Assembly (NCBI GenBank): GCA_018333955.1
Contig: JAGXSD010000003.1
Location: 1 to 45,045 of the forward strand
Reading direction: 5' to 3'
Length of the DNA: 45,045 bases
Source of the DNA: Erysipelotrichia bacterium
Lineage (GTDB): Bacteria > Bacillota_I > Bacilli_A > Erysipelotrichales > Erysipelotrichaceae
Shown here: positions 1-45,045 of the stretch, one piece after another
Layout of the letters: every line of letters starts with the position of its first letter
How positions within the stretch are numbered: position 1 is the stretch's first letter
Program-made: the position numbers and the translations under genes
Notes under the pieces: generated by a model
What the model saw: the letters and a program-made list of their open reading frames with translations, nothing else
Databases searched by the model: none
What the model was told of the DNA's origin: nothing

Positions 1-190
1 AGGATCGATTTCTTGGCTTATGAGAAAAGATATCTCTCCCATGGGTTTGGTAAATGTGAACCCATGATTGAAGTGCAAATTTGCTCACGCTTAATTGTTT
101 GGCTAGACTTTGATAACTTCCTCGACCTTCTAAATAGTCTACACATGCTTGAACTATGGTATCAACTGAATATTTCCTCACTCGTCCCAT
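1..190 (-). CDS. IS3-family transposase OrfA, partial (runs off left edge)
   Basis: The minus strand starts at ATG 190-188, behind a GGAGG-type site, and stays open to the window edge. The 63 visible residues begin MGRVRKYSVDTIVQ and contain a helix-turn-helix (SYQSLAKQLSVSKFALQSW), as in the N-terminal DNA-binding protein of IS3/IS150-type elements. In the family, OrfA binds the IS ends and is joined to the OrfB integrase domain by programmed frameshifting; neither OrfB nor the frameshift site is visible here. The gene points away from the ribosomal cluster. The family call is good; the exact IS is unknown. Confidence 0.75.
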   Translation of the reverse strand, partial: MGRVRKYSVDTIVQACVDYLEGRGSYQSLAKQLSVSKFALQSWVHIYQTHGRDIFSHKPRNRS

Positions 191-246
191 TAAAAAACCC
201 TCCACGGTAGCTCTAATTAATTAGAGTGTCTACTTAGGAGGGAGCA
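1..246 (-). mobile_element. End of an IS3-type insertion sequence
   Basis: The partial OrfA plus its upstream flank. A candidate terminal repeat lies at 225-246: read on the minus strand it begins TGCTCC and ends GACACT, and on the plus strand it ends in CA, as IS3-family ends usually do. The boundary is inferred from resemblance to the IS end at the right edge (both 22 nt, TGC...GACACT). No second end or target duplication can be seen. Confidence 0.5.
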
Positions 247-515
247 TATCATACGAGTGCTTGTTTTTTTGTGTTCAGATGACGAGATCTCGAATGAATT
301 TGAATCAATAAGTAGTCGACTAAAATCAAGAATATTTGATAGTTTTTTTCAATATCACTAAAAAAAGACTAAAATATCAGTGATTTCACCATCGTTTGTT
401 GGACTCGAGAGAAGGTTATCACTAACTTTTATTTGGAGGTCTTAGACCATCATTTTAGTCTCTTAAAAAGACATTTTCACAATATTAAAAGAGTTCAAAA
501 AGATTCAAAAAAGGG
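247..515. other. AT-rich spacer between IS end and S10 promoter
   Basis: No supported gene. It holds poly-T and poly-A runs, a short palindrome CGAGATCTCG at 283-292, and an ATCACT/AGTGAT inverted repeat around 353-385. In many Bacillota fusA/tuf lie upstream of rpsJ; they are not here, and the IS marks the edge. Confidence 0.5.
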
Positions 516-544
516 TTGATTTATCTTGCCTCTTCCTTTATACT
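516..544 (+). promoter_or_regulatory. S10 operon promoter
   Basis: TTGATT at 516-521, a 17-nt spacer and TATACT at 539-544 make a good sigma-A-type promoter. It precedes a leader of about 125 nt and then the long run of co-directional ribosomal protein genes, so it probably drives the whole cluster. Confidence 0.8.
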
Positions 545-549
545 ATTGG

Positions 550-677
550 AGCGACTGCGTGGACGTGCAAGGTTGCTGGCACACTGAAATCCGTTGTCAT
601 GGACAGTGAGAAGCCCAGGTAATTTGCATCGAGCAGGTCTAACATGGATCTAGACACAGAAAGATAGGAGGAACTCC
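550..677 (+). promoter_or_regulatory. Structured S10 operon leader (candidate autoregulatory RNA)
   Basis: Nested complementary segments are visible: TGCAA 566-570 with TTGCA 624-628, CTGG 576-579 with CCAG 615-618, and CACTG 582-586 with CAGTG 604-608. A separate hairpin pairs GTCTA 637-641 with TAGAC 651-655, just before the AGGAGG site of rpsJ. A folded leader in front of rpsJ suggests feedback control by an operon product, as L4 does on the E. coli S10 leader, but the structure is not the E. coli one and the ligand is unknown. Confidence 0.5.
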
Positions 678-989
678 ATGGCAAAGAATAAAATTCGCAT
701 CCGCTTAAAAGCTTTTGAATCAAGAACACTTGATGCAGCGGTTGAGAAAATTGTTAGCACTGTGAAAAATCACGGTGTGAAAAAAGTTGTAGGACCAGTA
801 GCACTACCTACAGAACGAGAAATCGTCACCGTTTTACGTGCTGTGCATAAGTATAAGGATTCCCGTGAGCAATTCGAAATTCGTACTCACAAGCGCTTAA
901 TTGAATTGGTAGGTCCAAGTGCAGAAACTATGGACGCGTTAACCCGTTTGGAACTTCCAACTGGTGTTGACATTGAAATCAAACTGTAA
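678..989 (+). CDS. rpsJ: 30S ribosomal protein S10
   Basis: Small-subunit head protein, also a transcription antitermination factor (NusE) that works with NusB. The 103-residue product has the family pattern: an [15 protein letters not shown]-terminus, the GPVALPT loop and a C-terminal [11 protein letters not shown]. An AGGAGG site lies about 7 nt before the ATG. First gene of the S10-spc-alpha cluster, followed 12 nt later by rplC. Length is normal. Confidence 0.97.
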
Positions 990-1001
990 TCGGAGGTAAT
1001 G

Positions 1002-1685
1002 ATGAAAGGTTTATTAGGACGTAAAGTCGGTATGACCCAAGTATTCACCGAGGATGGGGCACTTATTCCTGTCACGGTTGTAGAAGTTGTTCCTAACGTT
1101 GTCTTACAAAAGAAAACTTTAGAAAACGATGGATATGATGCAGTGCAATTAGGAATTGAAGATGTTAAGTTGCAAAGAGCAACTAAACCAGCCATCGGTC
1201 ATGCGAAAAAAGCAGGGTCCGCTCCCAAGAAATTCGTTCGTGAGATCGCGGGAAATGAATTATTAGGTTTAGAAGTTGGAAATGAAGTTAAAGCAGACTT
1301 ATTTGCTGCTGGCGACATCGTGGATGTACAAGGAACTTCAAAAGGTAAAGGATTTACTGGTGCGATTGTTCGTAACAATCAACGCATGGGTCCTGCATCT
1401 CATGGTTCTGGACATCACCGTGGTATTGGTTCATTAGCCACTATCGGTCGTAACAACGGTATTATCAATAAAGGTCGCATCATGGCGGGTCAAGAAGGTG
1501 GATATACTACGACTAATCGCAATCTTGAAGTGATTAAAGTTGATGCGGAAAATAACTACTTACTATTAAAAGGAAACGTACCTGGACCTAAGAAAGGGTA
1601 TGTTATCGTCAAAACGACCACGAAGCGTGTAAAACAAACTACACCTAAGACTTTAGTTAATCGTGGTGTAGGGCAAGGAGAATAA
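1002..1685 (+). CDS. rplC: 50S ribosomal protein L3
   Basis: Large-subunit assembly protein that reaches towards the peptidyl transferase centre. The family N-terminus [14 protein letters not shown] and the loop [15 protein letters not shown] are present. Two in-frame ATGs occur at 999 and 1002; the GGAGG at 992-996 is 2 nt from the first and 5 nt from the second, so 1002 (MKGLLGRK) is preferred. About 227 residues, slightly longer than usual because of a basic tail. rplD starts 2 nt after its stop. Confidence 0.96.
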
Positions 1686-1687
1686 TC

Positions 1688-2341
1688 ATGGTGAAAGTGA
1701 ATGTACACAATTTAGAAGGTGTAAGCGTTAAAGAAATTTCACTCGAAAGCGAAGTGTTTGGGATTACTCCTAACCGCCAAGTGCTATTCGATGCGGTTGT
1801 TCAACAACGTAACAGTGCACGTCAAGGAACTCATGACACTAAAAACCGCCGCGAAGTTGCTGGTGGTGGCCGTAAGCCTTGGAAACAAAAAGGAACAGGA
1901 CGTGCGCGTCAAGGTTCCATTCGTTCTCCACAATGGCGCGGTGGTGGAATCGTGTTTGGTCCAACTCCACGCTCTTATGGTGGAAAATTAAACAAAAAAG
2001 TAAGAAACTTAGCACTTCGCTCAGCATTGAGCACTAAAGTGTTAGATAACAGCTTAATGGTTGTAGAAAACTTAGTCTTAAGTGTTCCAAAAACTAAAGA
2101 GTTCATCAAAGTTATGGGTAACTTAAAACTTGAAAACAAAACATTGTTCGTAGTAAGCGGACATGAAGAGATCGACAATGCTTTCTTAGCACTTCGTAAC
2201 ATTCCTAATGTAATGTTACTATCAGTTGAAGGTCTTAACGTGTACGACATTCTTAATGCGGATACTCTTGTTTTCACAGAAGTGGCAGCGCTTGAAGCAG
2301 GCGTCTACTTCAATAAAAAAGAAGTGGAGGAGGTTGCATAA
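1688..2341 (+). CDS. rplD: 50S ribosomal protein L4
   Basis: Binds 23S rRNA and lines the peptide exit tunnel. In E. coli and other bacteria it is the autogenous regulator of the S10 operon, which makes it the first candidate ligand for the leader at 550-677. 217 residues; the conserved loop [19 protein letters not shown] and the following [13 protein letters not shown] are intact. Its TAA overlaps the rplW ATG (TAATG), implying translational coupling. Confidence 0.97.
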
Positions 2342-2628
2342 TGAGTGCACTAAACCCTAGAGACATTATCTTACGCCCAATTATCACTGAGAAATCAGTC
2401 AAGGCTCAAGAAGTCGATAACAAATACACTTTCGCAGTAGCGAAAGGTGCAAACAGAACACAAGTAAGACAAGCTGTCGAAGCTATCTTCAATGTGAAAG
2501 TAGAAAAAGTTAACATTGTGAATGTTCGCCCACGTCTAAAACGTGTTGGTAAATATTCTGGAACCACTAACGCAGTTCGTAAAGCGATCGTTAAGTTGGC
2601 TCAAGGTCAAACTATTAACTTATTCTAA
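2341..2628 (+). CDS. rplW: 50S ribosomal protein L23
   Basis: Located at the exit tunnel, where it docks trigger factor and SRP. 95 residues with the typical start RDIILRPIITEKSV and the VNIVNVRPRLKRVGKYSG region. The ATG overlaps the rplD stop. The 63-nt gap to rplB is the longest gap inside the rpsJ-rplO run and contains a small CGGAA/TTCCG inverted repeat at about 2643-2661. Confidence 0.97.
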   Translation: MSALNPRDIILRPIITEKSVKAQEVDNKYTFAVAKGANRTQVRQAVEAIFNVKVEKVNIVNVRPRLKRVGKYSGTTNAVRKAIVKLAQGQTINLF

Positions 2629-2691
2629 TATTTAAACAATATCGGAAGAACACGCTATTTCCGGAAAAGATGCGATAGGAGGAACTCACGT

Positions 2692-3525
2692 ATGGCGATT
2701 AAAGCCTACAAGCCAACGACCCCAGGTCGTCGTGGCATGACAACCGTGTCTAATGTTGAAATCACAACATCTAGACCAGAACGCTCACTTCTTGAACCTT
2801 TAAAGTCAAAAGGTGGACGTAACAATTTAGGACGCATTACTACCCGTCATCAAGGTGGTGGACATAAAAGAATGTATCGCGTCATCGACTTCAAACGTAA
2901 TAAAGATGGTATTCCAGCAACGGTAAAAACCATTGAGTACGATCCAAACAGATCAGCAAACATCGCGTTAGTTTCATACGCTGATGGTGAAAAACGTTAT
3001 ATCTTAGCTCCTAAAGGGCTAAAAGTTGGTACAGTCATCTTAAGTGGTGAAGGAGCTGACATTAAAGTAGGACATACTTTAGAACTTGGTAAAATGCCTG
3101 AAGGGACTGTTGTTCACAACGTTGAACTTAAGCCTGGAAAAGGTGGACAATTAGCTCGTTCTGCAGGTGTCTCTGCACAAATTCTTGGATCTGAAGATCG
3201 CTACGTTATCGTACGTCTTGGATCTGGAGAAGTTCGTAAGATTTTAAAACAATGCCGTGCAACCGTAGGGACTGTCGGTAATGAAGACCATAACTTAGTT
3301 AACATTGGTAAAGCGGGTCGTACTCGTTGGATGGGTATTCGTCCTACAGTGCGTGGATCTGCGATGAACCCAGTGGATCACCCACACGGTGGTGGTGAAG
3401 GACGTTCTCCAATTGGACGTGTTGCTCCATTAACACCTTGGGGTAAGAAAGCATTAGGATTGAAGACTCGCAAGAAGAAAAACGCTTCGAACAAATACAT
3501 CGTTCGTGGTCGTAAGGCGAAATAA
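2692..3525 (+). CDS. rplB: 50S ribosomal protein L2
   Basis: Subunit-bridging protein needed for association and peptidyl transfer. 277 residues, the usual length. The [17 protein letters not shown] start, [18 protein letters not shown], and the C-terminal [19 protein letters not shown] with the functionally important His are all present. AGGAGG precedes the ATG. Followed by rpsS after 19 nt. Confidence 0.98.
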
Positions 3526-3544
3526 GCGAAAGGAACCATAAAAC

Positions 3545-3817
3545 ATGAGTCGTAGTTTGAAAAAAGGCCCATTCGTAGACGACCACTTAATGAAAAAAGT
3601 GGAAGCCTTGAATGCTAAAGGTAAAAAAGAAGTAATTAAAACATGGTCTCGTCGTTCAACGATTTTCCCACAGTTTGTAGAGCACACTTTTGCGGTCTAC
3701 AATGGAAAAGAACACGTGCCAGTCTATGTCACTGAAGATATGGTTGGTCACAAGCTCGGTGAGTTTGTTCCAACACGTAAATACGGTGGACATGGCGACG
3801 ATAAGAAGGGTAAATAA
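3545..3817 (+). CDS. rpsS: 30S ribosomal protein S19
   Basis: Head protein contacting the A-site finger and S13. 90 residues starting [18 protein letters not shown], with the family core [23 protein letters not shown] and [16 protein letters not shown]. The site upstream (AAAGGAA) is weaker than in neighbouring genes. Canonical position between rplB and rplV. Confidence 0.98.
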
Positions 3818-3828
3818 AGGAGGGTATC

Positions 3829-4164
3829 ATGGAAGTCAAAGCAACAGCAAAAACAATTCGTGTTACCGCTCGTAAAGCGCGTCTAGCACTAGACTTAATT
3901 CGTGGCAAGGATGTTAAAGAAGCCACAGCGATCTTAAAGTTTACTCCAAATTTCGCAGCTAAAGCTACAGCAAAGGTATTAAAATCAGCTGTCGCTAACG
4001 CAGTAAACAACAATAAACTTGATGAATCAAAGCTATACATCAAAGCATGTTATGCTGATGAAAGCATCACACTCAAACGCTTTATGCCACGTGCAAAAGG
4101 TAGTGCCGCAGCCATTCACAAACGCACCAGTCACATCACAGTTATCGTGGCTGAGCGTGCCTAA
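3829..4164 (+). CDS. rplV: 50S ribosomal protein L22
   Basis: Contacts all 23S domains and extends a beta-hairpin into the exit tunnel, where changes give macrolide resistance. 111 residues. The sequence [18 protein letters not shown] and the hairpin [22 protein letters not shown] match the family with no visible deletion. An AAAGGAGGG site lies just upstream. Confidence 0.97.
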
Positions 4165-4176
4165 GGAGGAACAATT

Positions 4177-4962
4177 ATGGGTCAAAAAGTCAGTCCAATA
4201 GGATTACGCGTTGGAATCATCCGTGATTGGGAATCACGTTGGTTTGCAGAAAAAGAATACGGAACTTTACTTGTCGAAGACATTAAAGTCCGTGAATTCT
4301 TAGAGAAAAAACTAAGCAATGCTTTCGTTTCAAGAATTGAAATTGAACGCACAAAAGACACTTTAAATCTAATTGTCCGCTCAGGTCGCCCTGGTGCGGT
4401 CATGGGACAAGAAGGCGCAAACATTAAAGTTCTTATCGAAGCATTAACAAAAATGACTGGTAAGAAAGTTAACGTTAAAGTCTTACAAGTAGCTAACCCT
4501 AACTTAGATGCTACCCTTGTTGCGCAAAAAATCGCGAGTGAATTAGAAGCTCGTAAATCATTTAGAACAGTTCAAAAACGTGCAATCATTGATGCTATGA
4601 AATCAGGAGCAAAAGGAATCAAAACTTTAGTTTCTGGTCGTCTTGGTGGAGCTGATATCGCTCGTAGTGAAGGTTACTCTGAAGGAGTAGTTCCTCTACA
4701 TACACTACGTTCTGATATTGACTACTCACATGCTGAAGCAATGACAACGTATGGTAAATTAGGAGTTAAAGTATGGATTTGCCGTGGTGAAGTTCTTCCT
4801 GGAAACATGGTTGTTGAACCAGAAGCTCCAAAAGAAGCACCTCGTGGTGATCGTCGTGGCCGTGACAACCGTCGTGGTGATCGTCAACGTCCAGTTGCTC
4901 GCGAAGAAAAACGCGAAGCAGTCAAATCTGCTCCTGAAGCTGTTGTTGAAGGAGGAGAATAA
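4177..4962 (+). CDS. rpsC: 30S ribosomal protein S3 with long charged C-terminal tail
   Basis: mRNA entry-site protein with a KH domain. Residues 1-210 show the family: [20 protein letters not shown], the [19 protein letters not shown] loop and the [15 protein letters not shown] region. The product is 261 residues, about 40 longer than B. subtilis S3. The extra part after [13 protein letters not shown] is rich in Arg, Asp and Gly, then Glu, and looks disordered. Such tails vary among bacteria; no function is claimed. Confidence 0.97.
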
Positions 4963-4965
4963 ACT

Positions 4966-5382
4966 ATGTTGATGCCAAATAGAACTAAGTTCCGCCGTCC
5001 ACATCGTGTATCTCACGAAGGACGTGCAAAAGCGGGTCGTACAATCGCATTTGGCGAGTTTGGTTTAGTTGCGGAAAGTGGTGCATATGTCACTAACCGT
5101 CAAATCGAAGCAGCTCGTATTGCGATGACACGTTTTATGAAGCGTGGTGGTAAAGTGTGGATTAAAATATTCCCTCACTTAGCAATCACAAAAAAACCAT
5201 TAGAAGTTCGTATGGGATCTGGTAAAGGGGCACCTGAAGGTTGGGTTGCAGTCGTTTCACCAGGACGAGTAATGTTTGAAATTGCTGGCGTCACTGAGGA
5301 TATTGCTAAAGAAGCATTCCGCCTTGCCGCTAACAAACTTCCAGTAAAAACTCGTTTCGTCCGTAAAGGCGAGGAGGAGTAA
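4966..5382 (+). CDS. rplP: 50S ribosomal protein L16
   Basis: Organizes the A-site tRNA region of the large subunit. 138 residues beginning [15 protein letters not shown], with the family blocks [26 protein letters not shown] and [20 protein letters not shown] precedes the start. The rpmC start follows 2 nt after the stop. Confidence 0.97.
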
Positions 5383-5384
5383 TC

Positions 5385-5594
5385 ATGTTGATCAAAGAGA
5401 TTCGCGAAAAAAGCAATTCTGAATTATACAAAGTCATTGATACCTTAAAAGAAGAGTTGTTTAACCTTCGATTTGCTCAAGCAACAGGTCAGTTAACTAA
5501 TTCTGCTCGTATCAAGACTGTTAGAAAAACGATCGCACGTATCAAAACAGTCATTACTGAACGTGCTATGGAAGCACAGGAGGTTAATGGTTAA
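5385..5594 (+). CDS. rpmC: 50S ribosomal protein L29
   Basis: Small two-helix protein near the exit tunnel. 69 residues; the signature [17 protein letters not shown] followed by [15 protein letters not shown] is typical. The stop overlaps the rpsQ ATG (TAATGG), a coupled pair. Confidence 0.97.
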
Positions 5595-5854
5595 TGGAAC
5601 GCTCAAATCGTAAAGTATACCGTGGAAAAGTAGTTTCTACTGCCATGGAAAAAACCATTGTTGTTGAAATTACAACATCAAAACGTCATCCATTATATGG
5701 AAAACGTGTTAAGTATTCAAAGAAATTTAAAGCTCATGACGAACTCAATGAGGCTGCATTAAATGATGTTGTGGAAATTATGGAAACACGTCCTTTATCA
5801 GCTACTAAACGTTTCCGTTTAGTTAAAATCGTTGAAAAAGCTGTAGTTCTTTAG
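5594..5854 (+). CDS. rpsQ: 30S ribosomal protein S17
   Basis: OB-fold 16S-binding protein. 86 residues with [20 protein letters not shown] and [20 protein letters not shown], plus the C-terminal [16 protein letters not shown]. It overlaps rpmC by one base, and an AGGAGG-type site lies within the end of rpmC. Confidence 0.97.
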
Positions 5855-5866
5855 AGGAGGGTTATC

Positions 5867-6235
5867 ATGATTCAAAACGAAACAAGATGTAAAGTTGCGG
5901 ATAACACTGGTGCTAAAGAAGTACTAGTGATTCGTGGACTTGGAGGAAGTCGCAGACGCTCTTCCAATATCGGTGACATCGTGGTTTGCGCAGTTAAATC
6001 TGCAACACCTGGTGGAACTGTTAAAAAAGGTGATGTTGTTAAAGCTGTTATTGTTCGCTCAGTGTACGGAATCAACCGTCCTAATGGCGCACGTATCAAA
6101 TTTGATGACAATGCCGTTGTTATCATCAAAGATGACAAAACGCCTCGTGGAACCCGTATCTTCGGTCCAGTGGCTAGAGAACTTCGTGACAAAGACTTTA
6201 TGAAAATTGTGTCTTTAGCACCAGAAGTGTTATAG
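5867..6235 (+). CDS. rplN: 50S ribosomal protein L14
   Basis: Forms intersubunit bridges and is the docking site of the silencing factor RsfS. 122 residues, the universal length, beginning [23 protein letters not shown]-type loops and the C-terminal [16 protein letters not shown] equivalent ([16 protein letters not shown]) are intact. First gene of the classical spc group, but no promoter is visible before it, so it is probably read from the S10 promoter. Confidence 0.98.
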
Positions 6236-6245
6236 GAGAAATGCA

Positions 6246-6554
6246 ATGAAAATCAAAAAAGGCGATACAGTCAAAGTGATCACCGGTGCTAATAAAGGCA
6301 CTATTGGTGAAGTCAAAGCAGTTTTCCCTAAAGAATCAAAAGTGATTGTGGAAGGGGTCAATGTTGCTAAAAAACACTTGAAACCAACACAAGCTAATCC
6401 TGAAGGTGGAATTGTTGAAAAAACATTACCAGTCCATGTTTCAAACGTCATGCTCTACGATGCGAAAGCAAAGAAAGCTAGCCGTGTACGTTATGAGATT
6501 AAGGGTGATAAAAAAGTGCGCGTCTTCACTAAAACAGGCGCAGTAGTCAAATAA
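6246..6554 (+). CDS. rplX: 50S ribosomal protein L24
   Basis: Assembly initiator near the tunnel exit. 102 residues with the KOW motif near the start ([20 protein letters not shown]), then [20 protein letters not shown] and the basic C-terminal part. GGAG lies upstream of the ATG. Canonical position between rplN and rplE. Confidence 0.97.
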
Positions 6555-6568
6555 GGAGGGCTAATGAT

Positions 6569-7120
6569 ATGAACCGCATGAAAGATCTCTATGCTAACAC
6601 AGTCGTTAGCGCACTTATGAAACAATTCAATTACTCATCAGTCATGCAAGTACCTCGTATTGACAAGATTGTTGTCAATATGGGTGTGGGAGATGCAGTC
6701 GCTAACCCTAAACTTCTTGATGAAGCCGTAGTTGAATTACAAGCTATTACAGGTCAAAAAGCTGTAATCACAAAAGCTAAAAAATCTATCGCGAACTTCA
6801 AACTTCGTGAAGGTATGCCAATTGGCGCAAAAGTTACATTACGCGGCGAAAGAATGTATGCATTCTTAGACAAACTTGTTAACGTATCACTTCCACGTGT
6901 ACGTGACTTCCGTGGTGTAAGTTCTGAAGCCTTTGATGGACGTGGTAACTACACTTTAGGGGTAAAAGAACAATTAATCTTCCCTGAAATCAATTACGAT
7001 AAAGTCAACAAAGTTCGTGGTATGGATATTGTTATCGTGACCACAGCACAAAATGATGAGGAAGGCCGTGCACTATTAAGTTCATTAGGTATGCCTTTCA
7101 CTAAGAAAGCAGGTGTGTAA
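6569..7120 (+). CDS. rplE: 50S ribosomal protein L5
   Basis: 5S rRNA-binding protein of the central protuberance. 183 residues with [36 protein letters not shown] and [13 protein letters not shown]. An out-of-frame ATG at 6564 is ignored; GGAGGG at 6555-6560 is 8 nt from the chosen start at 6569. Confidence 0.97.
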
Positions 7121-7123
7121 TTC

Positions 7124-7309
7124 ATGGCTAAAAAATCAATGATCCTTAAATCACAACGTCCTGCTAAATTTGCGGTACGTGCCTACACTCGTTGTGAGCG
7201 TTGTGGACGTCCTCATTCAGTTTTACAAAAATATAAAATCTGCCGTATTTGCTTCAGAGAATTAGCTTATAAAGGCCAAATTCCTGGAGTGAAGAAAGCA
7301 AGCTGGTAG
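7124..7309 (+). CDS. rpsZ: 30S ribosomal protein S14, zinc-binding (type Z)
   Basis: 61-residue short form of S14. Two CxxC pairs (CERCGRP and CRICFREL) bind Zn(II), unlike the longer zinc-free form. It starts 3 nt after the rplE stop. The short zinc form in the spc cluster is usual for Bacillota; a zinc-free paralogue, if any, is outside the window. Confidence 0.96.
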
Positions 7310-7329
7310 TAGAAAGGAGAAGCACTTAA

Positions 7330-7728
7330 ATGATGAGTATTACAGATCCAATTGCAGATTTACTGACTCGTATTCGTAACGCGGTTAACGCGCGTCACGA
7401 AAGTGTAGACATTCCTGCAAGTAAGGAAAAATTAGAAATTGTACGCATTTTAAAAGAAGAGGGCTTTATCCTAGGATACTCCACATCTTCAGATGTTAAA
7501 AAAGTGATTACCGTAACACTTAAATACGGCGCAAACAATCAAAAAGTTATTTCAGGCATCAAACGTATCTCTAAGCCTGGTCTACGTGTTTATGCAGAAG
7601 TTGATAAACTACCACGAGTTCTTAACGGACTTGGTATCGCAATCATTTCTACTTCACACGGTGTGATGACTGACAGAGATGCTCGCAAGAAAAATGTCGG
7701 CGGTGAAGTCATCGCTTACGTTTGGTAA
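7330..7728 (+). CDS. rpsH: 30S ribosomal protein S8
   Basis: Binds 16S helix 21 and is a central assembly protein; in E. coli it represses the spc operon. 132 residues ([18 protein letters not shown]), with the C-terminal [26 protein letters not shown]. Two tandem ATGs exist at 7330 and 7333; AAAGGAGA just upstream favours the first slightly. Confidence 0.97.
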
Positions 7729-7742
7729 GAAGGAGACACTCA

Positions 7743-8291
7743 ATGTCACGTATCGGAAATAAAACGATTACCATTCCTGCAGGCGTCGAATTTAGCGTTG
7801 CTGCTGGGAATGAAGTTACAGTTACTGGTCCTAAAGGAACTTTAACTCGTAAATTTAGTGATGTCGTTAGCTTTCAAGTCAATGAAAACATCATCACTGT
7901 TTCTCGTGCTAATGATTTAAAGCACACAAAACAACTCCATGGTACAACTCGTGCCTTACTTGCTAACATGATTGAAGGTGTTTCAAACGGCTTCACTCGT
8001 GATTTAGAACTAGTGGGTATTGGTTATAAAGCTGCAGTGGCAGAGGATAAATTAACACTTAACGTTGGTTATTCTCACCCAGTCATCTTCACCATTGAAC
8101 CTGGACTTTCAGTCACTATTGGTAAACCAACAGAAATTAAAGTTCAAGGTATCGATAAACAACGTGTTGGTGAATTTGCAGCAAACGTTCGTGCAGTCCG
8201 TAAGCCTGAACCATACTTAGGTAAAGGAATCAAATACAAAGGTGAAGTCATCCGTCGTAAAGAAGGTAAGACGGCTGGTAAGAAAAAATAG
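7743..8291 (+). CDS. rplF: 50S ribosomal protein L6
   Basis: Near the factor-binding site and sarcin-ricin loop. The reading frame opens earlier, but the ATG at 7743 (MSRIGNKTITIPAGVEF) fits the family start and lies behind AAGGAG. 182 residues; the C-terminal domain carries VGIGYKAAV and RKPEPYLGKGIKYKGEVIRRKEGKTAGK. Confidence 0.97.
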   Translation: MSRIGNKTITIPAGVEFSVAAGNEVTVTGPKGTLTRKFSDVVSFQVNENIITVSRANDLKHTKQLHGTTRALLANMIEGVSNGFTRDLELVGIGYKAAVAEDKLTLNVGYSHPVIFTIEPGLSVTIGKPTEIKVQGIDKQRVGEFAANVRAVRKPEPYLGKGIKYKGEVIRRKEGKTAGKKK

Positions 8292-8308
8292 GAAGGAGAG
8301 GCCATTAA

Positions 8309-8665
8309 ATGATAACCAAATTAGATCGTAATAAAGTGCGTCAAAAACGCCATGCACGTATCCGCAATAAAATTAGTGGTACAGCATCACGCCCTCGTTT
8401 AAGTGTGTTCCGCTCCAACGCTAATATTACCGCTCAACTTATTGATGATGTGAACGGAGTAACCTTAGCATCAGCAAGCAGTATTGACCTTAAATTAGAA
8501 AACGGCTCAAATATTGCAGCAGCAGTTGCAATCGGAACTGAAATCGCAAATCGTGCGAAAAAAGCTAACATTACAACGGTTGTATTTGACCGTGGTGGTT
8601 ACTTGTATCACGGCCGTGTGAAAGCACTCGCCGATGCGGCTAGAGCAGCCGGATTAGAGTTCTAG
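8309..8665 (+). CDS. rplR: 50S ribosomal protein L18
   Basis: 5S rRNA-binding protein. 118 residues beginning [21 protein letters not shown], with [20 protein letters not shown] and the C-terminal [22 protein letters not shown]. Normal length, GGAGAGG site upstream. Confidence 0.97.
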
Positions 8666-8673
8666 GAGGCAAC

Positions 8674-9201
8674 ATGGAAAACAATAAACAAGCAAAACCC
8701 TTCGTAAGAAGAGAAGTAGTTAAAGAATTCGAAGAACGTGTTGTCACCATCAACCGTGTCACTAAAGTTGTGAAAGGTGGACGTCGTTTCCGCTTCTCCG
8801 CATTAGTGGTCATTGGTGATAAAAAAGGACGTGTTGGATTTGGAACAGGAAAAGCAAACGAAGTTCCTGATGCAATCAAAAAAGCAATTGAGGATGCAAA
8901 ACGTAACCTCGTCGTCGTACCTGTAGTGAATAACTCCACTATCCCACATGCAATCACTGGAAACTTTGGTGCTGGATCTGTATTCTTACGTCCTGCAGCT
9001 GAAGGGACTGGGGTTATTGCTGGTGGTGCAGTACGTGCTGTTTTAGAACTTGCTGGAATTACGGATGTCTTGTCTAAAAACTTAGGCTCACGTACTCCAA
9101 TCAACATGGTTCGTGCCACTTTTGAGGCATTAACTCAATTGAAAACTGTTAAATCTGTAGCAAAACTTCGCGAGAAGAAAATTGCTGAGATCCGCGGTTA
9201 A
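8674..9201 (+). CDS. rpsE: 30S ribosomal protein S5
   Basis: Decoding-fidelity protein at the mRNA entry; changes in its N-terminal loop give spectinomycin resistance. 175 residues with [37 protein letters not shown] and [18 protein letters not shown]. Only 11 nt separate it from rplO: the rpmD gene normally found here is absent. Confidence 0.97.
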
Positions 9202-9212
9202 GGAGAGAACGC

Positions 9213-9653
9213 ATGAAACTACATGAATTACAATATAACGAAGGAGCTCGCTCCTCTCGTAAACGTCTTGGTCGTGGACAAGGTTCTGGCCAAGGTAAGA
9301 CTGCGGGTAAAGGTCACAAAGGACAAAATGCTCGTAGTGGAGGAGGAGTCCCACTAGGATTTGAAGGGGGTCAAACTCCATTATTCCGTCGTATTCCAAA
9401 ACGCGGATTCACCAATCGTACTCGTAAAGAATATGCAATCGTCAATGTAAGTTCACTTGATATCTTTGACAACGGAACAGTCGTTACACCAGAACTTCTG
9501 ATGGAAACTGGACTAGTCAAGAAATCATTGGATGGGATTAAGATTTTAGGTAATGGAGAACTTTCTAAGAAGTTAACTGTCAATGCCAATAAATTTTCAA
9601 AATCAGCGGTGGTTGTGATTGAAACTGCAGGCGGAAGTGTTGTGGTGATCTAA
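9213..9653 (+). CDS. rplO: 50S ribosomal protein L15
   Basis: Late-assembly large-subunit protein. 146 residues: [39 protein letters not shown] and [17 protein letters not shown] match the family. It follows rpsE directly because rpmD (L30) is missing. The secY ATG begins 1 nt after its stop. Confidence 0.97.
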
Positions 9654-9654
9654 T

Positions 9655-10944
9655 ATGATCAAACTACTCGTGGATATGTTTAAGAACAAAGATATTCGTG
9701 GACGTATTTTCTTTACGCTCGCAATATTCTTTGTTTACCGTCTAGGAGCGAATATTACTGCTCCGATGGTAGATAGCACACGACTTATTGGTCAGTTTGC
9801 CGATGACTCCATATTGGGCATGATTAACCTATTAGGAGGTGGAGCACTTCAAGAGTTCTCTATCTTCTCAATGGGTATCGGACCTTACATTACGGCGTCC
9901 ATTATTGTGCAACTATTAGCGATGGATGTTGTTCCAGCTTTGACTGAAATGACAAAATCCGGTGCACAAGGCAAAATGAAGCTTGATCGCATTACTCGCT
10001 ACTTTGCTTTAGTCCTTGCATTACTTCAAGGGTACACTCTTACATATGCTTTCCACATTAACTATGGCATTCTAAGTAACCCAGGCATTGCAACATACAT
10101 TTATGTCACTGTTGTCATTACTGCGGGAACGATGTTCTTATTATGGTTAGCTGATCGTATTTCAGCATTTGGTATTGGAAATGGTATTTCAATGATTATC
10201 TTCGCAGGTATTGTCTCTGACATTCCATTTAGATTCTCTCAAGCCTTCCAAACCCTTGTTGATACAAGCTCGAATGCTGCTATCTTCGGTGGTGTTCTAA
10301 ACTTCTCACTCTTTGTCCTCATGTATATTGCCATTATTATCTTGGTTATCTTCATGTCAACTGCAGTGAGAAAAATTCCGATTCAATACACTTCGTCCAG
10401 TGTAAGAAAATCAAATCAAGAAATCACATTCTTGCCATTAAAGATAAACTCTGCCAGTGTAATCCCAGTCATCTTTGCTTCCGCAATCATGACGGCACCA
10501 GTCACGGTATTGTCTTTCTTTAACCAAGGTGAATTCTTCCAAACTCTATCCACTATTCTTAATGTCTCACAACCTATTGGATTAAGTATCTATATCGTTC
10601 TCATCGTCTTCTTCACATTCTTCTATACGAATTTGCAAGTTGATCCTGAGAAGATCTCTGATAACTTATCTAAGAGTGGAACGTATATTCCAGGCATTCG
10701 TCCAGGAAATGAAACCAAAGAATATGTTGGTAAAGTACTCAATCGTATTACCGTACTTGGAGCCATCTTCTTAAGTTTTATTGCAGCACTACCGTATGTG
10801 ATTCCTATGATTACTAACCTACCTAACTCGATATCAGTGGGTGGAACAGGAATTATCATCGTAGTTGGGGTTGCTATGGAAACTGTTAAAGATCTTCAAG
10901 GACGACTAACACAAAAGCAATATCGTGGCTTTGTGTCACGCTAA
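9655..10944 (+). CDS. secY: Protein translocase subunit SecY
   Basis: Channel of the Sec translocon, an integral membrane protein expected to have ten helices. 429 residues. It starts with MIKLLVDMFKNKDIRGRIFFTLAIFFVYRLGA-type sequence (residues 1-32), and shows the SMGIGPYITASIIVQLL plug region, the cytosolic loop GTYIPGIRPG and MKLDRITRYFAL. Length is close to B. subtilis SecY. Translationally coupled to rplO (1-nt gap). Partners SecE and SecG are not in the window. Confidence 0.97.
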   Translation: MIKLLVDMFKNKDIRGRIFFTLAIFFVYRLGANITAPMVDSTRLIGQFADDSILGMINLLGGGALQEFSIFSMGIGPYITASIIVQLLAMDVVPALTEMTKSGAQGKMKLDRITRYFALVLALLQGYTLTYAFHINYGILSNPGIATYIYVTVVITAGTMFLLWLADRISAFGIGNGISMIIFAGIVSDIPFRFSQAFQTLVDTSSNAAIFGGVLNFSLFVLMYIAIIILVIFMSTAVRKIPIQYTSSSVRKSNQEITFLPLKINSASVIPVIFASAIMTAPVTVLSFFNQGEFFQTLSTILNVSQPIGLSIYIVLIVFFTFFYTNLQVDPEKISDNLSKSGTYIPGIRPGNETKEYVGKVLNRITVLGAIFLSFIAALPYVIPMITNLPNSISVGGTGIIIVVGVAMETVKDLQGRLTQKQYRGFVSR

Positions 10945-10953
10945 GGACTGAAC

Positions 10954-11604
10954 ATGAATATTCTGATTATGGGAGCAGCGGGCTCTGGAAAAGGGACCAT
11001 GTCCAAGAAAATTGTTGAACTCTATGATGTTCCTCATATTTCGACGGGAAACATGTTTCGTGATGCCATGAGAGCTGAAACGCCACTTGGACTTCAAGCA
11101 AAAAAATACATCGACAAAGGACTTTTAGTTCCCGATGATATTACGATTGCGATGATTCAAGATCGTTTAAATCAGCCCGACTGTCAAAAAGGATATTTGC
11201 TGGACGGTTATCCTCGTACGTTAGTGCAAGCTGTCGCTTTCGAGGATATTGCAAAGAAGATTGGAAAACCAGTGCAAATTGTTCTCAATTTATCTGTAGA
11301 ACTTGATGCCCTCATTCATCGCGTCATCGATAGACGGATGTGTGAGAACTGTAAAGCCATCTTTAACTTAGAATACCTACCTCCAAAAGTCGAAAACACA
11401 TGTGATTATTGTGGGTCAACCCTCGTACATCGTAGTGATGATACACTTGATCAACTTGTTGTTCGCTTAAAAGAGCACGTCTTCCTTACAAAACCAGTTC
11501 TTGATTACTATGGGTATAAAGGACTTGTTAAGTATGTGGATGCAACCAAAAACATTGACCTAGTATGGCAAGATGTTAAGGTTGCTTTGGAGAAGGTCCA
11601 ATGA
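10954..11604 (+). CDS. adk: Adenylate kinase, zinc-lid type
   Basis: Interconverts ATP + AMP and 2 ADP in the cytosol. 216 residues: P-loop MGAAGSGKGTMSKK near residues 6-19, DGYPRT at the NMP site, and a long LID with four cysteines (CENC ... CDYC), the zinc-binding arrangement of Gram-positive enzymes. RSDD replaces the common RxDD. The position after secY is standard. The last 4 nt overlap map. Confidence 0.97.
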   Translation: MNILIMGAAGSGKGTMSKKIVELYDVPHISTGNMFRDAMRAETPLGLQAKKYIDKGLLVPDDITIAMIQDRLNQPDCQKGYLLDGYPRTLVQAVAFEDIAKKIGKPVQIVLNLSVELDALIHRVIDRRMCENCKAIFNLEYLPPKVENTCDYCGSTLVHRSDDTLDQLVVRLKEHVFLTKPVLDYYGYKGLVKYVDATKNIDLVWQDVKVALEKVQ

Positions 11605-12347
11605 TTACCACTAAATCGCAACGTGAAATTCAACTTATGAAAGAAGCAGGCCGGATTGTGGCATTAGCTCATCAGACAGTTGCATCGATGATCGCACCTG
11701 GCGTCACAACCAAAGAAATTAATGACGCCGTTGAGCGTGTGATCATCGAAAACAATGCGACCCCCTCCTTTAAAGGATATGGGGGCTTCCCATACGCTGT
11801 ATGTGCCTCGGTCAATAAAACCTTGGTTCATGGTTTCCCTAATCACAAACCCTTAGTGGAAGGTGATATTGTATCGATCGATATTGGTGCAAACTATAAA
11901 GGATATCATGGAGATAGCGCATGGACGTATCCTGTTGGTGAAATTTCTGATGAAGCGAAGAAATTGTTAGAAGTCACCAAAAATTCATTATTTGTTGGTT
12001 TATCAAAAATACAACCAGGTGTCCATTTAGGAGATGTGAGTTATGCGATTGGAGAGTATGTTACTTCCTTTGGCTTCTCATGTCCTATTGAGTATTCAGG
12101 ACATGGAATTGGTGCCAATCTTCATGAAGATCCATCCATTCCAAATATCGGTACTCCAGGCACGGGACCAATTCTAAAAGTCGGAATGACTTTAGCCATT
12201 GAACCCATGGTTCATGTGGGAAAACCACAAACCATCACGCTTATGGATGGATGGACAGTGAATACGAAAGATGGTTCACTAAGTGCCCATTATGAGCACA
12301 CAGTTGTTGTAATCGACAACGGATATGAAATTCTAACAAAACTTTAA
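11601..12347 (+). CDS. map: Methionine aminopeptidase type I
   Basis: Removes the N-terminal Met after deformylation. 248 residues, type Ia. Metal ligands fit the family: VSIDIGANYKGYHGDSAW supplies the two Asp, GHGIGANLHEDP the His, AIEPM and HYEHTVVV the two Glu. An HGF motif (VHGFPNHKPL) precedes them. The ATG overlaps the adk stop (ATGA), with GGAGAAGG just upstream. Confidence 0.97.
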   Translation: MITTKSQREIQLMKEAGRIVALAHQTVASMIAPGVTTKEINDAVERVIIENNATPSFKGYGGFPYAVCASVNKTLVHGFPNHKPLVEGDIVSIDIGANYKGYHGDSAWTYPVGEISDEAKKLLEVTKNSLFVGLSKIQPGVHLGDVSYAIGEYVTSFGFSCPIEYSGHGIGANLHEDPSIPNIGTPGTGPILKVGMTLAIEPMVHVGKPQTITLMDGWTVNTKDGSLSAHYEHTVVVIDNGYEILTKL

Positions 12348-12366
12348 TTCATAAGAAAGGAACTCT

Positions 12367-12585
12367 ATGGGAAAACAAGACGTTATAGAAGTTGAAGGCA
12401 TCATTGAAGATACATTGCCTGGAGCAATGTTTAAGGTGAAACTCACCAACGGACACGAAATACTGGCCCACGTTTCTGGTAAAATCCGCATGCACTACAT
12501 ACGCATCTTACCAGGTGACCGTGTCACCGTTGAAATCTCACCGTATGATTTAACACGTGGCCGCATAACATTTAGACATAAATAG
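12367..12585 (+). CDS. infA: Translation initiation factor IF-1
   Basis: 72-residue OB-fold protein that occupies the A site during initiation. [31 protein letters not shown] (residues 9-39) and [28 protein letters not shown] cover the whole family length. AAAGGA upstream. Sits between map and rpmJ as in most Bacillota. Confidence 0.97.
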
Positions 12586-12602
12586 TCTAGGGAGAAAAAC
12601 AC

Positions 12603-12716
12603 ATGAAAGTCAGACCATCAGTCAAACCGATGTGCGATAAGTGCCGCATCATTAAGCGTAACGGACGCGTAATGGTAATTTGTGAAAACCCTAAACACAA
12701 ACAAAGACAAGGTTAA
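12603..12716 (+). CDS. rpmJ: 50S ribosomal protein L36
   Basis: A 37-residue protein: it begins [17 protein letters not shown] and ends NPKHKQRQG. Cys residues in CDKC, the later Cys and the following His give the CCCH zinc site of the Gram-positive form. GGGAG lies upstream of ATG 12603 and the stop is TAA 12714-12716. rpsM follows after 18 nt with AGGAGG. Confidence 0.97.
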
Positions 12717-12734
12717 TAGGAGGAACTCGCAACA

Positions 12735-13100
12735 ATGGCTCGTATAGCAGGAGTTGATATCCCACGCGATAAACGCGTCGTCATATCACTAACATACATT
12801 TTCGGAGTTGGGAAACCACTCGCACAAAAAATCTTAGCTGAAGCACAAATTTCGGAAGACATCCGTGTCAAAGATTTAAGCGAAGAGCAAATTAATGCAA
12901 TTCGTGTTTTAGTAGAAAAAGTAAAAGTAGAAGGAGATTTACGTCGTGAAATTTCTTTAAACGTGAAACGTTTAATGGAAATTGGGGCATATCGTGGTCT
13001 TCGTCATCGTAAAGGTCTACCAGTACGTGGTCAACGTACTAAAACTAATGCTCGTACACGTAAAGGACCACGTCGTACTGTAGCTAACAAGAAGAAATAG
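12735..13100 (+). CDS. rpsM: 30S ribosomal protein S13
   Basis: Head protein contacting P-site tRNA and bridging subunits. 121 residues: [21 protein letters not shown], the LRREI helix, and [29 protein letters not shown]. All blocks present and length normal. AGGAGG precedes it. Confidence 0.98.
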
Positions 13101-13116
13101 AGTGGAGGACAAATAA

Positions 13117-13512
13117 ATGGCAAAGACAACAAAACCAACAGCACGTAAAAAACGCGTTCGTAAGAATATTGCCCGTGGTGTTGCACACATTCACTCAACT
13201 TTTAATAACACTATTGTCACCATCACTGATGAAACAGGTAATGTCATTGCTTGGTCCAGTGCAGGTGCATTAGGTTACAAAGGTTCACGTAAATCAACAC
13301 CATTTGCTGCCCAAGTCGCTTCTGAAGCTGCAGCTAAAGCTGCAATGGAACATGGCTTAAAGCTTGTGGAAGTTAATGTTAAAGGTCCAGGTCCAGGACG
13401 TGAAGCTGCGGTTCGTGCATTACAAACTGCAGGATTAGACATTAGCGCAATTAATGATGTGACACCAGTCCCTCATAATGGTTGCCGCCCACCAAAACGT
13501 CCACGTGGATAA
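13117..13512 (+). CDS. rpsK: 30S ribosomal protein S11
   Basis: Platform protein at the mRNA exit channel. 131 residues with [41 protein letters not shown] and the C-terminal [16 protein letters not shown]. Sits between rpsM and rpoA; in this genome rpsD is not in the group. Confidence 0.98.
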
Positions 13513-13534
13513 AACACAACAATAGGAGGTTGGT

Positions 13535-14497
13535 ATGCAAAAATTCGAACGTGCCAAAATTGAAGTTAAAGAATACGTTGAATCAGACCACTATGGGAAA
13601 TTTGTAATCGAACCGTTTGAACGCGGATTTGGTACAACCATTGGGAATGCACTTCGTCGTGTATTACTTTCATCCCTTCCTGGTGCGGCTGTGTATTCCA
13701 TTAAGATTGACAATGTATACCACGAATTCACTGCAATTTCTGGTGTTGAAGATGACGTTACAACCATCATTTTAAACATTAAAGATCTTGTATTAAAAAT
13801 TTCAGATGAAAATGAAGTCTATACCCTTCAACTCAATGAAAAAGGTCCTAAAGTCGTCACCGCTGGAGACATTTATTGCCCAGCAAACGTTGAAGTGCTC
13901 AATAAAAATCATGTCATCACTACACTTGAAGAAGGTGGTGAACTCAAGATGGAAATGAAAGCACGTGTAGGACGTGGGTACGTCAGTGCTGACACCAATA
14001 AACAGCTTTATGCTGGGTCATCATTTGGGGTTGGTACGATCTTCACTGACGCTGTATACACACCGATTGAGAAAGTATCGTACACCGTTGAACCAACTCG
14101 CGTTGGACAAGACACTAAGTATGATCGACTCATTATGGAAATCACGACCAATGGTTCAATCACACCACAAATGTCATTATCATTGGCATCTAAGATCTTA
14201 ACAGATCACCTTGATATCTTTACAAATATTCAAGAAAGCGTCCTAGACATGGATTCTGTGATGAAAGATGGCACTAGTGATGCAAACAATAAAGGTTTAG
14301 TCATGATGATTGAAGACTTAGACCTCTCTGTTCGCTCATATAACTGTTTAAAACGCGCAGGTATCCAAACTGTTGAAGAACTCACCATGAGAACTGAAGA
14401 AGACATGATGAGAGTGCGTAATCTTGGTAAAAAATCACTTAAAGAAGTTAAAGACAAACTTCATGATATGGGGCTTGGCTTTAAATCGTATGAATAA
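13535..14497 (+). CDS. rpoA: RNA polymerase subunit alpha
   Basis: Scaffold for polymerase assembly; the C-terminal domain binds UP elements and activators. 320 residues. N-terminal domain: [26 protein letters not shown]-terminal domain: [18 protein letters not shown] and [17 protein letters not shown] with its two helix-hairpin-helix turns. AGGAGG upstream. Normal length. Confidence 0.98.
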
Positions 14498-14514
14498 GAC
14501 AGGAGAGAGAACCT

Positions 14515-14877
14515 ATGCAAAATCGTAAACTCGGTCGTACTGCTGATCATCGCAAAGCTTTGCTTCGTAACTTAGCTACAAGCTTAATTATTGCGGGACG
14601 CATTGAAACTACTGAACATAAAGCATTAGAATTACGCTCTGTGGTCGATGAGCTTATTACCCTTGCTAAACGCGGGGACTTACATGCTCGTCGTCAAGCT
14701 GCGAAAAAAATGTTTAATGTGGTGGCCAATGAAGAAACTGGTCAATTAGCACTACAAAAACTATTTGATGAAATTGGACCTCGTTATGCAGAACGTCAAG
14801 GTGGATACACTCGTGTAATCAAAACTAGTGTACGCCGCGGAGATGCTGCGCCAATGGCCATTATTGAATTAGTCTAA
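14515..14877 (+). CDS. rplQ: 50S ribosomal protein L17
   Basis: Last ribosomal gene of the cluster. 120 residues: [22 protein letters not shown], then [30 protein letters not shown] (residues 32-61) and the C-terminal [23 protein letters not shown]. Its stop codon is part of the terminator hairpin that follows. Confidence 0.98.
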
Positions 14878-14899
14878 AAGCGGCCATGGCCGCTTTTTC
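14876..14899 (+). terminator. Rho-independent terminator of the ribosomal cluster
   Basis: Self-complementary GCGGCCATGGCCGC flanked by AAAA and a T-run. The hairpin starts inside the rplQ stop codon, giving an efficient intrinsic terminator. The A-run at its 5' side could also support termination from the opposite direction. Confidence 0.93.
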
Positions 14900-14904
14900 C
14901 TTTT

Positions 14905-15492
14905 ATGACTCTACAAGAACTAAAGCAATGTGCACTCATTACTGATATTCCTATTATGTCTGATGAAACCATCGAAGCTATTTCCAAGGAAATAGCCGTT
15001 CATCATTGTTTTAGTGTACTCGAAATTGGGACTGCTATTGGATATTCAAGTCTTTCATTAGCGCATTCTCATCCCCATATCCATATCACAACATTGGAAA
15101 AAGATGAAGATCGTTATGAAGAAGCACTTCGACACAAAGCTACCCTAGATCCTAGAAATCAAGTCAATATGATACTCGTTGATGCATTTGAGTATATTCC
15201 ATCACAATATTATGATTGTATTATCTTAGATGGTGCAAAAGCATCCAATCAGCGATTCTTTCAACGATATTTTCCATTTCTAAAGCAATCAGGATGTATG
15301 CTCATTGATAACATTGATTTTCATGGAGCTCGAACTGAAGACATTGACCATCGTTCCCGTCAATTTAGAAAAATGATCCATAAACTCAATGAGTTTGAAT
15401 CATGGATCATGAAACATCAAAATGTAGATGTCGTCAAAATGAATGTTGGTGATGGACTGCTTAAGATTACACATAAACCCCATGACACCTAA
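14905..15492 (+). CDS. O-methyltransferase, TrmR/YrrM-like
   Basis: SAM-dependent class I methyltransferase of the COMT-like family 3. 195 residues: motif I VLEIGTAIGYSSLSLA near residue 38, an acidic TTLEKDEDR at strand 2, and DCIILDGAKASNQRFF near residue 105 for metal and substrate. The closest named relative is TrmR, which methylates 5-hydroxyuridine at tRNA wobble position 34; a small-molecule O-methyltransferase is the alternative. It starts 5 nt after the terminator T-run and has no Shine-Dalgarno sequence, so expression probably depends on read-through or an unseen promoter. Confidence 0.7.
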   Translation: MTLQELKQCALITDIPIMSDETIEAISKEIAVHHCFSVLEIGTAIGYSSLSLAHSHPHIHITTLEKDEDRYEEALRHKATLDPRNQVNMILVDAFEYIPSQYYDCIILDGAKASNQRFFQRYFPFLKQSGCMLIDNIDFHGARTEDIDHRSRQFRKMIHKLNEFESWIMKHQNVDVVKMNVGDGLLKITHKPHDT

Positions 15493-15495
15493 AAT

Positions 15496-15506
15496 TATGG
15501 TAAAAT
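15496..15506 (+). promoter_or_regulatory. Extended -10 promoter placed for a leaderless start
   Basis: TATG at 15496-15499, one base, then TAAAAT at 15501-15506: a TRTGn extended -10. No good -35 hexamer is seen. The predicted start of transcription, about 7 nt downstream, falls on the A of the ATG at 15513. Confidence 0.55.
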
Positions 15507-15512
15507 AGTACA

Positions 15513-15908
15513 ATGAAATCATCTATTAAAATTAAACAACTTCGACTCTCTTCTTTTCTAGAAAGTATGCGTGGTTTAATGAATCGATCACGCTTTTTAA
15601 AACATCCTAGAAAATTAAAAAAAGAGCTAGTTATTATTGAACCTGAGATTGACATACACTTTCCTTTAATTGAACATGGAACTTTACCATTAAACCTTAA
15701 TCTCACGCTTGGTTATGATGATGATCCACTTAAGGTTCTTCATGATATCAAGGTTGATTACTCACTTTTAGAAGTGAATGAATCTGTTATTCAAATTAAT
15801 ACGAAACTTAAAGATGATGAAGAACGAGTCATGCTGCTAAATAACTTAAAAGTTATCGCCAAATCCTATTCAATTGACGTAGAGGAGTTAAATCATGTCA
15901 ATCATTGA
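15513..15908 (+). CDS. Uncharacterized protein at head of ECF operon
   Basis: 131 residues, not recognized. No signal peptide or membrane segment. The N-terminal third is basic (SSFLESMRGLMNRSRFLKHP) and the rest looks like mixed beta strands with acidic patches (GYDDDPLKVLHDIKVDY, KLKDDEERVMLLNNL). There is no Shine-Dalgarno sequence before the ATG, and the extended -10 at 15496-15506 predicts a leaderless message. Its 3' end overlaps ecfA1 by 14 nt, so it is co-transcribed and probably translationally coupled to the transporter ATPases. No function is proposed. Confidence 0.65.
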   Translation: MKSSIKIKQLRLSSFLESMRGLMNRSRFLKHPRKLKKELVIIEPEIDIHFPLIEHGTLPLNLNLTLGYDDDPLKVLHDIKVDYSLLEVNESVIQINTKLKDDEERVMLLNNLKVIAKSYSIDVEELNHVNH

Positions 15909-16698
15909 AATCAAAAATATATCATTTTCTTATAACAACATTGATTTAGCTCTTAACAATGTTTCTTTATCGATTCCTAAAGGTAAATACATTACGATTG
16001 TAGGTCATAATGGATCAGGAAAATCAACCATTGCGAAATGTATTATTGGGCTACTTCAAACTTCACAAGGGGAGATTGTTGTCGATGGATTAACGCTAAA
16101 TGAAGCCAATGTGGATGCAATTCGATCAAAAGTTGGTCTTGTTTTTCAAAATCCCGACAATCAATTTATTGGTTCAACAGTTCGTGATGATATTGCGTTT
16201 GGTTTAGAAAATCGACGTGTTAATCCAAATGATATGGATCAAATTATTGAACGTTTTGCGGCTGCGGTTGGAATGAGTGAATACTTAAATTTTGAACCCA
16301 CAAAACTAAGTGGTGGGCAAAAACAAAGAGTCGCTATAGCGGGGGCACTAAGTATGACTCCTCAAATTCTAATTTTGGATGAAGCTACTTCGATGCTTGA
16401 TCCAAAAGGGAAATCTGAGGTTAATGAACTTGTAACGCAACTTCATGCGCAAACCAATATGACCATTATCTCCATTACCCATGATATTGAAGAAGCATAT
16501 CAATCTGACATGGTCTTTGTGATGAATGAAGGTCAAATTATTGAATCTGGTTTACCACAAGAAGTGCTTGTTAAAGAGGAACTATTAAAATCAATTAAAC
16601 TAGATATTCCATTTGCATTAAAGTTTAAAGGGGCATTAAAAGCGGCTGGACTTCACGTGCAAGCGATGTCTTTAGAAGGGATGGTTGAAGAATTATGA
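15895..16698 (+). CDS. ecfA1: ECF transporter ATPase EcfA1
   Basis: One of two ABC ATPases of the group II energy-coupling factor module shared by several vitamin and metal S-components. 267 residues. Walker A VGHNGSGKSTIAK near residue 38, Q-loop VFQNPDNQF, signature LSGGQKQRVAIAG, Walker B ILILDEATSMLDP and switch His in ITHD. GAGG precedes the ATG within the upstream gene. The 4-nt overlap with ecfA2 (ATGA) indicates coupling. No S-component gene is in the window. Confidence 0.95.
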   Translation: MSIIEIKNISFSYNNIDLALNNVSLSIPKGKYITIVGHNGSGKSTIAKCIIGLLQTSQGEIVVDGLTLNEANVDAIRSKVGLVFQNPDNQFIGSTVRDDIAFGLENRRVNPNDMDQIIERFAAAVGMSEYLNFEPTKLSGGQKQRVAIAGALSMTPQILILDEATSMLDPKGKSEVNELVTQLHAQTNMTIISITHDIEEAYQSDMVFVMNEGQIIESGLPQEVLVKEELLKSIKLDIPFALKFKGALKAAGLHVQAMSLEGMVEEL

Positions 16699-17549
16699 TT
16701 ATTGATGTTGAAAAACTATCCTATGAATACTCACCTAATTCTGTTTTTGCCTACCATGCATTAAAAGAAGTCACCACATCTATTAAAGAAGGTTCTTTTA
16801 CGGCCATCGTAGGAGCTACAGGAAGTGGTAAATCAACCTTAGTGCAACACTTCAATGCATTAGTCACACCGACAGGTGGGTCTTTAACGGTCGATGGGAA
16901 AAAGATTAATGCGAATGAGAAAGTTAAAGAACTAAAACCATTAAGAAAGAAAGTGGGACTTGTATTTCAGTTTCCTGAATATCAACTCTTTGAAGAAACG
17001 ATCTTAAAAGATGTTATGTTTGGACCACTGAATTTTGGTGTCACTCAACTCGAAGCCCAAGAGATTGCACAAGAATCACTTCAAAGAGTAGGATTAGATT
17101 CCTCATTTTATGAACGTTCACCCCTTGAACTATCGGGGGGACAAAAGCGACGTGTGGCCATAGCTGGGATTTTAGCTTTAAAGCCTAAAATTCTTGTCTT
17201 GGATGAACCAACGGCGGGACTTGATCCTGAAGGTTCAGCCTCAATGATGTCATTATTCCAAGATTTGAATCGAGCTAATACGACCATTGTGATGATTACA
17301 CATGATTTAAATCATGTTTTAAACTATGCTAGTGATGTGATTATGCTTGATCAAGGTAAAGTTGTATTTGAAGGAAGCAAAGATGATTTCTTTAATGAAA
17401 CTGATCTACATGAAGGATATGGTTTAGTCAAACCTCCTTTACTAGCGTTAAAAGACTTGCTCAAAGAAGCTAAGATTTCATTTGATCAACATACCCTTGA
17501 TTTAAATAAACTTGCTCGCTCCATTAAGGAGGGAAAATCGCATGACTAA
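16695..17549 (+). CDS. ecfA2: ECF transporter ATPase EcfA2
   Basis: Second ATPase of the energizing module. 284 residues: Walker A VGATGSGKSTLVQ, Q-loop VFQFPEYQLFEETI typical of EcfA2, signature LSGGQKRRVAIAG, Walker B ILVLDEPTAGLDPEG, switch ITHD. The C-terminal extension (PPLLALKDLLKEAKISF) fits the EcfA dimerization tail. Starts inside the ecfA1 stop and overlaps the ecfT start. Confidence 0.95.
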   Translation: MIIDVEKLSYEYSPNSVFAYHALKEVTTSIKEGSFTAIVGATGSGKSTLVQHFNALVTPTGGSLTVDGKKINANEKVKELKPLRKKVGLVFQFPEYQLFEETILKDVMFGPLNFGVTQLEAQEIAQESLQRVGLDSSFYERSPLELSGGQKRRVAIAGILALKPKILVLDEPTAGLDPEGSASMMSLFQDLNRANTTIVMITHDLNHVLNYASDVIMLDQGKVVFEGSKDDFFNETDLHEGYGLVKPPLLALKDLLKEAKISFDQHTLDLNKLARSIKEGKSHD

Positions 17550-18342
17550 TATTGCTTTAGGCCGATACATTCCTAATAATTCATGGGTTCATCGCTTAGA
17601 TCCAAGAATCAAAATAGTTAATATGTTACTACTGATGATTGCTGTCTTTTTACCAGCTCGTTTTGCGGGTTATGGTGTATTGATGGTTGTCGCTGTAGGA
17701 TTAGTATTACTCTCTAAGTTAAAGTTTGGATTTATTGTGAAGTCATTAAAACCTGTGTTATTGATGCTAGTATTCTTATTACTTATTAATATCTTTGTTT
17801 TAAGAACCGGTTATGTGGTCGTTAATATCTTTGGATTAATGGTCTTTAGTGATGCCTTATTTCAAACAGCGTATATTGTTGTAAGACTATTACTGATGAT
17901 TATGATCACAACCCTATTGACTGCCACCACCAAACCTCTTGATTTAACACTTGGCATAGAGGATTTATTATCACCGTTTAAACGATTTAAAGTGCCAGCT
18001 CATGAGATTGCAATGATGATTTCAATTGCACTGCGTTTCATTCCAACCCTTATCGAAGAATCTCAACGCATTATGAAGGCGCAAGCTTCTCGTGGAGTTG
18101 ATCTTAATGAAGGCAAACTCAATGAAAAGATTGTTGCGATTTTATCGCTTATTGTACCTTTGTTTGTTTCTAGTTTTCAGCGTGCTGAAGAATTAGCTGA
18201 TGCTATGGAAGCCCGTGGTTACTCACCGACATCAACACGCACTCGATACAAACAATTAAAAGTAACGTTTAAGGATTGGATAGCCTTCTCATTTGTCATG
18301 GCCGTCCTTGTTGGGGTAGGTTTCTTAGCATGGCTCGCTTAA
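17542..18342 (+). CDS. ecfT: ECF transporter transmembrane protein EcfT
   Basis: Membrane scaffold linking the ATPases to S-components. 266 residues from ATG 17542, chosen because AAGGAGGG precedes it by 9 nt. NSWVHRLDPRIKIVNMLLLM opens the family. Several hydrophobic helices follow, and the coupling helices show as SQRIMKAQASRGVDL and ELADAMEARGY (the two conserved A-R-G motifs). Overlaps ecfA2 by 8 nt and truA by 13 nt. Confidence 0.94.
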   Translation: MTNIALGRYIPNNSWVHRLDPRIKIVNMLLLMIAVFLPARFAGYGVLMVVAVGLVLLSKLKFGFIVKSLKPVLLMLVFLLLINIFVLRTGYVVVNIFGLMVFSDALFQTAYIVVRLLLMIMITTLLTATTKPLDLTLGIEDLLSPFKRFKVPAHEIAMMISIALRFIPTLIEESQRIMKAQASRGVDLNEGKLNEKIVAILSLIVPLFVSSFQRAEELADAMEARGYSPTSTRTRYKQLKVTFKDWIAFSFVMAVLVGVGFLAWLA

Positions 18343-19067
18343 AGATTACGATGTCATTTCTTGGATATCATTTTGAGGGATGGCAAAAGATCAAGGGTAA
18401 AAGAACCATTCAAGCTACGATTGAACATGCGGTATCCATGATAGATGACCATTCAGTTTCAGTCACAGGATGTGGACGAACAGATAAACATGTGAGTGCT
18501 GATCATTATGTATGTCATGTGGATGTGAAGAAAGATTTAACATCTGCTCAATGGCTTAAAGCAATTAATGCACATACTCCTGAAGATTTACATGTGCTCG
18601 ATGTTGAAATTGTGGATGAAGATTTTCATGCTCGCTTTAGTGTTAAGAAAAAACTTTATGTTTACACCATTCGACGCCAAAACTATCAGGTTAAGAACTA
18701 TATGCATGAATATTTTCATCGCTATCCTTTAGACCCGATAAAAATAAAAGAAGCCGCAAAGAGTTTTGTGGGAACTCATGACTTTACAGGGTTTAACGTG
18801 ACCCCAAAACAGCTTAAAGAAAATCAGATTAGAACCATTGATGCTTGTGATGTGGATTATGATGATGAAGTTATTCGCATTAGTGTTTTAGGGAAAGCCT
18901 TTTTACAATATCAGGTAAGAATGATGGTGGGAGCCCTTATTGCGATTGGTTCTGATAAAGAAGATGTGTCTTTTATTGAACATGTCCTAAAACAGAAGCA
19001 AAAAGGCATTAGTCGTTTTAAAGCTGAAGCTAAAGGATTAACGCTTAAGGAGGTGTTTTATGATTAA
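18330..19067 (+). CDS. truA: tRNA pseudouridine synthase A
   Basis: Makes pseudouridine at tRNA positions 38-40. 245 residues from ATG 18330 (MARLKITMSFLGYHFEGWQ), which overlaps the end of ecfT. The catalytic Asp lies in TGCGRTDKHVSADHYVCHV. VKKKLYVYTIRR and AFLQYQVRMMVGALIAIG are the other family blocks. truA after ecfT is a common Bacillota order. Confidence 0.94.
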   Translation: MARLKITMSFLGYHFEGWQKIKGKRTIQATIEHAVSMIDDHSVSVTGCGRTDKHVSADHYVCHVDVKKDLTSAQWLKAINAHTPEDLHVLDVEIVDEDFHARFSVKKKLYVYTIRRQNYQVKNYMHEYFHRYPLDPIKIKEAAKSFVGTHDFTGFNVTPKQLKENQIRTIDACDVDYDDEVIRISVLGKAFLQYQVRMMVGALIAIGSDKEDVSFIEHVLKQKQKGISRFKAEAKGLTLKEVFYD

Positions 19068-19824
19068 TGGAAACTATCATACCCATACAAAACGTTGTAA
19101 ACATGCGTATGGCACTGATGAAGAATATGTTTTAGCTGCAATCAAAGCGGGATATCATGAGCTTGCATTTACTGATCATGCACCGTGGAATTTGCTTGAA
19201 GGAGAGACTGATCGTATTCGAATGCATATGCGTGAAATGAGTGACTATGTGGCTTCAATTCGTTCATTGCAAGTTAAATATCAAGATCAGATTAAAATCC
19301 TTGTTGGTCTTGAAGCCGAATACTTTGAAGATCGATTAGAGGATCTTAAAGACTTAGTATCGACATATCAACTTGATGTGATTGTCTTAGGGAATCACTT
19401 TCATATCAAAGATCACAATGATACTTATTATGGAAATTACAAAGATTATCGCAATCTTTATCACGATTACCTTTCTGATTCAATCAAGGCAATGAGAAGT
19501 GGGGTGTACAAAATCTTTGCGCATCCAGACTTGTTCCTTAAAACCGCAAGTGTGATTAATAATTACACGATTGACATGATTCATACACTTTGTGATGTCG
19601 CATTAGAAACTGACACAATTATGGAATACAACCTAGGTGGCAAACGTTATCGTGATTATTATCCAAATGATACGTTTTGGAAGATTGTTGCACAGCGCGG
19701 ATGTAAGATTATTGTTGGGGTTGATGCTCATGATCCTAAGCATTTACTTGATGTGAAGATGATGAATGAGGCGCGAGAATTCTTAACAAAACTTAATGCG
19801 AACTTAATTACATCTTTAGATTAG
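19060..19824 (+). CDS. PHP-domain phosphoesterase (histidinol-phosphatase-like)
   Basis: 254 residues. Metal-binding PHP motifs: NYHTHTKRCKHA at the N-terminus, FTDHAP, GLEAEYF, LGNHFH, FAHPDLF and VGVDAHDP at the C-terminus. This is the HisJ/HisK arrangement for histidinol phosphate, but no his genes are nearby and many PHP relatives act on other phosphate esters, so the substrate is open. Overlaps truA by 8 nt, with AAGGAGG before the start. Confidence 0.8.
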   Translation: MINGNYHTHTKRCKHAYGTDEEYVLAAIKAGYHELAFTDHAPWNLLEGETDRIRMHMREMSDYVASIRSLQVKYQDQIKILVGLEAEYFEDRLEDLKDLVSTYQLDVIVLGNHFHIKDHNDTYYGNYKDYRNLYHDYLSDSIKAMRSGVYKIFAHPDLFLKTASVINNYTIDMIHTLCDVALETDTIMEYNLGGKRYRDYYPNDTFWKIVAQRGCKIIVGVDAHDPKHLLDVKMMNEAREFLTKLNANLITSLD

Positions 19825-19950
19825 AATTAAGGAAATGAAATTCATTATCGAATAACACTACAGCATAACTGCAATATAATATTAGACATAAATCAATGAT
19901 AAGTCTTTAAAACTGATGAAACAAACAAGCAAAGCTTTTAAATGTTTTGA

Positions 19951-19979
19951 TTGACTTTAGTGTCGATTTAAGATACTAT
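19951..19979 (+). promoter_or_regulatory. rplM-rpsI promoter
   Basis: TTGACT at 19951-19956, 17-nt spacer, TACTAT at 19974-19979. The 126 nt before it, after the PHP gene, show no gene or clear terminator. Confidence 0.8.
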
Positions 19980-19985
19980 TTTATA

Positions 19986-20037
19986 TGGCACTTTATGCCA
20001 AATGTAGCCCCGGAAACTACATCTGGATAGGAGAAAT
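19986..20037 (+). promoter_or_regulatory. L13-type ribosomal protein leader
   Basis: Two consecutive hairpins lie in the short 5' UTR: TGGCA 19986-19990 with TGCCA 19996-20000, and ATGTAG 20002-20007 with CTACAT 20017-20022. An AGGAG site follows at once. Position and hairpin arrangement suit the L13 leader known from low-GC Gram-positives, thought to be bound by L13. Recognition is from location and pairing, not from a covariance search. Confidence 0.6.
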
Positions 20038-20040
20038 ATT

Positions 20041-20478
20041 ATGCGCCAAACAACTATGGCCAAACCAAATGAAGTCGTTCGTCAATGGTATGTCGTTGAT
20101 GGAACTAACAAAACTTTAGGTCGTCTTGCTAGTGAAGTAGCAACTGTCTTACGTGGTAAACACAAACCAACCTATACTCCAAACGTGGATACAGGGGACT
20201 ATGTGATTGTGGTTAACGCTGATAAGATTGTCGTTACTGGAAACAAAGATGAAACGAAGAAGTATTACGCTCACTCCCAATACCCTGGAGGACTACGCGT
20301 ACGCACAACTAAAGTTATGCGTGAAAAATACACCGTTGAATGGGTAGAAAAAGCAATCAAAGGCATGTTGCCACACACTAAACTTGGTGATAAACAACGT
20401 ATGCATTTATTTGTTTACAAAGGACCAAATCATCCTCATGTTGCACAACAACCTGTTGAATTGGTCATTAAAGGATAG
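20041..20478 (+). CDS. rplM: 50S ribosomal protein L13
   Basis: Early-assembly large-subunit protein. 145 residues (MRQTTMAKPNEVVRQWYVVD), with GRLASEVATVLRGKHKPTYTPNVDTGDYV (residues 28-56) and GMLPHTKLGDKQ. AGGAG lies 6-8 nt upstream. Pairs with rpsI, 12 nt downstream, as in nearly all bacteria. Confidence 0.97.
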   Translation: MRQTTMAKPNEVVRQWYVVDGTNKTLGRLASEVATVLRGKHKPTYTPNVDTGDYVIVVNADKIVVTGNKDETKKYYAHSQYPGGLRVRTTKVMREKYTVEWVEKAIKGMLPHTKLGDKQRMHLFVYKGPNHPHVAQQPVELVIKG

Positions 20479-20490
20479 AAGGGAGACACT

Positions 20491-20898
20491 ATGGCTGCAA
20501 AGAAAAAACAAGTTGTCATGTACCACGGTACAGGACGTCGTAAATCATCCACAGCACGTGTGTATTTAACTCCAGGTACTGGAGAAATCACCGTTAATGG
20601 AAAAAGCTTAGACGACTATCTACCTTTAGAAACACTTCGCATGGTTGTTCGCTCACCACTTGAAACTACTGATACTTTAGGAGCTTTCAATGTGAACGTC
20701 AATGTGCAAGGTGGAGGATACACTGGGCAATCTGGTGCAATCCGTCATGGTATTTCACGTGCTTTACTTGTTGCGGGACCAGATTATCGTGCAGTATTAA
20801 AAGCTGCTGGATTCTTGACTCGTGATCCAAGACAAAAAGAACGTAAGAAATACGGACTCAAAGGCGCACGTCGTGCACCACAATTCTCCAAACGTTAA
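20491..20898 (+). CDS. rpsI: 30S ribosomal protein S9
   Basis: Its C-terminal tail reaches the P-site tRNA. 135 residues: [39 protein letters not shown] and the ending [16 protein letters not shown] are all typical. GGGAG site upstream. Followed by an intrinsic terminator. Confidence 0.97.
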
Positions 20899-20918
20899 TT
20901 CAATCTTTGGAAACAATC

Positions 20919-20946
20919 AAACTCTCAGACTTGTCTGGGAGTTTTT
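20919..20946 (+). terminator. Terminator after rpsI
   Basis: AAACTCTCAGAC (20919-20930) pairs with GTCTGGGAGTTT (20933-20944) with one wobble, followed by a T-run. The next 126 nt show nothing beyond the tRNA promoter. Confidence 0.88.
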
Positions 20947-21072
20947 CTTATGTCACCCTTAGAAAACCATTAATAAAACGAAGCTGTAGAAACAGTAGAA
21001 ACACGGTTAGAATTTTCAGAACTTAATGATGTGATTTATCTTAAAAATTATCAAAAAAACATTCATTATTGG

Positions 21073-21101
21073 TTGACACTCCTAGGTGTAAATGGTATAT
21101 T
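21073..21101 (+). promoter_or_regulatory. tRNA-Ile/tRNA-Ala promoter
   Basis: TTGACA at 21073-21078, 17-nt spacer, TATATT at 21096-21101; starts about 16 nt before the tRNA-Ile gene. Confidence 0.8.
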
Positions 21102-21123
21102 TATTAGGCATTCAGCAAATGTT

Positions 21124-21200
<77 letters not shown>

Positions 21201-21218
21201 TAATTTTGAATGTTCTAT

Positions 21219-21294
21219 GGGGTTTTAGCTCAGCTGGGAGAGCGCCTGCTTTGCACGCAGGAGGTCATCGGTTCGATCCCGATAAGCTCCACCA
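21219..21294 (+). tRNA. tRNA-Ala (anticodon TGC)
   Basis: Acceptor GGGGTTT pairs with AAGCTCC, giving the G3-U70 wobble that identifies alanine tRNAs. Anticodon loop contains TTTGCAC. CCA is encoded. Lies 18 nt after tRNA-Ile in the same transcript. Confidence 0.95.
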
Positions 21295-21306
21295 TAAGAA
21301 AACTAG

Positions 21307-21337
21307 ACGCGATGGAATCCCCATCGCGTTATTTTTT
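21307..21337 (+). terminator. Terminator after tRNA-Ala
   Basis: ACGCGATGG (21307-21315) pairs with CCATCGCGT (21321-21329), then a run of seven T. The RBS of the MATE gene follows immediately, so that gene has its own promoter elsewhere or relies on read-through. Confidence 0.92.
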
Positions 21338-21348
21338 TGGAGGCATCT

Positions 21349-22710
21349 ATGTTTAAACGATTCATTGCTCCAAGTGCATTTTACAAAAACGTCCTCATTG
21401 TGGCGATTCCTTTTATGTTGCAACAACTTATCACATCATCTCTCAATTTAGTTGATAATTTGATGGTTGGACAACTTGGAGGGATTGCGCTTGGTGGAGT
21501 AGCCATTACGAATCGTTTCTTCATGGTCGCGATATTTGCGACCTTTGGAATTACTGGTGCAGCATCCATTTTTATTGCACAATACTTTGGTGCAAAGGAT
21601 GAAGAGAACATCAAACAAGCCTTCCGTTACTCACTTACAAGTGTTTATATTGTATTGATTCCGTTTATCTTACTAGGTTTATTTGTTCCTCAAACAGTTT
21701 TAGGATTCTTTAGTAGTGATCCCGCAATACTTCAAGCAGGAAGTGAATATATAAGAATTGTAGCTTTTGCATTTCTTCCTTTAGGGATCACATTCTCGCT
21801 TGCGAGTGCGATGCGCTCAGTAGGGGAAACTAAAATTCCTTTGTGGATTAGTATTGTAGCGGTATCCATGAATGCAATCTTAAACTACATCTTAATCTTT
21901 GGACATTTGGGATTTCCTCGTCTTGGGATTGCAGGGGCAGCATATGCGACGGTCATCTCCAGAACTTTTGAGATGATTGCCTTACTCATCTCATTAAAGA
22001 TTAAACACTTCTCATTTAGTACTAAAGTTAACGAGGTGTTTCATATTTCGGCTTACAATCTAAAAACAATTACCATTAAAGCACTTCCACTCACAATCAA
22101 TGAATTTTTATGGGCTGGGGGTATGGCAACATTATTTAGACTTTATGCTACACGTGGTAGTGAAGTCATCTCAGGGATGTCTATTGCTTCCACGACTGCA
22201 GACTTATTCTTTGTATTGTTTGGGGGTATGGCAGTCGCAACGACCGTCATGATCTCTCAACCATTAGGGGCTAATGAACTTGAAGAAGCACGAAATCGTG
22301 GTTATTATATGCTTGGATTTAGTGTTGTACTTGCATTACTCTTAGGAAGTATCATGTTCTTCTCATCCATGATTGTGCCACAGTTTTATCAAGTGACTCA
22401 AGCAGAGCGTGACATTGCCTCCACAGTCTTAAGAGTGATGTCAGTTATGTTTGTCATTTACATGAGTAATGCGGAATGTTACTTTATCTTACGAGCGGGT
22501 GGTGATATGAAATCAACACTCATCATGGATTCTGTCTTCATGTGGTTAGTGAATGTTCCTGCAGTGTTTGTCGCAGCAACCTTCACTTCGTGGCCAATAT
22601 TGGCGATATATTTAGTGGGTCAATCTACGGATTTTCTTAAATTATTGATTTCATATGCTTTAGTTAAGAAGGAAAAATGGGTCAAAAATCTAACACTTCA
22701 AAACACTTAA
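21349..22710 (+). CDS. MATE family efflux transporter
   Basis: 453 residues from ATG 21349 behind GGAGG. About twelve hydrophobic segments in two homologous halves (IAIPFMLQQLITSSLNLVDNLMVG begins the first, near residue 19; the second begins near TIKALPLTINEFLWAGG). Family features: NLVDNLMVGQLGG and GAASIFIAQYFGAKD. MATE proteins export cationic drugs or metabolites in exchange for Na+ or H+. Substrate not predictable. No promoter is seen between the tRNA terminator and the start. Confidence 0.9.
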   Translation: MFKRFIAPSAFYKNVLIVAIPFMLQQLITSSLNLVDNLMVGQLGGIALGGVAITNRFFMVAIFATFGITGAASIFIAQYFGAKDEENIKQAFRYSLTSVYIVLIPFILLGLFVPQTVLGFFSSDPAILQAGSEYIRIVAFAFLPLGITFSLASAMRSVGETKIPLWISIVAVSMNAILNYILIFGHLGFPRLGIAGAAYATVISRTFEMIALLISLKIKHFSFSTKVNEVFHISAYNLKTITIKALPLTINEFLWAGGMATLFRLYATRGSEVISGMSIASTTADLFFVLFGGMAVATTVMISQPLGANELEEARNRGYYMLGFSVVLALLLGSIMFFSSMIVPQFYQVTQAERDIASTVLRVMSVMFVIYMSNAECYFILRAGGDMKSTLIMDSVFMWLVNVPAVFVAATFTSWPILAIYLVGQSTDFLKLLISYALVKKEKWVKNLTLQNT

Positions 22711-22737
22711 TTTGGTGACTTTTAGTTCAAAAAAGTG

Positions 22738-22766
22738 TTGCAAAGTGCTTATGGGTATGTTATATT
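22738..22766 (+). promoter_or_regulatory. tRNA-Asn/tRNA-Glu promoter
   Basis: TTGCAA at 22738-22743, 17-nt spacer, TATATT at 22761-22766. Confidence 0.75.
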
Positions 22767-22778
22767 TTATAAGCACTT

Positions 22779-22854
22779 GCCTGAATAGCTCAGTAGGTAG
22801 AGCAACCGGCTGTTAACCGGTTGGTCACAGGTTCGAGTCCTGTTTCAGGCGCCA
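22779..22854 (+). tRNA. tRNA-Asn (anticodon GTT)
   Basis: Acceptor GCCTGAA/TTCAGGC with G discriminator and encoded CCA. Anticodon stem ACCGG / CCGGT around loop CTGTTAA gives GTT. 76 nt. Confidence 0.95.
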
Positions 22855-22861
22855 TTTAAAT

Positions 22862-22938
22862 GGCCCGTTGGAGAAGCGGCTTAACTCACATGCCTTTCAC
22901 GCATGCATTCACGGGTTCGAATCCCGTACGGGTCACCA
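22862..22938 (+). tRNA. tRNA-Glu (anticodon TTC)
   Basis: Acceptor GGCCCGT/ACGGGTC, anticodon stem TGCCT.../GCATG region with loop CTTTCAC reading TTC, T-arm ACGGGTTCGAATCCCGT, CCA encoded. Lies 7 nt after tRNA-Asn, same transcript. Confidence 0.92.
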
Positions 22939-22950
22939 ATTGCCAATCTA

Positions 22951-22972
22951 AACACCTTAGGGTGTTTTTTTT
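22951..22972 (+). terminator. Terminator after tRNA-Glu
   Basis: AACACC (22951-22956), TTAG loop, GGTGTT (22961-22966), followed by T-run. Confidence 0.9.
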
Positions 22973-23079
22973 GTGCATGCGTGAAATCTAAAGAAAGTTA
23001 TAGATTATTTTATGTAACTCACTATCAATTTCTTCATCAATTGTAACTCGTGATATACTAAGACCAATGAGGTCATGAT

Positions 23080-23994
23080 ATGAAAGCAATCATTCAAAAA
23101 CAATATGGAGACGAGAATACACTTGAAAACGTCAAAGTAGACGACTTACAAATCACAAAGCCAAATCAAATCTTGGTGGATGTCCATTATGCCAATATTG
23201 GTGCTGGGGATAAAAACATTAACACTTTAAGTCAACCTTGGTTTCTGCAACTCATGATTAGATTAGTATTTGGCTGGAACAAACCTAAAGCTAGTATTCG
23301 AGGAATCAGTGGAAGTGGAATTGTGAAAGCTATTGGTTCACAAGTCAATGCATTTCAAATTGGAGATCATGTCAACTTCATCAACTCAATGAAGGCTGGA
23401 GTGCTTGCGGATCAAGTGCTTCTTAGTGATAAATCAATCATTTCAAAAGTGAATCCAGCCACTTCACTAGAGGATGCTGCATGTATTCCATTTGGATTGT
23501 TGAGTGCCTATCATTTTATCAATGAAAACTCAATTCAAGTGGGTGATGATGTTTATATTTATGGTGCAAGTGGAGCTGTAGGCAGTGCAGCCTTAAGTTT
23601 GGCAACTCATTGTGGTGCAAAGGTCGTGGCGATCGCAAGTGCTAAACATCATCCACATTTATCTAAGCTTAATCCTTACAAACTTATTGATTATCAGACT
23701 CAAAATCCTTTTGATATACAAGATAGATTTGATATTGTGTTTGATGGAGTGGGCAAGATTAAGAAGAACCAAGTTAAGAGATTGTTGAAACCAACAGGGA
23801 AATTTCTAACTATTAAATCTCCCACAAAGGAAGATCGCCAAAGATTAAGTCATCTGAATACATTATTAAGTGAATCAAAAATAAAAGTGATCATTGATCA
23901 GATTTATGATTTTGATGATTTTAGACAAGCCCATGCTCATGTCTATGCAGGTCATAAAACGGGGAATGTTCTTATTAAGATTAAGAAAGGCTAG
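23080..23994 (+). CDS. Zinc-independent MDR oxidoreductase (quinone-reductase-like)
   Basis: 304 residues of the medium-chain dehydrogenase/reductase superfamily. N-terminal GroES-like half (RGISGSGIVKAIGSQVNAFQIGDHV), then a Rossmann half with VYIYGASGAVGSAALSLA near residue 157, which binds NADPH. The catalytic-zinc Cys/His pattern of alcohol dehydrogenases is missing, pointing to NADPH:quinone reductase-like enzymes. An extended -10 (TGATATACT at 23051-23059) and a GAGGT site precede it. Likely co-transcribed with the kinase-like gene 11 nt later. Substrate unknown. Confidence 0.8.
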   Translation: MKAIIQKQYGDENTLENVKVDDLQITKPNQILVDVHYANIGAGDKNINTLSQPWFLQLMIRLVFGWNKPKASIRGISGSGIVKAIGSQVNAFQIGDHVNFINSMKAGVLADQVLLSDKSIISKVNPATSLEDAACIPFGLLSAYHFINENSIQVGDDVYIYGASGAVGSAALSLATHCGAKVVAIASAKHHPHLSKLNPYKLIDYQTQNPFDIQDRFDIVFDGVGKIKKNQVKRLLKPTGKFLTIKSPTKEDRQRLSHLNTLLSESKIKVIIDQIYDFDDFRQAHAHVYAGHKTGNVLIKIKKG

Positions 23995-24005
23995 AAACTA
24001 ATCAA

Positions 24006-24746
24006 ATGATAAATCAAGAGAACTTCGTGCTTGTTGGTCAAGGAAAAGTCGCTGCCATTGTGAGTGATGGACTCTATGCTTATAAAATCTATGAGCCATG
24101 GATGCCTATTGAGCACATTTTAAAAGAAGAAAGAATCCTTAAAGAAGTCAAAGCAAAGACAGATTTAAATGTAGTTGATTGCGAATGGCTCAATGATCAA
24201 AAGATGCTTAAAATGACACTGATTAAAGGCAAAACGCTCGCAGAGATGATGAGAAAAGAAAAGTATCAATTTGGGATAGAAACACTGATTCAATGTCAAA
24301 CTGAAGTTTATCGCTATCAAGACTTAAATCTTGAGGATGCCTTTGAAAGTTTTAGATATACTATCACTACATCATCTCTGAATGATGATATTAAACTTAA
24401 AGCTTTGGCATCTTTATCCACGATTAAGAAAGAATATCATTTGTGCCACTTTGATATGCATCTAGAAAATATTATGATGAGAGCAGAAACTCCTGTTATT
24501 ATTGATTGGGCGAATGCAAAGTGTGGAAATCCAGTGATGGATATCGCAAGAACCTATATCATCATGCTTCAATATGTCAAACGAAAAGCAAACATTTATC
24601 TTAGACATATTTCAAGGATGATGAACTACGAAGTGGATGAGGTACTAAAGGCTGTTCCTTTAATGGCAGCACTTCGAATGCTAGAACATGACACTTCACC
24701 ATTTCATGAGAAGTTGCATCAATTAATAAATAATGAACACCATTAA
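24006..24746 (+). CDS. APH/choline-kinase-fold phosphotransferase
   Basis: 246 residues. The catalytic loop HFDMHLENIM (HxDxxxxN) and the metal motif VIIDWANAKCGNPVMDIART place it in the aminoglycoside phosphotransferase / choline kinase fold. N-terminal lobe is reduced; a glycine-rich LVGQGKVAAIV replaces a longer P-loop. Fold relatives phosphorylate antibiotics, choline or sugars; resistance is not implied. No convincing Shine-Dalgarno sequence; probably coupled to the upstream oxidoreductase. An intrinsic terminator overlaps its end. Confidence 0.75.
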   Translation: MINQENFVLVGQGKVAAIVSDGLYAYKIYEPWMPIEHILKEERILKEVKAKTDLNVVDCEWLNDQKMLKMTLIKGKTLAEMMRKEKYQFGIETLIQCQTEVYRYQDLNLEDAFESFRYTITTSSLNDDIKLKALASLSTIKKEYHLCHFDMHLENIMMRAETPVIIDWANAKCGNPVMDIARTYIIMLQYVKRKANIYLRHISRMMNYEVDEVLKAVPLMAALRMLEHDTSPFHEKLHQLINNEHH

Positions 24747-24768
24747 ACTAAGAGCAATCTTAGTTTTT
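24746..24768 (+). terminator. Terminator after the kinase-like gene
   Basis: AACTAAGA (24746-24753), GCAA loop, TCTTAGTT (24758-24765) and T-run. It begins in the last base of the stop codon. Confidence 0.88.
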
Positions 24769-24797
24769 TAATGGCATGTTAAATATTTCTCTTAATA

Positions 24798-24813
24798 TGT
24801 GATTTAAATCACA
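24798..24813. promoter_or_regulatory. Palindromic operator (Rex- or Crp/Fnr-like) before hydCBA
   Basis: TGTGATTTAAATCACA is a perfect 16-bp palindrome. With flanking bases it differs from the Gram-positive Rex box (TTGTGA...TCACAA) at few positions, and it also fits TGTGA-N6-TCACA of the Crp/Fnr family. It overlaps where the -35 of the hydC promoter should be (candidate -10 TATGAT or GATAAT at 24817-24830). Overlap with -35 favours repression, and a hydrogenase recycling NADH favours Rex, but neither regulator gene is visible. Confidence 0.65.
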
Positions 24814-24866
24814 AAATATGATATGATAATGTCAGAAATGATTTTGATGTGAAAGAAGGTGAAGTT

Positions 24867-25382
24867 ATGAATATTCAAGATGTCTTGGATACTTCTTCAC
24901 TTGATCCTAACAAGTTATCTGAACTTGATAGTTTCATTGAACAATGTGAAAATCCAAAGCACGAACAATTAATCCACGTCCTGCATAAAGCTCAACATCT
25001 TTTTGGCTATTTGCCTCCCAACCTACAACGTCATATCGCATTAAAACTTCATTGCTCGAGTGCACAGGTGAATGGAGTCGTGACATTTTACTCGTTCTTT
25101 AATGAGAATAAAATGGGCGAGTTCACTATCAGTGTGTGTATGGGGACTGCGTGTTTTGTGAAAGGATCAGATAAGGTTTTAGATTTGATCTATAAAGAAA
25201 CAGGTGCAAGTAAAGATATTATGTCAGAAGATGGATTATTTAGTGTGAAAGATGTACGTTGTATCGGTGCTTGTGGTTTAGCACCTGTACTTTCAGTGAA
25301 CGAAAAAGTCTTTGGCCATGTCGAAGCGAAAAATGTCAAATCCATCGTTGACGTCTATAGGAAAAATCATGTCAAGAATTAA
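24867..25382 (+). CDS. hydC: NAD-linked [FeFe]-hydrogenase gamma subunit HydC (NuoE-like)
   Basis: 171 residues with a thioredoxin-like [2Fe-2S] fold. Ligands are Cys91 and Cys96 (CMGTACFVKGS) and Cys132 and Cys136 (RCIGACGLAPV). The N-terminal helical part (HKAQHLFGYLPPNLQRHIA) is typical of NuoE. In trimeric hydrogenases this subunit carries electrons next to the FMN subunit. ATG 24867 is chosen over an upstream GTG because GAAGGTG lies 6 nt before it. Overlaps hydB by 14 nt. First gene of the hydCBA operon. Confidence 0.9.
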   Translation: MNIQDVLDTSSLDPNKLSELDSFIEQCENPKHEQLIHVLHKAQHLFGYLPPNLQRHIALKLHCSSAQVNGVVTFYSFFNENKMGEFTISVCMGTACFVKGSDKVLDLIYKETGASKDIMSEDGLFSVKDVRCIGACGLAPVLSVNEKVFGHVEAKNVKSIVDVYRKNHVKN

Positions 25383-27195
25383 GTCTATAGAGTCATTTAA
25401 TACTTTTCAAACTCTTCTTAAACCACGTGAAGATGTAAGATTGAAACTTTTTATGTGTGCTGGCACATCATGTTTATCTTCAGAAGCAGATATCATGATT
25501 CAAATGTTTCAAAAGCTGTGTGAGGAGCATAATTTATCACACCAATGTGCCATTATTAAAACTGGTTGTTTTGGATTTTGTGGTCAAGGCCCTATCTTAA
25601 GAATTGAACCAGGAGATTATCATTATGTTCAAGTGAAGGTTGAAGATGTCGATGAGATTTTCAATGAACATATCCTTAACAAGAGAATTGTAAAGCGATT
25701 ACTATATCGTAATCCACACAGTGATGAAATCTCCATTGATGCATCAAGTATGGATTTCTATCAAAAGCAACATCGCATTGCATTAAAGAACTGCGGTCAC
25801 ATTGATCCAGAGATTATCGATGAATATATTGCCAATGGAGGGTACACCGCATTAGCAAAAGCATTAAGTGAAATGACTCCTTTTGAAGTCATCTCGTGTG
25901 TTAATGAATCTGGATTAAGAGGTCGTGGTGGTGGAGGATTCTCCACTGGAGTTAAATGGGAAGTTGCATTCTTAGAAGAAACGAATGAGAAATATATAAT
26001 TTGTAATGCGGATGAAGGTGATCCAGGAGCGTTTATGGATCGTGCTATTTGTGAAGGTGATCCTCATAGTATCATCGAGGGCATGATCATTGCTGCTTAT
26101 GCGACTAAAGCGACCCGTGGGTTTATCTACATTCGTGCGGAGTATGCTCTCGCAACTCAACGCCTTCAAATTGCGATTGATCAAGCACGAGCATATGGCC
26201 TATTAGGAACAAATATCTTAGGCACACTCATGTCATTTGATATTTCAATCAAAATTGGTGCCGGAGCATTTGTGTGTGGTGAAGAAACAGCGCTTATTCG
26301 ATCAATCGAAGGTGGACGAGGTGAACCAAGAAATAAACCTCCATATCCTTCAGTGAGTGGATATCATCATAAACCTACGGTTGTGAATAATGTGGAAACC
26401 TTAGCGAATGTTCCAAATATTATTTTGAAAGGTAGTAAATGGTTTAGAGATATTGGGACTTCAACTTCACCTGGTACTAAAGTCTTTGCGCTTGCGGGAC
26501 ATGTTAGAAATATTGGTTTAGTGGAAGTTCCGATGGGCACAACCTTTAGAGAAATCATCTATGATATTGGAGGAGGGCATCCTCAAAATCGTCTAATTAA
26601 AGCCATTCAAATTGGTGGACCAAGTGGTGGTGTCATTACTGAACCATATTTTGATACGCCGATTGATTATGAGTCCTTAAAAGCTATTGGGGCTATGATG
26701 GGGAGTGGCGGTATGATTGTTATGGATGAAGATTCAGATATGGTGGAAGTTGCGAAGTTCTATCTTGATTTCACTCAAGATGAATCATGTGGACAATGTA
26801 CCCCATGTCGTATTGGAACCAAACGTATGCTAGAAATCCTTGAGCGACTCACTTCAATGCAAGGCAGCATTGAAGATCTAGAAAGCTTACGCTCACTTGG
26901 AGAAATCATTAAATGGTCTTCACTGTGTGGACTTGGACAAACAGCCCCAAACCCAGTGTTGTCAACACTCACTCACTTCAGAAAAGAATATGAAGCCTAT
27001 GCCTATCGCACTAAGAAGAAAGCTTACAGTATTGATCCAGCTAAATGTATTGGGTGTACTAAATGTGCACGTAGTTGCCCAGTCACTTGTATAGAAGGTA
27101 AAGTGAAGCAACTTCATGTGATTGATGAATCGTTATGTATTGCTTGTGGTGCATGCTTCACTGCATGTCCAGTCAATGCAATCATTCGACCTTAG
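25369..27195 (+). CDS. hydB: NAD-linked [FeFe]-hydrogenase beta subunit HydB (NuoF-like)
   Basis: 608 residues. N-terminal thioredoxin-like [2Fe-2S] domain (Cys30, 35, 67, 71); then the NuoF core binding NAD(H) and FMN, with GLRGRGGGGFSTGVKW and YIICNADEGDPGAFMDR; an SLBB segment; the 4Fe-4S site SCGQCTPCRIGT; and two C-terminal ferredoxin clusters (CIGCTKCARSCP and CIACGACFTACP). This order matches HydB of Thermotoga-type bifurcating hydrogenases. ATG 25369 lies inside the end of hydC, behind TAGGA. hydA follows after 12 nt. Confidence 0.92.
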   Translation: MSRIKSIESFNTFQTLLKPREDVRLKLFMCAGTSCLSSEADIMIQMFQKLCEEHNLSHQCAIIKTGCFGFCGQGPILRIEPGDYHYVQVKVEDVDEIFNEHILNKRIVKRLLYRNPHSDEISIDASSMDFYQKQHRIALKNCGHIDPEIIDEYIANGGYTALAKALSEMTPFEVISCVNESGLRGRGGGGFSTGVKWEVAFLEETNEKYIICNADEGDPGAFMDRAICEGDPHSIIEGMIIAAYATKATRGFIYIRAEYALATQRLQIAIDQARAYGLLGTNILGTLMSFDISIKIGAGAFVCGEETALIRSIEGGRGEPRNKPPYPSVSGYHHKPTVVNNVETLANVPNIILKGSKWFRDIGTSTSPGTKVFALAGHVRNIGLVEVPMGTTFREIIYDIGGGHPQNRLIKAIQIGGPSGGVITEPYFDTPIDYESLKAIGAMMGSGGMIVMDEDSDMVEVAKFYLDFTQDESCGQCTPCRIGTKRMLEILERLTSMQGSIEDLESLRSLGEIIKWSSLCGLGQTAPNPVLSTLTHFRKEYEAYAYRTKKKAYSIDPAKCIGCTKCARSCPVTCIEGKVKQLHVIDESLCIACGACFTACPVNAIIRP

Positions 27196-27207
27196 GAGGT
27201 GAAAGAT

Positions 27208-28962
27208 ATGAGTATTATTAAACGAATGGTCACCTGCTATATCAATGATATCCCTGTGACAGTCCCTAAAGGAACAACCATCCTACAAGCCGCTGCGAAA
27301 GTGGGCATGCACATTCCAACGTTGTGTCATCTTGATTTGCATGATATAGGGGTTGTGAATAGACAAGCTTTATGTCGTATTTGTGTGGTCGAAGATGAAA
27401 AGCGAGAGTTATTAGTACCATCATGTGCTCAAGAAGTGACATCAGGTCAACGCATCCTAACAGACTCTAAGAAAGCGATTATGGCCCGACGTATTAACTT
27501 AGAACTATTACTTTCGAACCATCCTCAAGATTGTTTGATGTGTGTGAAGAATTTGGATTGTGAACTTCAAAGCTTAGCTCATGAGATGAATATCCGTCAA
27601 ATTCACTATCCTGGAGAAAAGATGAATCATCCTATTGATGACTCATCATTCTCCATATTTAAGAATCCAAACAAGTGCATCATGTGTCGTCGATGCATCA
27701 CGATGTGTGATGAGATGCAAACAGTAGGGGTACTATCGGCTGTGAATCGTGGATTTGATTCAACAGTTTCAACAGCATTTCACTTAAATCTTCAAGATAC
27801 AAGCTGTACGTATTGTGGACAATGTGCCTCTGTATGTCCAACCGCTGCGCTTGCGGAAATTGATTCAACTCCACTTGTATGGCGTGAAATTAATAATCCT
27901 AAAAAACATGTCAGTGTTCAGGTTGCTCCTGCGGTTCGTGTTGCGATTGCGGAGGCATTTGGACAAGCTCCAGGAACCATTTCTACAGGAAAAATTGTCA
28001 TGGCACTACGTCGACTTGGTTTTGATTCAGTATTTGATACAAACTTTGCAGCGGACTTAACCGTCATTGAAGAAGCTCATGAGTTTGTTGAGCGAGTTAA
28101 ATCAGGTGGAAGACTGCCAATGCTTACATCGTGTTGCCCGGCATGGGTTAACTTCATTGAACAACAGTTCCCAAACTTAGTGGATGTACCTTCCACATGT
28201 AAATCACCTCAACAAATGATGGGGGCTATCACAAAGACCTATTTTGCGAAAGAAGCCAATCTTGATGTACATCAACTCGTGACTGTCGCAATTATGCCAT
28301 GTGTGGCTAAGAAAGCTGAAGCTTCTAAACATGGGTTTAATGATGAAGGATTTGAGGATGTTGATTATGTACTTACTACTCGTGAACTAGCACGGATGAT
28401 CAAAGAGGCGGCCATTGACTTTAATCAACTTCATGAAAGTGATTTTGATAATCCACTTGGTGAATCAACAGGAGCTGCGGTTATATTTGGTACGACTGGT
28501 GGAGTCATGGAAGCTGCGATTCGTACAGCTTATGAGATGCTTACAGGTAAACCACTCAAAGAAGTCAAGTTTGAGTCTTTAAGAGGATTTGATGGCATTA
28601 GAAGTGCGAGTATTGATGTGGGTGGGAAGACACTCAACGTGGCGATTGCGCATGAACTTGGTAATGCGAGGAAGTTACTTGAAGCTATTGAGAATGATGA
28701 AGTTCATTATGACTTACTTGAAATCATGGCATGTCCAGGAGGTTGTATTGGTGGTGGAGGGCAACCATACCATCATGGTAATGTGAACATTATTGAGAAA
28801 CGCCGCCAAGCGATTTATCAACTAGATCAAGATGCTCCACTACGTAAGTCTCATGAGAATCCAGCAATTATTCAACTCTATGAGAAATTCTTGAAACAAC
28901 CTGGAAGTGATGTAGCACATAAATACTTACACACCCATTACAAACCAAAACCTAGAATATAA
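27208..28962 (+). CDS. hydA: [FeFe]-hydrogenase catalytic subunit HydA (trimeric, NAD-linked type)
   Basis: 584 residues. N-terminal [2Fe-2S] domain (Cys40, 56, 59, 73), His/Cys-ligated cluster (His105, Cys109, 112, 118), two 4Fe-4S clusters (Cys157-167 and 200-210), and the H-cluster domain with TSCCPAW (307-313), MPCVAKKAE (363-371) and MACPGGCIGGGGQP (507-520). Both Cys of TSCC, including the proton-relay one, are intact, so the enzyme looks active. With HydB and HydC it should couple H2 formation to NADH and reduced ferredoxin. Whether it truly bifurcates cannot be read from sequence. Maturases HydE, HydF and HydG are not in the window. AGGAGG lies 8 nt before ATG 27208. Confidence 0.94.
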   Translation: MSIIKRMVTCYINDIPVTVPKGTTILQAAAKVGMHIPTLCHLDLHDIGVVNRQALCRICVVEDEKRELLVPSCAQEVTSGQRILTDSKKAIMARRINLELLLSNHPQDCLMCVKNLDCELQSLAHEMNIRQIHYPGEKMNHPIDDSSFSIFKNPNKCIMCRRCITMCDEMQTVGVLSAVNRGFDSTVSTAFHLNLQDTSCTYCGQCASVCPTAALAEIDSTPLVWREINNPKKHVSVQVAPAVRVAIAEAFGQAPGTISTGKIVMALRRLGFDSVFDTNFAADLTVIEEAHEFVERVKSGGRLPMLTSCCPAWVNFIEQQFPNLVDVPSTCKSPQQMMGAITKTYFAKEANLDVHQLVTVAIMPCVAKKAEASKHGFNDEGFEDVDYVLTTRELARMIKEAAIDFNQLHESDFDNPLGESTGAAVIFGTTGGVMEAAIRTAYEMLTGKPLKEVKFESLRGFDGIRSASIDVGGKTLNVAIAHELGNARKLLEAIENDEVHYDLLEIMACPGGCIGGGGQPYHHGNVNIIEKRRQAIYQLDQDAPLRKSHENPAIIQLYEKFLKQPGSDVAHKYLHTHYKPKPRI

Positions 28963-28980
28963 TATTAATCATAAAAAATA

Positions 28981-29010
28981 CATGAGTATGGAAATCCCAT
29001 ACTCATGTTT
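28981..29010 (+). terminator. Terminator-like hairpin after hydA
   Basis: CATGAGTATGG (28981-28991) pairs perfectly with CCATACTCATG (28997-29007). Only three T follow, so termination may be partial. Confidence 0.7.
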
Positions 29011-29055
29011 GATGTTGTCTTTAACCACTCATGAGAATAAAATGAATAAAAGGTT

Positions 29056-29066
29056 TATGTTATAAT
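29056..29066 (+). promoter_or_regulatory. Extended -10 promoter of the TM2 gene
   Basis: TATG at 29056-29059, one base, TATAAT at 29061-29066; no clear -35. The 5' UTR would be about 22 nt with GAGGT before the ATG. Confidence 0.7.
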
Positions 29067-29094
29067 TGATTCAATATAGATAAAGAGGTAAATC

Positions 29095-29436
29095 ATGTAT
29101 TGTCGATCATGTGGAGCGAATATTGGAGAGAATGTATCATACTGTCCACAATGTGGTGTTAAGACTGGGATTGGTACAACCCCGACTTATGTCAATGAAA
29201 ATGCGAAAAGTAGAGTGGTTGCAGGGGTTTTAGCACTCTTTTTTGGCGGATTAGGAATACATAATTTCTATTTAGGATACAATGATAAGGCTGTGGCTCA
29301 ACTATTACTATCCACGATAGGGTTGATTATTTTAGTAGGTCCACTGATTGCCGGAATATGGGCTTTTGTCGAGGCGATTCAGTTGTTTACTGGAGGTATT
29401 CGCTATGATGCGAAAGGTGAATTACTAAGAGATTGA
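29095..29436 (+). CDS. Zinc-ribbon TM2-domain membrane protein
   Basis: 113 residues. An N-terminal zinc ribbon (MYCRSCGANIGENVSYCPQCG, two CxxC pairs) is followed by a TM2 domain: two helices with the family pattern VLALFFGGLGIHNFYLGY and GLIILVGPLIAGIWAFVEAIQLF. Such proteins are common in Bacillota and their role is not established. Its stop codon lies in a terminator hairpin. Confidence 0.85.
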   Translation: MYCRSCGANIGENVSYCPQCGVKTGIGTTPTYVNENAKSRVVAGVLALFFGGLGIHNFYLGYNDKAVAQLLLSTIGLIILVGPLIAGIWAFVEAIQLFTGGIRYDAKGELLRD

Positions 29437-29460
29437 TAAAGTATTCATATCAATCTTTTT
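29430..29460 (+). terminator. Terminator overlapping the TM2 gene stop
   Basis: AGATTGATA (29430-29438) pairs with TATCAATCT (29448-29456), then a short T-run. The GGAGG of the next gene follows within 10 nt. Confidence 0.8.
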
Positions 29461-29474
29461 AACTGGAGGATAAG

Positions 29475-30974
29475 ATGAAAAAAAGATTCATCATTGGATT
29501 AATAATATTGATGTTAAGTGGGTGTGTTCAAAGAGTGAGTGATGAATGCGGTCCTTATGCAGAATCCATGGCTTCGACTGAAACCACTATTGGGGATGGA
29601 TGTGGTGTTAAAGCTTCATTAATTAATATTGATATGATTGCACCAAGACTTATTGGTGAGAATCATAACATTAGAACATCCACGGTATCAAAACCTGTTT
29701 GGTTAGATAAAGCAGTCATCTATGAAGTCAATGTTCGTCAGTACTCTAAAGAGGGGACATTTGAAGCGGTAAGGAAAGATTTATCACGGATTAAAGATAT
29801 GGGAGTTACCATCCTTTGGTTAATGCCAATTCACCCCATCAGTGAAGTCAATCGCAAAGGAACATTAGGTTCATATTATTCAATTTCTGATTATTATGGA
29901 GTTAACCCTGAATTTGGAACTATGGAAGATTTCGATAATTTAGTCAGAACAGCACGAAATCTTGGATTGAAAGTCATTTTAGATTTAGTCATCAATCACA
30001 CTGGATGGGATCATCCTTGGATTCAAAGTCATCCGGAGTATTATGTTCAAGAAAATGGTCAGATTATCCATCCTAAAGGAACCGATTGGGATGATGTAGC
30101 GCAACTGAATTTCTCTAATCCAGACTTAGTTGATGAACTGGTAGCGATGACCACATATTGGGTAAAACAACATAATATCGATGGATATCGCGCTGATGTG
30201 GCTGGACTAGTCCCTGTTGAAGTGTGGGATAAGATTCATGAAGGATTGTTAAAAGTCAATCCAGATGTCTTCATGCTTGCGGAAGATCACAGTGTAACAA
30301 ATTGGTTTGATGTGTTTCATGCTAATTATGGTGGCTGGCCACTTATGAAAGTGTTTAAAAGTGTTGCGAATGGCAATGATAATGATCAACTATTCTTTGA
30401 ATACTTAAATGCGTCTCATCGCATGTATCCTCAAGGAAACTTCTCAATGATATTCACAACTAATCATGATGAAAACTCCTGGAATGGATTGCCCAAAGAA
30501 CTTTATAAAGATCATTTAACACTATTCAATGCTTTGACTTTCTTACTGCCTGGATTACCGCTCATATATAATGGTCAAGAATCTAGTCTTGAGAAGCAAC
30601 TATTGTTTTTTGAAAAGGATGAAATTGAATGGAATGACTATGATTTGATGCCCATGTATGAACAACTCATTTCTTTAAAGAAAGCGAATGCTGCTTTGTT
30701 TACAACAAATCAAGTTCATTCGACAGTGTGGATTGAAGATGAAAATGCTTCAGTGTTAACTTTCTTAAGACAGACTTCAAGTCATGAAAATAAAGTGTTT
30801 GTGATTGCGAATTTGTCAAAGAGTGAGCAAACTGCACGAGTGCATTTGTCAGAACTCTACCGTGGGCATTATCGAAGTTGGAAAGAAAATGATAGGGTAT
30901 TTTTCCCAGAGTTATTCGATATTACATTACAACCTTTAGAACTCAAAGTATTTACTTTTCCGACCATTCCATAA
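29475..30974 (+). CDS. Alpha-amylase family (GH13) lipoprotein
   Basis: 499 residues. A lipoprotein signal, MKKRFIIGLIILMLSGC, predicts lipidation at Cys17 and display on the outer face of the membrane. The (beta/alpha)8 catalytic domain runs from about residue 78 and has all GH13 motifs: DLVINH (170-175), GYRADVAG with nucleophile Asp241, acid/base Glu270 in LAEDHS, and TNHDEN with Asp332. A small C-terminal beta domain follows. It probably degrades alpha-glucans or oligosaccharides outside the cell; specificity is unclear. Preceded by GGAGG; terminator region follows. Confidence 0.9.
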   Translation: MKKRFIIGLIILMLSGCVQRVSDECGPYAESMASTETTIGDGCGVKASLINIDMIAPRLIGENHNIRTSTVSKPVWLDKAVIYEVNVRQYSKEGTFEAVRKDLSRIKDMGVTILWLMPIHPISEVNRKGTLGSYYSISDYYGVNPEFGTMEDFDNLVRTARNLGLKVILDLVINHTGWDHPWIQSHPEYYVQENGQIIHPKGTDWDDVAQLNFSNPDLVDELVAMTTYWVKQHNIDGYRADVAGLVPVEVWDKIHEGLLKVNPDVFMLAEDHSVTNWFDVFHANYGGWPLMKVFKSVANGNDNDQLFFEYLNASHRMYPQGNFSMIFTTNHDENSWNGLPKELYKDHLTLFNALTFLLPGLPLIYNGQESSLEKQLLFFEKDEIEWNDYDLMPMYEQLISLKKANAALFTTNQVHSTVWIEDENASVLTFLRQTSSHENKVFVIANLSKSEQTARVHLSELYRGHYRSWKENDRVFFPELFDITLQPLELKVFTFPTIP

Positions 30975-30983
30975 ATGATTAAA

Positions 30984-31012
30984 GCCATTAGATTGATTTC
31001 TAATGGCATTAT
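30984..31012. terminator. Bidirectional terminator between convergent genes
   Basis: GCCATTAGA (30984-30992) pairs with TCTAATGGC (30999-31007). AT-rich flanks on both sides suit termination of the amylase gene and of the leftward gene at 31014-31217. Confidence 0.75.
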
Positions 31013-31013
31013 T

Positions 31014-31217
31014 TTAGTTTTTTGAATCAAGTGGGCAAGTATTAATTCCAAAGAGTTTATATAAACCACATAATCCTACATAAGCTGTGATGGCCATAGC
31101 GGCAGACACAATTAGGAGCAAGGTTCTATACTCTGGTAAAAACCATGCAGCAACAAGCGCAACCACAGCAATGATGTATCTTACTAACGCATCTTTTCTT
31201 CCAACATTCTTTTTCAT
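31014..31217 (-). CDS. DUF2892 / YgaP-like small membrane protein
   Basis: 67 residues from the ATG at 31217, chosen because AAAGGAG lies 8 nt upstream and the start reads MKKNVGRKDALVRY, a typical opening of DUF2892 proteins. Two hydrophobic helices (YIIAVVALVAAWFL and LLLIVSAAMAITAYVGLC) and the ending CGLYKLFGINTCPLD fit the family. Function unknown; relatives are sometimes fused to rhodanese domains. The only leftward gene between the left-edge insertion sequence and the repressor at 40 kb. Confidence 0.82.
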   Translation of the reverse strand: MKKNVGRKDALVRYIIAVVALVAAWFLPEYRTLLLIVSAAMAITAYVGLCGLYKLFGINTCPLDSKN

Positions 31218-31238
31218 AATGATTTCTCCTTTAAACTG

Positions 31239-31267
31239 ATTATATTCAACGATGTAGTTCAAATCAA
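31239..31267 (-). promoter_or_regulatory. Promoter of the leftward DUF2892 gene
   Basis: On the minus strand TTGATT (31267-31262), 17-nt spacer, TATAAT (31244-31239). Confidence 0.8.
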
Positions 31268-31284
31268 AACATATGAACTAATTC

Positions 31285-31312
31285 TTGAAAAATCATGGTA
31301 GAGTGGTATAAT
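31285..31312 (+). promoter_or_regulatory. tRNA-Lys promoter
   Basis: TTGAAA at 31285-31290, 16-nt spacer, TATAAT at 31307-31312, 13 nt before the tRNA. Confidence 0.8.
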
Positions 31313-31325
31313 CAAAGAGCACAAT

Positions 31326-31401
31326 GTCCTGTTAGCTCAGTTGGTAGAGCAACTGACTCTTAATCAGTGGGTCGTGGGTTCGAGCCCCTCACGGGACACC
31401 A
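31326..31401 (+). tRNA. tRNA-Lys (anticodon CTT)
   Basis: Acceptor GTCCTGT/ACGGGAC, anticodon stem ACTGA/TCAGT with loop CTCTTAA giving CTT, T-arm with GTTCGAG, CCA encoded. 76 nt, single gene. Confidence 0.95.
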
Positions 31402-31412
31402 ATATATCTATT

Positions 31413-31436
31413 AACCATGAGAGATCATGGTTTTTT
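31413..31436 (+). terminator. Terminator after tRNA-Lys
   Basis: AACCATGA (31413-31420), GAGA loop, TCATGGTT (31425-31432), T-run. Confidence 0.9.
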
Positions 31437-31499
31437 GTTGTTTAAAATTTTTGCCAAATATAAGTAGTAAAAGTGATAGTATAAATATAAGGAAACATC

Positions 31500-31838
31500 A
31501 TGAACTTATCAAGATTAATTAATGAGACCGAGGATTATATTGAAAACCATTTAAGTGAAAAAATTACACTTGAAATTTTAGCCAATCATTTTAATATTTC
31601 TAAATATTACTATCATCACTTATTTAGTAATGAGAGTAAAGAAACAATTGCTCAATTTATTAACCGCATTAAGATGGAAAGATCTGCAATCTACATGACA
31701 ATATGCAAAGAAGTAAATCTTACTCAAATTGCGCTTCAGTATGGTTATAGTGACTTAAGTTCATTTAGTAAATCATTCAAAAGACACTTTAAAATGAGTC
31801 CAAATGAATTTCGAAAGGCAAGAAAAGACAAGCAGTAA
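31500..31838 (+). CDS. AraC-type DNA-binding protein, HTH domain only
   Basis: 112 residues made up only of the two-HTH AraC domain: ITLEILANHFNISKYYYHHLFSNE (first HTH, about residues 22-45) and the signature part LTQIALQYGYSDLSSFSKSFKRHFKMSPNEFRKAR (second HTH, about residues 75-109). No sensor domain is attached. The next gene encodes a GyrI-like effector domain, which in many relatives is fused behind such an HTH. Likely a transcription regulator that senses through its partner. SD is AAGGA. Confidence 0.85.
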   Translation: MNLSRLINETEDYIENHLSEKITLEILANHFNISKYYYHHLFSNESKETIAQFINRIKMERSAIYMTICKEVNLTQIALQYGYSDLSSFSKSFKRHFKMSPNEFRKARKDKQ

Positions 31839-31876
31839 TCTGATTAAGAATTATAATAACTTTAGGAGGAAATCAG

Positions 31877-32362
31877 ATGGAAAATCCTAATATTGAAACA
31901 AAGGAAGTTGAATTAAAAGTTATTTATGTTCGATTCAAAGGGAGCTATTTAGAATTTAGGAAAAACGCGATGAAGATGTTTAAGAAACTAGAAAAATATG
32001 CACTCAAAAACAATCTGATCATTGATCAATTTACAAAAGTAATGACGTGTTATCATGACAATCCATTTATCACTGATCAAGACAATCTAAGGACTAGTGT
32101 TGCTTTGTCGGTGCCCATGACCTTTAATGTAAAAGAAGATGATGACATCAGCCAAATGATTATTAAGGGTAAGTATGCAATATTACATTATTCACTTACA
32201 CTTAAAGAATACGAAGAAGCTTGGAGATATTCCTATCATGAATGGTTGTTTAAAAGTCATCATAAACCTAGAGATACATTTCCTTTTGAACTCTATGTAA
32301 CCAAACCACCTAGAAATTTTAGAGATACCAGTTTTACTGACATATATATCCCAATTGAATAG
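31877..32362 (+). CDS. GyrI-like small-molecule-binding protein
   Basis: 161 residues resembling the AraC effector-binding / GyrI-like fold: a first repeat starting KEVELKVIYVRFKGSY, a middle CYHDNPFITDQDNLRTSVALSV like the family's 'YDDP...R.d..v.v', a KGKYAILHYSLTLKEYEEAWRYSYHEWL helix region, and the ending FTDIYIPIE. Has its own TAGGAGG site 38 nt after the AraC-HTH stop, so it is a true separate gene and not a frameshift. Ligand unknown; such folds bind hydrophobic cations and drugs. Confidence 0.8.
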   Translation: MENPNIETKEVELKVIYVRFKGSYLEFRKNAMKMFKKLEKYALKNNLIIDQFTKVMTCYHDNPFITDQDNLRTSVALSVPMTFNVKEDDDISQMIIKGKYAILHYSLTLKEYEEAWRYSYHEWLFKSHHKPRDTFPFELYVTKPPRNFRDTSFTDIYIPIE

Positions 32363-32370
32363 ATAAAATG

Positions 32371-32393
32371 AACCATGTCAAACATGGTTTTAT
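32371..32393 (+). terminator. Terminator after the GyrI-like gene
   Basis: AACCATGT (32371-32378) pairs with ACATGGTT (32382-32389), followed by TTATTG. Confidence 0.75.
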
Positions 32394-32443
32394 TGTAATG
32401 TAATCATTTTCATTAGTTTATGTAAAATTTTCTTTCAAATATG

Positions 32444-32472
32444 TTGTATTTCACAAATTTTTCATATATGAT
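32444..32472 (+). promoter_or_regulatory. Promoter of the liv operon
   Basis: TTGTAT at 32444-32449, 17-nt spacer, TATGAT at 32467-32472. A TTGT-N5-ACAA inverted repeat at 32444-32456 covers the -35; its right side TTTCACAA resembles half a Rex box. Confidence 0.6.
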
Positions 32473-32500
32473 AAAAACATCATTTTTAAGGAGAAAGAGA

Positions 32501-33652
32501 ATGAAGAAAACTTTAATGTTCTTTGCGACTATGATGATGGTATTCGCAACACTTACAGGATGCTCCCCCTCGGGGTCAGACACGATAAAGATTGGGGTTA
32601 ATCTTGAATTAACCGGACCGGTTGCAGTCTATGGGGTCCCAGAAAAATTAGCTTTTGAAATGGCAGTGGATGAGATTAATAAAAAAGGTGGTATTAACGG
32701 TAAGCTTGTTGAACTAGTGATTTATGATAATGCCTATGATTCCGCAAAAGCGGTTGAAAATGCTACCAAATTAGCGACAGTTGATAAAGTGGTGGCGATG
32801 CTTGGTTCAGCAACTTCAGCACCTACTTTAGCTATTGGTCCATTAGCCAAAGAGTTTGAAGTATTAGCGTTCACACCATCGGGTACTAACTTAATGGTTA
32901 CTCGTGATGGAACTCAAGTTAATCCATTTGTATTTAGAGCAGCCTTTATTGATCCATTCCAAGGGAAAGTTTTAGCAAACTTTGCTTCCACAGGACTAAA
33001 TGCTAAGAAAGCAGTCATCATGGGTTCCAACTCATCAGACTATGCTAAGGACTTAGCTGCAATCTTTAGTGCACAATTTGTTGCTAATGGCGGCGAAGTT
33101 CTGAATACCTTCTATTACGCAGATCCAGATAAAGACTTTAGTGCTCAACTCACGTCAATTCAAGCTTTAGGTGAGTTTGATGTACTCTTTGTGGCAGACT
33201 ATGCTGAACGTGCTGGTTTAATCATTGGACAAACTCGAACAGCAGGAATTATGGTTCCAATTATCGGACCAGATGGTTTTGAATCACCTGATTTAGTTGA
33301 TTTAGCCGGTGGTGCAGCCAATGTTTCAAATGTATTCTTCTCAACCCACTTTACTACTTTAAGTGAGGATCCATTAGTAGTTGATTTTGTCACTCGTCAT
33401 CGTGCATTTACTGGCAATGATCCATCAGCATTATCTGCTTTAGCTTATGATGCAATTAATATGTTATTTGCTGCCATTGAAAAAGCAGGAACTGATCCTG
33501 TAAAAATTCGAGATGCTTTAGCAGCGACATCGGGCTTTAAAGGAGTCACAGGTACGATTAGCTTTGATGCATTCAATGACCCTGTTAAATCGGCTGTCAT
33601 TGTGGAACTACAAAATGGTGAAGCAGTGAGTGCAACCGTGGTAAATCCATAA
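32501..33652 (+). CDS. livJ: Branched-chain amino-acid ABC transporter, substrate-binding lipoprotein
   Basis: 383 residues from ATG 32501 (AAGGAG upstream). Lipobox LTGC with Cys21 at the end of a signal MKKTLMFFATMMMVFATLTGC (first 21 residues, listed as a motif only). The Leu/Ile/Val-binding family I fold follows: IKIGVNLELTGPVAVYG, FEMAVDEINKKGGINGKLVELV (about residues 56-77) and PIIGPDGFESPDLVDLAG. It captures the ligand and hands it to LivHM. Exact specificity (Leu, Ile, Val or another amide) cannot be read. Confidence 0.9.
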   Translation: MKKTLMFFATMMMVFATLTGCSPSGSDTIKIGVNLELTGPVAVYGVPEKLAFEMAVDEINKKGGINGKLVELVIYDNAYDSAKAVENATKLATVDKVVAMLGSATSAPTLAIGPLAKEFEVLAFTPSGTNLMVTRDGTQVNPFVFRAAFIDPFQGKVLANFASTGLNAKKAVIMGSNSSDYAKDLAAIFSAQFVANGGEVLNTFYYADPDKDFSAQLTSIQALGEFDVLFVADYAERAGLIIGQTRTAGIMVPIIGPDGFESPDLVDLAGGAANVSNVFFSTHFTTLSEDPLVVDFVTRHRAFTGNDPSALSALAYDAINMLFAAIEKAGTDPVKIRDALAATSGFKGVTGTISFDAFNDPVKSAVIVELQNGEAVSATVVNP

Positions 33653-33663
33653 GCTGTGTGATC

Positions 33664-33691
33664 AAACAGGTGAGAGATGTCTCACCTGTTT
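33664..33691 (+). terminator. Strong intercistronic hairpin between livJ and livH
   Basis: AAACAGGTGAGA (33664-33675) pairs perfectly with TCTCACCTGTTT (33680-33691). No good T-run follows, so it probably stabilizes the livJ message or terminates partially, giving more binding protein than permease. Confidence 0.75.
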
Positions 33692-33710
33692 GTTGTTCAA
33701 AGGAGAGATT

Positions 33711-34589
33711 ATGACTCAGTTCTTACAACAAATCATCAATGGATTATCCATTGGCAGTGTATATGCTTTAGTGGCTTTGGGATATACCATGGTCTATGGC
33801 ATCATTAAACTAATCAATTTTGCACATGGAGAGATTTTCATGGTGGGAGCATATACTGCAATGGTACTAATCACGTCGTTTAGTGTCCCATTGTGGTTAG
33901 CTATGATTATTTCAATGGCCACAACCGCACTATTAGGGATGGTGATTGAAAAAATAGCGTATAAGCCACTACGTCAAAGTTCTCGTACTGCGGCCCTAAT
34001 CACAGCCATTGGTGTTAGTTTTCTTTTGCAAAACGCGATGCTTTTAATCATGGGGGCACGTATTTATACTTTCCCCCAAGTCTTCACCAATACAACGTGG
34101 GTCATTCAAGGATTACGTATTAATGCACTACAAGTCATGATGTTTTTAACATCCATTGCCTTAATGATTGTTCTTCAGTTCATTGTTTTAAAAACTAAGT
34201 TAGGACGTGCGATGCGTGCTGTTGCAGTTGATAAAGATGCAGCTGCACTTATGGGAGTCGATGTGAATCATACGATTTCCATGACGTTTGCTTTAGGAAG
34301 TGCCCTTGCTGCGGCGGCAGGGGTTATGGTGGGGTTGTACTATATTTCAATGACACCTTACATGGGATTTGCCCCAGGATTAAAAGCCTTTGTGGCGGCC
34401 GTCTTTGGGGGTATAGGAATCCTTCCTGGAGCGATGTTTGGAGGATTTGCGATTGGTATCATTGAAACCTTAGTGGCTGGGTATGGAAGTACCTTATTTA
34501 AAGATGCGGTTGTGTATGCCATATTGATTGTGGTACTACTTGTGAAGCCAAGTGGATTGTTTGGTAAAGGAGGGAAAGAAAAAGTATGA
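33711..34589 (+). CDS. livH: Branched-chain amino-acid ABC transporter permease LivH
   Basis: 292 residues from ATG 33711 behind AGGAGA. Family start FLQQIINGLSIGSVYALVALGYTMVYGIIKLINFAHGE (about residues 3-40), eight or so membrane helices, and the LGRAMRAVAVDKDAAALMGVD coupling loop that docks on the ATPases. The last 4 nt overlap livM. Confidence 0.93.
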   Translation: MTQFLQQIINGLSIGSVYALVALGYTMVYGIIKLINFAHGEIFMVGAYTAMVLITSFSVPLWLAMIISMATTALLGMVIEKIAYKPLRQSSRTAALITAIGVSFLLQNAMLLIMGARIYTFPQVFTNTTWVIQGLRINALQVMMFLTSIALMIVLQFIVLKTKLGRAMRAVAVDKDAAALMGVDVNHTISMTFALGSALAAAAGVMVGLYYISMTPYMGFAPGLKAFVAAVFGGIGILPGAMFGGFAIGIIETLVAGYGSTLFKDAVVYAILIVVLLVKPSGLFGKGGKEKV

Positions 34590-35551
34590 GTTTTCTAAAA
34601 AAACACTACAAACTCCTTATACTTGTATTAGTTTGGTTTTTAGTATTAGTGATAGTCAATGCTCTGATTGATGCAAGAATCATTAATGCATATTATCGCT
34701 CCATTTTATATGGAATCGGCATCAATATGATCTTGGGGGTCAGTCTTAATCTTATTATTGGACTCAGTGGCCAGTTATCCCTTGGACATGGTGGATTTAT
34801 GTCGATTGGAGCATATAGTGCAGCGATAGTGTTACGATCTAACCCCAATCTCATCGGTTTGGGACTAGGAATATTGATAGGTATGTTGATTTCCCTATTT
34901 GTGTCCTATCTAGTTGCGGTTCCTACACTTCGACTTAAAGGAGATTATCTTGCGATTGCAACTTTAGGTGTAGGAGAAATTATTCGCATCGTCATACTTA
35001 ATCTAACTATAACTAATGGAGCTAGTGGTATCTCCAATATTCGCAACCTTATGAGTTTCCCATTAATGTTTGTCATTGTAACTATAGCCATTGTGTTAAC
35101 ACTGCACTTTAAATATTCAAAGTTTGGAAGAGCTGCATTATCAGTGAAAGCTGATGAATTAGCTTCTGAAGCCATGGGTGTTAATGTGACTCAAGTGAAG
35201 GTTTTAGCGTTTATGTGTGGAGCTTTGCTTGCAGCTGTTGCAGGAAGTCTTTATGCGACAACTTATTATGTTGTGAAACCGGAAACCTTTGGAATTGATA
35301 TGTCGATTAGTATCTTAATTATCGTGGTCTTAGGAGGTATGGGATCACTCAGTGGGTCTTTACTCGCAGCAATTTTTGTAGGGGTTGTTAATATGTTTTT
35401 ACAAAGTTTTGGTCAAGTCCGTATGTTAGTCTATGCGATCATCTTAATTCTAGTGATGATTTTTAGACCGGAAGGTCTACTTGGTCTTGATGAGTTATCC
35501 CTTAAAACATTAAGGAATCGATTCTTTAAGAAGAAGGAGGTTTCAGCATGA
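34586..35551 (+). CDS. livM: Branched-chain amino-acid ABC transporter permease LivM
   Basis: 321 residues. The family block LNLIIGLSGQLSLGHGGFMSIGAYSAA (about residues 53-79), the LRLKGDYLAIATLGVGEIIRI region and the coupling loop FGRAALSVKADELASEAMGVN are present, with about ten hydrophobic helices. Begins inside the livH stop (ATGA) and overlaps livG the same way. Confidence 0.93.
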   Translation: MSFLKKHYKLLILVLVWFLVLVIVNALIDARIINAYYRSILYGIGINMILGVSLNLIIGLSGQLSLGHGGFMSIGAYSAAIVLRSNPNLIGLGLGILIGMLISLFVSYLVAVPTLRLKGDYLAIATLGVGEIIRIVILNLTITNGASGISNIRNLMSFPLMFVIVTIAIVLTLHFKYSKFGRAALSVKADELASEAMGVNVTQVKVLAFMCGALLAAVAGSLYATTYYVVKPETFGIDMSISILIIVVLGGMGSLSGSLLAAIFVGVVNMFLQSFGQVRMLVYAIILILVMIFRPEGLLGLDELSLKTLRNRFFKKKEVSA

Positions 35552-36342
35552 GTGCAATCCTAAAAATAGAGCGACTCCATAAAGCTTTTGGAGGGTTGAT
35601 GGCGCTGAGTGATATTTCCTTTGATGTGCAAGAAGGAGAATTATGTGGGCTTATTGGACCTAATGGTGCAGGCAAAACGACATTATTTAATATAATTAGT
35701 GGAATCTATTCTCCAACGTCAGGAGCAATACAATTAACATCCGATAAGGTAAAGTTCATTAGTGGCTTAGCTCCATATAAAATCACAAAACTGGGTTTAG
35801 CACGCACATTTCAAAACATTCGTTTGTTTAAGGATATGAGTGTACTTGATAACATCAAAGTAGCGATGCATTCTCAAGTGAAGACTTCATTATTTGATGC
35901 ATTACTTAGAACTCCAAAATTCTTTAAAGAAGAGGCTAGAATTGAGGAGGAAGCTTTACTATTTCTTAAGAGTGTTGGATTAGATCATTTAGCACAATCC
36001 AAGGCTTCATCACTTCCATATGGGAAGCAACGTCAATTAGAGATTGCTCGTGCTTTAGCAACCAATGCGAAGATCCTACTCCTTGATGAACCTGCAGCGG
36101 GCATGAATCCACAAGAAACTGAATCTTTAGCTCAGTTTATCAAAACAATTCATCAAGAACGTGGATTAACATTACTTCTCATTGAACACGACATGTCACT
36201 TATCATGAGCATTACTTCTCGCATCATTGTATTGGATTATGGTAAAGTCATTGCGAATGATACCCCGGAAAATATAAAAAATAATCCTCGTGTCATCGAA
36301 GCATATTTAGGAGAGGAGCGTGAAGAAAATGTTGAAGATTGA
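35548..36342 (+). CDS. livG: Branched-chain amino-acid ABC transporter ATPase LivG
   Basis: 264 residues: Walker A GPNGAGKTTLFN, the RTFQNIRLFKDMSVLDN Q-loop typical of LivG, a degenerate signature LPYGKQRQLEIARAL (YG replacing the first GG, normal for LivG), Walker B ILLLDEPAAGMNP and the switch IEHDM. AAGGAGG precedes the start. Overlaps livF. Confidence 0.94.
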   Translation: MSAILKIERLHKAFGGLMALSDISFDVQEGELCGLIGPNGAGKTTLFNIISGIYSPTSGAIQLTSDKVKFISGLAPYKITKLGLARTFQNIRLFKDMSVLDNIKVAMHSQVKTSLFDALLRTPKFFKEEARIEEEALLFLKSVGLDHLAQSKASSLPYGKQRQLEIARALATNAKILLLDEPAAGMNPQETESLAQFIKTIHQERGLTLLLIEHDMSLIMSITSRIIVLDYGKVIANDTPENIKNNPRVIEAYLGEEREENVED

Positions 36343-37036
36343 AAATCTCCATGTCCATTATGGTGTCATACATGCTTTAAAAGGAGTATCACTTGAAGTT
36401 AATGAAGGTGAGATTGTTACACTCATCGGATCCAATGGAGCTGGAAAGAGTACACTTCTTAAAACAATTTCAAATTTGCTGAATGCAAGTTCGGGCTCTA
36501 TCATGTATTTAGGCCAGAATACTAAAACGATGGCAAGTAAACTTCTTCCTGCTCATGGTTTGGTGCAAGTTCCAGAGGGAAGAAAGATCTTTGCGGGATT
36601 AAGTGTCAAAGAGAACTTACTTATGGGGGCATACTTGAGAAAAGATAAAGTCGGGATAAAAGAAGACTTAGAAAAAATATATGCTCGCTTTCCAATTCTT
36701 AAGAAACGTCTAAATCAAGATGCATCAACTTTATCTGGGGGCGAACAACAGATGCTAGCGATGTCACGAGCTTTAATGGCAAGACCAAAGTTACTACTTC
36801 TCGATGAACCGTCCATGGGGTTAGCTCCACTCCTTGTGAAGGAGATATTTAGACTTATTGAAGAGATACATGCGCAAGGAACGACCATTCTGCTGGTTGA
36901 ACAAAACGCCAATCAAGCATTAAAGATTGCTCATAAAGCATATGTTTTAGAAACAGGAAGTATTGTATTATCAGGTAGTGGACAAGAACTACTATCAAGT
37001 GAGGATGTTAAGCGCATCTATTTAGGAGGTCATTGA
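36329..37036 (+). CDS. livF: Branched-chain amino-acid ABC transporter ATPase LivF
   Basis: 235 residues from ATG 36329, preferred to a GTG at 36320 that sits on the GGAG site. MLKIENLHVHYGVIHALKGV is the family start; Walker A GSNGAGKSTLLK, LVQVPEGRKIFAGLSV, signature LSGGEQQMLAMSRAL, Walker B LLLLDEPSMGLAP. Starts within livG, and its stop overlaps the next ATG. Confidence 0.94.
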   Translation: MLKIENLHVHYGVIHALKGVSLEVNEGEIVTLIGSNGAGKSTLLKTISNLLNASSGSIMYLGQNTKTMASKLLPAHGLVQVPEGRKIFAGLSVKENLLMGAYLRKDKVGIKEDLEKIYARFPILKKRLNQDASTLSGGEQQMLAMSRALMARPKLLLLDEPSMGLAPLLVKEIFRLIEEIHAQGTTILLVEQNANQALKIAHKAYVLETGSIVLSGSGQELLSSEDVKRIYLGGH

Positions 37037-37668
37037 TGTATGTAAGTGCGCATATGAGTCATCAGCTAGTGACAGTTTCTCCCAAAGAAACTATTTCTCT
37101 AGCGCTTGAGCTCATGAAGATTCATAAGATTCATCGTCTTCCCGTGGTGATTGATGGCATTTTAGTTGGATTAATTACTGAAGGAATGATTTCAAAGTAC
37201 ATGCCCTCAAGTGCTACTACTCTCGATATTTTCGAACTGAATTATTTATTGTCCAAAACAAAGGTGGATGACATTATGGTGACACGCGTCATCACAGCAT
37301 CACCAGACATGCTCTTAGAAAAAGCGGCGGATATCATGGCTAAAAAAGATATCGGTTGTTTACCAGTGGTGGATGAGCGTAAGCGAGTGTTAGGAATTTT
37401 GACCACGAATGATGTGCTCACTTCATTTGCGCATGTTATGGGACTTCATGATGAAGGAACCCGTGTTGTGCTTGAATTCGCCCTTGATCACATTGGTTTA
37501 ATGGCGGAAGTAAGCTCACTATTTTTTAAGCATGGCTTCAATATAACCCATATTATGGCTTTTCATGATGAATCAGTGCAAATGGTGATTAAGACTTCAT
37601 CACTTGATAAAGATAAGATTAAAGCGATGTGTGAAGGGGCCAAGTTTAAGGTCGCTTCTATTCAATAG
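37036..37668 (+). CDS. CBS-pair plus ACT domain protein (AcuB-like)
   Basis: 210 residues from ATG 37036, 5 nt after AGGAGGT and overlapping the livF stop. Two CBS repeats (about residues 5-60 and 78-133: THKIHRLPVV-like IHKIHRLPVVIDG and IGCLPVVDERKRVLGILTTNDVL) precede an ACT-type domain (FALDHIGLMAEVSSLFFKHGFNITHI). CBS pairs bind adenine nucleotides and ACT domains bind amino acids, so a soluble sensor of amino-acid or energy status for the transporter is a reasonable inference. The layout matches B. subtilis AcuB, whose role is itself unclear. Confidence 0.83.
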   Translation: MYVSAHMSHQLVTVSPKETISLALELMKIHKIHRLPVVIDGILVGLITEGMISKYMPSSATTLDIFELNYLLSKTKVDDIMVTRVITASPDMLLEKAADIMAKKDIGCLPVVDERKRVLGILTTNDVLTSFAHVMGLHDEGTRVVLEFALDHIGLMAEVSSLFFKHGFNITHIMAFHDESVQMVIKTSSLDKDKIKAMCEGAKFKVASIQ

Positions 37669-37674
37669 TATATA

Positions 37675-37702
37675 AGGTTACATCACGGTGTAACCTTTTT
37701 TT
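37675..37702 (+). terminator. Terminator of the liv operon
   Basis: AGGTTACA (37675-37682), TCACGG loop, TGTAACCT (37689-37696), T-run. Confidence 0.92.
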
Positions 37703-37770
37703 AACACTCAGTGTATAGGCAGTCATGGTATAATAGATTCACTGTAATGCCGATTTAGTGGGAGATGCTT

Positions 37771-38529
37771 ATGTATAAAACTTTAGTGAGTGATTATGAT
37801 GGAACATTGTATTTAGATAGCGTTGTTTATGAACGCGATATTTTAGCCATCGAACATTTTAAAGAACAAGGCCATCACTTTGGTATCGCAACTGGAAGAT
37901 CTCTTGGATCTATCTTAGAAGAGATTGCGAAATATAAGATTCCCTTTGATTTTGTGATCGCGAATAATGGTGCAATCTCCATTGATTCTAAAGGAAAGAT
38001 TCTTCATAAAACGATTGTTGACTTAAATGTTGTCCATGAAGTGTTATCATCACTTCAAGGGGACCACATTCAATTCTTTGGATTAAGTGATGGGATTAGT
38101 GTCGGGCTTCATGACAAACTTAACAAAAACGTTGATGTGCATGTGAATCAAATAAGTCTTGATGAGATTTTACTTACCCAGGAAATAGTTGGGATGTATA
38201 TAAAGTTTATTGATGATGTTTCAGCAACTAAACATGCGCAAGAGATTAATGAGAAGTATAAAGATAAACTTAAAGCCTATGCGTTTTATGAGTATAATGA
38301 TATTCTTTCTCCAGAAACTTCTAAGGCAAGTGGCATACTCTCGGTGGTGAAGGCATTAAAGCTTCATGAGATCATTCATACCGTCGGAGATTCATTCAAC
38401 GATATTCCTATGACACGAATGTTTAAAGGGTATGGTATTTCAACAGGGGAAGAGAAACATTTAAAAGAGGCTCATAAGGTGTGTAATAACGTAAGTGAAG
38501 TCATTGCAGATTTATTGAAAAGTGATTGA
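37771..38529 (+). CDS. Cof-type HAD phosphatase
   Basis: 252 residues from ATG 37771, 6 nt after GGGAG (an in-frame ATG at 37765 is too close to the site). HAD motif I VSDYDGTLYL, motif II in GIATGRS, a C2B cap in the middle and motif III-IV VGDSFNDIPM. Cof-type enzymes dephosphorylate sugar phosphates, flavin or pyridoxal precursors; no specific substrate is supported. A TATAAT preceded by ATGG lies about 40 nt upstream. The -35 of tRNA-Leu overlaps its stop. Confidence 0.87.
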   Translation: MYKTLVSDYDGTLYLDSVVYERDILAIEHFKEQGHHFGIATGRSLGSILEEIAKYKIPFDFVIANNGAISIDSKGKILHKTIVDLNVVHEVLSSLQGDHIQFFGLSDGISVGLHDKLNKNVDVHVNQISLDEILLTQEIVGMYIKFIDDVSATKHAQEINEKYKDKLKAYAFYEYNDILSPETSKASGILSVVKALKLHEIIHTVGDSFNDIPMTRMFKGYGISTGEEKHLKEAHKVCNNVSEVIADLLKSD

Positions 38530-38553
38530 AATCGATTTTGATTGTGCTATAAT
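38526..38553 (+). promoter_or_regulatory. tRNA-Leu promoter
   Basis: TTGAAA at 38526-38531 (overlapping the HAD gene stop), 16-nt spacer, TATAAT at 38548-38553. Confidence 0.8.
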
Positions 38554-38565
38554 AATAGGGCACAC

Positions 38566-38650
38566 GCGGATGTGGCGAAATTGGCAGACGCACTAGACTT
38601 AGGATCTAGCGCCTTACGGCATGGGGGTTCGAGTCCCTTCATCCGCACCA
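38566..38650 (+). tRNA. tRNA-Leu (anticodon TAG), integration site of the mobile element
   Basis: 85 nt with the long variable arm of class II tRNAs (GCGCCTTACGGC region). Acceptor GCGGATG/CATCCGC, anticodon stem CTAGA/TCTAG with loop CTTAGGA, CCA encoded. An integrase gene starts 222 nt downstream, so the tRNA 3' end is the likely attachment site; the gene itself is intact. Confidence 0.95.
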
Positions 38651-38661
38651 TGATTTAAATC

Positions 38662-38685
38662 AGTGTCTATAAAGGCACTTTTTTT
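38662..38685 (+). terminator. Terminator after tRNA-Leu
   Basis: AGTGTC (38662-38667), TATAAA loop, GGCACT (38674-38679) with one G-U pair, then T-run. Confidence 0.75.
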
Positions 38686-38700
38686 ATGCTTGTAGAGTTC

Positions 38701-38768
38701 AACCGGGTAAAACCGGGTAAATGTATAGAAATCTTTTGAAATCTATGCAAGGGATTTAAAATCTTTTG
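38701..38768 (+). repeat. Paired direct repeats in the att region (candidate integrase arm sites)
   Basis: AACCGGGTAA occurs twice head-to-tail (38701-38710 and 38711-38720), and AAATCTTTTG occurs twice 30 bp apart (38729-38738 and 38759-38768), about three helical turns. Lying between the tRNA 3' end and the integrase gene, they suit arm-type binding sites for the integrase N-terminal domain. The rest of 38769-38871 shows no other feature. Confidence 0.55.
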
Positions 38769-38871
38769 GAACGCTCTACCTTATTTATAGGTTTCTCATA
38801 TATCTATTCTCGCTTTAAGATTAAGGTAGGAATAAGTAGGTTGATGGGAAATGCAAGAAAGGAATGAAAAT

Positions 38872-40011
38872 ATGCCAGCAACAAAAGATGAAAGCAAAAA
38901 TGGAACGTGGAGATATCAGAAATTAATTACTCATCCTATTACCGGAGAAAGAGTCTTTTTGAGAAAACGAGGCTTTAAATCAAAACGAGAAGCAGAGTTG
39001 GCGGAAGCCATGGTCGTGTCTGAGATTGTAGGACTTAATGATGCGGGTGCGCTGCCATTTAAATTTGTACTCGATGATTTTCTTAGTTATAAAAGTAAGA
39101 GAGTTAATGCCCGCTCATTTGAAAAAATCTCACGATTGATTAATGGGTATATACGAGAGCATGTCGAAAAATATGATATGAGATTGTATTCTGCATCTGA
39201 TGCACGACGATTCTACGATCATTTGATTGACGAACAACGCAGTAATAACTTCAAAAATCAAATAATTGAATTATTAAAATCAGTTTTTAGATTTGCGGAA
39301 ACAATGCATGGACTTAAAAGTAATCCAGTAAGAAACATGGAAAAGTTCAAAACTTATAAAGCTAAAAAGAATTTCCAAGTTTATTCCATTGAAGAATTTT
39401 TTAAATTTATTAATACTTTCAGTGAAGAAAATGATTACGAGTTCTCGATGAAGTTGTTTTTTTCAGTCTTGTTTTGGTCTGGATTGAGAAGAGGGGAATG
39501 TAAAGGCCTTAAATGGAATGATATTAACTACTCAACCTTTGAAATTAGAGTTGATGAGCAGTTTATTGATAAAGATCCAAATCTAGGTCGAATTTGCACG
39601 AGAGTCAAAACAGAAAATGCGCTCCGTAGTGTGCTTGTGGATCGACGTTTAATGAGTATGTTTAAACACTTACATAATTATCGAAAGCAACATCCAGAAT
39701 ACAATGATAATGAATTCATATTTCTAAGACAAGATCGAACAATCCCGTTCGCTGATAATACAATTGATAAGAGAAATGCTGCGCATGCTAAAAAAGCAGG
39801 ATTAAGAAAGATTAGAATCCATGATTTTAGACATTCATTTGCCACAATGAATTATGCTCTAGGTGCAGACGCTAAAACAATTAGTTCTCAACTTGGCCAT
39901 AGTAGTTTGACAATTACACTGGATATTTATATCAATATGTTTGCGGACAAAAATCATGCGAGAGTCAGTCTAATTGAGGATGCGAAAAACAAGTATTTAG
40001 ATAATAAGTGA
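38872..40011 (+). CDS. int: Tyrosine recombinase / integrase
   Basis: 379 residues from ATG 38872 (MPATKDESKNGTWRYQ, an opening common in ICE integrases; AAAGGA 9 nt upstream; ATG 38851 is the alternative). Domains: an arm-binding N-terminal domain (about 1-45), SAM-like core-binding domain (about 65-160) and catalytic domain. Catalytic residues fit the family: Arg206 in GLRRGE, Lys246, His317 and Arg320 in HDFRHSF, His343 in LGHSS, Tyr353 in LDIYINMF. It should insert and excise the element at tRNA-Leu. No excisionase is recognized. Confidence 0.93.
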   Translation: MPATKDESKNGTWRYQKLITHPITGERVFLRKRGFKSKREAELAEAMVVSEIVGLNDAGALPFKFVLDDFLSYKSKRVNARSFEKISRLINGYIREHVEKYDMRLYSASDARRFYDHLIDEQRSNNFKNQIIELLKSVFRFAETMHGLKSNPVRNMEKFKTYKAKKNFQVYSIEEFFKFINTFSEENDYEFSMKLFFSVLFWSGLRRGECKGLKWNDINYSTFEIRVDEQFIDKDPNLGRICTRVKTENALRSVLVDRRLMSMFKHLHNYRKQHPEYNDNEFIFLRQDRTIPFADNTIDKRNAAHAKKAGLRKIRIHDFRHSFATMNYALGADAKTISSQLGHSSLTITLDIYINMFADKNHARVSLIEDAKNKYLDNK

Positions 40012-40016
40012 CTTTC

Positions 40017-40754
40017 TCATTTTTTGGCTATACGTCGTTTTGCTGAGATAGTATACCTCTCTTTAGTCAATAATATTGAAAAATCAATTGAATCCTCAGT
40101 ATGACTTGATATCTTCTGGCGAACTTCAACAACTCGACCAATGAAGTGAATAGACTTTGGATTCTCCTCTTCAATGTCCATTAAATTTTTGCTAGCTAGA
40201 TTATAGAAAAGAGGAATATTTTTTTGAAGTATCACTGAAAAAAGGTTTGTTTTTCCATCCACATTGATTACAACAATATCATTTTCTGTGAAACTATTTG
40301 TAACCTTTATAATCAAGTTTCTATCCTTTAAAAAAAGTGGAGAAAATTGATCGTCGACTAGTTTGATACCAAAGAAATCTGAATTATCATTCATCCAAAA
40401 ACGTGGTATATCTTCAAAATCAACGTGTTTATTTGTATCAAGTGGCAACGCTACATCCAATTTATAGACAAAAATTCTCTTGAATTTACTTGACTCAAAA
40501 AGATAGTTTAGCTTTTCTTGAAAAGTATCGAATTTAAAATCTTGAATATTTTGAGCATCATTAAGGTTAAAGTTTAATAGTTGATTCAGATCCACACCAT
40601 AGTACACCGCAAGTTGTTTAATTGTGGCAATGTTAGGCTCTCTTGTGCCACGTTCGTAGTTACTTAATGTTTGTTTTGATATACCTAGATAGTCAGCGAC
40701 TTCTTGCAATGATTTATCTTTTGAAATTCTTAACTTTTGCAAATTTGTCTTCAT
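40017..40754 (-). CDS. CI-like XRE repressor with degenerate S24 domain
   Basis: 245 residues from the ATG at 40754 (AGAGGT upstream). N-terminal HTH (SLQEVADYLGISKQTLSNYERGTREP, about residues 15-40). The C-terminal part aligns by eye with the LexA/CI S24 fold (FFGIKLVDDQFSPLF, ENDIVVINVDG, IGRVVEVRQKI). The catalytic Ser position (GDSM in the family) is Gln136 in DDQF, and the Lys position is Ile175, so self-cleavage is not expected. Probably the element's master repressor; it faces away from the operon at 40830. Convergent with int, 5 nt apart. Confidence 0.82.
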   Translation of the reverse strand: MKTNLQKLRISKDKSLQEVADYLGISKQTLSNYERGTREPNIATIKQLAVYYGVDLNQLLNFNLNDAQNIQDFKFDTFQEKLNYLFESSKFKRIFVYKLDVALPLDTNKHVDFEDIPRFWMNDNSDFFGIKLVDDQFSPLFLKDRNLIIKVTNSFTENDIVVINVDGKTNLFSVILQKNIPLFYNLASKNLMDIEEENPKSIHFIGRVVEVRQKISSHTEDSIDFSILLTKERYTISAKRRIAKK

Positions 40755-40772
40755 TATGTACCTCTTTTTATA

Positions 40773-40801
40773 ATTATAAATTATAAACAAATATTTGACA
40801 A
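40773..40801 (-). promoter_or_regulatory. Repressor promoter
   Basis: Minus strand: TTGTCA (40801-40796), 17-nt spacer, TATAAT (40778-40773). The -35 shares five of six positions with the -35 of the rightward promoter. Repeats TTATAAACAAA (about 40781) and TTATAACAAAG (about 40804) flank it and may be operators. Confidence 0.8.
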
Positions 40802-40823
40802 CTTTATAACAAAGACATATAAT
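40795..40823 (+). promoter_or_regulatory. Consensus promoter of the rightward early operon
   Basis: TTGACA at 40795-40800, 17-nt spacer, TATAAT at 40818-40823: a perfect consensus. The expected transcription start, about 7 nt downstream, coincides with the GTG at 40830. Confidence 0.88.
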
Positions 40824-40829
40824 GTATAT

Positions 40830-41378
40830 GTGAAAACCAAAAAAAACAAAATACAAAATGTTGACAAAAAGACATCATATACGGTCTTCTATGCTGCTAG
40901 GATAATTGAAGGTTTTGATAGGGACACTGTGAGTTCAGATACTGGTATGTCAATAAAAAGAATTTCTGATTTAGAAAAAGATGTTGGCAATCCACCAGGA
41001 ATTGATGAAATTATTAACTTAGAAGATTACTATAAAAATAATGTGATAATGGAATATTTCATTGAATTAATTACCAAGGGAGGTCGTTACATACGGATGC
41101 CAAGACAAGCGAAGGAAACATCGAATTTAGAAAAGTACATTGCATTAGAACAGCCAACAATGGGAAATCACCATATTATGACAGTGCTTCAAATTTCTAT
41201 GGGTAGCGCAATTGTTCTTAGACAGAATCTTGAAGAAAAAGCGCAACAAGATGGTCTTGTGCTTTTGCCAAACGCAGTGATTCAAACTGTTATATTTGAA
41301 AAATACGTCGGTATTTCAAAATCTTTTTTTGAGGAATTCCCTGAAGTTATTGAATACAAGAAAATGAGAGGCAAGTAA
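40830..41378 (+). CDS. HTH-like protein of the mobile element, probably leaderless
   Basis: About 182 residues if started at GTG 40830; an ATG farther upstream (40737) would lie before the promoter and overlap the repressor gene, so it is rejected. The region ARIIEGFDRDTVSSDTGMSIKRISDLEKDVGNPP (about residues 22-55) looks like a divergent XRE helix-turn-helix. The C-terminal half (HHIMTVLQISMGSAIVLRQNLEEKAQ) is not recognized. By position it could be Cro-like or an activator of element genes. No Shine-Dalgarno sequence is possible in the predicted message. The following gene starts 1 nt after its stop. Confidence 0.6.
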   Translation: MKTKKNKIQNVDKKTSYTVFYAARIIEGFDRDTVSSDTGMSIKRISDLEKDVGNPPGIDEIINLEDYYKNNVIMEYFIELITKGGRYIRMPRQAKETSNLEKYIALEQPTMGNHHIMTVLQISMGSAIVLRQNLEEKAQQDGLVLLPNAVIQTVIFEKYVGISKSFFEEFPEVIEYKKMRGK

Positions 41379-41379
41379 T

Positions 41380-41859
41380 ATGAACAATTATACTTTAATA
41401 CCTGAAGAGTTCTTTCTTAATGTAGATGTATATGGGATTTTGATGTGCGATTCAAGAGTGTTATATGTTCTTAGAAATCGATGGAGTAATGAAAATACTC
41501 AAGATAATGTATTAACTTTTATATTAGCGCATCTTCATCCTGAAATTTTTTATGATATTCCTCATATGACTTATGATGAAATGTTTGAAAATGTAATGCG
41601 TAGTAGAGAAATAAGTTCTCAGTTTAAGAAAGTCTTTGAGTCAATACTTGAATTTAATCATATTGATTTAAATGAAATTGCATTGGTGGAAAATGTTGAA
41701 GAAAAGACTTATCTCAATTTAGCTTTGAAATTAACATGTCCACAATTATTCTTTGATTACGATCTTCAACATTATGTGGGTGAACTTTTGAGAATCGAAA
41801 ATGAGCATTACATCTTATATCAACTAGGTTACGAGAAATATCATCAACATGAAAGATGA
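41380..41859 (+). CDS. Uncharacterized protein of the early operon
   Basis: 159 residues, acidic, not recognized. No signal or membrane segment. It contains helix-rich stretches such as DEMFENVMRSREISSQFKKVFESI and a C-terminal LLRIENEHYILYQLGYEKY. It follows the HTH-like gene by 1 nt, so the two are co-translated. Base composition is AT-richer than the core genes, like the rest of the element. Confidence 0.6.
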   Translation: MNNYTLIPEEFFLNVDVYGILMCDSRVLYVLRNRWSNENTQDNVLTFILAHLHPEIFYDIPHMTYDEMFENVMRSREISSQFKKVFESILEFNHIDLNEIALVENVEEKTYLNLALKLTCPQLFFDYDLQHYVGELLRIENEHYILYQLGYEKYHQHER

Positions 41860-42049
41860 ATAGACGATTTAAATCAGTCTAAAATTTATGCAAAAGTACC
41901 TAATTGATATGTTAATGATGGATTAATCCTGATGGTCCAGATCTAAAACACCAGTTTTCGGAAAAATTAGAAACGATGGTGAGGTAGTTTGAGTGCTCAT
42001 CGTCGTATTGAAAATGAGATTATCAAAAATTGAAAGGAACACCCTTGTA

Positions 42050-42991
42050 ATGACGAACAAAGCCGTTAAGATGAGCGAGATTTTGTTAAACAAACTTTCG
42101 CTCTACAAAAAAGATGAAAAGATTGTTGTGGATATTAATAGCATTTCGCATCATGGGATTAACTCGAAGATATACGATTACGGGTTGGATAAGAAAAGAA
42201 TGCTTGAACTTGCAGAATCGATTGAACGAGATGGTTTACAACAACAACTCGTGATTAAGAAAGACCCCGAAAAATCTGGTCACTATATTTGTTTGATAGG
42301 TCATAGGCGATTGGATGCTTTGAAATATTTAGTCCATGAAAAAGGATTTTTGGGATATGCAAGGATTGAATGTATAGTCAAAGAGTTTAAAGATGAGGAT
42401 CAGGAAATTATGTACATGATTGCTTCAAATGCAACGCAGAGACAGTTAACTGATGCAGAACGCCTTCGCCAATTCAAGTACTACAAATCTAATATTGATG
42501 ATATTAGAGAATCTCTAGGAGAAGAGGTGGTTGGAGTTAGAACGATTGAGATAATACAACAGCAGACAGGGATGGGATTAGCGATAATTCGCAAACTGAA
42601 TATTGCGGATAAGATTCTATCGGGAAAGCTTGAGACAATGTTTTTAGAGCAATTGATTGACTTAAAAGATGTTGATGTAATTAATAGTCTAAGTAAAAAT
42701 CAACTCCATGAGTTTAGGACGTTCATTGAAGAGAGAAAAGACATTAGCGTTAAGGATGTCAAAGACAAATTAAAGCAATTAAAAAGAGTTGTTGAGAATA
42801 AATCTAAAAGACACAAGAAAACAACCTTTGATAAGAAGCGCGAAGGAGAAGCTTTAGTCAAATTGGTAAATCGCTCAGTATATGCGTACTTAAGGGGAAT
42901 GGGTGTAGATAACTCTCAATACAAAGACGAAGTAAATAAGATAATTACTTCATTGATTGAGTTTACTAATCAAATACAGAACACGAAGTAA
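42050..42991 (+). CDS. ParB-like nuclease-domain protein
   Basis: About 313 residues from ATG 42050; other in-frame starts exist and the ribosome site (AAAGGA, 11 nt away) is not ideal. The ParB N-terminal fold shows as LAESIERDGLQQQLVIKK and LIGHRRLDALKYL (the G-x-R-R box that binds CTP in ParB), then the ASNATQRQLTDAERLRQFKYY block. A second HTH (TIEIIQQQTGMGLAIIRKLNIAD) follows, then a basic coiled-coil-like tail. No ParA is adjacent. Could serve in partition or regulation of the element; 41860-42049 upstream shows nothing certain. Confidence 0.75.
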   Translation: MTNKAVKMSEILLNKLSLYKKDEKIVVDINSISHHGINSKIYDYGLDKKRMLELAESIERDGLQQQLVIKKDPEKSGHYICLIGHRRLDALKYLVHEKGFLGYARIECIVKEFKDEDQEIMYMIASNATQRQLTDAERLRQFKYYKSNIDDIRESLGEEVVGVRTIEIIQQQTGMGLAIIRKLNIADKILSGKLETMFLEQLIDLKDVDVINSLSKNQLHEFRTFIEERKDISVKDVKDKLKQLKRVVENKSKRHKKTTFDKKREGEALVKLVNRSVYAYLRGMGVDNSQYKDEVNKIITSLIEFTNQIQNTK

Positions 42992-43167
42992 TCTTAAGTG
43001 GAATATGTTGTATCATTTGGAACAATAGTTTTACTGAGCTGTATGACAAGGGAGGTCCTGAACACATATTTACAGGTGTCGATAAATAAAAGCGAAAGTG
43101 TTTTTTCATTAAACTCGTGAAAATGAGGTGCCATTTTTTGTAGTTAACCGCACAAAACATAGTAAGT
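42992..43167. other. Spacer without supported gene
   Basis: AT-rich. A short open frame ending at 43089 (...ELYDKGGPEHIFTGVDK) has no start codon and may be a gene remnant. An AAGGGAGG occurs at 43048-43055 without a matching start. Confidence 0.4.
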
Positions 43168-43392
43168 TTGATCTTGATTTTTCTAGAAATTGGATTTGAT
43201 TACAATAATATCGTACTTCTAAAAGAAGATGAAAAGGGAGATATTAGTGTTGAATATGGGGCTCTTGAATATGAAGGTAAAGGGATTAACGGAACTACAG
43301 TAAATATTCTAAATGATGTAGCAAATATATTAGATGGAGGAGTTGAAACTATAAGGAGAAGATGGAAACGTTATGACAAAAAGAACAATTAG
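43168..43392 (+). CDS. Small hypothetical protein, start uncertain
   Basis: At most about 74 residues from a TTG with no ribosome site; the frame is open from about 43044. The conserved-looking part is VLLKEDEKGDISVEYGALEYEG followed by DVANILDGGVETIRRRWKRY. Not recognized. It may be the 3' remnant of a longer gene. Overlaps the next gene by 20 nt, which has a GGAGA site inside it. Confidence 0.35.
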   Translation: MILIFLEIGFDYNNIVLLKEDEKGDISVEYGALEYEGKGINGTTVNILNDVANILDGGVETIRRRWKRYDKKNN

Positions 43393-43666
43393 AATTTGTT
43401 TAAGTGTTGAAGGGAACGTTGTTCTAAAAAACGAAAATGGAAAAGAAATCGTGATATTGATTACCCAGAAACAACTAGAAGCAAAGGATGTATACGATTT
43501 ACTAGATTACACAAAAGGAGATAAGTATCATCTAGAAGGTGAAGAAAAATATTCGGATGAAGTAATTAGTGGACCAAAGAACGATAAATATAGACTTTAC
43601 AATTTTGCATACGAGTATATGGAAGAGTTGTTTAAGAAATTAAATGAATTTCAAATTGAAAGTTGA
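43373..43666 (+). CDS. Small hypothetical protein
   Basis: 97 residues, acidic, starting MTKRTIRICLSVEGNVVLKN; GGAGA lies about 12 nt upstream. Beta-rich N-terminus (RICLSV, EIVILITQKQ) and a helical end (YEYMEELFKKLNEF). No recognized family. Probably a co-translated partner of the preceding small frame. Confidence 0.5.
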   Translation: MTKRTIRICLSVEGNVVLKNENGKEIVILITQKQLEAKDVYDLLDYTKGDKYHLEGEEKYSDEVISGPKNDKYRLYNFAYEYMEELFKKLNEFQIES

Positions 43667-43684
43667 AAGTGCAATTTAAACGGG

Positions 43685-43810
43685 TTGATTAATCAAAAAT
43701 TGGTAGGCGGATTTTGATAAATCACTTGGCGGGTTTTGATAAATCAGTTGATTCTTCGCTATTTTGGTAGGCGGATTTTGATAAATCACTATCGTCAATT
43801 TGATAAATCC
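43685..43810 (+). repeat. TTGATAAATC repeat array with 22-bp phasing
   Basis: The core TTGATAAATC starts at 43714, 43736, 43778 and 43800 (steps of 22, 42 and 22), preceded by a degenerate copy TTGATTAATC at 43685. Copies 1 and 3 share a longer unit: TGGTAGGCGGATTTTG followed by ATAAATCAC (25 bp, 43701-43725 and 43765-43789). Copy 2 has GGCGGG before the core. Possible identities: an IS21-type transposon end, which carries several internal repeats, or iterons / a centromere-like site for the ParB-like protein. Confidence 0.75.
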
Positions 43811-43884
43811 CTTAATATTTTTAGTGTTTTATTAGTAAAAACACATTTACTAAAAGTACTGTGAAGACATGTTTTCAATGTTAA

Positions 43885-44616
43885 ACTCTACTAAGTAAGA
43901 CACTAAAATCAAATACACTAAATATAAGTACGAATCCTCCATTTAAGACAGATTTCAGTAGTTCTATCGAAAATCTAAAAACCGATAAGTATAATCGTTT
44001 CTTTGCTGGTCTTCCTAATATTCCTAAAAAAGATAAGAATAGCATGGCAATTTATGAGACCTTCCTTCAGCATGCTATAGCATCTTTATCACCAAGAGGT
44101 AAAGCAGCAATAGTTGTTCCAACGGGATTCGTTTCTGCAAGCAATGGGATTCCACTTAAGATTAGAAAACACCTCGTGGATAATAACTGGCTAAGAGGGG
44201 TTATCCATATGCCATCCAACATTTTCGCAACGACTGGGACATCGGTATCAATTATCTTTATAGACAAAACTAAGTCTGATGATAAAGTCATGCTAATGGA
44301 TGCATCAAATCTTGGGACAAAGGTTTCACTTGAAGATGGTCAAAGAACGGTCCTAAGTAATGATGAAAAAACGAAGATTACAAGTTTCTTTAAAGGTAGA
44401 ATTCAAGAACCTGAGTTCTCTGTTTTGGTCGAAAAAAAGCAAGTTGAAGATAATGGTTATTCTGTTCAAGCTGGTCAATATGTCGAAATCAATCTTAATG
44501 AACTTGGATATAACGTTGATGAAAGAATTAAGGAACTTAGGAAAGAAATATCTATACTTCTAAGCAGTGAAATTGAAAAATCTTTAGAACTAATTAATTT
44601 GATTGGTGATAAATAA
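43885..44616 (+). pseudogene. hsdM: Type I restriction-modification methyltransferase (hsdM), 5'-truncated
   Basis: The frame is open from 43885 but recognizable homology starts near 43921 with STNPPFKTDF: the catalytic NPPF motif IV of N6-adenine methyltransferases. It continues through FAGLPNIPKKD, HAIASLSPRGKAAIVVPTGF and LRGVIHMPSNIFATTGTSVSIIF to a normal end. The N-terminal helical domain and SAM-binding motif I are missing, and there is no start codon until ATG 44044, past the NPPF motif. So the gene is broken, with the break next to the repeat array at 43685-43810. Confidence 0.85.
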
Positions 44617-44660
44617 TGTCAAAATTAACTTTAAAGGATGTTTGTCTTAGAAAAGATTGA
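44616..44660 (+). pseudogene. hsdS: hsdS stub
   Basis: ATG 44616 overlaps the hsdM stop (TAATG), the usual hsdM-hsdS coupling, and encodes MSKLTLKDVCLRKD before a TGA. This resembles the start of a type I specificity subunit. No recognition domains follow in any frame. Confidence 0.5.
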
Positions 44661-44796
44661 TGAATATTATAAACTTGTTATCAATTACTCTTATGAAAAA
44701 AATATTCAAAGCCACGTCGATGGATTTAGTAAGATTATATTATTTCCTTTTGTTCAGCACATTTCAGCTCACTTAGAAGATTTGTTGGGAGGGGGA
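44638..44796 (+). pseudogene. Unrecognized reading frame cut by the right IS
   Basis: From ATG 44638 a frame encodes VLEKIDEYYKLVINYSYEKN and later FSKIILFPFVQHISAHLEDL, then enters the IS end at about 44797. It overlaps the hsdS stub in another frame and has no convincing ribosome site. It could be the rest of a disrupted gene; the family is not recognized. Confidence 0.3.
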
Positions 44797-45045
44797 TGCG
44801 GACAAAAACTTGGACACTAATAACCTAACTTTCTTCGGTTTTCATTAATGCTGCACCCAAATTTCTGCTTGATTCTGTCTTCATTATACCAGTTCAAATA
44901 GTCATTAAGATAGTTGATAAAATCAGCGGTGTCCATGTTTCTAAAGTCTTTATGGTAAAAACATTCATTCTTTATACGTCCAAACACTCCTTCACAAGCC
45001 GCATTATCGCCCGTACATCCTTTTTTCGACATAGAACGTACTAAG
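44797..45045 (-). mobile_element. IS3-type insertion sequence, 3' part
   Basis: The terminal repeat begins TGCGGAC at 44797 and ends GACACT at 44818. It encloses the transposase end and runs off the right edge. Inserted after a GGGAGGGGG tract. Confidence 0.7.
44817..45045 (-). CDS. IS3-family transposase OrfB, C-terminal part
   Basis: The minus-strand frame stays open at the right edge (LVRSMSKKGCTGDNAACEG) and ends at TAG 44819-44817. SMSKKGCTGDNAACEGVFGR is the DDE-region signature of IS3/IS150 integrases, where the catalytic Glu lies in the ACEGVFGR segment. DYLNWYNEDRIKQKFG (YN..R) then follows. The catalytic Asp residues would be beyond the window. Confidence 0.88.
   Translation of the reverse strand, partial: LVRSMSKKGCTGDNAACEGVFGRIKNECFYHKDFRNMDTADFINYLNDYLNWYNEDRIKQKFGCSINENRRKLGY

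What the first reader, a model, noticed from the sequence alone, without database searches (positions are those of the whole stretch)
43685..43810. TTGATAAATC array with helical phasing next to a ParB-like gene
Four exact cores spaced 22, 42 and 22 bp, plus one degenerate copy, all on the same face of the helix. Two explanations compete: (a) a stranded IS21-type end, which would also explain why hsdM is truncated just beyond it; (b) iterons or a centromere bound by the ParB-like protein 0.7 kb upstream. The phasing is direct observation.
Basis: partly seen in the sequence, partly recalled or inferred. Interest (0 to 1): 0.6.

Follow-up and report, generated by a model that had tools for sequence, protein, structure and literature searches.

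The report
Orphan IS21-like transposon-end repeat array
A real cluster of four evenly spaced short DNA repeats sits between two broken defence genes and looks most like the leftover end of a jumping gene, not a working DNA-segregation site for the nearby ParB-like protein; it is mostly ordinary genomic debris.

Summary
The array is real: exact TTGATAAATC at 43714, 43736, 43778 and 43800 (spacing 22, 42, 22); 0 of 200 shuffles give such a cluster. The true unit is longer, GGCGGRTTTTGATAAATC in three copies, with a 27-bp exact duplication 64 bp apart. The fifth 'degenerate copy' (43685) is 29 bp away and out of phase. The ParB-centromere reading loses support: between the ParB-like gene and the array lies a breakpoint, then the last ~69 codons of a trlF defence gene and its small partner gene; no ParA was found in the last 9 kb; distant ParB-like relatives, most beside ParA, have no such array. 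The IS21-end reading fits the anatomy: IS21 elements of related genomes carry end repeats with 22-24, 42-47 and 63-70 bp periods, starting a few bases inside a TG tip, as at 43702 here. But no istA/istB, partner end or second copy was found, and the unit matches no examined IS21 end convincingly. HsdM homology resumes ~120 bp past the last repeat, at about residue 310. Best verdict: stranded left end of an unsampled IS21-like element, left by deletion in a decayed defence island. Low interest.

The parts
43702..43723 (+). Candidate tip TGGTA plus repeat unit 1 (GGCGGATTTTGATAAATC, core at 43714)
   Evidence: TG tip by analogy with complete IS21 elements (inference)
43728..43745 (+). Repeat unit 2 (GGCGGGTTTTGATAAATC, core at 43736)
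43770..43787 (+). Repeat unit 3 (GGCGGATTTTGATAAATC, core at 43778), inside a 27-bp exact duplicate (43764-43790) of 43700-43726
43792..43809 (+). Repeat unit 4, diverged on its 5' side (TCGTCAATTTGATAAATC, core at 43800)
43685..43694 (+).
43810..43930 (.). About 120 bp of non-coding DNA of unknown origin between the last repeat and the start of hsdM homology; possible element leader
   Evidence: origin is inference
43183..43389 (+). C-terminal remnant (about 69 codons) of a trlF-type gene; 5' part missing
   Evidence: tblastn with TrlF of L154/L155/L156; weak NCBIfam TrlF hit ending at the model's C-terminus
43373..43666 (+). 97-aa gene, homologue of the small gene directly downstream of trlF in three relatives
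43930..44616 (+). 3' remnant of type I methyltransferase gene hsdM (from about residue 310 of 553)
41993..42991 (+). ParB-like protein; judged not to be functionally linked to the array
   Evidence: context

Best explanation
The array is most likely the surviving left (istA-side) end of an IS21-like transposon, or a close mechanistic relative with a MuA/TnsB-type transposase. In life each ~22-bp unit would be one transposase binding site; two or more sites on one helix face let the transposase tetramer wrap and synapse the end next to a 5'-TG tip, here probably TGGTA|GGCGG at 43702. The element landed in a defence island between a trlF module and a type I restriction module. Deletion or rearrangement later removed its genes, its other end and the first ~310 codons of hsdM. 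Shown: the repeats, their spacing, the flanking remnants, and the same periods in IS21 ends of relatives. Inferred: identity of the binding protein, the tip, the orientation and the deletion.
For: IS21 elements of related genomes carry end repeats with 22-24 bp period, several also 42-47 and 63-70 bp. L095 has 22/42/63 with a vaguely similar unit, CGGTTTGATAAAACG. Elements with a candidate target duplication (L090, L091, L094) start with TG, and in L094 the first unit follows within a few bases. A published IS21 transposase structure describes end repeats 23 bp apart, two of which are needed for integration (PMC10122671). The array lies in foreign DNA between two truncated genes, trlF 3' part and hsdM 3' part, and three trlF relatives have no array at that place (by eye). 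The contig ends in an IS3-like transposase fragment, so the region is rearranged.
Against: No istA/istB beside it; the genome's only clear IS21 is a decayed copy on contig C35 whose ends lack the motif. No second array or partner end in the genome at up to 2 mismatches per 18-bp unit. No match in the other class genomes at up to 3 mismatches or in plasmids beyond chance. The unit scores no better than chance in nearly all IS21 left ends examined (L082 p 0.015, uncorrected among 16). A ~22-bp phased period is also typical of plasmid iterons and Tn7-type ends (own knowledge).
Confidence: 0.55

Rival explanations
1. A partition site (centromere) bound by the ParB-like protein encoded at 41993-42991: phased direct repeats nucleate ParB binding to segregate or stabilise a plasmid-like element.
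For: Array unique in the genome, 0.7 kb downstream of a ParB-like gene, in a region with an integrase beside tRNA-Leu and a phage-type repressor.
Against: No ParA-type ATPase motif in the last 9 kb of the contig, and no comparable array within 1.5 kb of seven distant ParB-like relatives, five of which have a ParA-type motif nearby. A breakpoint and a trlF remnant with its partner gene lie between gene and array.
Confidence: 0.12
2. The end of another transposon with a MuA/TnsB-class transposase (Tn7-like, Tn552/Tn5053-like), which also carry ~20-22 bp phased transposase sites.
For: Same anatomy; 22-bp TnsB sites are known for Tn7 (own knowledge; the Tn7/Mu parallel is drawn in PMC10122671).
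Against: Integrase-core (rve) hits in this genome are the IS21 relic plus eight others that look like IS3/IS30-type genes or fragments, not classified in detail; no tns or tni genes were seen near the array.
Confidence: 0.13
3. Iterons of a lost plasmid or phage replication origin, bound by a Rep protein.
For: 22-bp phased direct repeats are typical of iterons (own knowledge).
Against: No Rep-type family among the neighbouring proteins scanned; flanking DNA is defence-gene debris.
Confidence: 0.1
4. A regulatory operator array or other cis element of the trlF or hsd genes.
For: It lies between these genes.
Against: Not seen downstream of trlF and its partner in three relatives, and both adjacent modules are broken; no Rfam family reaches its gathering score.
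Confidence: 0.06

Closest known systems
IS21-family transposon ends (L1/L2, R1/R2 direct repeats; e.g. IS5376, and L089-L095 here)
   Same: Direct repeats on one strand with 22-24 bp period, also 42-47 and 63-70; TG tip a few bases before the first unit in L094 (PMC10122671)
   Different: No istA/istB, no inverted partner end, single copy, unit sequence unmatched; four units with a 42-bp gap
Tn7-type ends with 22-bp TnsB sites
   Same: Phased ~22-bp transposase sites with gaps (own knowledge)
   Different: No tns genes seen; sequence not shown to match
Plasmid iterons / ParB or ParR centromere arrays
   Same: Phased short direct repeats near a ParB-like gene
   Different: No ParA or Rep found nearby, breakpoint between gene and array, not seen beside related ParB-like genes

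Membership tests
IS21-family element end | Two or more direct repeats at 22-24 bp period | tested here: met
IS21-family element end | istA and istB within the element | tested here: not met
   none beside the array; only a relic on C35
IS21-family element end | Inverted repeats at a second end | tested here: not met
   no second copy in the genome at up to 2 mismatches; the assembly is in 64 contigs and may be incomplete
IS21-family element end | 5'-TG tip abutting the first repeat | tested here: inconclusive
   TGGTA|GGCGG at 43702 fits the pattern of L094, but TG is common by chance and recurs at 43766
IS21-family element end | Target-site duplication of 4-8 bp | not testable with these tools
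   the other end is lost
IS21-family element end | Unit sequence shared with known IS21 ends | tested here: not met
   PWM scan of 16 IS21 loci, no convincing match; no IS21 genes near the intergenic GTDB pattern hits checked
ParABS centromere | ParA partner gene nearby | tested here: not met
   no ParA-type Walker motif in 36001-45045
ParABS centromere | Site conserved beside the parB-like gene in relatives | tested here: not met
   seven distant ParB-like loci, no such array; these relatives are only 23-32% identical
ParABS centromere | Binding by the ParB-like protein | not testable with these tools
   needs a binding assay
Iteron origin | Linked Rep initiator gene | tested here: not met
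   no Rep family among the neighbouring proteins scanned

The most novel reading that the evidence does not exclude
Solitary phased arrays with a TTTGATAAATC-type core, here and in Bacteroidales loci L040 and L032, are not transposon debris but a recurrent free-standing protein-binding element (a partition, regulatory or target site) recognised by a protein not yet identified.
Probability: 0.07. Interest if true: 0.5.

Novelty: new member of a known kind. Interest (0 to 1): 0.17.

Why it matters
As an orphan transposon end it mainly documents how a defence island decays: mobile DNA inserts between trlF and a restriction module and deletion leaves 3' remnants on both sides. It warns against reading phased repeats near a ParB-like gene as a centromere. 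Only if such arrays proved to be free-standing binding sites would it matter more widely.

Tried and rejected
Search of 85k genomes for exact repeat pairs: 22 hits, most apparently inside genes by their sequence context and so probably chance; of seven that looked intergenic, an ORF listing of the fetched 3.4-8 kb showed nothing recognisable as IS21 genes. IS21 search in those seven genomes: a strong istB in G503, whose 3' flank lacks the motif, and a weak hit in G506. Viral contigs: three exact-pair hits and three single-unit hits, none showing the array anatomy; two further array patterns found nothing. Plasmid and phage searches with the array: chance hits only. ParB-like protein in viral contigs: none; in plasmids and phages only distant hits under 30% identity. 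Rfam: nothing at gathering score. Integrase arm-site idea: the DNA between tRNA-Leu and the integrase has other short repeats, not this motif. The right-end orientation was judged less likely because no CA tip follows the last repeat for about 35 bp.

Full report
Observation. The four exact TTGATAAATC cores at 43714, 43736, 43778 and 43800 are real, with spacing 22, 42 and 22 bp. No 10-mer occurred four times within 130 bp in any of 200 dinucleotide-preserving shuffles. The unit is longer than stated: GGCGG[AG]TTTTGATAAATC in three copies, a fourth diverged on its 5' side, and a 27-bp exact repeat at 43700 and 43764. All four cores lie within about a fifth of a turn of one helix face. The proposed fifth copy at 43685 is 29 bp away, palindromic and out of phase.

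Uniqueness. The array occurs once in the 1.8-Mb, 64-contig genome; apart from its own three units, no 18-bp unit elsewhere comes within two mismatches. It was found in no other genome of 98 relatives or of 395 class genomes at up to three mismatches. BLAST against plasmids and phages gave chance-level hits only.

Surroundings. From left to right: tRNA-Leu at 38566-38650, a tyrosine integrase with an arm-binding domain, a phage-type repressor on the other strand, two small genes, and a ParB-like gene at 41993-42991. Next comes a fragment at 43183-43389 matching the last ~69 codons of TrlF at about 51% identity to two relatives and 37% to a third. The 97-aa gene at 43373-43666 is the homologue of the small gene directly after trlF in G408, G065 and G069. 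Then the array, about 120 bp of unassigned DNA, and an hsdM remnant whose homology starts near 43930 at residue ~310 of 553. The contig ends in an IS3-like transposase fragment (identified by eye). Thus the array lies between two truncated defence genes, and a breakpoint near 43180 separates it from the ParB-like gene.

Centromere reading. The last 9 kb of the window hold no ParA-type Walker motif. Seven distant ParB-like loci of other genomes (23-32% identical over the matched part), five with a ParA-type motif nearby, show no comparable array. No closer relative was found in viral contigs, plasmids or phages. With the breakpoint, this makes the reading unlikely though not excluded.

Transposon-end reading. 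The own genome holds one clear IS21, a decayed copy on C35, and its ends lack the motif. From related genomes I collected IS21 loci. Most of them have end repeats with period 22-24 bp on at least one side, several also 42-47 and 63-70. The L095 element has 22/42/63 and a long run of CGGTTTGATAAAACG-like units before istA (copies counted by eye). Three elements with candidate target duplications begin with TG; in L094 the first unit follows three bases later. The window offers the same layout, TGGTA|GGCGG at 43702. IS21 ends are described as direct repeats separated by 23 bp, two being required for integration (PMC10122671). However, the unit itself matches none of the examined IS21 ends convincingly, and no istA/istB or second end was found. 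Membership in IS21 is therefore not established; the claim is that it is built like, and probably derives from, such an end.

Similar arrays elsewhere. Exact-pair matches in other genomes look mostly like chance hits inside genes, but L040 (Bacteroidaceae) and L032 (Prevotellaceae) show intergenic runs of three or more phased units (counted by eye, some diverged) with no recognisable IS21 genes in the fetched DNA. No istB reached E 1e-10 in the L032 genome; the one strong istB of the L040 genome has a different 3' flank. They may be orphan ends too, or the basis of the low-probability novel reading.

Verdict. A stranded left end of an unsampled IS21-like element is best supported (0.55), with a Tn7-like or other related end next. 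The hsdM truncation is plausibly part of the same insertion-and-deletion history, but the 120-bp gap means the array itself does not abut the break.

Noticed in passing
43183-43666: C-terminal remnant of trlF with an intact homologue of the small gene that follows trlF in three related genomes, suggesting a conserved two-gene trlF module.
   Followed up: partly
L095 870-1180: An IS21-type element with an unusually long run of ~21-22 bp repeats (CGGTTTGATAAAACG-like, over ten by eye) upstream of istA.
   Followed up: partly
L040 300-380 and L032 1369-1435: Intergenic phased arrays with TTTGATAAATC-type cores in Bacteroidales MAGs, without recognisable IS21 genes in the fetched DNA.
   Followed up: partly
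38566-40011: tRNA-Leu directly followed by a tyrosine integrase with an arm-binding domain: probable integration site of a mobile element; a 13-bp repeat GATTTAAATCAGT at 38652 and 41866 could be its ends or chance.
   Followed up: no
44806-45045: Contig ends in an IS3-like transposase fragment; short rve fragments at other contig ends (C43, C55, C63, C16, C35) suggest the assembly breaks at such copies.
   Followed up: no
L016 (G000 C35) 1276-3571: Decayed IS21 copy with interrupted istA and istB, the only clear IS21 found in this genome.
   Followed up: partly
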